Origin: Apostichopus japonicus
Lineage: Eukaryota > Echinodermata > Holothuroidea > Aspidochirotida > Stichopodidae
Length of the DNA stretch: 64,000 nucleotides
NCBI RefSeq assembly: GCF_037975245.1
Contig: NC_092582.1
Span: forward strand, 22,530,577-22,594,576
Direction of reading: 5' to 3'
Part shown: positions 1-64,000 of the stretch, piece after piece
Position numbering within the stretch: position 1 is the first letter of the stretch
Layout of the letters: the number at the start of each line of letters is the position of its first letter
Position numbers and translations under genes: made by a program
Notes under the pieces: model-generated
Database searches by the model: none
Told to the model about the DNA's origin: nothing
Seen by the model: only the letters and a program-made list of their open reading frames with translations

Positions 1-46
1 AACTCCATTATCGTTCCTTTTGTCTTTAATTTTGTTGCTTTGGCAG

Positions 47-238
47 GTGTACAATCAAAGTTTCTTTGGACCAAACAGGGTCTGGTTTCTGATAGGTTGG
101 TATCCAGATAACTGGTACGCCGAAAAAGACGACAACATCGACTGTACGCCAGAGCAGCTTAAGGAAGCCTTGGAGGGCCACATAACTACGGAGGGGATGA
201 TGTTAAAGCCTGACGATTCACCATCAATATCAGGCATG
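47..238 (+). CDS. GABBR1: GABBR1-like exon: Venus-flytrap lobe 2, GWYPDNW motif
   Basis: The acceptor is TTTGGCAG before 47 and the donor ATG|GTAGGT after 238; both phases are 0. It encodes 64 residues from VYNQSFFG to SISGM, with [13 protein letters not shown] and [11 protein letters not shown] matching subunit 1. The second Trp of VWFLIGW aligns with mammalian Trp278 (mature GB1b numbering), a lobe-2 ligand contact. Upstream sequence 1-46 is intron. Confidence 0.95.
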
Positions 239-3200
239 GTAGGTATAATAACGTTAGTTTCGATTAATCACATTCCAGAGAAAATGTTTTTTGAAATGCA
301 TAGTCTGCAATCAGGATATCACAATAAAGCATGAAAAGTTTGTAGCTGAGATATGTGAGCAAGAAATCCATCATTCTATCCGTTGTCTCAAAACAAATTC
401 AAGGCACTATATCAAAAAGGACAAGCTGCAGTAGCTGCAAAATCCCCTGCAGCAAGGCTGCAAAGTTTCTCAAACAGTAGAATGATCTCTGCAGACTGTC
501 AGAGCCTATTATTTAATAATTGCAGAGCACAGCATGGCTGCAGTTGTGCTGCAGCCCCCCATCCCCATCCCCCACCCCAGTATCGGACTTTTCAGACGAT
601 GCCTGACAAAGAACGGGCCGAACGGGTACGCAACAGCCTGATGCATTTACGTGCTATAGCCTGATATGTACATGTATCTCATAGTTACCGTAGCGATCAG
701 TTCTACACGAGAAACCCAAAGGCTGGTTCATACAGTAATGCACATTGAATTGTATCTTAATTTGAAGGTCAAAGCGATCTGTGTGTTCAACAATATATTT
801 TCAAGGAATACTTCCAAAAGAGTAATCAATGTTTAAGGCAAACGCTTCTCAGCCCTTACGTAAATTTCTGAGAATCGATTCGTGCTTTGGTGACTGAAAA
901 ATTTATGCCTCCGTGCGATCTTGGGGCCCGGATAATTCTACGGGGGGTAGTTTTCTTTTCCAAAACTGTGCTACATGATCTTTGTTTTATTCATGTAGAT
1001 GTTGTACTTGTAATGATTCCTTTGGGAATGAAATAGAGGAGACTCTCAAGATTTTCATCAAGGAAAAAGGGCCGTAAGAAGGTGGTAATTTCTTGGGAAT
1101 GATATTTTTAGATAACTATGTTTGCAGGTTCTGTAATACTCAAGTGATTCAGCTACAAGCAGCAAAAAAGAATAAAAAAAACACTGTCCAGTGACACTCT
1201 TTCCGTCACTACAGTTAAGTCATTCAAATGTGCGACCACAAATGTCATCTCAAAAAACAATATTTGAAAATGAGATCAAAATATATCTTTAGGGTTTGGT
1301 CAGGGCTAAAGGGTTTATCTAAGCTACAAGACTGCAATATCTTTGGTTATATTTTGAAGATCACCTGTTTTAAATTTGTAATATAAAGTTAGTTTCTGTG
1401 AACAGAAGAAACCAATATAGTACAATATCTGATCAGTTTGTTTCATAGAGATGGGAAGGTTTGTGAGAGAAGGCAGAAGAATGGTGGCTAGGTTTGGGAG
1501 GATAGGGTGACGCGAAATTTAAAGTTAACAGCAAATCAATGCAAATAAAAAAAATCAAATAAAAAAATCAAATCAAATCAAAATCAAAAATAAAATCAAA
1601 TAAAAATCAAATCAAATAAAATCAAATAAAAAAAATCAAATAAAAAAAAATCAATGCAAATAACAGCAAATCAATGCAATGCAAATAAAAAATAAAATTG
1701 CAAATAAAAAAAAAAAATAAAAATTGTTATTTTCGTATCATTTCAGTCATAGTCCTGCATAACATAATTTATTTGTAGTAGTCAGGGATTTCTTCCTGAT
1801 CATTTGCAAATATAGTCAACCAGATCCAATAAGTATGTTGTTTCTTTGTCAGGGCTGTTAATATGCCCTTCTAACCTGACAAAATCATTTTCTTACTGTA
1901 ATGAGCAGAATTTGTATCGCAAGGTTGTTGACCTGCAGACGTAGATGCACTTTTTAACTTGTCGCTTGACTGCTATGAGTTTACCACCGGCTATAAAGTT
2001 ACGTAAATCACAGCCCATAAATTGCTTAAATACCATTCAAGTATTTCAATATTATGTTTCATGATTAGATTAGTTTAAGCGATTACATCTGCACTGCATG
2101 CTCGATCAACTCAAATCTATTTTAATAATGTAACTACAAAGATTATTGTAACCATTGCACACTATGTAATTGACCTACAGAAGGCAAGGCAAATTTCCAA
2201 GGACTTTTTTATTGTTGGATCTCGGACAGCCGGCTAGATTTTAGTCTTTACTAGTCCAAACAGCAAATTTTGGTTGTAAAAAAATGTAACAAGTAATGAA
2301 TAATACGTACCCTGTAGATTTGGTGAATATACAACAGGCTTTGAGGCAATGAAACAATCCCTTTTACTAAATTGGGATATTTATCAAAATGCAATCTGAA
2401 TTTGTTGTAGAAATGTAGTCGTAGATTTTGGTTGTCTCTGATGGCTGGACAACCATTAAAACTTTGCCGTGGTAGGCCTACGTAATGAGTAACATAGTTT
2501 GCTGGTAATCTTATTAGGTACTTGCTTACTCACGTTAACAAGACATTGGGACTATTCATCTACAGTAAGCCAGTTTGTTTCAGAATTTGATAAAATCAAT
2601 AACACCTTGTTTGAAGTTAAGACATCACGGACTGACACAGTACATCCCTTTCTAATAGAAGGCTTTGTAGTTTATACAGTAAAACATTGGGCTTGCTTCA
2701 AACAGTTTATGCTTACAATTAAGCCATTAAATAGATTAAAAGTTGATTTTGATCAGTCAGTTGTCACGATGTGCATTTAGAAATACTAAAAACGTGTGTA
2801 ATTATATACGAGCTATATGGTCGTATGTGTGATGTAAGCATCCCTACACATACTCAACATGTCTTTGTCGTGAACATGGTGCGATTTTGTCAGGAATATT
2901 TCTGAAGCAAAGTGTCACATTAAGAGGAATTGGAATGAATTAAGTGCTAGCTGTTAATGCAGTTTTCTGTTAACAGTTGCTAGGGCTTTCAGGAAGATGA
3001 AGTATCATAAAGAAAAATAGTTTGTTGAACTGAACCATTGCATGTACTTAATCGTAAGTAACTCCTAAATTTAGCACACTAAGACCGCGCGTATATGTAG
3101 ACATATTTTTTTATTATTCAATATATGGCAGGGAATTAACAGTTGTTTATCATCCGAGCAACATCAAAGCTTAACAAACGCCTGCATAGCCTGCTATCGA

Positions 3201-6200
3201 TTGACCTGTATAAAGCTGTCCAGTGTGGTGTCTAATTGAACCTGTGTCCAATAAAGCGGGAGAAAACAGGTCACGGAAAAATTGGCTGATTGCAATGGGA
3301 GTTAATTTTGAGTTTTGACCTCCAGGGAGAATCTGTTATTAACAGCTTTTTTTCCATTACGGACCCTATGAAATGGTAGATGCTGACAGAGTTCCCATGG
3401 ATTAAATTTAAAAAAAATCCTTTGGCCTTCTTCTCACAGGTAAAGGTTGTATATTGCATAAAAAAAGGTTCAGTGTCTCTTCGTGCGTAAAATTAAGCCA
3501 CGGTTATCGATATTGAAGTTAATACATTAGTATCTGCATGATAGTTAGGTCATGGTAACAAGGTGAAGGACAAGCTATTTTTGATTATTGCATTCATAAG
3601 TCTAAGCTAACCAAACTGTGGTATGTGGTAAACTAATGTAATTGTGTGTATAGACTAAATATACTCAACGTTGACACTGTGCTCCATCTTCTTAAGAATA
3701 GAATAGTATGCATAGTACACACACTTATACAGTATGGCTAACAATTACACAGTCCCCTATCTAAAGGCTAAGTCTTCACAACAGTGACAAAGTGTCCTAG
3801 CTTTTAGGGTGCTGATTGCTTTTGGTACACATTATTTTAGCTAACAGCACAGACCCTTTTGATGGGTAGGCTAAGTCTTCACAATAGTGACAAAGTATCC
3901 TAGCTTTTTAGGGTGCTGATTGCTTTTGGAACACATTATTTTAGCTAACTGCACAGACCCTTGTCACTGGAAGTGTAGGCTAAATCTTTACAACAGTGAC
4001 ACAGTGTCCTAGCTTTTTAGGGTGCTGATTGCTTTTGGAACACATTATTTTAGCTAACAGCACAGACCCTTTTAACTGGAATGTGTAGGCTAAATCTTTA
4101 CAACAGTGACACAGTGTCCTAGCTTCTCAGGTAGTTGTGTACTCCCTCCAGTCTTATTGATATTCTTAACCTGTGAACATTATACCTTGATAGATATCGA
4201 CATTATCCACAGATGGTAAAAAATTAAAAATGGTAGATTTTCTTCAATGCATCAGTCTTTGCCATTGTTGATCACCTGTCTGGCAAATTTTGAGATCTGT
4301 TTATTGATTTTCTTAATACACAGCATAAATAAATTGAAAACAAACGTGCAATAGGAAAGAAATGATTGAGTATAGAAGGGATTTGACCCAGGAATGACCA
4401 TTTCCCATTTTCTTCTTCTTCTTTTATTTTATTTATATTACAACGTACATATTCTTCTTTACATGTCAATTTGTGTTCATTGAACGATAAAACTGTTGTT
4501 ATACATGCCTGTACTGATTCACCTGAAGAAACCTAAATTATAAGTTTGGTGTAAATTATGGAATAACAAACAAAACATGGTTTTCCAAATGTTCAGTCCA
4601 AGATCCACTTTTACTCAAGCATGTCATACCAGATATAAGCTTCCCGCAATACAAAAAACATTACGAAATTCATCAAGACTACATAGGTGATACAAATTTG
4701 ACAGGACTAGTTCTGATATGCTAGTTTGTTTCACTGTGTTCCCTAAAACGGATTTCATTCAGTTCGTCTGTCATCAGTTGCAATTAACCGATTTTGCTTT
4801 CTCTCTCTCTATCTCTTTTTGGGGTCTGCAGACATCCGATAAATTTGAGGAACGGATGGCGAAAATATTTGCCAATCCAGCGCAAACAACTGGCTATCCT
4901 GAGTCTCCATTGGCCTATGATGCTGTATGGGCTCTAGCCCTAGCCCTGAACAAGTAAGATTTAATAAAAATGGTCTGAGCACTGCCCTCATTCTCTACGT
5001 TTTCCATTTAATGAAGTGTGGGCTCTCTGTGGTCACAACCATCGGACAGTAAAATTAGACTATTACTGTCCCAGGGCAGTGCACATTGCTTTGTATGAAC
5101 CAATTCAAACATGATTTATAAGTTGGGGCTATTAACTTTATTTTTCAAGACTTGTCTGTCATATTTGGTTGCCATGTTTTTATTGACTAAGGATGGCTGA
5201 CTTAAAAAGATATTTCATAATTTTATTCAAGGACACATTAAGGATTACTAGACAAATCTTTTGTGTTGCTATGGGGAAGTCTATTTAGTCGAGCATACCT
5301 GCTCTTCAGTATATTTCGACTTTGCACAAGATTGCAGGCTTATAAAATATGAATAACATGTCTGTACATGTGAGTCAACTTATAGTATACTTGATAGTAA
5401 AGTCAGCTTTCACTGTCTGTAGACATGCTGATAACCCATTGCTTTCTCATCAACTCTAGAAAACAGATCTTAATAAAGAACAAAGATTTTGCTTCATTAC
5501 ACCTGTTTGCATTGATATATTATCATTGTAAATGTAACTCTTGGTATTTATAAACACACAGACACACCCAGGTATGTTTTACCTGAATGTGTTTTACCTG
5601 AATGTGTTTTTTTCATTGTTTAAATCCACGTACACTACACCTTAACAATACCACTTTACAATACAATTCTTCTGAGGACATGTGTGATTCTTCTCAAGTA
5701 ACCTCTGAGGACTTGGAATTCCTTTGTTCATGTCCTCAGAATACAAAAAAAGTCCACATTTACACACACACAAAATTGCCCAAGCCTTCCACCTATCGAA
5801 TTGTGCTTCGAATTTGATGAGTTTAATTAGTGATCATGTTTCCAGGCAGTGTTGAGATAAACAAACAAACAAATAAACATAAATAACAAAGCATCATGGT
5901 ACTGTCATGCAGCCTGCATTTTAGCAGTGTACTCCACAAGATCTAGCATAGTGAACACTATACACCTGATAACTCATTTTTTATGCGATTGTGTTTGACC
6001 TAATAATCACCATATTCTTGTCTTTTATAGAATACCTAAAACAGCTCATTTCTACAACATCCAAAATATATCTGTATTATATATATATAGGTCATGAAAA
6101 GTCTCAATGTTAACTTTTGTTATACATTTTACATGAAAAACTGAACTGAGCTGATTTAAACTGTTAGCTGCAGTATTCATCTAATGAGGATGAATTTCTA

Positions 6201-9200
6201 TGTATACATGTTGATCACTGGATCGATGGATGTTATATTTCACTGAAATAAAAGACACAAACTGAAGTCAAAAAGATTAACACGATAGTAAAAACAGTAG
6301 GGTATCTTTTTCTTCCCTTCAGGCTCACTCATATCCCTATCCTTCACCTCCCCCCTCCCATCCCCACCCCCAAAAATGATCTAGCAACAAAAGAAGATGA
6401 CAAACAGAAGTGATTAAATGTTGTTGGTATATATCTGCCACAGAAGTGCAAGCTAAATAGTTCTCAATGATTTAGGGTGATATTTTGTAGTAGGGTGGAG
6501 GTGAAAAACAGGGCTATAAGATCCACCAACAGCTAGCTACATGAGCCTTAAGTGTTGCTATTGACTGAGTATACTATACATTCCTAAGTATGAATACAAA
6601 AAATTAAAAAGGGGGATAATATTTGTCTTTTCTGAGAAAAAATTATTATAGTATGCAAAACTGTACCAGATTAGATGTACAGAAATCTCAAGCACTAGAA
6701 GCTTGCAAGATTTTGCTAACTATCAGCAATCAAATTGTACATCGAATGGATAATCAACACTTCAATCTTTGATATTTATGTGTTAATTCACTGTTATCGC
6801 CAAATTTGCTAGTTTACATACATCTTTGTTCATATTAGCTACTCTCTTACGAAGGAAGTCGCTCTGCATTTTTGATATGGCCAATTTCTTTGTTTGATTT
6901 GATGCAATAGAAAGCACTATGTATTGTAACACATGGTAATATCATATATTCAAAACCCTACTTGTCAAGTTCACAGGATTTTGTGTTGATTCTCTGAAAA
7001 GCCTCACCCCAGGGTGGCTGGATTTACAGGTTATCTTGTTTCTCTGTGTGACAAAACATTTCGCAGGTGACCGCCAGTGACTCGGTCAAGTTTTCTGACA
7101 CTTAAATAATCTCCTAGGATAACTGACAGTGGGTAGGTTTACAAGGTATTTATACTCAGTTGCTAAGGAAGGGACTATTGCCTCAAGAAGGAGATTAATT
7201 GTACTTATCAGATAAAGCTAGGAGGTGATAGCTAATGTAATTCATCTGTTAGGATGTGTCCTTTCTAGGTAGCTTGAAGCTAAGATCATGATTCAGACAC
7301 AAAGCCCCTTCTCTCTATCTATAATAAAAAACCATGCATCGATTGGAGGAGCTGACAAATCTTTTTCAATTAAGGCTTTTCTTTGGTTAACTGTCACTGT
7401 TCAAGCAACGGACCATCCATGATTCAGAGAAACGTAAGGTCAAATCTTAGCTTGGTGCTGAAATAGAGAAATTTTGTAGATAGGATATGTATCTCAAGAG
7501 CAAAGCTTTTATGTGGTTGGTTTTATGTTAACAAACATGGATCTCTTGTTACATGTTGTCAGCATGCTTATCTTGAAGTGTAGGCTTTTACTAAGTGTAA
7601 CGTTCCATTCTTGAATAGAAAACTATGATTTATCATAAAAGCCTATCCTTGGAGTTTATAGCAATATGTCTGCTTATCATAAAATGAAGAAATATGGTTG
7701 ATTTAGTGGGAGTTATTAGTTTACATATCTTCTTCTTTTTATATTTTACAAGATGTGTTTAGTTATTGCTATATGGTGGTTAATAGTGCTCATTTTGTTA
7801 ATCATATTTAAATTGATTTATTTCTGTATGATGGCTTTCAAAGAAGATGAAGAGGACCACAGGTCTGACAAGAGGGGTAGGAGAGGTGGTGGCAGTGGGG
7901 TACAACAGTGCGGCCCTGAGAAAATAAGGGGGTATAGGGAATGGGGAAATATTGGATAAACAATTAATTGCCATTTACAAAATATGCCCTTAAGGAGACA
8001 TGAAAACTTCAAGAAGTGGCCTCTGGGTGGCATAATTGTCCCCAGGGGCACAACCAGGCTCTCAATGCCCCCGCATAGTTTGTTATTATCCTAAGGGAAT
8101 CCAAAGAGGTACAAGCAAGCACAATCAATTGTTAATATCTGACTCTGTCCTACTTCAACTGAAAGTAATAATACTAAAACCCATCGGTGCACAATATTTA
8201 GGTGTTGTTATATATATCACTAAGTTGTGCCAACGAGAAGAGAAGGCCAGAGTAGAAATTACAACTAAACATATTCTAAAAAATATAAACATAGGTTGGT
8301 TTATTAGGATATCAAGTTGAGTTTTCTATATGAAGTTTCATCCATATGTTTGTAGCTACAATGGTATATACTATTACAAATGAAGGGAAAAAATTTATTG
8401 AAATAGTACACCTTGTTTTTTTATCCATCATTGTAGGGCTCTATCAGTGGAAAGGAATTTCATGAAATTTAAAAGCAAAAACAAATTCACTGATGAATCA
8501 CACATGATTTACAAATTTTCATATCCTACTCAATGGTTGCTAAGGGGTCTTTTTTCACCGGATATTTGCATGGCATATTAATACTCATCGTGTAATGAGG
8601 TCAACAGCATTGTTCTTTATTACCGTATTGTCTTCAGTTAATTTCTTATATCCTTATACTTCCAGGCCTAGAATTTAATGAGTTTAGCCACTTGGTAAAA
8701 GGTACAAGTGCTTAAAAAATTTACTAGCTAAGTTAAAATTCCCATTGGCATTTTGCTGAATTACATTACACACATGAATTACATTACACACATGCTTGAT
8801 TATGCATGAAGAAGCCAAACAGAATTTGCTGATGATATACAGCAGCCTAATATAGGAATACAGGGCTGTTTTAGGCAGCCTACATATAGATCATGCCCAT
8901 TGTATAATTGACTGTTGTACCCAACATATACCATGTTTTATGTTCTACTGGGAGAAACATGCAAGTGTTGTTTCATTTTACTTGCAAACTGCAGAATCCA
9001 CTGTCATTATTTAGCCAGTAAATAGTCTGAATTTCGGGCCCCATTTCCACGATATTTTTACATGACACACAAGAAAATATCACACGTCTTTTTTGTGATG
9101 AGAAACCACTTGATCAGTTTCTCATTTTCACATTTTCTTCTCCTTTTTCTATCTCTTCCTGAAGTACTATGAACAATTTAGCTCCACGGAACCTCAGCTT

Positions 9201-12200
9201 AGAGGATTATAATTACAACAACCAAGAAATTGCTGACGATATTTACATGTCTCTCAACTCATCAAATTTTGAGGGTCTCTCAGTAAGTGGAAAAGTTATT
9301 ATTATTATTGTTTTTCTTCCCGTCTGCTTTGGTATCCCATTAAGTTTTTGTAACTATATGCATACTCCTATGTTCATATTGTAAACTATGTTAGTTTCTT
9401 GTTGTCAAGGGTATGGATAGGATGGAAGCCTATCAGTATACTATACATTTAACTACTATGTACCAGCATGAAGAACTACTGTACAGCATTTCTTGTGTTA
9501 GTAAAACAGATTAAATTAAAAACTGTGGTTCCCACACGGTCTGGAAAAGTCAGGAAAAAGTATGGCAAAGGAAAAAACCCATTTTGTAGGTCATTTAAGT
9601 TTCAAATTTTGAAGCTTATAGTCTGGAAAAGGAAGAATCAGGGCAAATCCTTGTGTGAATTTACACTTTTTGTATGATTTAACTTAATACACAAGCAAGG
9701 GGTTTGAGAAAAGGGAGAAAAAAGTTAATAATATAAATCCAACTTTGGTGAAAAGAATTGGCTACATCATGTTATATTTGAGGTCCTTGTCTCTTTAAAT
9801 GTCCACCTCACCAACAATTAACAACATTAGCTACATCATTAGTATATGAAGGCATCATCGTAAACCATGCACACAGCTTGTTTGGAAGAAAGTCTGGGAT
9901 TTCATTTCCCTCAAAAGTGTGGGAACCATATGTGTTACACACAGAGCCTACATGTAGTTTAATATGTGTAAGCAGAGCTAACTCCCAACCAGGAACGTAG
10001 AAACTTAGAACTGGATTTGAACCATGGCTATACAGCAGACAGACTACATGGCCAGCCTAATGATGAGTTGATAAGCCTATACTCATGACTGCAGGAATTC
10101 TCCTAGCGCCCAATGCTGTAGGAACTGTGACATATGGCTTGTACTGTGATACCATTCAGAAGGTTTGATCAAGCACATAATTTATCTAATTCATAGGATA
10201 AATCTAAATGAATGCAAAACCTTTTGAACCCACACTGATCTCCATGGGGGCAACATACTGTATGTCACACACACCTGGCTTGGTGGGTGGGATTAGATAT
10301 ATGCTATACAGCAGATGCTATCCATAGTGTAACCATGCATTTTACAATCTTAACAAAAAATAAACTTGAAAATATCCTTTTTTCTTGTCTAGGGCACTGT
10401 TGCATTTTCCAGCACTGGTGACAGATTGGCCTGGACACAAATTGAACAAATGAGAAGTAAGTAAAATGTTTTACAAATGACAGCTAACTTTAGATTAGCT
10501 GATCCTACTGCTTTGTCCCTTGTCCCTGCGGAAACGGACACAACTCGGAATTTTGTTTATATCTCCCCCCCCCCTCCCCCACGCATCATCTTAGTGTACA
10601 GCAAACACTCCATCGAGTGGCACATTTTACTTGTTGGGGGGCTTGTTTTTCCATGCAATCAAATTTCTAGCCAAAATCAAAACTGACACTATTCTGTTTA
10701 TCATTTTTAATGCATCCAAAAATCGTATAGCTGGAAATGATTGGACAGATATTGTTCAGCTCAATCGAGTCATGATCATCTGGAAGGCTTAGCTACAAAT
10801 GGAAGTTGACAAGCCTCTGTCCTTGAAAGTTAATGATGTATCTGGTGAAATAAATTGCATCGGAGCTGTGAAAAAATTAAAACTATAATGAAAATATTCT
10901 CCGTGGTGAATAATTGGTTGGCAGAACCAAACAGTATGGCAACCCATGAAAAGGTTTTTTTTTTTCACATTCTTGTGAATCTTACCTGTGGAATGATACC
11001 GTGGTTAATCGGATGTCTGGTAAAAAATTTGGAGGACCATTTCAGATGGGAAAAATGTGGATTTCACCTACATGGAAACCCATCTTACATAAGCCAGCCA
11101 GGTTTTGAAGGAACAACCTCACATATGCTAGGTATATATGTGCTTCTAAATGCTACAGACTTTATCCACTAGCCTACCATAGCCCAAGCTGGATAACTTA
11201 CAGCTCTGTACCAATCTTCCATAGGAAAGACTAACAGAAAACTGTACTTTGGCTATGTCCACTGGTTCTCTCTTTATCCTCTGGCTAGCTGTATAGCTAT
11301 GGCTGTCGATCTCCCAGCTGTATAGTCATATACAAAAAATAGGCAGCCTAGCTTTCTATATTCTTTACACCTAGGCATCTGATGGTTCTGTACTGTTTTA
11401 AAGATACAGTAGATTTCAGACTGTTTGAAAGTGTGTCTTTTATTACCAAAGTTCATTTCACCTCATGCAAAATGTAAAAGTCGTTTACGCCACAGGTTTT
11501 TGATATAGCATTAGTCGAGATAGGCAGATAACTGCACCTAGGAGAGTTGATCGAGTACTTACGTGAATCATGACTAAAGTTATTACAGAGAACATGGATG
11601 GAGGGATGACAGCCTGCGTGGGATGTCTTTCATAAGCTATCAATGAAGAGTAGTTTCATGTGAGCCGTTAGTAATATCTAAAAGTGCACAAAGGAACTAA
11701 AAGGAAGGGAGATAGTGACACGGAAAAGTGGTTGCGGATAGAGAATATATGTGTATGGTAATTCTGTATCTTATTCACATGATATGACTAGGAACAGTAT
11801 ATAGCCCGTGCATGGGACATAAAATATCAAGTAGGGCGAATTAATGTCTACGTTGGTATGTGAGCTACATGTAGGCTACTGGCATAGGTCTTGAACCAGC
11901 TCACTTGAAATATTCAAAATTCAGATTTTAATCTCTCGTGTAAAATTTAGGAAAGCATTTAAGACGAGAAGTTAGAACAAAATTCACTTATAAGCTACGA
12001 TGTAACAAGGAGACAAATAAAAATTCAAAAGAAATTTGATAGTGACTGATGCCCAGAAATGTTTATGATATTCAACGATGGCTTTATAATTATGTATCAA
12101 AGATCCACTTCTGTGATGGCCTTGCATAATCCTATTGCTACAACTGCATGCTTAAATATATATTTGAAACCTTGACCTATGACCTCACCAAAAAGGTCAC

Positions 12201-15200
12201 ACATTTTTTTCATCTTTACAATGAAACCTTTAAGCTATAAAACAACAGCAGCACCATTCTGTCTGAGCCTGATAATTAACTTGAAAACTTTTAAGTTTTA
12301 ATTCTTATCAAACTTTTGTCAGAAAACAACATATTCCGACGCACTGCTTTGTAAAGAGATCTGAAACGTCAAACATTGTAAATCATTCGGGCAATTGCCT
12401 TACACCTCAGCACTTTTTGGTTCTGATGGGGTGTAATTATACAGGGTTTTTAGCTTGACCTCAACTACATGCACTACACATTTCAGGGCCTAACACAGAG
12501 AATTATAGCCTAAGTTCCACCAGTAAGATGTACCTAGACTACCGGCGAGGCAAGTTTAAATGGAATCTCCTGCCAGTGTTTTAAACCTGTATTTCATTTA
12601 CGTTAAATAGAATGTGGATTAAAGTTTACTATAGAAGTCACAGAAGTCAAACCCCAAGAGTTGATTCGATCTTTCTCAAGGACGAATGTGTTAATGAAGT
12701 CAACAAACGGAAAAACTCAATTACTGGCAAAGGTGAAAGCATCCAAACACACCTTTTTCATGACAAAATAGTCTTTCACCACTTTCTCTGTGGCTGTTGC
12801 GGTAAAAGTTTCCAAATTTAATCGCTGCATATATATGTACCGCTTTCTACCACTCCATTCAAATTTGCAAACAAACAGCTCGATCAGCAGCCTGACGTGA
12901 AATAAATTACATTTTCATTTTAATTTGCTCATAATTGGAATTCATACTCGTGTAGCCCGGAGGGTGTGCGTGGCATTTGGAAGAATTTGTCTTTCTCCGT
13001 CCTGTGTTTGCTGGATTCCAAACTATGGTTCTGGATGTAGGGTTTTGACTGTGCTTTCTGGTATCAATAAAAATTAGCACATTTTTTTCCCCCTTCATAT
13101 TAGTGAGATGAGATTGTTATTTTGAAGTTTTTGAAATTACCAGAGACATGTCTTCCAGCTTAACTATGAAAGTCTTAATTTTTTAGCCAGCTTAATATTG
13201 TCACTCTTGGAATATTAAAATGGAAATGATTTTTGTATTATTGTTTATCATCTGATATAGTGTTTTATTAGTAAAGGGACAATCAGCATTTCAGAACAGT
13301 TGTCATATTTTGCACAGGATTTTCAGTGTTGATTCCAGGACTGGGTTTGAATAGAAATACAGTATAACTGGTGTTACTGAATAGTAAAAGATAATAAGTA
13401 ATTATATTAGTGTAAAAATTAATTTAATACAGTGATATTAAATATATTAATATTAACAACGTGCAACAGATGCACAAAGCAGAAGATGAATTAAGAGGTG
13501 GATGAAGGCACAGAGCCTGAGAGAGATTGAATTAATAATTAAAGTGCATCATTGATATGAAAGCTATTAACTCCATAGTCTATAATTGCAAAGATTGGTT
13601 TTCATGTTAGAAAGTCGGTGGTGGGGTGGAGGGGTGGTAAAAAATGTGATTTCAGGAAATCTCAGTCAATGGAAATGTTTTTTAAAACAGTTTCCCATGT
13701 TTCGCTGATAATATTCATAAAATTTTATATTTTCTTAGTCTCTGTGAATGCCCAAAATGGACTTCTCACCTGTTCTGTGCACGTTTCACACCTACTTATT
13801 TCTTTAGTGAGCATTCTTTCGAGGGAGTTCGATCCAACATGTGCTTTTCCTAAAGACGTTTGATCGATGATTGTTGATATTTTATGACCTTTACCCCCAT
13901 AATTTGATTTAATTTGATTCAAATTTATTTCCTCAAATGTACATAAAGGCCTGGTACACAAAGTTACAATTACAAGATACATTTGATGAATACTAGAAAC
14001 AAAAGAAAGGTTGTTTATCAAGCTAATTGACCACAAGAACAACAAAATGCAAGGAGACAATAGAAATGTAAACAAAATTCACAGGAATATTGGAATTGAA
14101 AGGAATATATATAAACAAGATTAGATTCAAGAATATTTGCGGAGGCTCCTGAGAGTACTAGCTTGCTATTAAAGGAATACGATATGGGAGATTATGCCAC
14201 ATATAATAGCAATTGTTGTCCAGTAAAACAATTAATGTCAAAATTCTCGCCGTTGGTAAGGCCTGCATTTTGTACCGGGAGACTTCAGCACACGACAGTA
14301 CATGACTGATCACAACCCCACACAACTTGACTGTCATTACGGGCAAAATTGTGAAAATTAAGAATACTAATGATTGTGAATTTGCCTGTTTTAAGTCACA
14401 TATTAAGCTTCGATCAGTCTGGAAAACTGAACATGAAGTAGAATTATCCTGACTGACAGCCGTGCGGTGTGCAGGGCTTTGATCACCATGGAAACTGTAC
14501 AGTTTTAACCAATGATTTATGACGACCAATCACAGGGTTCATAAATTTCCATCTGACCTGAACAAGCTCCGTTCATTAACAGCAAACAGTCATTGTGTTC
14601 GCCGATCAGTCGGTCAGTATGCGGGGGTCAGTCTTAGGACTAATTAATCTTCACAATTAAAAATTTTCCACTCCATGACGGTTGATTCGTGTCGGAGTCA
14701 GTCGTACATTGTGGAACGTACTTTACTTTGCTAGCTAACCTGTCTATAGTGTTATTCGTTATTTACGAGAAAGTGGATCTTTGAAAAATATTTCCCGTTC
14801 TCAATTATAGATGAAAGTAGGGATGCACCGGATATCCGGTCCGGCCGGACTATCCGGCCGGATAGTGAGCAATTATCCGGTTCCGGTTCCGGCCGGATAT
14901 TTTTCAAAATCCGGCCGGATCTTCTTCAAAATCTGGCCGGATCTTTTTCAAAATCTGGCCTGAATTATTCCTTAAAAAGGTGTTGATATTAACTTAAATC
15001 AATGTAAACTATTTCCAAAAATTAATAAAAACATTCAAAGTAAGGAAAAATTAGGTTTAACGTGTTTAATTTAATTTTCTCAATGGTCTGGCGGTTTGCG
15101 TATACCTCACCTAAGATTTGCTCCTTGTTTCATACTTCTACTTCTTATTAATGATTTTCTTTTGTGAAATGAAAAAATCCGGTTCCGGCCGGATTTTATC

Positions 15201-18200
15201 CGGCCGGATTTCATGTACTATCCGGCAAAATCCGGTTCCGGCCGGATCCAAAAATTTGGATCCGGTGCATCCCTAGATGAAAGGTCCTTACCGATGTGGT
15301 GTTCTTATATAATAAATATTGATTTTATTTAAAAACAATTGTCATTCCCAGATGGCACCTATCACAAGATTGGTTATTACTCAGATGCTACTGACAACCT
15401 GACCATGGTGAACACAACAGAGGAAATATGGCCAAGTAAGACCTGATGACATCTTAAATGCAGACGTTTTTTTTGCTTTTCTTGTCATCATTTATGTGTT
15501 TTATCCTGGAACAAAAAAAAGATTCAATATTGAAACAAAAAGGAAATAAAGATTCAATCTCTGACCTTTCATACTGCCAATTCCAATATGATTATTATGA
15601 TTATAACTATGATTATTACTATTACTATTATTGGGATTATTATTTATTATTTTTATTATTATTTTTATTATTTTTATTTTTTATTTTTATTATTATTTTA
15701 TTATAATTGAAAGAGAATTAACAGGATTCTATATTGAACTATCACATCCCCCAATGCGTTGTGAGTACTTTGAGCAAATTTTGTTGACCTATCGGTGTGG
15801 GTATAAAGAAATGAACACTATAGGTCTCTGTGCACTATTTTTGTCGTTGTACTGTCTCATTACCCAGAAATCACCGTTCGCTCCAAGACTTCTCAAATCT
15901 CTTTTACAGAAATTTATTATATGTTAAAAGAGAATTAACAGGGTTCTGTATTGGATTCTCACATCGCCTCAATGCATTGTCAGTACTGCGAGCAAAGTTT
16001 GTCAACGTGGGTATAAACAAACGAACGCTATAGGGTCTCTGTGCACTATTTCTGTTGTCGTACCGCCTCATTACCCAGAAATCACTGTTCGCTCCGAGAC
16101 TTCTCAAATCTCCGCGCTTGATTCAGCAAAGCAATTCTTCCACCGTGATGGAAAAGTGCATCCAATTTGTCAAAGCAATGTTCCTTTCATGGCACATTGA
16201 TTATTTGTACTTTACACGAAATAGCTGGTGGAACGTAAACAAAATTTACACCCCCTTTCCATCTTTTCTTGTTCTTCAATATTCCATTTTTAGAATACCT
16301 CTGTTCTGATTTAGAACAACCTCTTACTGCTATAGCCAATATTGTGAGAACTACTATGAATTAATTTGACATCTAGAATTTGTGGGGGGGGGCGGGTGGG
16401 GGAAGGGGAATGCTTGGCATCGAAGCATGCATGTTCACTTTTGTGGAATCACTATCGATGGGTTATTTAACCCTTAATTTTTGCATGAACGAGGAATGGG
16501 GATATATCGAGGAAAATGATCTCTGGGGGTTACTGATGTGAGAAATTACTTTGTAAAATATGCAGGAATAAAAAAATGCAAAAAAAACCCGAAAACTAAA
16601 AATTTGTCAAACTGCACATTTGTGACCTCAGTTTAAAAGGTAAGCAATTAATTTGGAAGTTCAATATAAATTTTATTCTTTGTGAACAATAACAACTTAA
16701 ATTATTTCTTTGCCTTCGTCTAAACATTCTGCCAAGTTGCAGACATCTCACGGATGCTATATTTCGATTTAGTATCAATCATCCAAATAGATGCTATACT
16801 TTAGCACAACTGAACTCAGCGTGATCGGGAGTTACAAGAACTTCAACCATTAGTACAGCTATTAGAGGAACAATACCACTGGTTTCAGCTTGACTGGGCT
16901 CCACATAATAATAAATAATAATAATATGTTAATTCTATATTACTGGAAGTCAATGAATGAAGTGCGAGTGATCGGGCGACAAACGTTTTCTTGCGGATAG
17001 TCATTGGTTGATGTCATTCTATTTATAAAACCAACCCAGCCGTCTTCAGACCATTTTTGATGAGTTTTGAAATCTCTTCTGAGGATTTTAATGAAAAGTG
17101 AAAATCTGCATGACTGTCTAATTAAGCTGCATGTGTAAAAAAGAAGGTCTATATAAACCTAGGCTGTGTGATGTGGCTGCATGGTACATTAGGAATTAAC
17201 AGTATATACTGAAGACAAGTGTAATTAGAAGTGTTATTAACATGGCTCTGAAGTGTATCCTATCAGATCAAAGTGGGTGTTTTTTGCCAAGCACCACATT
17301 TACAAGCATTTCAAGAGAAAATCTAAGCATGAATCATTCACTTGAGACATGATTTTTCAAGTTATCCAAACTGCAATGAAGCAATGCTTTTTATAAAAAA
17401 TTATGAAAGCATGGGGCTAAATGTGCTATAACCATGGTAACACTTTACATTTTAACCAACTTTTTTAACTCTGATGATAATCTCTTTGCAGATGGTATAC
17501 CAAAGGACGGTGTGGACGAGAGGATTGAGTGGAAGTACATTTCAAAGAGCTGGTATATCCCAGCATGCCTCTTGGCATCACTGACCATCATAGCTGCCAT
17601 CTGTTGTATCATATTTAACTTCCTTTATCAACACACCAGGTATGCAACATTGTTATAAAACATTTAGATTCTTAGACAAGTGCCAAGCTCGTCCATGCGT
17701 GTGCATGTCGTAGGTTTTAAAAAGGTGTGTCTGTGCAGATACACATATCTTGGAACTGCCGATGGCTCCACAAGCTTGTCCATGTGTGTCCATATCATGG
17801 GTCCGCAAGCACGTCCATGTGTGTGCATGTCATGGGTCCACAGGAACGTGTGTGCATGTCATGGGTCCGCAGGCACATGTGTGTGCATGTCATGGGTCCG
17901 CAAGCACGTCCATGTGAGTGCACATCATGGGTACGCCAGCACGTCCATGTTAAGTTGCTTGAAATATTTGTAAAGGATCGAGTTCTTTTCCCCGAGTGTT
18001 GTGAATGCGTGGAATGACTTGCCTCTGTCCTCTTTCAGAGTGTTATATTAATTAAGTGGCTTGAGGAATTTTTTAGATGGTTAATTTAAGAATTGCAGCA
18101 GGATTTTGATTTTTCTGTGTGTTTAGTGTTTCTTTCCTAGGGTCCTTGATGGGGCCTTAATTTTAGTCCCGCCCCGATCCTCTTCAATACATCTATGTAT

Positions 18201-21200
18201 AAAATTCTCCTTATTGTTTATAAATCACTTAAAGGACATGGTCCAATGTATATTTCTGACTTATTACATATTTATGTCCCCTCTCGTAATCTAAGATCCA
18301 GCTCTCAATTTTTATTATCTGAAATTAAGTCCAAACATTCTTGGGGGGGGGGGGGTAGGTCATTTATTGTTTCTGCCCCTCGCTTATGGAACCAACTCCC
18401 CTTAAAAATCAGACAAGCATCTACTCTCTCTTACTTTAAGAAGAGCATCAAATCCCATTTAATGACAAAAGCTTTTATATAATCTTGAACCATTAAGTTT
18501 TTCTTCTGTCATTGTTTTGTATTATTCTGTATTATTTGTATCATTTCTCATTGTCAATTGCGCCTTGAACATTCTTTGAGTGGTGTGTGCGCATTATAAG
18601 TCGTATTATTATGATTATTTATTATCTAAACATGTCATCTCAATTCTCTTCTGTTCTCAAATGCAGCTATATCAAATGCTCACAGTGTCACATCAACAGT
18701 ATCACAGCATTGGGGTGTGTCATCTCCTTAATGTGTGTTTTTCTTCTGGGTCTGGATGGCCAGTATGTCTCTAATACAGTCTTTCCTAAGACATGTCATG
18801 TGAGTGAAATCTTTTCTTTTCAGGGAAAAAATTGAGAATTTTCTGAGTTACATCTGAAGGCTATTTAAAACCGTTTTGTGAAACCTATTTGTTATTTTAT
18901 CATATTAGTTGTAATGCTTTCCACACACTTTTCTTCTTGTTGTGATTCAGTCTCTAAAATTCTGTACGGTTGTAGAGCTCACAGAAATAGGTTAGGATAC
19001 AAATATTCCGTCGTGGAATGGTCTAAACTGGTGGGCACGATAGTAATCTCGCCCACCACAATGAGATTTTGTACCCAATCCAGCACCCTCATCACTGTTA
19101 CTCGCACCGTGGCACAGAAAACATTGTTCCAGTATATTAAAGGTTTAGCAAGCTGCATCATTAGGGTTTTGAAAAACTTCATGTCCACCACAGAAAATGT
19201 TGACAGAGGGCAGTATGCTTGGATATGGGTCATAATTGTGTCCACCTGTGATAAACTTTCTGCAGGTTCAGTTTAGCTTCACGGGTATTGGAGTGCTGTC
19301 TATCAAATTTAACAACACTAGATGTAAACCACGACAGAGAAGTTATGATATTATTTAACCAACAACAGAAGCCATTTCATTTCACTCATCTAGCAGTGAC
19401 AAAAGACGCTTAGTCACTCTAATACCCAGCAGCCAAACCTGCAACACTTTGAGAGCCATAGTACTTCTGCCTCATCGGTTGGTCATACCTTTATAAAATC
19501 AAATTCAAGAGGGGAAAAAAATGCCTCAAGTAAACATGTGTGACCATGGAAGTACTACATCGGTTGCATTCGCAGTTCGCTTGAAGAATGTGTTGATATC
19601 TTTGCTAAGATATGCCATGCAGTTTTCACTTCAAATGTGAGAAATATAAGAAATACCACAGTGTATTATATCTACCTTTGGTTAGCATGCATATCTGTTT
19701 ATATCTTCTTCTTCTTCTTATAGTTTAAAAGAACGATTCAAGTTATATTTGCATTTCTCAGGAGATTGAGTTGTTTTACTTTTCTTGATTTATTTTATTC
19801 TGCAGGCTATCTCATGGCTGTTGAGCATCGGTTTTTCTCTTGGTTACGGGTCAATGTTTTCCAAGATTGTGATGATGCACTCCTTAGTTACGCAAGAGAA
19901 AACTGACGAGGACGGGAAGCGAAAAAGGAAAAAAGTCAGCATGCAGGTGAGGCCCTATGATGACTCATGTCCCTGAGAAATCAAAAGAAAACACAGATTA
20001 ATAGTTGCCATGGTGATCATATGAATGTTAGTCATACGGGCATATTCCCGGATGATTTCATTATCAAAGACTCGTCACAATTTCAGAAGACTGCTGTGCG
20101 TTTTCTTGATTACCTTGATTTACTCAGTAAAATCAAACAACAGTCATTATTCATAACTGCAGTAGATCAAGCTGTGATGTGATCCCGGGGCTACCATACA
20201 TCGTGATTAATTGTGGTTAACCATCCCACTTTGGCTGGGAAATGATATTGCTTGGCCGCAAAACCATTGTTCCAGATTTCTAAAGGTCTTTGTGAAGTGC
20301 AAAAATATCACTGTCTTTTTATGATATGCAAACTAAAACTTTGACTTCAGAAGTGGGGGGTGGGGTGTTGGGGATGTAATTTGATATTTAATCATGTTTG
20401 ACTATAAACCATACTAAATTAACCACTCTTTTGCCTACAAAAATTTTCCATAAAATAAAAAAAAAATTGGGAAATTTTATGCTAAACTGAACTGATGTAT
20501 AAAGCTGTATTAAAATATGCCAACGTGAAAGCTCATTGTGTGAGTCTTTGAGAAAGAAAGACTCCATTCTGCATCTTTTGACATGAGTTTGTAGTCACTG
20601 ACCAATAAATCTTGATGATAATATATATTGATGATATATATTGATGATGATTGATGATGATATGATTGATGATATGATGATGATATGATTGATGATGACC
20701 ATTTATTGATGATGATATTGATGATATATATTGATATATAACAATAAATATTGATGATGTCCCTCATTGGGTTTTTATCAGTTTTAATTTCTCTCTCTCT
20801 CCATTCCACCAAAGAATGTTAAGACCTGGAGGATGTACATCACTATTATAATTATTCTAGTCGTCAACTTGGTGTTGCAGTTAATCTGGCAGATCATGGC
20901 TCCCATGACCAGAAAGGTTGATACTTTCTTCAGCGTTACCGTAAAAGATGTCCGAATAATTCCTCAACTAGAACATTGCGAAGCTGATAATTTGGCAGTG
21001 TTCTTAGGTAAGAGTTTTGTTACCACAGCAACGGTCCTTGGTAACACTTGGTAACACTCCTCATAAGTTAACAGGCTATAATGTTTTATGAAATACTAAC
21101 CAATTCCAAGGTTTTTCATCTAAGGATATACAGAAAAAGGTTTTGTGGTAGGCATTGGAAGCAAACGCCTGTTGCGTTACTCCTAGTTTTCAGATACTAA

Positions 21201-24200
21201 ATGTGGGTGAACATATAATGTTCTCTGGGTCAAAAGGTAAACCGCTGGAATTTTTTAATTTTTGATTGCAAGATTAACAATTTATGTGCAGTAAACCAAA
21301 ACCTATCAATTTTGTTAAAAGAATCCCAAATTAAGGGGGGGGGGGGATAATCCTTTGTAGTATTTTTCTTAAGGTAGGATATTCCCATACATTTGTATGT
21401 AGAAGCGAGGATAATCCCTTAATCCTTAACTTAATATACTTCCAATGTAGATGTATCTAATAAGTCAAACTTGTTTACCCTTTTCTTGACAACTTTTGTC
21501 ACTACTTTTGTCCCATTTATATTCAGAGAATGGTTTCAAGTAAGGTAAACAAGTTTTGTAGGGATACTGCTGGTATTTTTGTTTGTTGAAATTATTATTA
21601 TTTTTTTTTTTTAAATTATTTTTTTGAAATTATTTTTGTTGAAATTAGATGTCAACCGTAACTGGTGATACATGGCATCAAGCAGGGTGGTCGGATGTGA
21701 AGGGTTAGTGAAAAAACATCTGGTTATGAATCTTTTGAAACCAAGGAGCCTTTCAAAAGCAGATAGATGCAATATATAAGAAATAGGTCAGTCAGCTGTA
21801 TGAATCCACAGTTTAGCTATTACATCAGGAATTTTGACTATAAACTGTATTAATAATTTGATAATCTTTTTTTTGATGATGATGATGATGATTTTTGTTA
21901 ATATTTTTGTAAATTGATTTTAACAGTCATGTTTTACCTTTTCTTTGATCTGCTTGATAGGTATTGCATATGGAGTGAACGGTCTGTTACTAATATTCGG
22001 TCTCTTTTTGGCATATGAGACAAGAAACATGTCCGTGCGAGAGTTAAATGACTCAAGACTGGTCGGCATGGCGATTTATAACGTGGCGGTAAGGAAACCC
22101 AGTTTCCCAGAGATTTCCTTAACAATTCTTTGAGTTATCATGTAAATGGCACCAGTACGAATTTGCATGTGAAAAGGTTGCTATGAGATTCTTAAAAGGA
22201 TGACGTTAGCCACGAAATTAATTTAATATGTTTTGTAGACAATTTTAAAACCATGCATTCAATCCAGGTTGTACTACTATACCACATACAAGTTTTGAGA
22301 GATGACCCTTTAATCATCCGAGGATCATCAATCAAAGTGGCTGGACCTCTTAGTCTAACACACATACCATGGAATCAGTTTCTCAAAAGTCTGAATGGCT
22401 ATCGAAACATTAATAGCACTCAAATTTTACTTTTGTTTTTGGACTATGACATATCAAAGCAAAATTCTGCCTATAGTCTGCCTTTAACCTCTCTCACTGT
22501 CGAATAACTGTCGAGCACAAGAAGTGTTTTTTAAGCTCTGTATTGCATTTCATTCCCATGCTGTCACCAGAAAGTAGGTTACTTTTTTTTTTTCAAAACA
22601 ATCATTAGCCTCAGGCCTACAACACTTTTAAGGTTAATGTACCTATGCTTTGGCCTGTGATTTGCAATAGGAATTTGAATCAGAAAAGAAATTAAAATGG
22701 TGAGGCTATTTGCACCTGTTTTAGGGGCAATTGGACATAGTTCATCTGGTTGCTATGGAACATCGCCCTAGTTAAGTGAGTGTACGTGGAGGGAAGTGAA
22801 GCAAGGTTGTAGTTAGCTTCGAAGAAGTTGTAAGCTGCTTGCTTCAACGTACTGTCCGATAGCTTGAAAGTGGTAACGATCATTGTAGTCGAGGCCAAAC
22901 ATAAGGCTTATATTTCTTGCATACATTTGGACAAACAGTTTGCATCTTTTGCTTATAAGTGCATTGCGATTGCGATGTAAAAAATTGCAAGCATGATCTA
23001 TTCCAAAGTTTGGCTTTGTGGATTACTCTTGAATGACATGAGAGAACAAAGCATATTTTCACACTCACAGGAAACATTATTTTTTACCTGGTTAGGTGTG
23101 ACGGCAAGGGAATGCTAATAGGTTTCTACTATGTATCTTGGAATTGATGAAAACAAGTAAGAAAAGAACGATTAAAAAAGCATGTTCCTTAGTCACATTT
23201 CCTTCCAAATTTATTTAGGTTGCTATGACAATGGTCTGTGCAAATCCCATGAAGTTTAACCTTTTCCATTTAGCAAAGAGGTGCATTTGTAAACATCCAC
23301 AGTTTAATATTAACAATGACAGCCCTGATTCTTGTATGCAAATAAGGATCAGCCAGTAACGTATTGTATAGAAATGACAAAGCTTTAGCCCGATGTTTGC
23401 TTTGAAAAGTAAACATACTTTCCCAGAATTTGACGTTACTCTTGTGACACTCATGCAAGAACAAATACCATTTGTCTTTTGTTCATGCATGTTTGACGGA
23501 AAACAAAGCCACACTTGAAATACTTCCAGCAGCTTCAATTCCTCTCAGAAATTAAATTGCATCACTACAGATGATGACGTTACAAAGTTGAAGAAAGAAA
23601 CAGAGCTTTGTTAGTTTGCACAGAAATTACCCGAATGAGGCCATAACTGTTATCTGATAATGTTGAGTTGATATGACCAGCACAATCTTGTCATAAATGT
23701 CAAATTAGAATTCTGCTGGGAATTTTTAGAGGCTCTCTGAAGAACAAGCTATGCCAATGAGGATCAAGAGGATTTAAAACCCCAACTGGTCTTTGTTTCA
23801 GTGTATGGTGGAGAGATTATTTGTTCGTAATATTAGACAATTTTGACCTATAATGTGAAAAGGAGAGTGCCTCCCAGAGATCTCGTCTTGTCCATTGATA
23901 GTTCAGCTTACGTAGGTGAATACAAACATTAAGCCACACTTGATGACAAGAATTATACGAGAAGGGGCATATTCTCCATTATTACAACTGATAGTGTGCT
24001 AATTGCATGTCCTTCTAACAATGCGTTATAATGCTTGGGAATTTTGTTCATCTTCCTAAGATGAAGCAGAACCTTACACTGTTTTACTGATGGTAGAAAT
24101 GGTAAAAGGTTACAACAACAAAAATCATGGGTATGCCATCGTTATCTCCTAAGAGGAATGGAATTGTGGGTAAAACTTATAGATAAGTCTGAAAGTGATC

Positions 24201-27200
24201 TTTTTAGTTCCTCCTGGCAATGAATTAAATTCGGATGATTTAAAAGTTCTCATAAACATATCTCAAGTATGTCTTCCTTGTGCAGTATGGAATATAACTT
24301 GTGATGGCATTTTATTGATGTATTATGAACAACAGTTTCGAAGGTATCAACAATAATTTGGCAAAAAGAATATTTCAATGAATTTTCAAGTCTAATACCC
24401 ACCACATCTCCCCTCCCCCCTTCTCCCCAACCATCAACATCTTCCAAAATGTGTTATATAAGTGTGCTTTGAAAAACTATATATTTAACTAAAAGACTAC
24501 AAATTTACATTTGTCAATGATTCTTCAGTTTATTTGTTTTTCATCTCTTTACAGGTGTTGGGTATTATAACAGCACCAGTCACCCTTATCATCAAGGACC
24601 AGGCAAATGCCGTCTTTGGCTTCTCGTCCTTGACAATCATTTTCTGCTCAGCGATAACTTTAGCTCTTATTTTCGTTCCAAAAGTAAGTCGAACCTTTCA
24701 GAAACACAAACTTCCTAAAGCATCCCTTTTTTGGGGGAATTCTCATTACAGTAAGTGGTAAAGATTATTTGCGATCATGTGCTTAAAATTTAGGATATGA
24801 GTTATTTTTTACTCTTGGTGATTCATAGAGAAATATTAAAAAGATCAGGATAACATTAATTTTGATTTTAATTTTTAAGAATGTGATCACTGAAATTTAA
24901 AATCGCCTGCATCAAAGTAAAACAAATTGTATGCAAATTAGGACAGTTTAATCCATAGCTATTCCAAACCTAGTATTTATCGGTGATGATTATCAATATG
25001 CTCTTGTTATTATTATTCAACCAATTTCCGGGAATATTCGAGCAAATGTGTCTTGTCGTTTGTTTCATGTGTGAATTTGTGATGATGTTTTGGGTGGGGG
25101 GGGGCAGGACAAAATTATGCAACAAATTTTAATCGGAATGTTTTCATAAGTGAGCGAAATTCGATTGAGATGCTCAACCACTGTACCGTCAAAACATTTC
25201 CGTGGCAAATAACAAGAGAGTTCTACCCATGATGCCCGTGACAGTATTAGCTACAGGAATTAAATGTCACGTGAAATGACGATAACTTACGGTTGCAGGT
25301 TTCACATAATCGGCGAGAAATACAGCAGACTTAATGTAACTAACTTTCCTGGAGACGGACAGTTATACCTTCAGGACTCCGCTCATTAACCTATTGAAGC
25401 AGCGAATGTGAGAGTAAAAATGCCAATAATGATCGATTTTTTGGATGAAGCAAAATGTCAATCTCGGACAAAGAAAACATTGAACTGGATATTTATGCAA
25501 CTTGGAACATTCTCCCCCAGGCAATCTCTGCAAAACTGCTCACATTCAGTCAAATCTAGTCGGGCTATTTAGTGACAGTGGATATCTCTTTCAGGGCTTA
25601 TAAACTGGCAATCATCTTAATCCGAAAACAGAGGCAATGTTTTAGTTACACTTGATATCGTATGTCCCTTAATTTTTCTCTCTCGCTCTTCATGTTTGCA
25701 GATTTTAGAGATACAACAAAACCCCAGAGGCACGTATAACAAGAGCATTCGCGGGCAGACGACACCTAGCAGAGAAGATGAACAAAAGCATAGTAAACTA
25801 GCGGCAGAGAATGAAGAAATTAAGAAACAGTTAAAACAAGTAGGTCTCCATGGCGATGTTTCACTTCTGTGTGAGACTAGTATTCCTTTTCCCTGAGTTT
25901 ACATAACAAATCACATCTTCTCGTTTGGTATAAATTTGATTTGCGTGGGACAGAAAAGGTTTCATTAAATGGTTAACTGAATTACAAAGGATGTGACGAT
26001 CCCATGTACTTTGAGTCTGTGTCTTGTATTCTTTCTTCTTCTCGGAGGGTATAGGTTGGTAGGGACTAAATATCTAAACGGAGGAAATAATTGCAATGCA
26101 GTGGACAACGGGACTTAAAAATCTATCTTAATAAGATTCGAACGGTATCCTGTTTCAGTGAATTATAATCTAATGCATTAAAGAGATGTGAATATAAACA
26201 AATTTACTCAGACATTAAGATACTGACAAAGCAAAACTAACTGCTCTTTCACTGAAAATAATCTGGGTCAACAAACAAGGTAGGGTATTTGTAGGGTATT
26301 TAAAGAGCCCAGCACTGCAGTGTGGTGATACCTGCATGTGTTACAACAAGGGTAATCAATAAATTAAATAATCAATTTGTGAATCAATAAATCAGCACTG
26401 GGTTTTTTTTCACAAACCACTGTAAAATTGGATTCTTTTGCCCACCTTTGGTCTGATAATTGGAAGACTAACATTTTTCCCCTTTCACTTTGTGCAATAG
26501 GCTTCGGACCCTTTGCTTTCTACATTTCCAAATTCATTGTAAAGTAACTTTCAGTAACATACCGGATGTAGGGAATAGAACTTTAGCAGGTCACGTGGTA
26601 TTCCACAGCAGACTATAGCCGATCTGTATCATGAATGAAGTTTATTGCTTAAAGGTTGACTTTTGTGCAGAACTGTAGTCTGATTTTGTTATAGTATACT
26701 AAAACAGCAAAACAAAGTATAGTACTGGTAATGTTAAGTACATCCCTTTTCCAAAACGACATTCTGAAATCGGTTAAAAAGAGCCGAGACTCATGCTTGC
26801 GTGAAAGATTTTAAAAGACGTTAGTAATTAAAGATAAATATTGTCCGTTGAGAAAGAAGTAATACTAGGCCTTTTCTCTTTTAAGAGAGAGAAATGTTTT
26901 CTACATTTATAGTCAACATAAGATAAACTTAAATCTAAATAGTTACAGTTGGTGTATACAAAACACCTCCGTTTAGAGACACCCAATCACAATAATATGA
27001 TAGATTACCGTGGACATTCCTCTATTTCTAAATATCTGACAAATGGCCATCAGTGTATGTATGTATGTATTTGAGATCCTCCTGCAAGCAGGAACTCGCG
27101 AAGAAGCCATCATTGGATTATCGAAGCGGCAAGCTTACCGAAGTCAGTCTCTTAGATTCATATTTAACGTCCATTATTATGAATTGTCAATTGTCAACGA

Positions 27201-27641
27201 CTCTGTAACTGGACGACATACATTAATCTTGGAGTGACTCGAACTGGGTACCTTATGATTGGAAGGCACCGGCGTTAACCACTGAGCTAATTCTTCTAAT
27301 GAACTACAAACTTTCCCCGTTTATTATGGTTATTTGAATTCTCTTTTTTTTCTCTTCAGAGGGAAGACAGAATACGTAACCTAACGGAGCTGATCGCAGA
27401 ACATTCAAAGTCACTTCCTAAACAGGCAAACAACTTTGTACAAGCCCAGCCATGCAAGGCGAGGACAAACTTAAATGGGCCATCTGTTAGGCTTGCGCCC
27501 CCTGCTATTTCAGTGACTGAGGATAGTGCATACGTTTCCATGGCAGCGCCGAGCACGGCACTAGTGCCGCAGCTCAAGTCTGTAAATATCACCAGAGCGA
27601 CCGGAATCTCGGAGGACGAGCTCTCCGAGACGTATATCTGA
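47..27641 (+). CDS. GABBR1: GABA-B receptor subunit 1-like gene, 13 3'-terminal coding exons (5' end outside window)
   Basis: Joining 47-238, 4832-4953, 9165-9282, 10393-10456, 15352-15435, 17492-17639, 18667-18799, 19806-19946, 20815-21007, 21961-22088, 24555-24683, 25702-25839 and 27360-27641 gives an uninterrupted 623-residue frame ending in TGA. All introns are GT-AG and all phases agree. The product is a class C GPCR that binds GABA in a Venus-flytrap domain and signals through Gi/o as a heterodimer with subunit 2. Subunit 1 is favoured over 2 by GWYx[46 protein letters not shown] and GMAIYNVA. The two GABA-contact residues known from mammalian subunit 1 that fall here (Trp in FLIGW, Glu in YPESPLAYD) are conserved. 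The cysteine pair linking TM3 and extracellular loop 2 is present (KTCH, LEHC). The RSRR endoplasmic-reticulum retention motif of the vertebrate tail is absent. Signal peptide and N-terminal lobe must be encoded upstream. Confidence 0.95.
1530..1725. repeat. AAATC/AAATAAA low-complexity tract
   Basis: Imperfect repetition of AAATC, AAATAAAA and AATCAATGC words on the + strand, with long A runs at the end. It looks like a decayed microsatellite or an expanded poly-A tail. Confidence 0.85.
3767..4125. repeat. Tandem repeat, ~108-bp unit, about 3.3 copies
   Basis: Units beginning AGGCTAAGTCTTCACAA recur near 3767, 3868, 3979 and 4087, a spacing of 101-111 bp. Each continues with a shared block through AGTGTCCTAGCTTTT, TGCTGATTGCTTTTGG and TTAGCTAACAGCACAGACCC. 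Units differ by small substitutions and indels. Confidence 0.85.
4832..4953 (+). CDS. GABBR1: GABBR1-like exon: ligand-binding Glu, [15 protein letters not shown]
   Basis: The acceptor is TCTGCAG and the donor AA|GTAAGA. It starts in phase 0 and leaves two bases of a codon. It encodes [13 protein letters not shown] through [18 protein letters not shown]. The Glu of YPES aligns with mammalian Glu349, which holds the GABA amino group. Conservation of PLAYDA[VI]WALALALN is diagnostic of subunit 1. Confidence 0.95.
4954..9164 (+). other. Intron, no recognised feature
   Basis: A 4.2-kb intron. I see only short TA and AAAC runs (near 5866 and 6077), a C-rich tract near 6345 and a small GAATTACATTACACACAT doublet near 8765. 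The short open frames at 5602-5817, 7753-7959 and 8036-8320 have no family resemblance. Confidence 0.7.
9165..9282 (+). CDS. GABBR1: GABBR1-like exon: LEDYNYNNQ segment
   Basis: The acceptor is TTCCTGAAG and the donor TCA|GTAAGT. The first base completes the split codon AA|T. It encodes [20 protein letters not shown] and continues to NFEGLS, matching the LEDFNYNNQ...SSFEGVS block of subunit 1. The ATG at 9169 is internal and is not a start. Confidence 0.93.
10393..10456 (+). CDS. GABBR1: GABBR1-like exon: end of Venus-flytrap core
   Basis: The acceptor is TTGTCTAG and the donor AGAA|GTAAGT, ending in phase 1. It encodes [20 protein letters not shown], aligning with HVVFDASGSRMAWTLIEQL of vertebrate subunit 1. 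A second GTAA four bases downstream is a weaker donor and would break the frame with the next exon. Confidence 0.93.
10457..15351 (+). other. Intron containing a hAT-type MITE
   Basis: The longest intron in view at 4.9 kb. Apart from the MITE at 14818-15275 it is unique-looking AT-rich sequence with a C-rich run near 10567 and A/T runs. Short open frames at 10855-11172, 13618-13863, 13725-14075 (-) and 14158-14529 (-) resemble no family. Confidence 0.75.
14818..15275. mobile_element. Non-autonomous hAT-type MITE, 458 bp, TSD GATGAAAG
   Basis: The element begins TAGGGATGCACCGGAT and ends with its exact inverse ATCCGGTGCATCCCTA. It is flanked on both sides by the identical 8-bp sequence GATGAAAG (14810-14817 and 15276-15283). 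An 8-bp duplication with TAGGGATGCACCG termini is typical of hAT elements. Both ends carry many subterminal copies of CCGGCCGGAT/ATCCGG words. The interior is AT-rich with no transposase frame. The perfect duplication suggests relatively recent insertion. Confidence 0.93.
15352..15435 (+). CDS. GABBR1: GABBR1-like exon: linker between Venus flytrap and TM1
   Basis: The acceptor is CATTCCCAG and the donor CCAA|GTAAGA, phase 1 on both sides. It encodes [20 protein letters not shown] through EEIWP, aligning with GGSYKKIGYYDSTKDDLSW of subunit 1. NLTM contains no valid N-glycosylation problem residue, so NLT is a sequon. Confidence 0.92.
15585..15710. repeat. (ATT/TAT)n microsatellite
   Basis: An almost uninterrupted run of TATTAT, TTATT and TTTTTATT words with no C in the second half. 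Confidence 0.9.
15709..16112. repeat. Tandem duplication of a ~205-bp segment
   Basis: The blocks AAAGAGAATTAACAGG, GGGTATAAA, GGTCTCTGTGCACTATTT and CATTACCCAGAAATCAC appear in the same order at 15709-15905 and 15926-16112. The copies differ by scattered substitutions, so the duplication is old. Confidence 0.88.
17492..17639 (+). CDS. GABBR1: GABBR1-like exon: TM1
   Basis: The acceptor is TCTTTGCAG and the donor CACCAG|GTATGC; phase 1 in, phase 2 out. It encodes an acidic/basic juxtamembrane segment ([18 protein letters not shown]) and then the hydrophobic TM1 from [10 protein letters not shown] to FNFLYQHT. Confidence 0.94.
17775..17950. repeat. Minisatellite, CATGTGTGTGCATGTCATGGG core
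   Basis: Repeated words TCATGGGTCCGCAAGCACG and CCATGTGTGTGCATG recur about five times at 30-36 bp spacing, with unequal unit lengths. The open frames here are artefacts of the repeat. Confidence 0.85.
17960..18052 (+). pseudogene. Remnant of a non-LTR retrotransposon RT C-terminus
   Basis: A frame starting near 17979 reads [21 protein letters not shown] before a stop. This matches the recurring FFS-RVVNAWN-LP C-terminal signature of LINE reverse transcriptases. It is only about 30 codons long, so clade assignment is not possible. Confidence 0.6.
18181..18625 (+). mobile_element. L2/CR1-like LINE 3' end (RT C-terminus plus tail)
   Basis: The frame 18195-18482 reads [20 protein letters not shown], then [31 protein letters not shown] and [17 protein letters not shown]. 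This is the characteristic C-terminal region of L2/CR1-clade LINE reverse transcriptases. It is followed by a short UTR with TTGCGCCTTGAACATT and GTGCGCATTATAAG before a TTATTATGATTATT tail, which is the usual L2-type 3' end. The element is 5'-truncated, as expected for target-primed reverse transcription, and a G-run interrupts the frame near 18342. Confidence 0.85.
18667..18799 (+). CDS. GABBR1: GABBR1-like exon: intracellular loop 1 and TM2
   Basis: The acceptor is CAAATGCAG and the donor CAT|GTGAGT. The first base completes AG|C. It encodes [20 protein letters not shown] and on to [17 protein letters not shown]. Human subunit 1 has YIQNSQPNLNNLTAVGC and PLGLDG at these places. The Cys near the end is the TM3-side half of the conserved class C disulfide. 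Confidence 0.94.
18800..19805 (+). other. Intron, no recognised feature
   Basis: About 1.0 kb. A 132-codon frame (18878-19276) and an antisense 88-codon frame overlap here. Neither has splice support or resemblance to a known family, and the interval separates two well-supported exons. Confidence 0.65.
19806..19946 (+). CDS. GABBR1: GABBR1-like exon: TM3 and intracellular loop 2
   Basis: The acceptor is TTCTGCAG and the donor CAG|GTGAGG; phase 0 both sides. It encodes [20 protein letters not shown], matching the subunit 1 TM3 signature [12 protein letters not shown] rather than the subunit 2 version. A very basic loop 2 with [10 protein letters not shown] follows. Confidence 0.95.
19947..20814 (+). 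other. Intron with GATGAT/ATATTGATG simple repeat
   Basis: The intron holds a GAT-rich simple repeat at about 20605-20757, a short poly-G run near 20353 and otherwise nothing recognised. Confidence 0.75.
20605..20757. repeat. GATGAT / ATATTGATGAT simple repeat
   Basis: An imperfect run of TTGATGATG, ATATGATTGATG and ATATATTGATG words. It gives an Ile/Tyr/Ser/His-rich antisense frame that is not a gene. Confidence 0.88.
20815..21007 (+). CDS. GABBR1: GABBR1-like exon: TM4 and extracellular loop 2
   Basis: The acceptor is CCACCAAAG and the donor TTAG|GTAAGA; phase 0 in, phase 1 out. TM4 is [20 protein letters not shown], then [10 protein letters not shown] and [14 protein letters not shown]. 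The Cys in QLEHC pairs with the one at the end of the TM2 exon. PQLEHC is shared with subunit 1; subunit 2 has PLLEHC. Confidence 0.95.
21008..21960 (+). other. Intron, no recognised feature
   Basis: About 0.95 kb with a G10 run near 21337, a T-rich tract near 21600 and a short GATGAT run near 21880. Confidence 0.7.
21961..22088 (+). CDS. GABBR1: GABBR1-like exon: TM5, intracellular loop 3, start of TM6
   Basis: The acceptor is GCTTGATAG and the donor GCG|GTAAGG. The exon completes G|GT. It encodes [40 protein letters not shown] and VA. FLAYET and GMAIYNVAV are subunit 1 motifs; subunit 2 has FLAWET and GMSVYNVGI. Confidence 0.95.
22089..24554 (+). other. Intron, no recognised feature
   Basis: A 2.5-kb AT-rich intron. 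Short frames on both strands (for example 23215-23538 minus) have no family resemblance. A C-rich run lies near 24412. Confidence 0.7.
24555..24683 (+). CDS. GABBR1: GABBR1-like exon: TM6 and TM7
   Basis: The acceptor is CTTTACAG and the donor AAA|GTAAGT; phase 0 both sides. It encodes [40 protein letters not shown] and VPK. Vertebrate subunit 1 has LITAPVTMIL, FAFASLAIVFSSYITL and FVPK in the same places. Confidence 0.95.
24684..25701 (+). other. Intron, no recognised feature
   Basis: About 1.0 kb, with a short G run near 25096 and nothing else recognised. Confidence 0.7.
25702..25839 (+). CDS. GABBR1: GABBR1-like exon: C-terminal coiled coil, first half
   Basis: The acceptor is TGTTTGCAG and the donor CAA|GTAGGT; phase 0 both sides. 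It encodes a basic linker and then the coiled-coil heptads [15 protein letters not shown]. Vertebrate subunit 1 has [20 protein letters not shown] at this position, the segment that pairs with subunit 2. Confidence 0.9.
25840..27359 (+). other. Intron containing a tRNA-derived SINE on the minus strand
   Basis: About 1.5 kb. The only recognised content is the SINE at 27053-27296. Sequence from 25900 to 27040 is unique-looking. Confidence 0.75.
27053..27296 (-). mobile_element. tRNA-derived SINE, copy A
   Basis: Read on the minus strand, the head GAATTAGCTCAGTGGTTAAC has an A-box-like motif and CAGTTCGAGTCACTCC a B-box-like motif. The body contains AAGATTAATGTATGTCGTCC and ACAGAGTCGTTGACAATTG. 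The far end is CCTGCTTGCAGGAGGATCTC followed by ATACATACATAC. A second copy lies at 47436-47670. RNA polymerase III-type boxes plus a short-repeat tail define a SINE; I do not recognise the family. Confidence 0.85.
27360..27641 (+). CDS. GABBR1: GABBR1-like last exon: coiled coil end and tail, stop TGA
   Basis: The acceptor is TTCTCTTCAG, phase 0; the frame ends at TGA 27639-27641. It begins [19 protein letters not shown], the last coiled-coil heptads. A Ser/Thr/Pro-rich tail of about 70 residues follows, ending [12 protein letters not shown]. Where vertebrate subunit 1 carries the RSRR retention signal, this tail reads KSLPKQANN. The final residues do not look like a classic class I PDZ ligand. 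Confidence 0.92.
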   Translation, partial: REDRIRNLTELIAEHSKSLPKQANNFVQAQPCKARTNLNGPSVRLAPPAISVTEDSAYVSMAAPSTALVPQLKSVNITRATGISEDELSETYI

Positions 27642-30600
27642 CGATTGCCTAATGGAGGATTCGATCGAAGTGATGAAGACCGAGGATAACGATTTTTGGC
27701 GAGTAGGTTGGAAAAAAAAGGAAAAAGAAAAACAACCTTACCAGATGCCAGACAAGTTGTGGAAGGCTCTGTACATCTTCTGGGAGAGTCTCGATTCTCG
27801 GGGAGATGGCTAACCAGGTAGCCTAACACACTTTGATGAAATTCTTTGGAAGAGTCCAAGACGACTGGACGGAGAGTGAACGGGAGTGTTGACAGCAACT
27901 GTATGTCAAGCTATTAGAGTAGTCAGCAGCTGCTGTAAGGCTTCCAGATGAAACAAATTTTTCTAAAGACACCTCTGGAATTGTAATTTTTATTCACAAA
28001 TGGTGGAAAAATGGTTTGGGATTTTCATGCAGTTGATGAAATAGAAGGATTATGTGAAAATGAAAAGAGGAAGTAGAAGCATATTTGTAAAGTAGAATTC
28101 CAAAATCAACTTTGAAATGATGCGAAAAAAACAAATTTTCATTTTTTTGGGGGGGGGGGGGGGAGGGGGAGCCAAAAGTATTAATTATATTCCTGTGATG
28201 TCAGTCATGTATGGTCAAGATGTACGAGCATTTACTATAGTATGCACCTCAAGCCTGACGATGGCTGCTACATGGGTTGTAGGTGTTCAGTGGGCCAGCA
28301 AAACAACAGCACAAAAATAGAACACAATTAGCAAACATGAAGCTCTCCTTTGATGCATTGTACATGTATCCAAACAATAATGACAAAAGAAAACAATATT
28401 GCTACACAGTACCTCTGTGTGTACACTATGTCCACTGTGTGTACACTAGTATGTCTACTGTGTGTACACTATGTCCACTGTGTGTTCACTATGTCCACTG
28501 TGTGTTCACTATGTTCACTGTGTGTACACTATGTCCACTGTGTGTCCACTGTGTGTACGCTATGTCCACTGTGTGTACGCTACGTCCACTGTGTGTACGC
28601 TATGTCCACATGGCCGGAGAGAGCGATGATCAATATCCCAGCATGCTTTGCTGCAAGTGAAATATCAAAAATTGGTTGAGGTTGTAAATGCCTCTAAATG
28701 AGAGATATTTTATGTTTTTTAATAGCTGGTAAATGGGTAAGTTTTGCATAACATATAATACTGTAGTTAGCAAGACATGAATAATTTGTTATAAATTAAG
28801 TTTTGGCGCTATATTTTGAAGAATTACCCCTGTCATAGGTGGGGAATGTTGTTAAGGTTGCTATCACATCTAAGACGTTTTTAAGATGTGTGAAACTCAG
28901 TGGAGTAAGATGAAACTCTTTTCGGTGTAAAGATATTATAATGGGCATTAGACGATAAAGGTGGCCATTTTGCACTTGATACCTCCATCATCTCCGGATC
29001 ACACGTAAATAATTTTAATCTAGGTCGTTAGCTCCAATCTTCCAACCATACCCACTTGTAAATGATCGAGACTGAATGATTTCGGCCGCTCTTTGTTGTC
29101 GATCGATCTAGCAAGGATAGAAGGGTAGAAACAATCTAAGAATCGAATGCAAATTGATGGCTGTCGTAGGTAAAAGTGCAAAAGTTAGAGGGCCTTTTAA
29201 TGCACGCTAGATATTCTTCAGAGACAGTCTTCCTCAGAAGAAGATCCTGCTAGGATTGAAAGCTTCAGGTCTGGCTAACTCTTATATATAAATCTGGCAA
29301 CCCCAGAACGTTATCACCATCCTAGCAACGTGTTAGATGCAACATCGAGAAACAGTCTCATTGGCCAAATTTATTCTCGATACGACGTTCACGATTTTCA
29401 GTAAGATTTTACTAGTGTTCTGTAATATTATGTGAGGATAATTATTTTCAAGGTTGATATCTTTCCCATTGCAGATTTTGGTTGCCCTAGTTAGCATGAT
29501 CATACAGCAGTTTTTATAAGTCTTCCGAATGCTTGGTTATATAGACATAAGCCGGTCTTTCCCAGTAGTAGTCTTGTGTCAAATCTGGTAAGATGTGTTA
29601 ACAGAAGGTGGTTATGATGTGATGTTCAAAGCTGCTGCATATTATTAAAACAACCAAGTTAATCAATAAATCAATCCAATATCATGTTTAGTTATTACAT
29701 AGTATACAACAGAGAGTAGCAAGTTAAACAAACTGTCAGTGACTGTGATCAATTATCAATAAACCAATCAATTTGACCCAATAAATTAATCGATCTATCC
29801 TATATCATGTTTAGGTAATAATATATTACATTAGACAGAGTCAAGTTAATGTAGGTTTTTTTATGTACAAATTTACAGTAAGGTTGCTCAATAATCTAGT
29901 GGCTACAAGAAAACTATCCTGATCTATCAATCAATCAAATCAATTAAAGCAAAATGTAAAGGGGCCTGAGGTCGAGAGTTGTTGATCAAGTTTGTTGACA
30001 TTTTGTGTCCAGTGACTTATCTTAGAAAGTTTGATTACCGGCTAAATTCGCAGGTCTAAACTACCTTCCACCTTTAAATTACGTTCCTATAGTTTCCAGT
30101 GAAATGCTGTTGCCAGAAATTGCTTTTACGATGCATCCAGCTGGGTAATTATGATAGTTATGAAACGACTAAAATTTATTCTGCGAGAAGCGAATACTTG
30201 ATAGCATTTCAAGGATATTTAAGAAATTCAAAATATAGTGGAGTGAGAAACAAATAGTGTCTTTTTGAGGGGTGCATAAGGGGTGCAAATACTCTAATAC
30301 ATAGTGAAATGCAGTGAACTGTTTAAAGTAAGACGTAACTGCTCCAAGCTCAGACAGGATTTAAGGAGGTGGGATATAAGATTTAGCAAGATGTGTTTAA
30401 AAGTTTGAACCAGGTCCCCTATTTCGGTTGATCTGTGCAATATCGTTAGGGTGGTGTCAATAGAAATGTAAATGTTTGCCTATAAATGGCCCAGTTTTTT
30501 ATTTTCCTTTTCCTAAAGAATTAACAGGGGCAAAGTCATTTTATGATATCATTGGGATTAATAAGTTGGTGATATTTAAAAGAAACATGTGCAATTTTTA

Positions 30601-31080
30601 TATTTATTGTTTTCTGGGATGTTTTTGGTGAAACCATTGTACAAAAAAAACAGAAAACCAAAAGAAAGAACAATGGGGATGATGGAGTAGATTTATAAAA
30701 CTTTGACCAATTTTTTCTTTGTTTCATATCTCATGTTTGTTTTATGAAATAAATTTTTGCAAACCAATCTTATTTCTTTGTATTGTTTTACAAGGATATA
30801 ACTATTTGTGAAATATATTATGAGATGGTATACGTTACAAATGTAAACAATAAAGATACCTCAATTTTGTGAAAGTATTACCTATGATGTTTTAGAGGGA
30901 GAGTGCAACAGGTGCGCAGATGGAACCACAAAAAAAAGAATCATATGTAATATTTTCCAGCTTTCTTATCACGAATCACTGTCGGTAAAGATTTTCATTA
31001 AAATTAATTTTGTACTTGGTATGTTAAAATGGGACAATGAACCCAACCGTTGTCGTTAAATTTATGTCATTGAAATGTAT
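27642..31080 (+). other. 3' flank / probable 3' UTR of the GABBR1-like gene
   Basis: No further coding exon is seen. The stretch contains a G-run near 28149, a minisatellite at 28413-28609, and several AATAAA words (for example near 29666, 30748 and 30849) followed by T/GT-rich DNA. Any of these could be the cleavage site. Which one is used cannot be decided from sequence alone. Confidence 0.5.
28413..28609. repeat. Minisatellite, 18-bp unit TGTGTACACTATGTCCAC
   Basis: About ten head-to-tail copies of TGTGTACACTATGTCCAC, with variants TGTGTTCAC and GTACGC. The Val-His-Tyr-Val-His-Cys frames here are artefacts of the 18-bp period. Confidence 0.92.
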
Positions 31081-31109
31081 ATGATTATCTGCTGCCTCAA
31101 ACACAACAA

Positions 31110-33060
31110 GGACTGGGAAAATTTTAACAAGACTTGAATAAGGCTGGGAAGACTTTTACAAGACTGACAAGATTTGTAGAAGACTTGTTCAAGACTCAAA
31201 GGAATATTAAGAGACTGTGACGCCGTGTTCAAGAATTTTGCAACACTTAGAAGACTAATGTTAGACTAGCAAGTCTTGTACCATATTGGAAAGACTTTCA
31301 CAAGAATTGTAGAAGACTTGTACAAAACTCAAATGAACATTATGAGACCGTGAAGCCTTGTACAAGATTTTTGCAACACTTAGAAGACTCGTGTTAGACT
31401 AACAAATCTTGTACCATATTGGAAAGACTTTCACAAGACTGACAAGAATTGTAGAAGACTTGAACAAGACTCAGAGGAATATTATGAGACCGTGAAGCCT
31501 TGTTCAAGATTTTTGCAACACTTAGAAGACTCGTGTTAGACTAACAAGACTCGTACAACATTGGAAAGACTTTTACAAGACTGACAAGAATTGTAGAAGA
31601 CTTGTTCAAGACTCAAAGGAATATTATGAGACCGTGAAGCCTTGTACAAGATTTTTGGAAGACTTGTGTTAGACTTTAAAATCTTGTACAAGGTTTGGGG
31701 AGAATTTTACAAGACTGGCAAGAATTGTAGAAGACTTGTTCAAGACTCAAAGGAATATTATGAGACTGTTAAGCCTTGTACAAGATTTTTGCAACACTTA
31801 GAAGACTAATATTAGACTAACAAGTCTTGAACAAGACTGACAAGAATTGTAGAAGACTTGTTCAAGACTCAAAGGAATATTATGAGACTGTTAAGTCTTG
31901 TACAAGATTTTTGCAACACTTAGAACACTAATATTAGACTAACAAGTCTTGAACAAGACTGACAAGAATTGTAGAAGACTTGTTCAAGACTCAAAGGAAT
32001 ATTATGAGACTGTTAAGCCTTGTACAAGATTTTTGCAACACTTAGAAGACTAATATTAGACCAACAAGTCTTGAACAAGACTGACAAGAATTGTAGAAGA
32101 CTTGTTCAAGACTCAAAGGAATATTATGAGACTGTTAAGCCTTGTACAAGATTTTTGCAACACTTAGAAGACTCGTGTTAGACCAACAAGTCTTGTACAA
32201 CATTGGAAAGACTTTCACAAGACAAGAATTGTAGAAGACTTGTTCAAGACTCAAAGGAATATTATGAGACCGTGAAGCCTTGTACAAGATTTTTGGAAGA
32301 CTTGTGTTAGACTTTAAAATCTTGTACAAGGTTTGGGAAGAATTTTACAAGACTGACAAGAATTGTAGAAGACTTGTTCAAGACTCAAAGGAATATTAAG
32401 AGACTGTGAAGCCTTGTACAAGGCTGACAAGATTTTTGCAACACTTAGAAGACTTGTGGTAGACTAACAAGTCTTGTATAAGATTGGAAAGACTTTTACA
32501 AGACTGACAAGAATTGAAGAAGCCTTGTACAAGATTTTTGCAACACTTAGAAGACTTGTGTCAGACTAACATCACTTGTACAAGACTGGAAAGACTTTTA
32601 CAAGACTGACAAGAGTTGTAGAAGACTTGTTTAAGACTCAAAGGAATATTAAGAGACTGTGAAGCCTTGTACAAGGCTGACAAGATTTTTGCAACACTTA
32701 GAAGACTTGTGCCAGACTAACAAGACTTGTACAAGACTGACAATACTTGTAGAAGATTCTGACGAGTTTTTCAAGACTTTTAAAAGACTGGAAAGAATTT
32801 TACAAAAACTGACCAGACGTTAACAAGATTGGGAAGGCTTTGCAAGAATGACGAGAATTAAACAAGACTAGGAAATCTTGTATGTGACTGACAAGAGGTA
32901 TGCAACACTTAGAAGACTTGTGTCAGACTAAGAATACTTGTTCAAGGCTGGGAAGACTTGTAGAAGACTTGAAAGACATTTAAAAAGATTTACAATACTT
33001 ATAAAAGAATGGAAAGAATTGTAAAGAATGACCAGACTTGTACAAGACTGAGAACACTTG
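31110..33060. repeat. Diverged minisatellite with higher-order unit of ~122-143 bp
   Basis: The sequence is built from short words such as ACAAGACTGACAAGAATTG, TAGAAGACTTGT and TTTTTGCAACACTTAGAAG. The block CAAGACTCAAAGGAATATTA recurs near 31193, 31324, 31467, 31608, 31740, 31866, 31988, 32110, 32247 and 32386. Adjacent copies at 31866-32110 are nearly identical, showing recent local homogenisation. Confidence 0.92.
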
Positions 33061-33585
33061 TTTAAGTCTGGGAATACTTGTGTAAGAGTGACAATACTTG
33101 TTTAAGTCTGGGAATAATTGTATAAGACTGACAATACTTCTGTAAGACTGGTAATACTTGTGTAAGACTGACAATACATGTGTAAGACTGGGAATACTTG
33201 TGTAAGACTGACAATACTTGTGTAAGACTGGGAATACTTGTGTAAGACTGACAATACTTGTGTAAGAATGACAATACTTGTGTATTAATGACAATACTTG
33301 TGTAAGAATGACAATACATGTGTAAGACTGGGAATACTTGTGTAAGAATGACAATACTTGTGTAAGACTGACAATACATGTGTAAGACTGGGAATACTTG
33401 TGTAAGAATGACAATACTTGTGTAAGACTGACAATACTTGTGTAAGACTGACAATACTTGTGTAAGAATGACAATACTTGTGTATTAATGACAATACTTG
33501 TGTAAGAATGACAATACATGTGTAAGACTGGGAATACTTGTGTAAGACTGACAATACTTGTGTAAGACTGACAAGAATTGTAAAA
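33060..33585. repeat. Minisatellite, pure 20-bp unit AATACTTGTGTAAGACTGAC
   Basis: About 25 copies of AATACTTGTGTAAGACTGAC, alternating GAC and GGG endings and occasional AATGAC or ATTAATG variants. It continues directly from the diverged array on its left and fades at about 33650. Three long minus-strand frames (up to 179 codons) arise because 20-bp units read through in all frames. Confidence 0.95.
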
Positions 33586-33659
33586 AACGGAAAAGAGTTA
33601 CCACAAAACTGGAAAGATTTATACAAGACTGGAAGGACTTGTGTAAGACTGATAGGTAC

Positions 33660-36599
33660 AAGATCTAAAAAGACACACTCAGCTTGTCGTCATCAATTTT
33701 TAACAATCCTCCAATTCTGTTTCCTACTTAATTTGTTTCAATGTACGGTTTTACAGTTTATTTAACATGTACCTAACATCAGTGTTTAGCACTACCTGAT
33801 ATAGCCCATTGGGGGAGAGAGGGGGGGAGGGGCGAGAGGGGTTTATTACTATTTTATGTGCATTGGGTGGGGGTGGGGTAGAGGACTAACCAATCTGGTA
33901 AGGATCTATATCAGACAGTTAACTATATATTTGTTCGATTTATGTTGAATAGTCTCCATGAAGTGGTATATGCATAAAACAGTATTCATTTATCGATCTT
34001 TTTTATCCAATGTTGCATCACTAATGTAATCATGTGACAATATTTCCTCTCTTGTTTTATTTCTCTCTCTCTCTATTTTGGTGAAAATGATTACTTACTT
34101 AGAAATCTGTTTATTGTTTCCTTTACCAAACTCTTTACGTAGTTATTTATTTGGTGCCGTTCTTCCATTAATGATAATGTACAGACTTAGTGCAATGACA
34201 TGAAGGGGGGGGGGGGAAACATGTTTTTGATGAAGAAATTTTAAAAACTTGTGTCCGACTGCAACTTTTTGCCTTTTTCTTGACTTCTTATCTTCTTAGT
34301 TATTTAAGATACAGTGCCTTGGCATTGCTCATGATATGTGTATCAGCATCCATGATGATAGGGGTGTTATCGCTTTGTGGAAGCTTTGAGGGTCGGTCCA
34401 TAAATAGGCGACTTTAGGCCGGGTCAATCATAGATTTCCATAAAAGGAACTGATAAACTAGAACTGCAGGATAGTAGCAGGATTGTAGTGTGCGTGGAGT
34501 GCTTGCAGTATTAGGAACAACTTTTCTGTTGTTCATGTTGTTATTTTTTGGGGGTGGACAACACACCAGGGAGTATAGTCATGTAGGTACCTACAAAGTG
34601 AGGGCGCTTGCGAGCGCCGTGACAGGCTCAGAATAAGTTGGCTACGCAGCTAGCCTCTGAAACTGCAAATGTACAGAGACTATATGAAACTTGAAGTTTC
34701 AACTTCAAGTCATGTAGGTATCGATCACTTGGCCATTAATGCTAATATTGGAGCGCGCAGGCGCACTGCAATAATGAGGTAAAAGAAGTCGAAATTTACA
34801 AATATGTAGTCGAAAAAAAATTGAGACATAACATTGTTATATATCAAAGGGGGGAGGGGGATGATGTCGTTGAAAAGACGGACTAGAATTCCACCCCACA
34901 AGAGCTGTAGCTTGGCTAGGATATATAATTTACTTTGATATTAGTTTGGGTGAAGAAAGAGATGGGGGGGGGGGGGCTGGGGGAAAAACATGGTGTAGGA
35001 AAAGTTCACGTACAACCGAATTATCCCAATTCAGTTTAAGCCTAACGTATTGTCAACTTACTGAGCCGAAAAGTCGACCAGGAAAGAACCTGGGCACGAA
35101 AACCAAACGACTGATCCGCTCTCAACCCCAGTCCCCTTACATCGGGACTGTGACTGTGTGATCATCGTCAGGTGTGCATCACCATTCCCCTCGAAAGGGA
35201 ACAAATACTACACATGATCTTAGTCAAAAGGGTAAGTAAGAAATAAGAGGGTAATCCATGCAGTTGGATATCCAGCCTTCATGGATAATAGGTTTAAATT
35301 CCACAGCCATTCATGAACTCCACATTGAAGAAAACAGAATTTGTACTTAATGCAACCCTCACCCACACCTCCGCACTGGCGGTGTAGCAGTACAAACTGT
35401 CGCAAATATCTTATATTCAGTCAATACTGTCCTAGTCCCACTCGGACAGTTTATACTGTATTTACCAGTACGTTTGGTCTCCCTGGACCTATTGTACAAG
35501 GCCAGTTTGTACAGACTGTCTCCCCAGACAGTATATGCTATGGTTACACGAAGGGGGACATTATTTGACGGTCATATATTTTGTTGTAAATTGTGTCCCC
35601 CCTGAACACAATGTCCGCCGTAGCAGGTACGTTGTCACAGCTGATAGAACTTTTCCCCACCCCCTTGTAGGGTAGCCTACGGTAAGTAAATGTATAACAC
35701 GTATATTTGGAGTACAACCTAAACTTCTGGGCGAATTAGCAATTAACCCCTACCCCTGCAATACAAATAATCCCCCTCCCCAATATTAACCCCTCCCCAA
35801 TTAAAATTAGCCCCTTCCCCAAAATTTATGATTGTCACCATATATTCTTTAAAATTCATCACGTCCAACCCCCAAAATCTCCCCTCCCTTAAAGAAGAAA
35901 GGAATAGGATTCAAGATCAGGTGCTTAAAGTCGGGTGGTTGGAACTTTCAGTCGGGGGATTTTTATCTTTTTTCGGGTTTTTTTTTCGGTTTTCCAATTT
36001 TGGTTCGTTTCGTTCATTTCTGCCATTAAATTACAAGGATGTACATTTGTTAATACACAGTTATAGCAATGAGGCAGCGGGTCCAGAAGTAAGATAACTA
36101 CTTTAAACTTATAACTAAGGGAAATGTATATAAACATACGAGGCGGAAGGAAGAACGAAAGAAATAATAACTGAAAATGTGTATCAGAAAGGCAGTGTAG
36201 GCCGTATACGTAGATTGTAGGTGTGTGTTGGATACAAGCCAAGTGTGCGTCGTTAACGATTACGTCATAATCAGAGCACGTCAGCACAATATTGAATAAT
36301 TCACAGCCTGTAATTCTCAATTAAGTCTGCTTAAAATAGCGTTGATCTGCAAATAAGATACAGATAGTTGCTACACAAGAAACAAAACTCAATACTGGTT
36401 GATAACGTTTGTAAGATTATTATGGTTGATGTGTCATTAATCCTCTTAAAAAGTTTAGCAATTTGAGGTTGCTATCTTGGACAAAATTATATTAAATTCC
36501 GTTTTTTCTAATTATTATAAAACCATACGCTGACAAGATTGTCAAATTTGGATAAAATATTCAGTTCGCCAAATTTTAATTTTAGATGTCCGAGAACGT

Positions 36600-36600
<1 letters not shown>
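33660..36600. other. Intergenic, no recognised gene
   Basis: Contains G-runs (33815, 34205, 34967), C-rich stretches (35600-35820) and short frames without family resemblance. A small cluster of GACAGTTTATACTGT-like words lies at 35430-35535. Confidence 0.6.
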
Positions 36601-36646
<46 letters not shown>

Positions 36647-36860
36647 GAAATCGGAATGAATTGAAAATCAAGAACAGTGAAAAAACTTCCAGCCTCAACC
36701 GGGATTCGAACCCGGGCCTCCCGCTTTATATTCTGACAAGATAACCACTAGGCTATGGACGCTGATTGTGTGTCCAGAGGCTCGAAACCACTAAGGAAGG
36801 TCGTAATTCCACTGTAGGCGTTTGTCACCTGTGTCGAACAACACTAGTTCTGTTTTCGAG
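36601..36860 (-). mobile_element. Composite repeat with internal tRNA-like promoter and (TA)n tail, copy 1
   Basis: On the minus strand the order is: a 5' block AAAACAGAACTAGTGTTGTT, then CGACCTTCCTTAGTGG, then an A-box TAGCCTAGTGG, then a B-box GGGTTCGAATCCCGG, then TTTTTTCACTGTTCTTGATT, and finally (TA)n at 36602-36643. The copy at 58853-59103 has the same order, so the block upstream of the tRNA-like part belongs to the repeat. The tRNA-like part could be scanned as a tRNA but lacks a matching acceptor stem. Confidence 0.8.
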
Positions 36861-37084
36861 ACATATAGTACGATAGAGAGATCATTATTAATTTATTGAC
36901 AATTAGTTATTAACGCCATGATTCTCAACATTATATAGGTCAGCGTATTTCCATATTTCTACCGACGATGTTTGTTACATTCAATCTGTGTGTGTCATGT
37001 CTCTGTCCGTGTACCTAACATGTTTTTGCAATCAGCACGACGCCTACACAATAGGAAGAGGTTAACAGCTCTTTTACACTACAC

Positions 37085-40000
37085 TTTCTATACCATTTTA
37101 ACGATGGCTCAATGGCTTGCAAAATGATCAAATTTGGACGAAAAATCACGGTTCTCCAATTTCATTTCAAGATTTGATATTCATATTAGATATGTTATTT
37201 TAATGAGTTGGGACCTATTTTAAAAGCTATTATTGTCTGATGTATAATCCAAAGGTCAACCTCCGTTCTCCGCATCTATTTGGGAAGATTCTAAAAAGTT
37301 GCTAATTTTGGTCGAAATTGATCAAAATGATAAGGCTATAGCCTTGCAAAATGATCAAATTTGGACGAAAAATCAAGGTTCTCCAATTTCAGTCTCGATG
37401 TTCATAATGGATAAATAGGGATCAGAAACACATTCCTCTCATCTTAAAAGTGATTTTCCAATCGATTTTTCGCCTTAATACAGATATATGAAATTATAAC
37501 ATCAAGATTTGATATTCATATTAGATATGTTATTTTAATGAGTTGGGACCTATTTTATAAGCAATTTATGTCTGATGTATAATCCAAAGGTCACCCTCCG
37601 TTCTCCGCATCTGTTTAGGAAGATTCTAAAAAGTCGCTAATTTTGGTCGAAATTGATCAAAATGATAAGGCTATAGCCTTGCAAAATGATCAAATTTGGA
37701 CGAAAAATCAAGGTTCTCCAATTTCAGTCTCGAGGTTCATAATGGATTAATAGGGATCAGAAACACATTCCTCTCATCTTAAAAGTGATTTTCCAATCGA
37801 TTTTTCGCCTCAATATAGATATATGAAATCATAACATCAAGATTTGATATTCATATTAGACAGTGGCGTCACCAGACTTTTCAGTCTTGGGGGTGGGGCA
37901 CATGGGGGGCACCAGCATTTGATGGGGGACACTTAGGTGGATACGGATCGCTGTCCTGGGTGAGGGGTCTAAGGGGAGGGGGTGTACTACTCCCCTTTGG
38001 AAAATTTTGGCATACGGAGGATGGGCTAGATGCAAAATGGTGCCACATTTGATGCTAAATTCGATCTGAAGATATCTCCGGAAATTGCAATATTTGAGGT
38101 AATGATTTTAACAACGGGCAGAATTTTGCAGAGGATATGAACCACATGCTGTCGATATTATGCCTAACCCTATCAATAGAACCTACATTTGTTGAATTAA
38201 TGTGTGCATGAACCCCGACTCCTTTCTTGTCCTTCTCGTTTTCTCCCATTATCTATTAAGATGTAACAGGTTCCAGCATCGTTGTTGGCTCCTATCAGGG
38301 ATCTCACCATGCAATCCAAAGTTGGATCACACATCGAGTATGGCTCAGTATGCAGGTGTGAATATTTGCCATTTGTTCCTATAAGCATCTGACCTCAAAT
38401 GACCTCTGCACCCCCTACACAACAGGGTTAATATATGAGTCCACAAATATAGGCAAGTATGGTGCCTGCGGACCCTCACATTCTCACATTTCGTCAGCTC
38501 CTAACATGTCAACCTCAGACCAAGGCAACATACTGCAGTACCCTCCCTTCTCACAGCAGGTCCAGATTTTCGGCATTTCACAGGCATCCAATTCACGAGA
38601 GGTAAAAGACACACACAGACAGCAGACAAGCACTCTCACCCATATGACAAATGCACACAAAGGCCCACACAAAGGCCCTCAAGGTTAGGGTTCAGAGCAA
38701 CGATATTACTCATCGGTCCAGAAAAAATAAAGCGCGTTCTTTCATATTCTGAGGTCAGAATCATGAGAAAGGTCCAGAAATAGTGTTCTCTGGCGAGTAG
38801 GGGTGGCCTACTTTTCAGGAATTTGATTGGACTGCACCTAGTGATTTTCTGAATAGTCGTCCTACTTCCTAGGAAATAAAAACACGGCTGCAGCACAGCC
38901 AGAACAGGGAAATTCATTGTTTTGAACGATGAGTCATGTAGCTCGCGAAGCGGACGTGTATAGCCGCTGGTATGGCGTGAGCACTGACACATTCAATGTA
39001 AATATCGACACCTGTTGTGATGGCGCGGGTTACGACTTCGATAGCCGACGGTCAAGGATAAACTTTTTCATATTTTCGCAGCTCATTTGAAGAAAATACG
39101 AATTACTGTGCTTCTTTGTCCTTATGAAAAACCAACTCATATGATGGGAGTTGAATATAACAAACTATATATATTTTTCTTACCAACCAAAATCTCAGAT
39201 GGGGGGCACTCGGTTTTCCAGGGGGGCACGTGCCCCCCCCTTCCCCCCCCCCCTTGGCGACGCCACTGATATTAGATATGTTATTTTAATGAGTTGGGAC
39301 CTATTTTAAAAGCTATTATTGTCTGATGTATAATCCAAAGGTCACCCTCCGTTCTCCGCATCTATTTGGGAAGATTCTAAAAAGTCGCTAATTTTGGTCG
39401 AAATTGATCAAAATGATAAGGCCTTGCAAAATGATCAAATTTGGACGAAAAATCAAGGTTCTCTAATTTCAGTCTCGATGTTCATAATGGATAAATAGGG
39501 ATCAGAAACACATTCCTCTCATCTTAAAAGTGATTTTCGAATCGATTTTTTGCCTCAATATAGATATATGAAATTATAACATCAAGATTTGATATTCATA
39601 TTAGATATGTTATTTTAATGAGTTGGGACCTATTTTAAAAGCTATTATTGTCTGATGTATAATCCAAAGGTCACCCTCCGTTTACAGCATTTATTTGGGA
39701 AGATTCTAAAAAGTCGCGAATTTTGGTCGAAATTGATCAAAATGATAAGGCTATAGCCTTGCAAAATGATCAAATTTGGACGAAAAATCAAGGTTCTCTA
39801 ATTTCAGTCTCGAGGTTCATAATGGATAAATAGGGATCAGAAACACATTCCTCTCATCTTAAAAGTGATTTTCGAATCGAATCTTGGCCTCAATATAGAT
39901 ATATGAAATTATAACATCAAGATTTGATATTCATATTAGATATGTTATTTTAATGAGTTGGGACCTATTTCAAAAGCTATTATTGTCTGATATATAATCC

Positions 40001-42590
40001 AAAGGTCACATCAAGGTCGATTTTTTGCCTCAATATAGATATATGAAATTATAACATCAAGATTTGATATTCATATTAGATATGTTATTTTAATGAGTTG
40101 GGACCTATTTTAAAAGCTATTATTGTCTGATATATAATCCAAAGGGCAACCTCCATTCTCCGCATCTGTTTGGGAAGATTCTAAAAAGTCGCTAATTTTG
40201 GTCGAAATTGATCAAAATGATATGGCTATAGCCTTGCAAAATGATCAAATTTGGACGAAAAAACAAGGTTCTCTAATTTCAGTCTCGATGTTCATAACGG
40301 ATGAATAGGGATCAGAAACACATTCCTCTCATCTTAAAACTGATTTTCCAATCGATTTTTTTGCCTCAATATAGATATATGAAATTATAACATCAAGATT
40401 TGATATTCATATTAGATATGTTATTTTAATGTGTTGGGACCTATTTTAAAAGCTATTATTGTCTGATGTATAATCCAAAGGTCACCCTCAGTTCTCCGCA
40501 TCTGTTTGGGAAGATTCTAAAAAGTCGTGAATTTTGTTCGAAATTGATGAAAATGATAAGGCTATAGCCTTGCAAAATGATCAAATTTGGACGAAAAATC
40601 AAGGTTCTCCAATTTCAGTCTCGAGGTTCATAACGGATGAATAGGGATCAGAAACACATTCCTCTCATCTTAAAAGTGATTTTCGAACCGAATCTTGGTT
40701 TTCATATAGATATATGAAATTATAACATCAAGACTTGATATTCATATTAGATATGTTATTTTAATGAGTTGGGACCTATTTTAAAAGCTATTATTGTCTG
40801 ATGTATAATCCAAAGGTCACCCTCCGTTCTCCGCATCTATTTGGGAAGATTCTAAAAAGTCGCGAATTTTGGTCGAAATTGATCAAAATGATAAGGCTAT
40901 AGCCTTGCAAAATGATCAAATTTGGACGAAAAAACAAGGTTCTCCAATTTCAGTCTCGAGGTTCATAATGGATGAATAGGGATCAGAAACACATTCCTCT
41001 CATCTTAAAAGTGATTTTCCAATCGATTTTTCGCCTTAATAAAGATATATGAAATTATAACATCAAGATTTGATATTCATATTAGATATGTTATTTTAAT
41101 GAGTTGGGACCTATTTTATAAGCTATTATTGTCTGATGTATAATCCAAAGGGCACCCACCGTTTACAGCATCTATTTGGGAAGATTCTAAAAAGTCGCGA
41201 ATTTTGGTCGAAATTGATCAAAATGATCAAATTTGGACGAAAAATCAAGGTTCTCCAATTTCAGTCTCGAGGTTCATAATGGATAAATAGGGATCAGAAA
41301 CACATTCCTCTCATCTTAAAAGTGATTTTCCAATCGATTTTTCGCCTGAATATAGATATATGAAATTATAACATCAAGATTTGATATTCATATTAGATAT
41401 GTTATTTTAATGAGTTGGGACCTATTTTAAAAGCTATTATTGTCTGATGTATAATCCAAAGGTCACCCTCCGTTCTCCGCATCTATTTGGGAAGATTCTA
41501 AAAAGTTGCTAATTTTGGTCGAAATTGATCAAAATGATAAGGTATAGCCTTGCAAAATGATCAAATTTGGACGAAAACGCAAGGTTCTCCAATTTCAGTC
41601 TCGATGTTCATAATGGATAAATAGGGATCAGAAACACATTCCTCTCATCTTTAAAGTGATTTTCGAATCGATTTTTCGCCTCAATATAGATATATGACAT
41701 TATAACATCAAGATTTGATATTCATATTAGATATGTTATTTTAATGAGTTGGGACCTATTTTATAAGCTATTATTGTCTGATGTATAATCCAAAGGGCAC
41801 CCTCCGTTCTCCGCATCTATTTGGGAAGATTCTAAAAAGTCGCGAATTTTGGTCGAAATTGATCAAAATGATAAGGCTATAGCGTTGCAAAATAATCAAA
41901 TTTGGACGAAAAAACAAGGTTCTCCAATTTCAGTCTTGATGTTCATAATGGATAAATAGGGATCAGAAACACATTCCTCTCATCTTAAAAGTGATTTTCG
42001 AACCGAATCTTGGTTTTCAATATAGATATATGAAATTATAACATCAAGATTTGATATTCATATTAGATATGTTATTTTAATGAGTTGGGACCTATTTTAA
42101 AAGCTATTATTGTCTGATATATAATCCAAAGGGCACCCTCCGTTTACAGCATCTATTTGGGAAGATTCTAAAAAGTCGCGAATTTTGGTCGAAATTGATC
42201 AAAATGATAAGGCTATAGTCTTGCAAAATGATCAAATTTGGACGAAAAATCAAGGTTCTCCAATTTCAGTCTCGATGTTCATAATGGATAAATAGTGATC
42301 GGAAACACATTCCTCTCATCTTAAAAGTGATTTTCGAACCGATTTTTTGCCTCAATATAGATATATGAAATTATAACATCAAGATTTGATATTCATATTA
42401 GATATGTTATTTTAATGAGTTGGGACCTATTTTAAAAGCTATTATTGTCTGATATATAATCCAAAGGGCACCCTCCGTTCTCCGCATCTATTTGGGAAGA
42501 TTCTAAAAAGTCGCTAATTTTGGTCGAAATTGATCAAAATGATAAGGCAAAATGATCAAATTTGGACGAAAAATCAAGGTTCTCCAACTT
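37085..42590. repeat. Satellite array, ~330-bp monomer, about 12 units
   Basis: The block GAAATTGATCAAAATGAT recurs about 12 times at spacings of about 315-340 bp. Each unit carries GCAAAATGATCAAATTTGG, CACATTCCTCTCATCTTAAA and AGATTTGATATTCATATTAG. Units are about 90-97% alike by eye. The array is split by an insertion at 37861-39268. A truncated unit near 39960-40060 lacks most of the GATCAAAATGAT half. No coding frame persists. Confidence 0.95.
37861..39268. mobile_element. hAT-like non-autonomous element, 1408 bp, inserted in the satellite
   Basis: It begins CAGTGGCGTCACCAGAC and ends TTGGCGACGCCACTG, an imperfect terminal inverted repeat. The flanks carry the identical 8-bp ATATTAGA (37853-37860 and 39269-39276), matching the uninterrupted satellite monomer with one copy duplicated. 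Subterminal regions are G/C-run rich (GGGGGGCAC at both ends). No transposase frame is visible inside, so it would need a helper. Confidence 0.9.
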
Positions 42591-44690
42591 AAAAAGTCGG
42601 GAGTTTTCAAAATTTCACACTCACATTTATCTGATATTAGATGTGAAAGTTGGCAGAATAAATAAGCCAATATAAAAACAATAATATGACTCATGTAGCA
42701 TTTCACAAATTTTAATTGTATACATCACACTCAACTAGTGTTAAATTTAATCCCTTTAATTTAACAATTTGTTGTTTATCTACTGTATTGGCAGGTGACG
42801 TCACTACCTGGCCATGACGTCATCTGTTAATATTCAACGTGTAGTACCATCGTGTTATGTCGATAAAGCGAGCAACGATGTAATATTCATAAAGTGGTTT
42901 CAAGTTTCAACATCCTGTAGCAAGAAAACGCTTCCTAATTGAAACGAATCTAAGATAAGACGGGAATTGTTTGTTTAGTTGGTTCGTAGCATATATTCTT
43001 GAACAAGGAAATAAACAACAAGTGTATTTTTTAATTGATTAATATTTCATCTGCATCATCAAAACCGCCGGAGTTCGAGAGTGGGCGAAAGGAAGGCAAC
43101 GGAGGGACACGGCCGGGTTTCCTGATAAGCCTCTTCACTCCTCCCCCCACCCCCAGCCCCCCTCCCCCACCCCACCCAACACACAATTCCTCTTATACAT
43201 TACGTTGACCGGTGCAGAGGGTGAAGAAATAATACAATAGTAAATCAGTAAATTTTTGAATGTTTGAGAAACTAAGAAACATTTATTTCGTCGTTAATGC
43301 ATTAATGCATTAGTGTATGAAATATAAGTTAAAGAAAAAGAATGAACACATGTGCAGCTTAAATTGTAGATTGTTACAACTTTCCAAAAATGACCATTAC
43401 ACCCTCATAGAATATCAAGGTTTGTATTGTAATATAAATATATATATTAAAAAAGGGTATGTATGGAGCCTATGCATGATGGGCACACTACTGTCTTATG
43501 ATCACAATATGATATGTAATATGCAAATGATACAATATATGGGAAAACAGTATATAATAAACATATAAATGTATGAAAACAGAATGGCAAATATATGACT
43601 CTTTATATGCAAATTGCATAATTTTTACATAGCTTTATCTATAAAATATGTAGCATAATTTTTGTTTTAATGATACTAAATAAATATATAGCGTTATGAA
43701 AATGCTATGATAAACATGATTATAGTACATTATTAAAGGGTTTATGTAATAAAGTGTATTAATAAAGGGTAAACATATTATAGTATATTATTAAAGGGTA
43801 TACGTATTAAAGTGTAAATAGATACGATGTCATATATTCCCAAACGTTTTCCTTGGCGCACCTTATTTTTCTAAGACCTAACATCGCCCAATTGATTGCA
43901 CATTGACTGAAAGTTAGTGAATGACAGCACAGATGCAAATATTAAAGCTTGGGAAACAATCATGGCGTGACAGGGAGTAAGTTTAACTGTCAAATTCCAT
44001 CGAACATATTGGTTACGGAATGAAACAAATTTTTGGCCTCTAGCCGGCTCGCTGTCTAGCTCAAACGTAATTAAGTGAGCCATTGTTTAAGCTGGTCTCG
44101 CCAACTGAAATGACATTATTGACATTACGAGTGGCCGTAAAATACAGCAACTGAAAATGTAGACGCAGCATTTCTGAATAGCGTGAGTCACTGAGCGAAC
44201 TTCAAATCGGGGGGTAGCCTGTCCTAAAGCAGTTGTTTGTTTTCATAACCATCCGCTACCCCTCCCCCCCCCACACACATAAATATATAATTTAAAAAAA
44301 ATTAACTGATATGAATATCTCTTGCTAATAAGTTATGGTTAATTTTTAATTTTTTTTATAGAATACACTTGGCTTAAAATTTTACAAGGTGCTAAGGCTA
44401 TATGCGATATTGCACATTTGTCCTAAGAGTAAACTTAATTGACCAACTGATTTGCAGGTATAAATAATTTGCTCACTTGCTCACTCTTCTTTTTAAGCAC
44501 ACAGAGTTGAATAGATGAAAGACACGTCACCAACATACTTTTTTGTTTAGATTTTTCCCCCTTAGATCTCGCTTCTCTACAAGAATCCCCCCGACAAATT
44601 TAAATTAATTTAATTTAATTCAAATTTCAATTTCAAAAACATCAAAAATCATCAGGAAAACTCACCCACCCCCAAATAATATATAATAGT
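42591..44690. other. Intergenic between the satellite and the secreted-protein gene
   Basis: No gene recognised. Two perfect TGACGTCA palindromes lie at 42796-42803 and 42815-42822. C-rich runs occur near 43140 and 44262, and AT-rich repeats of TATTAAAGGGT type at 43730-43815. Confidence 0.6.
42796..42822. promoter_or_regulatory. Twin CRE-like palindromes TGACGTCA
   Basis: TGACGTCA occurs at 42796-42803 and again at 42815-42822, centres 19 bp apart, in otherwise unique DNA. This is the bZIP (CREB/ATF) consensus. No adjacent gene start is recognised, so function is speculative. Confidence 0.35.
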
Positions 44691-44693
44691 TAA

Positions 44694-44706
44694 TATAAAT
44701 AAATAA
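44694..44706 (-). promoter_or_regulatory. AU-rich element in 3' UTR of the helical cytokine-like gene
   Basis: On the minus strand the transcript reads TTATTTATTTATA, beginning 28 bases after the stop. It contains overlapping ATTTA pentamers and the TTATTTATT nonamer that marks rapidly degraded cytokine and early-response mRNAs. The local AT-richness raises the chance of coincidence. Confidence 0.5.
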
Positions 44707-44733
44707 GAAAATTAAAGAAAATAATAATATTTC

Positions 44734-44931
44734 TTAACGACCGGTTTTGGTGTCGATAAGTCTCCCGATGAGCTCCAAGAGGTTTACCTTGGCTCTTTCA
44801 AGATAGTACTCAAACTCCTCAATAATGTACAGACATTGCATATACAAACACTCTCCGGCGCATATTTGATTGTTAACACTTCTGGCTATCCGAACAGAGT
44901 TTCCGGGTGAATTTCCGGCTGGATATCCTTT
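44734..44931 (-). CDS. Cytokine-like exon 5: CD loop and helix D, stop TAA
   Basis: The acceptor is TTCTCTTTCAG; phase 0; ends in TAA (44736-44734). It encodes residues 155-219. A Gly/Pro/Ser-rich loop (KGYPAGNSPGNS) precedes a long amphipathic helix with three cysteines (QICAGECLYMQC) and EEFEYYLERAKVNLLELIGR. Confidence 0.75.
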   Translation of the reverse strand, partial: KGYPAGNSPGNSVRIARSVNNQICAGECLYMQCLYIIEEFEYYLERAKVNLLELIGRLIDTKTGR

Positions 44932-46662
44932 CTGAAAGAGAATGATAGAATATTTAACTCAATAATCTATACCTAAATGTATATATATTCCCCTTTTTCT
45001 TAAGACATTAGTTACACCTTACGCATTGTTTTACTGTGTTCGAGTAAAACTCCCGTGTAATATTATCTGTTCACAATTATCGGGGTAGTATACATCCGCC
45101 TGAAAAGAATAGTCCTGTACATGAACTGGTAAAGTGACTTTAATTTTGCCAAATATTCGGTTACAATCACTCCTTTTGATGCTTGGATGTTGTAGAGGAT
45201 GAAACTACTAATGGGTCTAAAGATCTTAAGGATTGAAGGTTATTTAAAGCGTTTTATCAATTGCAGGGGTGAGAAACAGGCAGATTCCGCAACGAAGAAC
45301 TGGCAGATGGGTTTGGTAGTACCATATGCTAAATTTCTATCTCTTCTAACTCAGAAACTAAACGTCCATTGTCACCGTGGTAACATTTGAATGCGCTGAG
45401 ATAGCCTACACTCTATCAGCTATCATATGTTGGTGGGATAAGACATGCCTGGTTGAACACTTTTAGTATAGCGGCTTTGGAAAGTGACTTATTTAGTGTG
45501 TTAGTCAATGGAGCAGTTCAACAAGTGGAACGACACCGTTTCATGCCTCCATTGACTAGTAATATATGGTCATAAAGCAAAGAAATCCCTTACCTGAAGG
45601 ATAAGAAGCTCGAATCGGTCCAGAATTTCTCGAATCTCGAAATCTATAGTGGTCGCATTGTGATATAGACCAAAGCCTTCAGCGTCAGCCTCATCTAACA
45701 GTATCGCGCCTATTTCCAGGTAAGCATGGAGAAACGTTGTCAGAATATCCGAGTGTAGAAAATACAGCGATGTCAAATGGTTGTGAAGATCCTGAAGGAA
45801 TATGAAGGGAAATATTATTTGGGGAGCCAAACGAGCCAAAAACAAAAAAATATGCTTATTAAAGACGTTGAGGTATTTCATGATATACTTATACCACCCC
45901 CCCCCTTCACCTCCACCTCCATACAGAAGAAAGCAGTAGAACTTCCGAGTGACTCTCTCATCGGAGCCAGTAGGGGGTTGTAATTGGGAAATCGGTAAAA
46001 TAAGGCCCTCCCCTATGGCCCTCCCAAAATGAGCACAATTGTCCGAACACCTTCCAGCAAAGCATTTATCAACTTTCTATTTTCGGGTAGCGTCTGCCGC
46101 ACAGCTTAATAAAGGGGGAAGAGGAGGGGTGGGGAGGGGGAGAGAAGAGGTGTACACGGTGGTTCCAATGAACGTTAGTCCGACATTGGATTCGCTGGCC
46201 GTATGATGCAGCACCAGGGAGCATTGAAAAATTATCATAGTTGTACAGGTTTGTACGCAAGTTCGAATAGGGGAGGGGTGTTTGGTGGGGGTGGGGTGGG
46301 GTGGGTTGAGGTGAGGTGAGGTGAGGGAGGGGGTAACATTGTTTCATGCTCCTCTTCTCCCACTTCAAACATCTATGTATATTTCCCTTCTAACATTAAT
46401 GATACTTACAGCAGAATTATCGTTGTACCAATCCAGTCGCGAGAGGTTCGTGGAGAGCATTTCCATTCCTTCGATAGTAATATTTGGACTGGTTCTGTCT
46501 TCGTTATTAAAGCGATGTTGTATCTAAAACAGAAAATACTCTTTATTATAAACGACTGAATTAGGGAGCTTAGGATACACTTTAAGATAATGTTTGTTCA
46601 TCTTCTTGCCGTGAAGAGAGGCTTTTTTTTTACTCCAGATTAAAGCAAAAGCAAACAATGAA

Positions 46663-46700
<38 letters not shown>

Positions 46701-48231
46701 TCCTAGAATATTGACAGTAAAATTTACATATTCTTCAAGAGTTTTGAGTTCCATTCTGAAGTGGGATACTCGATATATATATATATATATATATACATAC
46801 ATATATATATAAGTACATACCCCGACTTATTTAGGTAAGAACTGAACCTATATGTAATGAGCAGAAGCGAATGAAGGATTCTTTTAATCAGGAATTGGCG
46901 CTGGGCCGTTGAAGTCGACTCCTGTGTATGGGATTCATTTAAACAGTTTGTGAAAGTTTCGTGACTTATAAAATTAACCGTTTAACATACTCACAAAATG
47001 AGATCTAAAGTCATCGTTGTATTCTTTCAGCGAGAGGATAAAACGCTTGGCGCTTTCTAGATGGTGCAACTCGTCACAGGTTACATATCCAACTGCCAAC
47101 ATGTACACCAAAACAACTATGGAAGAGCATAAAACCATCAGTTAGACACATGAAGAATAAAAAAATATTCTGTTTTTCAATCAATGAATTATGAGATTAT
47201 TCAATTCATTCATTAATTATGGGATTAAAATCATATAGTATATAACAAAACTGTCTTGGATAAAAACAACAACAAAATATGTACCTTTCCTTCATTTTTT
47301 TTGTCATAAAGTTTAGTACCGTACCATAAAAGATACTACTTTTGTTGGCTGCAAAATTTTAAAACTTGATCTACATATTGCTTATAAACCAGTGCTTAAA
47401 CGCATATATTCTCATTAAAAATGCTCTATATAGGAGTGTTAGCTCAGTGTTTACGCCGGTGCCTTCCAATCATAGGGTCCCCAGTTCGAGTCACTCCAAG
47501 ATTAATGTATGTCGTCCAGTTACAGAGTTGTTGACAATTGACAATTCATAATCATGGACGTTAAATATGAACCTAAGAAACTGACTTCGGTCAGCTTGCG
47601 GCTTTGATAAGCCAATGAGGCTTCTTCGCGAGTTCCTGATTGCAGGGGGATCTAAATACAATACATACAAATATAACGTCAAGTTAAGCATGACACATGG
47701 CTTTAATGGTCTTCCGTACCTATATACACTGATTGACGGGTACGCTTCAAACCACCGCAAAACTAAACAAAGGGGAGAGTTCTTCAAACTATTTTGCGCT
47801 GCATGATACAGTTACATGTATACGCAATGCAGTAGAAGTTAGTCAACCACAAATCATAACACCTGAAGATTATGCGATATTTACTACAAATCAATAAGAC
47901 TGACATATCTGAAGGAGGCATACAATAATGTGCGCTATTAAAATGTATTTTCATTTTCATTCTTAGTAGGTACGATTGGACAAAGTAATGACACTAATGA
48001 TACATAGTTAAAGAGCTATAGAACAGCCTATCATATACAAAGTCTAGCCTATATACGGGCCTTCAAGTGCATACTGCAGTTAAGAATGCCTGACACAAGA
48101 TATACTTGACAACCACATGAAATTTGCGTCACTTGAAGTGAGGAGCACACGAACACACACACACAAAAGAGTAATAAAAATATAAAGGTATATATGTTCT
48201 TACCAAGGTATCCACTGAAATTCTGTTCCAT
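44734..48231 (-). CDS. Secreted all-alpha protein, candidate IL-6/G-CSF-type four-helix cytokine (5 exons, 219 aa)
   Basis: Joining 48204-48231, 46995-47116, 46410-46523, 45594-45791 and 44734-44931 (minus strand) gives 660 bp, 219 residues plus stop. All four introns have good GT-AG sites and phases 1, 0, 0, 0. Residues 1-23 form a signal peptide (hydrophobic VVLVYMLAVGYV). The rest is helix-rich: about 24-50 (helix A), 68-83, 89-121 (helix B), 136-154 (helix C) and 166-214 (helix D). Sequons are at N64, N76 and N133; cysteines at 23, 178, 182 and 187. Size, signal peptide, phase pattern and a last helix with EEFEYYLERAKVNLLELI match the long-chain class I cytokine layout (IL-6, G-CSF, growth hormone, EPO). 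The likely role is an extracellular signal for a JAK/STAT-type receptor. That role is inferred: sequence identity to any named cytokine is too low to claim orthology. Another helical secreted protein remains possible. Confidence 0.72.
45594..45791 (-). CDS. Cytokine-like exon 4: helices B and C
   Basis: The acceptor is ATTCCTTCAG and the donor CAG|GTAAGG; phase 0 both sides; residues 89-154. It starts DLHNHLTSLYFLHSDILTTF and continues through LHAYLEIGAILLDE, an acidic turn with sequon HNATT, and FEIREILDRFELLILQ. In IL-6/G-CSF-type genes this exon also carries helices B and C. Confidence 0.75.
46410..46523 (-). CDS. Cytokine-like exon 3: AB connection
   Basis: The acceptor is TTCTGTTTTAG and the donor GCT|GTAAGT; phase 0 both sides; 114 bp, residues 51-88. 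A polar segment with two sequons (PNITIE, TNLSRL) leads into a helix with MEMLSTNLSRLDWYND. Confidence 0.72.
46524..46994 (-). other. Intron 2 of the cytokine-like gene with two (TA)n tracts
   Basis: (TA)n microsatellites lie at about 46664-46692 and 46771-46811. No other feature is seen. Confidence 0.75.
46995..47116 (-). CDS. Cytokine-like exon 2: rest of signal peptide and helix A
   Basis: The acceptor is CTTCCATAG and the donor TTT|GTGAGT. Two bases complete G|TT. It encodes residues 10-50: VVLVYMLAVGYVTC completes the signal peptide, then DELHHLESAKRFILSLKEY and NDDFRSHF form the first helix. Confidence 0.74.
47436..47670 (+). mobile_element. tRNA-derived SINE, copy B, in intron 1 of the cytokine-like gene
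   Basis: The head GTTAGCTCAGTGTTTACGCC and CAGTTCGAGTCACTCC match copy A at 27053-27296. The body AAGATTAATGTATGTCGTCC, TTGACAATTGACAATTCAT and the tail GATCTAAATACAATACATAC also match. The copies are roughly 85-90% alike by eye. It is antisense to its host gene, as copy A is. Confidence 0.85.
48204..48231 (-). CDS. Cytokine-like exon 1: ATG and start of signal peptide
   Basis: ATG at 48231-48229 begins MEQNFSGYL and leaves one base before the donor G|GTAAGA (phase 1). A short first coding exon ending in phase 1 is typical of GH, EPO, IL-6 and G-CSF genes. The context AACTTGAAGATGG is acceptable for initiation. No upstream in-frame ATG is needed. Confidence 0.68.
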
Positions 48232-48271
48232 CTTCAAGTTGTGATTATTTCGCCTGGCCGTGCACGATTGT

Positions 48272-48287
48272 TATATTATATAATATG
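48272..48287 (-). promoter_or_regulatory. TATA-like element of the cytokine-like gene
   Basis: The minus strand reads CATATTATATAATATAAC 41-56 bases upstream of the ATG. If used as a TATA box it would give a very short 5' UTR of about 10-25 bases. Confidence 0.4.
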
Positions 48288-48576
48288 ATACTTTATGGAA
48301 AGAGATGTTTTCGGTTTGATCTAGACTCGGCCACACACTGTGATATTTCAGAATAGACTTGGCTACAATTCGACTTTGCCTTTCCAGCTTCAACTTTGTT
48401 CTGCCCGACGGAGTCACAAAACGAGCTTTAAATACTGATTGAAAAATAGACAATATAGGTCGAGCATGATTGACAACTTTGAACATTTTCAAAACACAAC
48501 AACAGAGACATTTTACCTGGAAGCTAATAAATACAGACCTCAATTTTTTATGAAAATAGCGTCAGCAAGAACAAAG

Positions 48577-48586
48577 GGGATTTCCC
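48577..48586. promoter_or_regulatory. kappaB-like site GGGGATTTCC
   Basis: GGGGATTTCC fits the NF-kappaB/Rel consensus GGGRNNYYCC and lies about 346 bp upstream of the cytokine-like ATG. A site of this degeneracy is expected by chance roughly every several kb. Confidence 0.4.
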
Positions 48587-48634
48587 TATACGTCTTACCT
48601 TTTGGTTGACAGGACATAACCGGAAATACTTCGT

Positions 48635-48642
48635 TGACGTCA
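48635..48642. promoter_or_regulatory. CRE-like palindrome TGACGTCA
   Basis: A perfect TGACGTCA about 404 bp upstream of the cytokine-like ATG and 49 bp beyond the kappaB-like site. The same word also occurs at 42796, 42815 and 52177. Confidence 0.35.
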
Positions 48643-48669
48643 GATTTGGTTCACACGGGTTTAATACTT

Positions 48670-48672
<3 letters not shown>

Positions 48673-48742
<70 letters not shown>
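48673..48742. repeat. (TA)n microsatellite
   Basis: An uninterrupted AT dinucleotide run of about 70 bp. It generates Tyr-Ile frames on both strands. Confidence 0.95.
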
Positions 48743-48745
<3 letters not shown>

Positions 48746-51700
48746 CAAACTAAATTATGTAAGTGAGTTTTCAGGCAAGGCTAATGAATAAACAATCATT
48801 TTATGTTTTGATTGTATCGTTTTGTGTTTGGGTGTGGTTGGGGGGGGGGGCGGTGGGCTAGGCGTGGGGAGTTTTTCAGTCAGTTCACGTTTTTTTCAAC
48901 TTATTTTACATATTTTTAGAGTGGGGAAGGGGTATACGTATTAAGTATCACCGACACCCTGAGGAGGACAAAAAAGTGCAGAGAACATGATTAGAGAGAA
49001 AACACAGCGAGAAAAAAATAGAGGGACGGAAAACAGTGAAAGTAATCAAGTTTAAGAAGAAAGAAGACTGTATAACGAAAAAAAAGTAGAAAATATTAAA
49101 GCAAAACTAGAAAGAAGAAATAGAGAAGGAGAAGAAAGCAGAACTCATCTTTGTTGTTTCCAAACTGTCTAATGGGTTGAAATAATGAACAGACATCTCA
49201 TTTGTCACTATTCGTTCACCGGTTAAGGAGTAGGGGTGGGGTATTAATTGGGGGGGGGGAGAAGGTGGATGTTGGAAGGGGGGAGATCCCAAAATATAAT
49301 GCAATATTACGATGATGATAACTCCATTTTTGTTTGTCTTATATAATCACTGAGTTTAGCAGGCGTCCTTGACACACTCTCTCTTACTAACATATCCGGT
49401 ACACAACATTCCACAAATATCCATGTTTTTTTTTATTAATATTATACTACCCCGCCCTTCCTGCCCATCCATGCACACTATCCAACCAACCGAGTATCCG
49501 TCCGGTGTCATAAACGGGTGTGAGGTGCGCGGCCTTTTTTCTTTTCTTTTTGACAGAAATTACAATATCTCTTTCCCAGGACCTATACGTGTATTGGGAT
49601 AAGCCTGTCAACAATTTTAAGGTGACCTTTGAAGGTTTTATCAACCGACCAGGACAGGACAAGGTTCAATGGTACTTACAAGTTTCAAAGGTTTCGTTAG
49701 AAGTTTCAGTATTCATTGTATACATAAATAACGTTACGGTGTGGACTATATATAGCCTAAGCTATATCTAAATAGGTATCGCATGGTGAGGTGTAATAAA
49801 TAAATAAATATATAAATAAATAAATATAAAGCACTTCAGCAATTCTGGTCGCGTGATGACAACCAACATCATTAAAATTAAAGTATCAATATGAGGGTTT
49901 GGGGTGGGGTTGGGGGATTCCCACCCTTAATCTCTGTCCGTTAGTTTGGACAGTATCCGGTTGGTAAGTATAGTTTAATAGATTGAACTGTATTGTCGGA
50001 ATCAATCGCAACAGGTATAGTCCGCACATTAACTGGACTCCGGTGCTGGAGATCCGAGATCAGTGATGACACAATACCTATGCGAACTTCAGTCGTCATC
50101 AGGTTTTCTTTGCCCATGCGTTAGTTTCGTCGAGACCTGATTCGTGTAGGTCAATGCTCGCTGGACTTTCTGACTGCAAGCTCAAACCTTATTTTCGAGT
50201 TCAGAAATGCTAGATTAAACGTCCACTAGGCCTTCGAATGTTCGGTATGTTCGCTAACTAGGCGAGGATACAGTGACGTTTAATATGTAGTTCAATCGGA
50301 CCAATCAGCGTCCAGGACTATATGTATTCTCTGTTACGTCCGAAACAGGCGTGATTCGTGATTGACAGCTTCGTCACAAAAACTTGGAACCTCAATAATT
50401 TCCGACTAAGTATTTCCTTAGTCTGCTGAAGCACCTTCGGGTGGAAGCGTAATACGAGGTATATGTTATGTTATGTTGGTTGTGATAGTTTTAGTCATCA
50501 TTTCTTCGTTTATATTGCAGGCACATGCTAGGTAGAGTAGCCTACTATTGATACAATTGCACAATATAGCCTTTGGTTTACGTTAAAGGAGCAAACGCCG
50601 AACTGGCTTCTTCGTGACGGAAATAACTTCAAAAAGGTTGCAGTAACTAAGACCCCTCCATTGAATATGAACAACTAACTAACGTTGACCTGCACTACGC
50701 AATACAATGACAAATACAGTTGTGCTAGTTTCTACTGTCCCGTGGTAGAGGCGGGGAGGAGGGAGGGGCAGGCGGGTATATTGATTTGACTTAATAAAGA
50801 ACACATTTACAAATCACGTGCGACATGATAAAATACGACTTGTGATAGGGTTTACAAAATGTTTCTATCAACCCCCCCCCCCCTGCTATCTTATATTTGA
50901 GGATATGAATCGTGCACATGATGCGATACTGAATACCGACGGTTTACTTAAAATAAAGTATTGTTCTGATTTTAAGAAGCCTATTCATTGCGAAACCCAT
51001 TCTCCAACCCCCATCCGCCCTTTTTAATCGTAAAACGTAAAAAGCAACCACACGCATGAAACTGAAACGAAGACGCCTTTGTCGAGCAGTCTGTTAAGTG
51101 TTAGTGTCGTAACTTGACGATAAACAAACGGTGGCTAAAGCAAACAGCGACATGCTCCAGGGAAATACCCTGACGAGGTGCGCGTCACCAATGATGGTTT
51201 TAATATGCATACAGGGCGAAATGATTAAAAATCTTGGAAGTATTGGAATGTATTCACCCATGGGCGGCGATCATGGGGGGGGGGGGGGGCGGGGGACATG
51301 TCCCCCAATATTTTAGGTAGGGGATATAGTATATATTTGGTGGCATAGTTCTTTTGTGTGGCTATTTATAGAAAATAATACGTGATATAATTTATCCAAA
51401 TCATATTTGGCGGTGGCTAAAACTTCATCCAACACATGCTGCATGAGGTAAATGACTCTCCGTGGTCGTTTCTGTGACCTGTGACCGTATAGCATGTTGT
51501 CACTCATGATAATTATCATAATGTCTGTACATCTCTTGTGTATGAGTGTAAGTACGCACAATGATCCTCATCGATATGGGTTCACTGGGTTTCCATTTGG
51601 CCTGTTTCCTACAAGATTTCTAACCGCATGCGCACCCACACCCACCCACACGCACGCGCATACACACACTAAAGAGAATAGTTTTAGATGTAAGTGCAGC

Positions 51701-53059
51701 CCAAATATAATTATGTTGAAGATTGATCATTGGCGCCCTCCGATATTACAAACTGCGGGAATGTCAGTGGTGAAGAGGAAGTGTGTTTTTGGCGGGGAGG
51801 GGGATTTGTAGAAATGAGGTTATGCCCGTCTAAGGTTACCGTTGCGGTCCGAGAAGAAAGCAATTGTAGAAAAAGGGAAATTTCTCTGTTTGAAAACATC
51901 CGTTTCGCACAGGCAGTGGACAATGGATCTCGGTATCCTATGACGTTTAATATGGAAATATGCCGATTGTGGATTTGAAGCAGTCGAGAAAAGTTTCCCG
52001 GAAAGCAATCGTCAGAAACGGACTGTTTTGTCGTTGTTGGTATTATTAAACAAATGAAAATGGAATGTTAACAATGAATATCCTACGAGTATAGGTAGGC
52101 CTACGGTACTACTACATACAGTCGTGAATTGTGTGTTGACTTTTGCATGGATGAATGAGTTTGACGCATAATACAGTGACGTCATAATTTATATAACTTG
52201 AGCTTTGTGGTTCAAGTTCGATCCAACGTGAAATCATAAATGTACAAACGGTTACATTTTATGATGCAAAGTAGTTTACAGCCAGTGGGCTAGGATGCAC
52301 TGCTACAAAATGAGAATTAAGCTTACGGTACCTAATCTTGTTTTTATTCCCTTTGAAACAAGACATTATATTCCAACGCACCAGTACTAGAGGGGAGGTG
52401 GGTTGGGGTGGGGTGGGGAGAAGGGGTACGAACTGTTGCGTTGAATACATATAATAACTTGATAATAATGAACCCGACTGTTAACTTTGTTTTGGTACAA
52501 GCGCATTTCTCCAACTATTCACGACAATAATGACCAGACTATATGGGAGCTGCTACACTTATATAAACAAAAAACAAATTGTCAAAGTCCACCCCCCCCC
52601 CACTATCATCCAACCTCCCTCCCCCACCTGAGCAAAGGAATAGCGGATTTTGACTTACTGATCTTTGTTGAAATGGTTCACCGGTTTTACACACATTATA
52701 TAATGAGTTTTTGTCCATGGCTTAGGCAATAGGCACCTTTTCAAATACTGACTGATTCTACTACAACCAATCTGTGTAAATAATTGAACAATCGGAATCT
52801 ATTTAAAACAATATTCTTATACCCAAAAGTTTCTGTGTTTTGTGTTGGGTTGGTAAACCTTTCAAACAGTTTACAAAATGAATAAACTGTAAATCGTCAT
52901 GCGTCATCAAAATATTGAAAATGGGTGGGGGGGGGGGGGCTGAGGGAGCATGGACGAAGGAAAGGAGTTAGAATGTTGTATTGTATATGTTATAAATATA
53001 ATATATAGATTATAAACTAGTTTAATATTATTTTCAGCTTCTTTATAGGGGCGTGGCGG
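48743..53059. other. Mostly intergenic; poly-G/poly-C tracts, no confident gene
   Basis: Apart from the exon-like segment at 49583-49690, only G/C runs (48841, 49251, 50870, 51270, 52590, 52928) and short frames are seen. A CCCATGGGCGGCGATCATGG followed by a G-run and ACATGTCCCCCAATATTTTAG at 51258-51315 looks like a terminal piece of a repeat. A further TGACGTCA lies at 52177-52184. Confidence 0.55.
49583..49690 (+). CDS. Possible orphan exon, unknown protein
   Basis: After a fair acceptor (TCTTTCCCAG at 49579) the frame reads DLYVYWDKPVNNFKVTFEGF then INRPGQDKVQWYLQVSK. The composition looks coding (mixed residues, no simple repeat). Upstream, MRCAAFFLFFLTEITISLSQ resembles a signal peptide but sits in the polypyrimidine tract. 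No clear donor or partner exon was found. It could be a pseudogene or transposon piece. Confidence 0.25.
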
Positions 53060-53084
53060 GGGTGGGGGGGGGGGGGGCGACTTA

Positions 53085-54880
<1,796 letters not shown>

Positions 54881-54882
54881 CC

Positions 54883-55241
<359 letters not shown>

Positions 55242-55599
55242 CTCCCCCCCCCCCCCCTCCCCTGTTACGTACCTTCCATGCACTTAAGTTTTCATTGATC
55301 AACAATTTCCGCGTGGCATCCCCAAATATTCCCACTGATAGCCTGTATAGTTTCTAAAGGGCCAAAAGTATTCTGATTTGTAAACCATCTGTTATATGCC
55401 CTGCCAGAAATTATACGATCATGTACTATTTAATCACAATACTAAACTCTCTGAACTTACCGTAATTTTCTGGACTTTTTTTTCGAGCTAAGACATTCCG
55501 TCGATGGGTGGGGGACTCACTCGTCGACTGGCAATTACACGCCTACCTCGTTATTCTCTGACAACTCATAGAAAAGGGGTGACTTGATGAAACCGCTGT

Positions 55600-55700
55600 T
55601 CATCCACGAATATCACAGGGACTATGATGCTTAGCAATCGGGAGGTTCCGGGTTCGACACCCGGCCGGGTCATAGTAAGGTGGGTTTTTCATCCAAGAGC
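55600..55700 (+). mobile_element. tRNA-like SINE head fragment
   Basis: TTCCGGGTTCGACACCCGG is a strong B-box with a T-stem/loop, followed by CCGGGTCATAGTAAGGTGGG and TCATCCAAGAGCAATCTACG. The 5' half is degenerate (TGCTTAGCAATCGGGAGG), so it is not an intact tRNA. Confidence 0.55.
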
Positions 55701-55740
55701 AATCTACGGTATCCCAATCTGAAATGACTTTCTAAATTGA

Positions 55741-56455
55741 AAAGATTTCTTCATTCTACAAAAACAGAAAGAGAGGAGGATAAAAAAGGGACAGAGAAAG
55801 AAAGAAATACACGCACAGACATACACACACGCACAGACACGCACGCACGCACAAAACAAGAGACCAAACCAAGGAATAAAACAAGACTTTACGAATCGTT
55901 TTCGGATTTGTATATAAGGTCGTGTGTACGTATAATTTTGAAGATCACTGTGGTAAGATTTAATAATACGGTAAATGTTTCAATAGTTTTCGATCATATT
56001 AAAGCTCTTCGAAAACGTTTCCTCAAGAAATGAAGCTACGCATGGGGCATGTATATAACCCTTACAATAGCGTTTTGTACACTAAGCCTAACCAATGAAA
56101 AATTACCACTTTGGGGTTTCCCGAATGGGAAAACTATGGAGTCACTCTTACTGACCTTGCAAAGATTGTGAGGGGGACCGCGGATTGTAGAGTCGGCAAT
56201 TACTATTACGGTTAGATCGTCCAACACAGTAGCATACAGAAACCGTTGTACTCAAAGCCGAAGGCAAAGTGAATTAATCAGGTCACACATCCGGGGTCTA
56301 TGCATGCTATGTTCTGCAATACCGCCATCATTAACTTTCTTCAAACATTTCATACTGTATAGTTTTGATGTGTTTTTCTTAGCAAACAAGAATTAGTGTC
56401 CATGTTCTTCATCGTAAAAGAAATCACAGTAACTCATGCAGGGCGGGCTCGTTTC
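55741..56455. other. Intergenic, no recognised gene
   Basis: A purine-rich stretch and (CACGCA)n-like run near 55810-55850, then unique-looking sequence. Confidence 0.6.
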
Positions 56456-56750
56456 CTTATCGCCTATTGAGATGATATTTTGAATTGCCCTTTCAAATCA
56501 AAGTCACCCGTCTCTCTGCCCCTCAAAGTTGTGTAACCCTCCCCTCAACCCCCCCCCCCCCACACACACACAAACGACCACTCAATAAATATATGTAAGG
56601 ATAAAACGGCGGGGTAAAGCCTATTGAGATGATATTTTGAATTGCCCTTTCAAATCAGTCACCCGTCTCCCTGCCCCTCAGAGTTGTGTAACCCTCCCCT
56701 CAACCCCCCCCCCCCCACACACACACACACAAACGACCACTCAATCAACT
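56455..56750. repeat. Tandem duplication of ~160 bp including a poly-C/CA tract
   Basis: The block GCCTATTGAGATGATATTTT through TTGTGTAACCCTCCCCTCAA, C-run and (CA)n, CGACCACTCAAT occurs at about 56461-56588 and again at 56619-56746, nearly identical. The linker AAATATATGTAAGGATAAAA CGGCGGGGTAAA recurs a third time at 57215-57248. Confidence 0.9.
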
Positions 56751-57352
56751 ACCACCGCCCTTGCTTTTGTAAATTTGAACATAGGTATGTAAAAAAGCAT
56801 GCATGAAGGTGATACGAACTTACATATATAGCTTATGACCCATGTACCCCGAACAACAAAATATTCGCCTGTGCTATATATAGGTGCAAAGAATCGACGA
56901 CTGCCAATGTCTACAGCACGTATCGATTCTCTGAAACTGAACAAACTCAAGAGCTATACAACATATGTTGACTTTGGCATCCAGCAACAATTCACCTTTC
57001 TACGAAGCTAAAAAAAACACCTTTTCAAACTTGCCCACATGAAGTTCACCCAAAAAAAAACAAAAAAAAAACAGGAAACTGGGGAACTATTCAGTTATAA
57101 ATCATCTGATGTTAGAGCGACTAAACTTTTTAAAGCATTTTTTTCGAGGTTCATTTTCCGAATTCTTGACCACTGTAATGTATTTGGACACAATTACCCC
57201 ACCCCCTCCCCACCCATAAATATATGTAAGGATAAAACGGCGGGGTAAATCCAACTTCCACTAACCAGAAAAGTACGACCCTTTAGACTAGTTCACCGTT
57301 TAATTGTGTTATTTTTAAATATTCGATACAAAATCGATCATTTCCGCCGCAT

Positions 57353-57380
57353 TAGGGATGCGCCGGATATCCGGTACGAT
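57353..57380. mobile_element. Decayed end of a hAT-type MITE
   Basis: TTAGGGATGCGCCGGATATC CGGTACG matches the left end of the MITE at 14818 with one substitution. No partner end is obvious downstream, so this is a fragment. Confidence 0.55.
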
Positions 57381-58640
57381 TTTTGTAAAATGCAACAAAT
57401 CCAGTTTATAGTGGGACCATTTTCTGGTACAGCTCTGTTTTAGGACCAAAGACATTCCTTAACTTTTAACACTACTCCAGTACCTCCTTTCATGAGCCCC
57501 CCCCCCCTCCCCCTCTCAGTAGTCATTCATATTTTGTTGACTGCAAACAAAGGATTTAACAAGTGTGTTTATTAACGTTAAATCTGAATCAAATAATATA
57601 AAAGGTACCGTATTAAGGACAGTCTTCCTTTGGTTAAAGGTCTCCTTGTATATTCCAGCTGCATGGGCCTCATTGTACTTCCGGATAGATAAGCCGTCTG
57701 TCCTTTTCCAAATACATAAATCATAAACGATAACTTTTTATTTATGGAAGGTTTTTTTTCTTAACCACCTATATCGAGTGTAACTTAAGTCTTTTCATTA
57801 CATTTTGAGCATATTTTGACAAGTTGTGAAATAGTGTGATACTAAGTCTTTCTCCATTATCATTTATTATTGTGTTTTCTTGAAATGACTTCATTGTATC
57901 TCTTACAAAAAAAATCATCCAGTGTGGCCAGAATTCGAGTAAAGATCTGGCCAAATCTGCTTCCGACCGGATCGAAACATTTCAATCGCGTGCATTGTTG
58001 CCTCTTCCCTACTCCTCACCGCCGATCCCGACCCATACCCCCCACACACCCATACCCCCCCCCCACACCCATACCCCTCCCCCCACACCCATACCCCTCC
58101 CCACACGAAAGAACCTTCAGACTGTTTGAAAAAGACAGTAATAACAAATAATATAAATATAAATGAAAGCTATTTTTGAATATGACAATACATGAGTGGG
58201 TTGCCACTCCTTTTTTATTAGGACAATCGTTTGCAGTCCCATGACATACACACATAGATTGATCAGAACGTACCGTTCCCTTCCTCCATCATTGCTAATA
58301 TATAACGTACTATCACCAATGCCAAACAACTTTATAAACTTAATACTCAAATACTGATATGACTGTGAACCAATCTTCCTTCCCGTGCCTTTCTTTATAA
58401 GTAGATACTTATATATAGTTGTTATATAACCATATATTTTAGATAATTATATTCTCTACCCTTATTGCTGTTTTTTTTAATGCGAGCAGGCATTTTGTAC
58501 CTGAAAATGTCCCAACCCCCCCCTTTTTTCCCCCAATCCCCACAAACTTTTTGACTTATCTGTACGTGTTTTTTTGATGATGCGAGAAGGAATTTCACAT
58601 CGCCGAGCTGAAATCTTGACAACTCGGAATAACTTTAATT
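57381..58640. other. Intergenic, no recognised gene
   Basis: Contains a (CCCCACACCCATA)n-type short tandem repeat at about 58035-58100 that gives Pro- or Gly-rich frames, and C-runs near 57500 and 58517. Confidence 0.6.
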
Positions 58641-58659
58641 TGTATATTTATCAAACTCA

Positions 58660-58765
58660 TAAGGCTGCATATAAAGCGGGAGGCCCGGGTTCGAATCCCG
58701 GTGGAGGATGGAATTTGTTTTCTTCACTGTGCTGGATTTTCATACTCACTACAAATCTTTGTCTT
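58660..58765 (+). mobile_element. Composite repeat, copy 3 (partial)
   Basis: AAAGCGGGAGGCCCGGGTTC GAATCCCGGTGGAGG followed by TTCACTGTGCTGGATTTTCA TACTCACTAC matches copies 1 and 4. The A-box half and the (TA)n tail are missing or degraded. Confidence 0.75.
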
Positions 58766-58852
58766 TCAATATCCAGCTTTAGGGTTCACAGATGGTTTCG
58801 AATTGGTTAAGAGTCATTATTGATCTCTAGAGTTTTAAGGCAAAATGTGTCA

Positions 58853-59071
58853 CCAAAACAGAACTAGCATTGTTCGATACAGACGGCAGAAAGCCTACAG
58901 GAATGACGACCTTCCTTACTGGCTTCGAACCTCTGGAGATACAATCTGTCTCCACAGCCTAGTTGGTTAGGGTGTCCGCGTACAAAGCGGGAGGCCCGGG
59001 TTCGAATCCCGGTGGAGGGTGGAAATTTGTTCACTGTTCTGGATATCCAACTCATTGCCGTCTAAGTATAT

Positions 59072-59103
<32 letters not shown>
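58853..59103 (+). mobile_element. Composite repeat with tRNA-like core, copy 4 (with (TA)n tail)
   Basis: It runs AAAACAGAACTAGCATTGTT, CGACCTTCCTTACTGG, A-box CAGCCTAGTTGGTTAGG, AAAGCGGGAGGCCCGGGTTC, TTCACTGTTCTGGATATCC, then (TA)n. The tail is split by a MITE at 59104-59467 and resumes to 59526. Confidence 0.82.
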
Positions 59104-59105
<2 letters not shown>

Positions 59106-59467
59106 AGGGCGTAGAAACCGGGGGGCTGGGGGGGCGCCAGCCCCCCCAGTGAAAAATGTGGAGGGGCGGAAGTATCATTCCGCCCCCCGCTCCGCAAGTC
59201 AGAAAACCCCTTTTTCATTTCCAAATGAGAAAAAAAATCTCATTTGGAGCACCAAATTGCATCTAAGGCCAGGTGAAAATACAAAATTAAGTTTACAAAA
59301 TGGAGTGGGTGTTGAAGTGTGCTATATTGCACCAAATTGCATTTGAGGCCACCTGGAAATGCAAAAAATTCCAAAGGGGAGGGGGCACCCCCTCCCCTTA
59401 GACCCCTCCCCCAGGCCGGCCATCAGTCTTCAGCCCCCCCACTCAAAAGTACCTTCCTACGCCACTG
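59104..59467. mobile_element. MITE (364 bp) inserted in the (TA)n tail
   Basis: It begins CAAGGGCGTAGAAACC and ends CCTTCCTACGCCACTG; the ends are imperfect inverted repeats of the CAGTGGCGTAGGAAG type. Subterminal G/C runs and an internal direct repeat (GCACCAAATTGCAT near 59249 and 59329) are seen. Both flanks are TA repeat, so the target duplication cannot be sized. Confidence 0.78.
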
Positions 59468-59487
59468 ATATATATATATATATATAG

Positions 59488-59526
<39 letters not shown>
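59468..59526. repeat. (TA)n microsatellite, right part of the interrupted tail
   Basis: A continuation of the TA run that precedes the MITE, with one TAGATATAA interruption. Confidence 0.92.
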
Positions 59527-59530
<4 letters not shown>

Positions 59531-62500
59531 TTGAAATTCATATCAAACTATCAATACTCGTTAAATTCGAGTCTTAAGGAGACTCACTCCTCCACTCACT
59601 CGTGCAAAATACAAATTTGGATCCTTTATCAAAGATTGGGCAGTTTAACCCAGGCCAAGAATAAGGTCGCCTACAGAGCTCTGTACACCTCCAACAATGT
59701 AGTGTAAACACCTCTCATAATTAGAGCGACTCTTATATTACCGTACAAACAACGTACCAATGCATTAAATACCATTGGTAGTTTGTTTGTTTTTGTTTTT
59801 GTAAGACATAAAGGGTTGTTTGAACTGATCCAGGTCAGGTTCTTGCTACGTGATACCACGAAAGACCAAATGGATTATGGTCTTGCATCTACCAAGCTTT
59901 TAGGAGCCAATTTTGTCAATACTTTTTGGAAGTTTTGCAAACTCTTGAAGTGCATAGCTTTTGAAAACAAAGTACATTGGTCAAACTATTAAGTCTCATA
60001 GCTTGTTCCATGATTGTTGGGAATCGAAATAGCAAATTTCATTTTCACACAGAATAGTGAATACTATATCAGTAACCTGTGATGTGTTATATGCATGGAT
60101 CATTAAAACAGCTGCATTTTCGTTCACTTGGAATTGTTTGAGAAACTGTTTTAAGGGCTGTTATTTTAATACCGTATTATGGTATGATGGCGTATTTAAA
60201 CTGGAACAAACTTCATTAAGAATTTCATTCAGAATTTACGGGGGGGGGTCCTTCCTGAATCGTTGAACCCCCCTACCCCAACCAAACAAAACAATGACAA
60301 TTAAATGTGTCCGTCCGTCTGTGTGTCATCACAAGTTATTGCACAATGTTCTTTTCTCTAATTAATTGCAAAAATCCTTCCACAATTTCTTATCTCCGGC
60401 AAATGGAACAAGCTATACAGATGAAGAGTTTGACCAACGTGCTTAATTTTTACTCTCTGTATATATTTTATTATTTTGAGCCTCATATTTTTGTTACATG
60501 GCGGACCAAATTGCCCTTTTCAGACATCCCTTTTTTCTTTTACAAAGTCAACACTGATTTGATTGGTTACACTTTCCGATGAATGACCTTATTCAAACAC
60601 CATCAAATAACAAAAAAATAACAAAAAACATTCAACGTTTTAAAAAACAAACAAAAAACTTGCTGGTATATGAATGTCCTAAACTCTCATTCACAAATAA
60701 AGTTACCTCCTGAGTGTGTTGATGTACTGAATTCACAAAACTTGAACCAATCCTTTGAACATTCTGGGGGTACAGCGTCAGTGATATGGTGTAAACAGAG
60801 AATGTCAGACAAGATCCGTACCAACGCCAAATATTTCTCTTCGCGAGATATTTAAATGAAAAATTTAACGAATCGACACTATGAAAAACTTATCATATAG
60901 GGACTGAATGGTGAGTGGGGTGCAGCAATCTAGTGTTCTTCTTTGATCTCAAATATTCTACAAACTTGATACTTTTTCTGACCTCTTTCACTTCTCCGTC
61001 TTGATTAGAAATTTGATATCAGTGACATGCAAATACCACGAAAGGAGACAACACAAATAACCATTGTGTAAAGAGAGTCAGGTTTGCAGTGTCCAACAGA
61101 ATGTACCACTAAAACACTACACTGTACCCTAAAACAACTTGCCCTGGTGTGAACTTGAAGTCAAATTTCATGCAAGTACCATAAATGGAGTACCCATACA
61201 ATGTCAATTTTGTACTGACAAGTTGTAGAGTACCCCAGTACACTGTATACCACCAAAACACACTTCAACATGTGAATGTTAACCATGTCATAACTTTGTG
61301 TTACACTGAAGTCACTTCAACAGTGATGATTCACTTGTGAATTTTAACCATGTCATGATGACAAAGAAAACAATTGTTCCAAATCGCTGAGTTTTAACGT
61401 CTAACCTCTAGAGAGTTCATTGCCGTTCATTCGGTTCACTTTAAATAGATCGCTGGTATTCAAATTATTTTGTTTAGTGACCCTAATTTCCACCTTGCTC
61501 ATCTTGGAGACCTTCCAGTGGCCAATGTGGCCTGTAGGAGGGCTCTTCAGGGAGGCACTCCCCCTTTGAAAAATCTTTAATGGTGCCTAGGTAATAATTG
61601 CAGTTTTGAGAGTAATTATTTTTCAAGATTTTTGCAAATTTCTTTCCACAAATAGCACCAACTTCTTCTGATTGTTTTGGTGACCTTGCAAAATATTTTG
61701 CCGACCCTAAAGAGGGTGGTGACCCCCACTTTGACTACCAGGGGTTTTCGATGACTGTGTTCGCTGTCCTGACTCTCATAGCGCTCGACACATCCCTGTC
61801 CGTAACCGCTGGGAAAATGGATCAATGTCCAATTACGACAGATGAATAAACGAGACTATTAATCTCGTTATGCATGAGTCTTCAACTGCGTATTAACATC
61901 TGATCTCAACTCCACCTACCCACGGCACTTGGTAACTATGGGTTACTCTCTGTTGTCTTATATGGTTTGACTGTTACCTACGGACAATAGATCACTTTCG
62001 AACAGTATATATTTTGAATCAAATCGTTGCTACAGTTTTGCAATGTTCTCCAATAATGACATCACAACCACAATGTTAGTAGATAGCTTTACACATTATT
62101 TCAAAGTATGATGTCAAAACTCCAAACTTGTTTAAAGTTCCTAAATTTTGCTTCCCCCAACCCGGCCTCACTCCCCGCCCCCCCCCCACCCAACATACCC
62201 TGAAAATCAAATGAAAAGTTTTCTCTGTGAAAAAATGTCTAGGAATGAATCTTATCATTCATGAATCGCAGCCTCATTAAAGTTCATTTTGTGAACACAA
62301 TGAAAGGAGTGTGTCTTAGTTTGATGACCTGTAGTGCTTGATAGGTTTGGTCAATTTGTCTAGAAAACTCAAAAAGTTGCATTAAGGACATGTTAACACT
62401 ATTTTGTATGTAGTTATAGCGTACAGTGTTAGTAGTCTTGTTGAAGACCATATCATTCATGTGGTAGATGATATGCACTGTAACTGTCCGATACACACAC

Positions 62501-64000
62501 AAACCTCCTCTTGTGCTGTTTAAGATGTTGCATGCTGTAATAGTACCAAACACCAATACACTATAAAGCAAACACAATCATATTTGGCTGTTGTGTATTG
62601 TATGATATTAAGCACCGTCATTGCATATACCACAAAATGTCCCGTTGTGCTGTAATATTACCAAACCCAATCTCACTGCCCACCCATCCTTTACAAGCTT
62701 TTCTCAATTAATACTGATGAAATAAACTACCAGTTCCTTTCCACTTTTTTCTCTTCACATATTGTACTATCTAGTACCATTCCCCCCACCCCCATGGAGG
62801 GGTGGAGGTAGGCTCTTTATATTCCAACAGACGGTCGACGCCAGCCTCTAGCAGACATCCACCTCTCTACTCTCGAGTGGGATGCTGTCTGGTCATCGTA
62901 GTACGTTCCCTCCTCCAGGGGTAATAAAGTTCCTCATCGGTTGCACAAACGCCTGTTACCCTCGGCGGCCTGGCTTGGTATGATTTTGAGCAGCTTTTAG
63001 ACCAATTCCAACACTTTTATAGTACCCTGACTGTTGGCTGCAACCAGGACGTTGGAACCCTGCAATGGAAGGAGTAGAGTAGAAACTGTCACCTCGTCGA
63101 ATTATTAGAGAAACGATGCGATCGATACACATGCGAGCCACAGTAGCAGAGCTACTAGAGGTTATCGTTTAACCGGTGAGTGTTTCCCTTTCCTTCGGCC
63201 TTTTCCTCTGATGCCTTTTTTCCCCTTCTTTTAATCTGAATCTTACTTATCCAGGCATCCTTCATCTCTTAGCATCAGTTTTATCCCTTTATTTGGCTCC
63301 TCAAGTTGGTCTTACCTCTTCCACTTGATTTCATCTCACATTTTTTTTCATCTTACCTCACCTTGCAGATAGCTCCAAACTTTCACCTGATTTGCCCACA
63401 CCCCCCCCTCCCACCCACCTTTTTTGCAATTTTTTACCCCATCTTTAAATCTGATCCCTTCTATTTATATCCAACCTCTTTAAATCTGACATCTTCCTTC
63501 TGTCAAGCCTTCTATTTCATCCCACTGCCCCTTTCCCCCCTTTCCCCTATCCCCCACCGCCCTATCACCCCACCCACCCCCTCCCCCGATCCATCCTATC
63601 ACTTCAACTTCTCCTTGTCTTACCGTCCTCCAGGCTACCGCACTGACAAATTCATTCGCTTCCTCCTCTTTTTCATCTTTGTCCTGAAACGAGAAAGAAA
63701 CACAAAACAGATGACGGCCAGCTTGTACTTAATTAAGCATTCTCATCCTTACCCCTCATCCGTACCTCCCTAAAAATTCTCATGTCAACCCCACCCCAAC
63801 CCCCGCCCCCTCCCTTCAAAAATATCAATGGAGTTAAAGGCACCCTGTTAAAATAAAATCAGTAGTGGGTAACAAAGTTGTTTCTCAACACAGCAAAAAG
63901 AACAGAAATCTACCACACACCACAATCTATAGACCAGAAAAATGCCAGATCAGTGGAACGTGTTGCACGGCAAGATTCATTTCCGAGGATCAAGTTTGAT
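59527..64000. other. Intergenic, no recognised gene
   Basis: Short frames on both strands resemble no family. A short-word repetition (ACCATGTCAT, CACCAAAACAC, TACACTGTA) lies at 61080-61370. A pyrimidine-rich tract at 63190-63830 gives Pro/Leu/Phe-rich frames, including a 155-codon one, that look compositional. Confidence 0.6.

Follow-up and report, generated by a model that had tools for sequence, protein, structure and literature searches.

The gene on which this analysis centres, W, lies on the minus strand of the window (the whole 64-kb stretch of DNA analysed; C22:22530577-22594576), where five small exons of 28, 122, 114, 198 and 198 nt join into one frame of 219 residues closed by a TAA stop. 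All four introns are GT–AG, with phases 1,0,0,0. This five-exon, minus-strand model had been proposed in an earlier note; rebuilding it returned the same 219 residues, with coordinates exact and splices and frame intact. Exon 1 (48204..48231, minus strand, as are all five) provides 28 nt from the ATG, which has a purine at −3 and a G at +4, and is followed by the phase 1 intron. Exon 2 (46995..47116) encodes the remainder of a presumed signal peptide (VVLVYMLAV) and then a helix-prone stretch, putative helix A (DELHHLESAKRFILSLKEYNDDFRSHF). Exon 3 (46410..46523) is loop-like, a putative AB loop of 38 residues carrying N-glycosylation motifs at N64 and N76 and a conserved Gly69. Exon 4 (45594..45791, 66 residues) holds two helix-prone stretches, putative helices B and C, separated by a short link and including a conserved Leu109, a conserved Asp121–Glu122 pair and a further glycosylation motif at N133. 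Exon 5 (44734..44931) runs from a loop through a conserved cysteine pair (Cys178 and Cys182) to the strongest amphipathic stretch of the protein, putative helix D (YIIEEFEYYLERAKVNLLELI), and the TAA. The Gly/Pro/Ser-rich segment that the earlier note took for the CD loop does begin this exon, ahead of the cysteine pair, and we retain it as a putative loop. Cleavage of the leader is presumed from its hydrophobic character, read by eye; on this basis the mature part (residues 24–219, approximately 196 residues) would have a mass of 22.8 kDa and a pI of 4.95, and would retain N64, N76 and N133, a fourth motif (N4) lying ahead of the leader.

Several short elements flank the gene. A possible TATA box (TATATAA, 48276..48282, minus strand) sits 51 nt upstream of the ATG, in a window where TATA-like words are frequent (3.8 per kb); in P1 and all nine genes of the tandem array T1–T9, relatives described below, TATAAAT lies at −108 to −115 from the start codon. 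A weak match to the NF-kB consensus GGGRNWYYCC (GGGAAATCCC, 48577..48586, minus strand) is found at −355. The strict consensus occurs seven times on the plus strand of the window; the 1-kb upstream regions of the 11 paralogs lack it and contain one looser match, in P1 (−915). Two overlapping UUAUUUAWW nonamers (44694..44706, minus strand), likewise weak, follow the W stop by 28 and 32 nt; within 300 nt of the stop, none is present in the nine tandem genes or the second single gene, P2, and P1 has one at 241 nt. AU-rich elements of this kind are known from cytokine mRNAs. Together, the NF-kB-like match and the AU-rich nonamers would hint at an inducible, short-lived message, a hint that carries little weight because the tandem genes lack both. 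Elsewhere in the window, three tandem arrays of a 335-nt satellite-like unit (37167-42587) stop approximately 2 kb past the 3′ end of W. A tRNA-like element at 58948-59020 (plus strand; Rfam tRNA, 42 bits) is called as tRNA-Cys with anticodon ACA, and is perhaps a tRNA-derived repeat, since Cys tRNAs usually carry another anticodon. The open frame at 18150-18482 (plus strand) has no Pfam match at E 0.1 and, by its motifs, presumably resembles the C-terminal part of a LINE reverse transcriptase. Ten window ORFs of at least 100 aa (of 38 listed) gave nothing above cut-off against Pfam.

The mitochondrial COX1 gene of the source genome (C35) agrees best with conserved positions when AAA is read as Asn (for instance in the TNHKDIGTLY motif) and AGA as Ser, the code of echinoderm and flatworm mitochondria. 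Read with the vertebrate code it yields no 400-residue open frame, and a vertebrate source was rejected; a sea cucumber is a plausible host. Searching the genome from which the window comes (671.6 Mb, 35 contigs) with W exon 5 returned the exon itself and a single weak match on the same chromosome (C22; 41% identity over 29 residues, E 1.15). That match belongs to P1, a complete five-exon gene (19, 164, 105, 186 and 174 nt; phases 1,0,0,0; 215 residues). P1 in turn opens up a family: with its exon 4 as query, nine tandem genes are found at E values from 4e-5 to 2.4e-4; with its exon 5, those nine return at E 2e-16 to 4e-16, joined by P2 at E 1.5e-9 and by W at E 0.785. The P2 model comprises exons of 19, 152, 111, 189 and 171 nt (phases 1,0,0,0; 213 residues), and each tandem gene exons of 19, 161, 105, 189 and 174 nt (phases 1,0,0,0; 215 residues), with 9/9 frames open and 36/36 introns GT–AG. 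The family therefore numbers at least 12 genes on one chromosome. Eleven lie within 7.15–7.31 Mb, the nine very similar tandem copies spaced approximately 11–17 kb apart (7.175–7.29 Mb) with P1 and P2 as flanking genes; W is solitary, 15 Mb away. The array is a recent expansion of this cytokine-like family. W is a distant member: of the three exon-5 queries from P1, P2 and T8, only the first recovered it. The P2 and T8 searches recover P1, P2 and T1–T9, and otherwise only weak matches on C5 and C6; we set aside these helix-D-like segments (E 2.3 and 7.7), the C5 one having no clear exon in 300 bases. W exon 4 finds only itself in the genome at E 0.001, and in tblastn of the family exons against the window the convincing matches are limited to W's own exons. 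A viral origin was also considered and rejected, viral contigs yielding 74 pattern matches and no relatives by tblastn.

All 12 gene models share five coding exons, phases 1,0,0,0, a first exon of 19 or 28 nt and a hydrophobic leader, and in every one exon 5 contains the cysteine pair and a “[YF][IV][LI][QE]EF” stretch. W exon 3 aligns with that of its paralogs (35 or 37 residues), keeping Gly69. Exons 1–3 of P1, P2 and T8 were sought with the W plan as guide, making the shared 5′ plan not fully independent; for P2, the rule demanded a phase-1 start for exon 2, for which one of two donors was chosen, and exon 1 was picked from six candidates. The phase-0 borders of exons 3–5 are better supported because P1 and tandem-gene exons match there, at 40, 42 and 59% identity for exons 3, 4 and 5 (E 2e-4, 3e-9 and 4e-20, within the fetched loci).

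Could the W exon chain be fortuitous, or a gene copy that no longer functions? It is known from DNA alone, its exon 5 reaches the nearest paralog genome-wide only at the E of 1.15 given above, and two of the three paralog searches miss it. Exon-4-sized open segments with splice signals are not rare in themselves, a simple rule finding three in the window over both strands. Set against this, every W splice site and the frame are intact, and the exon plan is that of 11 other gene models. A profile built from paralogs only (P1, P2, T1, T7 and T8) and run over six-frame segments of at least 15 residues across the whole 64-kb window ranks W exon 5 first at E 1.2e-4, with the runner-up at 2.8. Against the same profile the joined W protein scores E 2e-4, above 2,000 of 2,000 of its own shuffles (best shuffle 0.2). 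It is this paralog support, not any single open frame, that makes W real beyond chance, and we regard an artefactual or dead gene as very improbable.

The tandem copies are under purifying selection. Pooled over five exons, their pN/pS is 0.29 (36 pairs, whose counts are non-independent); by exon it is 0.46 for exons 1–2, 0.13 for exon 3, 0.24 for exon 4 and 0.31 for exon 5. A candidate extra exon between exons 3 and 4 of the tandem genes (E4a, 49 residues) was rejected, with a pN/pS of 1.88, a GT donor in 3/9 genes and an in-frame stop in 2/9. Evolution thus supports the five-exon tandem model beyond its open frames, given the contrast between 0.29 and the 1.88 of this neighbouring segment. 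The selection test covers the tandem copies, W having no close copy to compare. Taking splicing, paralogs and selection together, we read W as a well-supported five-exon gene, belonging to a family whose secreted products are supported by sequence evolution. Eight lone exon-4-like open segments also lie on the strand opposite the array genes (for example 7180884-7180696 and 7277666-7277478, minus strand), two of them frameshifted. No other exons were seen nearby in the one unit inspected, and the segments probably represent what is left of another gene of the family.

The residue pattern of W gives a mixed picture of its putative helices. Amphipathicity exceeds that of shuffled sequences in B and D (p 0.026 and 0.008) but not in A and C (p 0.18 and 0.36). 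On a simple propensity scale, W helices B and D come out as strand over much of their length, a tendency that is stronger in P2 and T8. An up-up-down-down bundle requires long AB and CD loops, according to PMC7378365. With helix ends placed by inference, exon 3 would provide 35–38 residues between helices A and B across the family, approximately 27 residues would precede helix D in W, and the BC link would be short; these spacings would fit the bundle topology. Exon 3 is devoid of cysteines in W, P1, P2 and all nine tandem genes, and the conserved cysteine pair precedes helix D.

Sequence comparison gives no link to a known cytokine: Pfam, PDB, global alignment and hhalign all failed to detect significant similarity between the family and IL-6, G-CSF or any other Pfam or PDB cytokine. 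As used here hhalign is a weak test, IL-6 against G-CSF as single sequences scoring only 1.7%. The best PDB profile match (8ga7, THR5, which we take to be a designed helical protein; E 0.0027) was rejected as the sum of six weak stretches. Profiles for PF00489, PF00103 and PF09240 found nothing above cut-off in this genome, weak evidence given that no control genome matched either; the same applies to the silence of PF00103 (growth hormone/prolactin) at E 1, its control being likewise silent. This lack of a sequence link is one of the reasons to consider an echinoderm-specific family of secreted all-helical proteins with some other job—pheromone, carrier, defence or matrix protein—whose cytokine likeness would be convergence. 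Others are that secreted, fast-diverging, tandem-expanded families of other kinds are common, and that the cytokine fold is only putative, with its mixed helix and strand propensities.

The gene plan argues the other way. IL6, CSF3, growth hormone (GH) and erythropoietin (EPO) genes have common intron phases of 1,0,0,0, and human IL6 has a coding first exon of 19 nt and an exon 3 of 38 residues. Five exons in phases 1,0,0,0, with a tiny exon 1, a loop-like exon 3, a two-helix exon 4 and a D-helix exon 5, is the long-chain class I plan as generally known. All 12 models follow the five-exon, 1,0,0,0 part of it, a count to be read with the guided search for paralog exons 1–3 and with reference phases taken from general knowledge. 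W matches human IL6 in its phases and 38-residue exon 3, and the paralogs match it in their 19-nt first exon. The same five-exon plan is that of the growth hormone/erythropoietin class. Product lengths (219, 215 and 213 residues, and nine of 215) lie within the roughly 180–220 residues of secreted long-chain class I cytokines. The mature proteins moreover share just two conserved cysteines, where carriers and toxins would usually be disulfide-rich. A different job for an unrelated helical family consequently strikes us as unlikely, if a good deal less so than the artefact considered above.

The earlier note had likened W to ligands of the IL-6/G-CSF class. Size, leader and five-exon plan uphold that resemblance; a match to the PF00489 profile and cysteines in the AB region do not materialize. 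As in IL-6 and G-CSF (PF00489), the W family is secreted, of approximately 200 residues and encoded by five exons, with presumed long AB and CD loops. IL-6 and G-CSF have disulfides in the AB region; unlike them, the W family shows no sequence similarity to these proteins, has an AB-loop exon without cysteine and places its cysteine pair before helix D. It also differs in comprising 12 genes, nine in tandem, and in its non-vertebrate host. For G-CSF, the five-exon, four-intron structure is described in fish (carp) and in mammals (human and mouse) alike (PMC6389648).

A class II-type helical cytokine, of the interferon/IL-10 kind, would have similar general size, helices and a multi-exon gene, and interferons are typically tandem-expanded. 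The introns of IL-10 and interferon-lambda are all phase 0, with signal peptide and helix A together in exon 1; in the W family exon 1 is only six or nine codons long and ends in phase 1. These borders make a class II assignment improbable.

We therefore favour, with a probability of roughly 0.64, the reading of W as a secreted, long-chain four-helix bundle, a class I-type helical cytokine acting via JAK–STAT. For fold, receptor, signalling and function, we infer the following course. The mature protein would be released by cells and fold as a four-helix bundle, exon 2 supplying helix A, exon 3 the AB crossover, exon 4 helices B and C, and exon 5 both the CD crossover and helix D. The cysteine pair would pin the CD loop to helix D. 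Faces of the bundle would engage two receptor chains, binding and clustering a gp130/IL-6R-like or CRLF3-like receptor, and this clustering would in turn trigger JAK–STAT signalling. Candidate partners can be glimpsed in the same genome. No STAT domain is found at E 0.001, and three STAT_bind stretches lie collinearly within 5.5 kb at C4:25122506-25128002 (plus strand), all below cut-off (E 0.007, 1.3 and 0.7); individually weak, together they are likely to mark a STAT gene. A possible class I receptor exon lies at C2:4457158-4457256 (plus strand), which matches positions 1–33 of the IL-6 receptor binding domain (IL6Ra-bind) below cut-off (E 0.78, 19.3 bits).

If this cytokine reading holds, the closest invertebrate parallel by description is Drosophila Unpaired (Upd1–3, the Domeless ligands), likewise a secreted helical JAK–STAT ligand. 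The Upd fold is helical. The W layout is instead the vertebrate long-chain plan, and the comparison is one of description. Upd is described as the insect ligand of the JAK–STAT pathway (PMC13203501). A role as CRLF3 ligand is an alternative for W because this receptor is an orphan across eumetazoan groups: PMC8063046 describes CRLF3 as a class I receptor found in all major eumetazoan groups, its endogenous ligand not identified at the time of that account. CRLF3 is a second orphan class I receptor (PMC8063046, PMC6797617).

As given in PMC13203501, a 2026 BLAST survey that included echinoderms (E ≤ 1e-5, identity ≥ 30%) placed IL-6 family ligands in vertebrates only, and found IL-6R-like receptors in a sea urchin. 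According to a 2012 paper, sea urchin lacks any apparent system of signalling through cytokine receptors (PMC3296744). Among the titles and abstracts listed from the openly accessible literature, to which most subscription papers and all preprints do not belong, none describes an echinoderm helical class I cytokine ligand; an earlier description is possible. The W family may be a long-missed invertebrate cytokine. In its strongest form, to which we give even odds, the proposal is that echinoderms possess true long-chain class I cytokines as a fast-evolving tandem family, which shares an ancestral gene with IL-6, G-CSF, GH and EPO and is recognizable by gene structure alone. Such proteins would be the missing ligands of echinoderm IL-6R/gp130-like or CRLF3 receptors, and the ligand class would predate vertebrates. 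If so, a ligand family invisible to BLAST-type screens would be recognizable via its exon phases and helix plan, and the origin of helical cytokines would become directly testable with concrete proteins and receptors.
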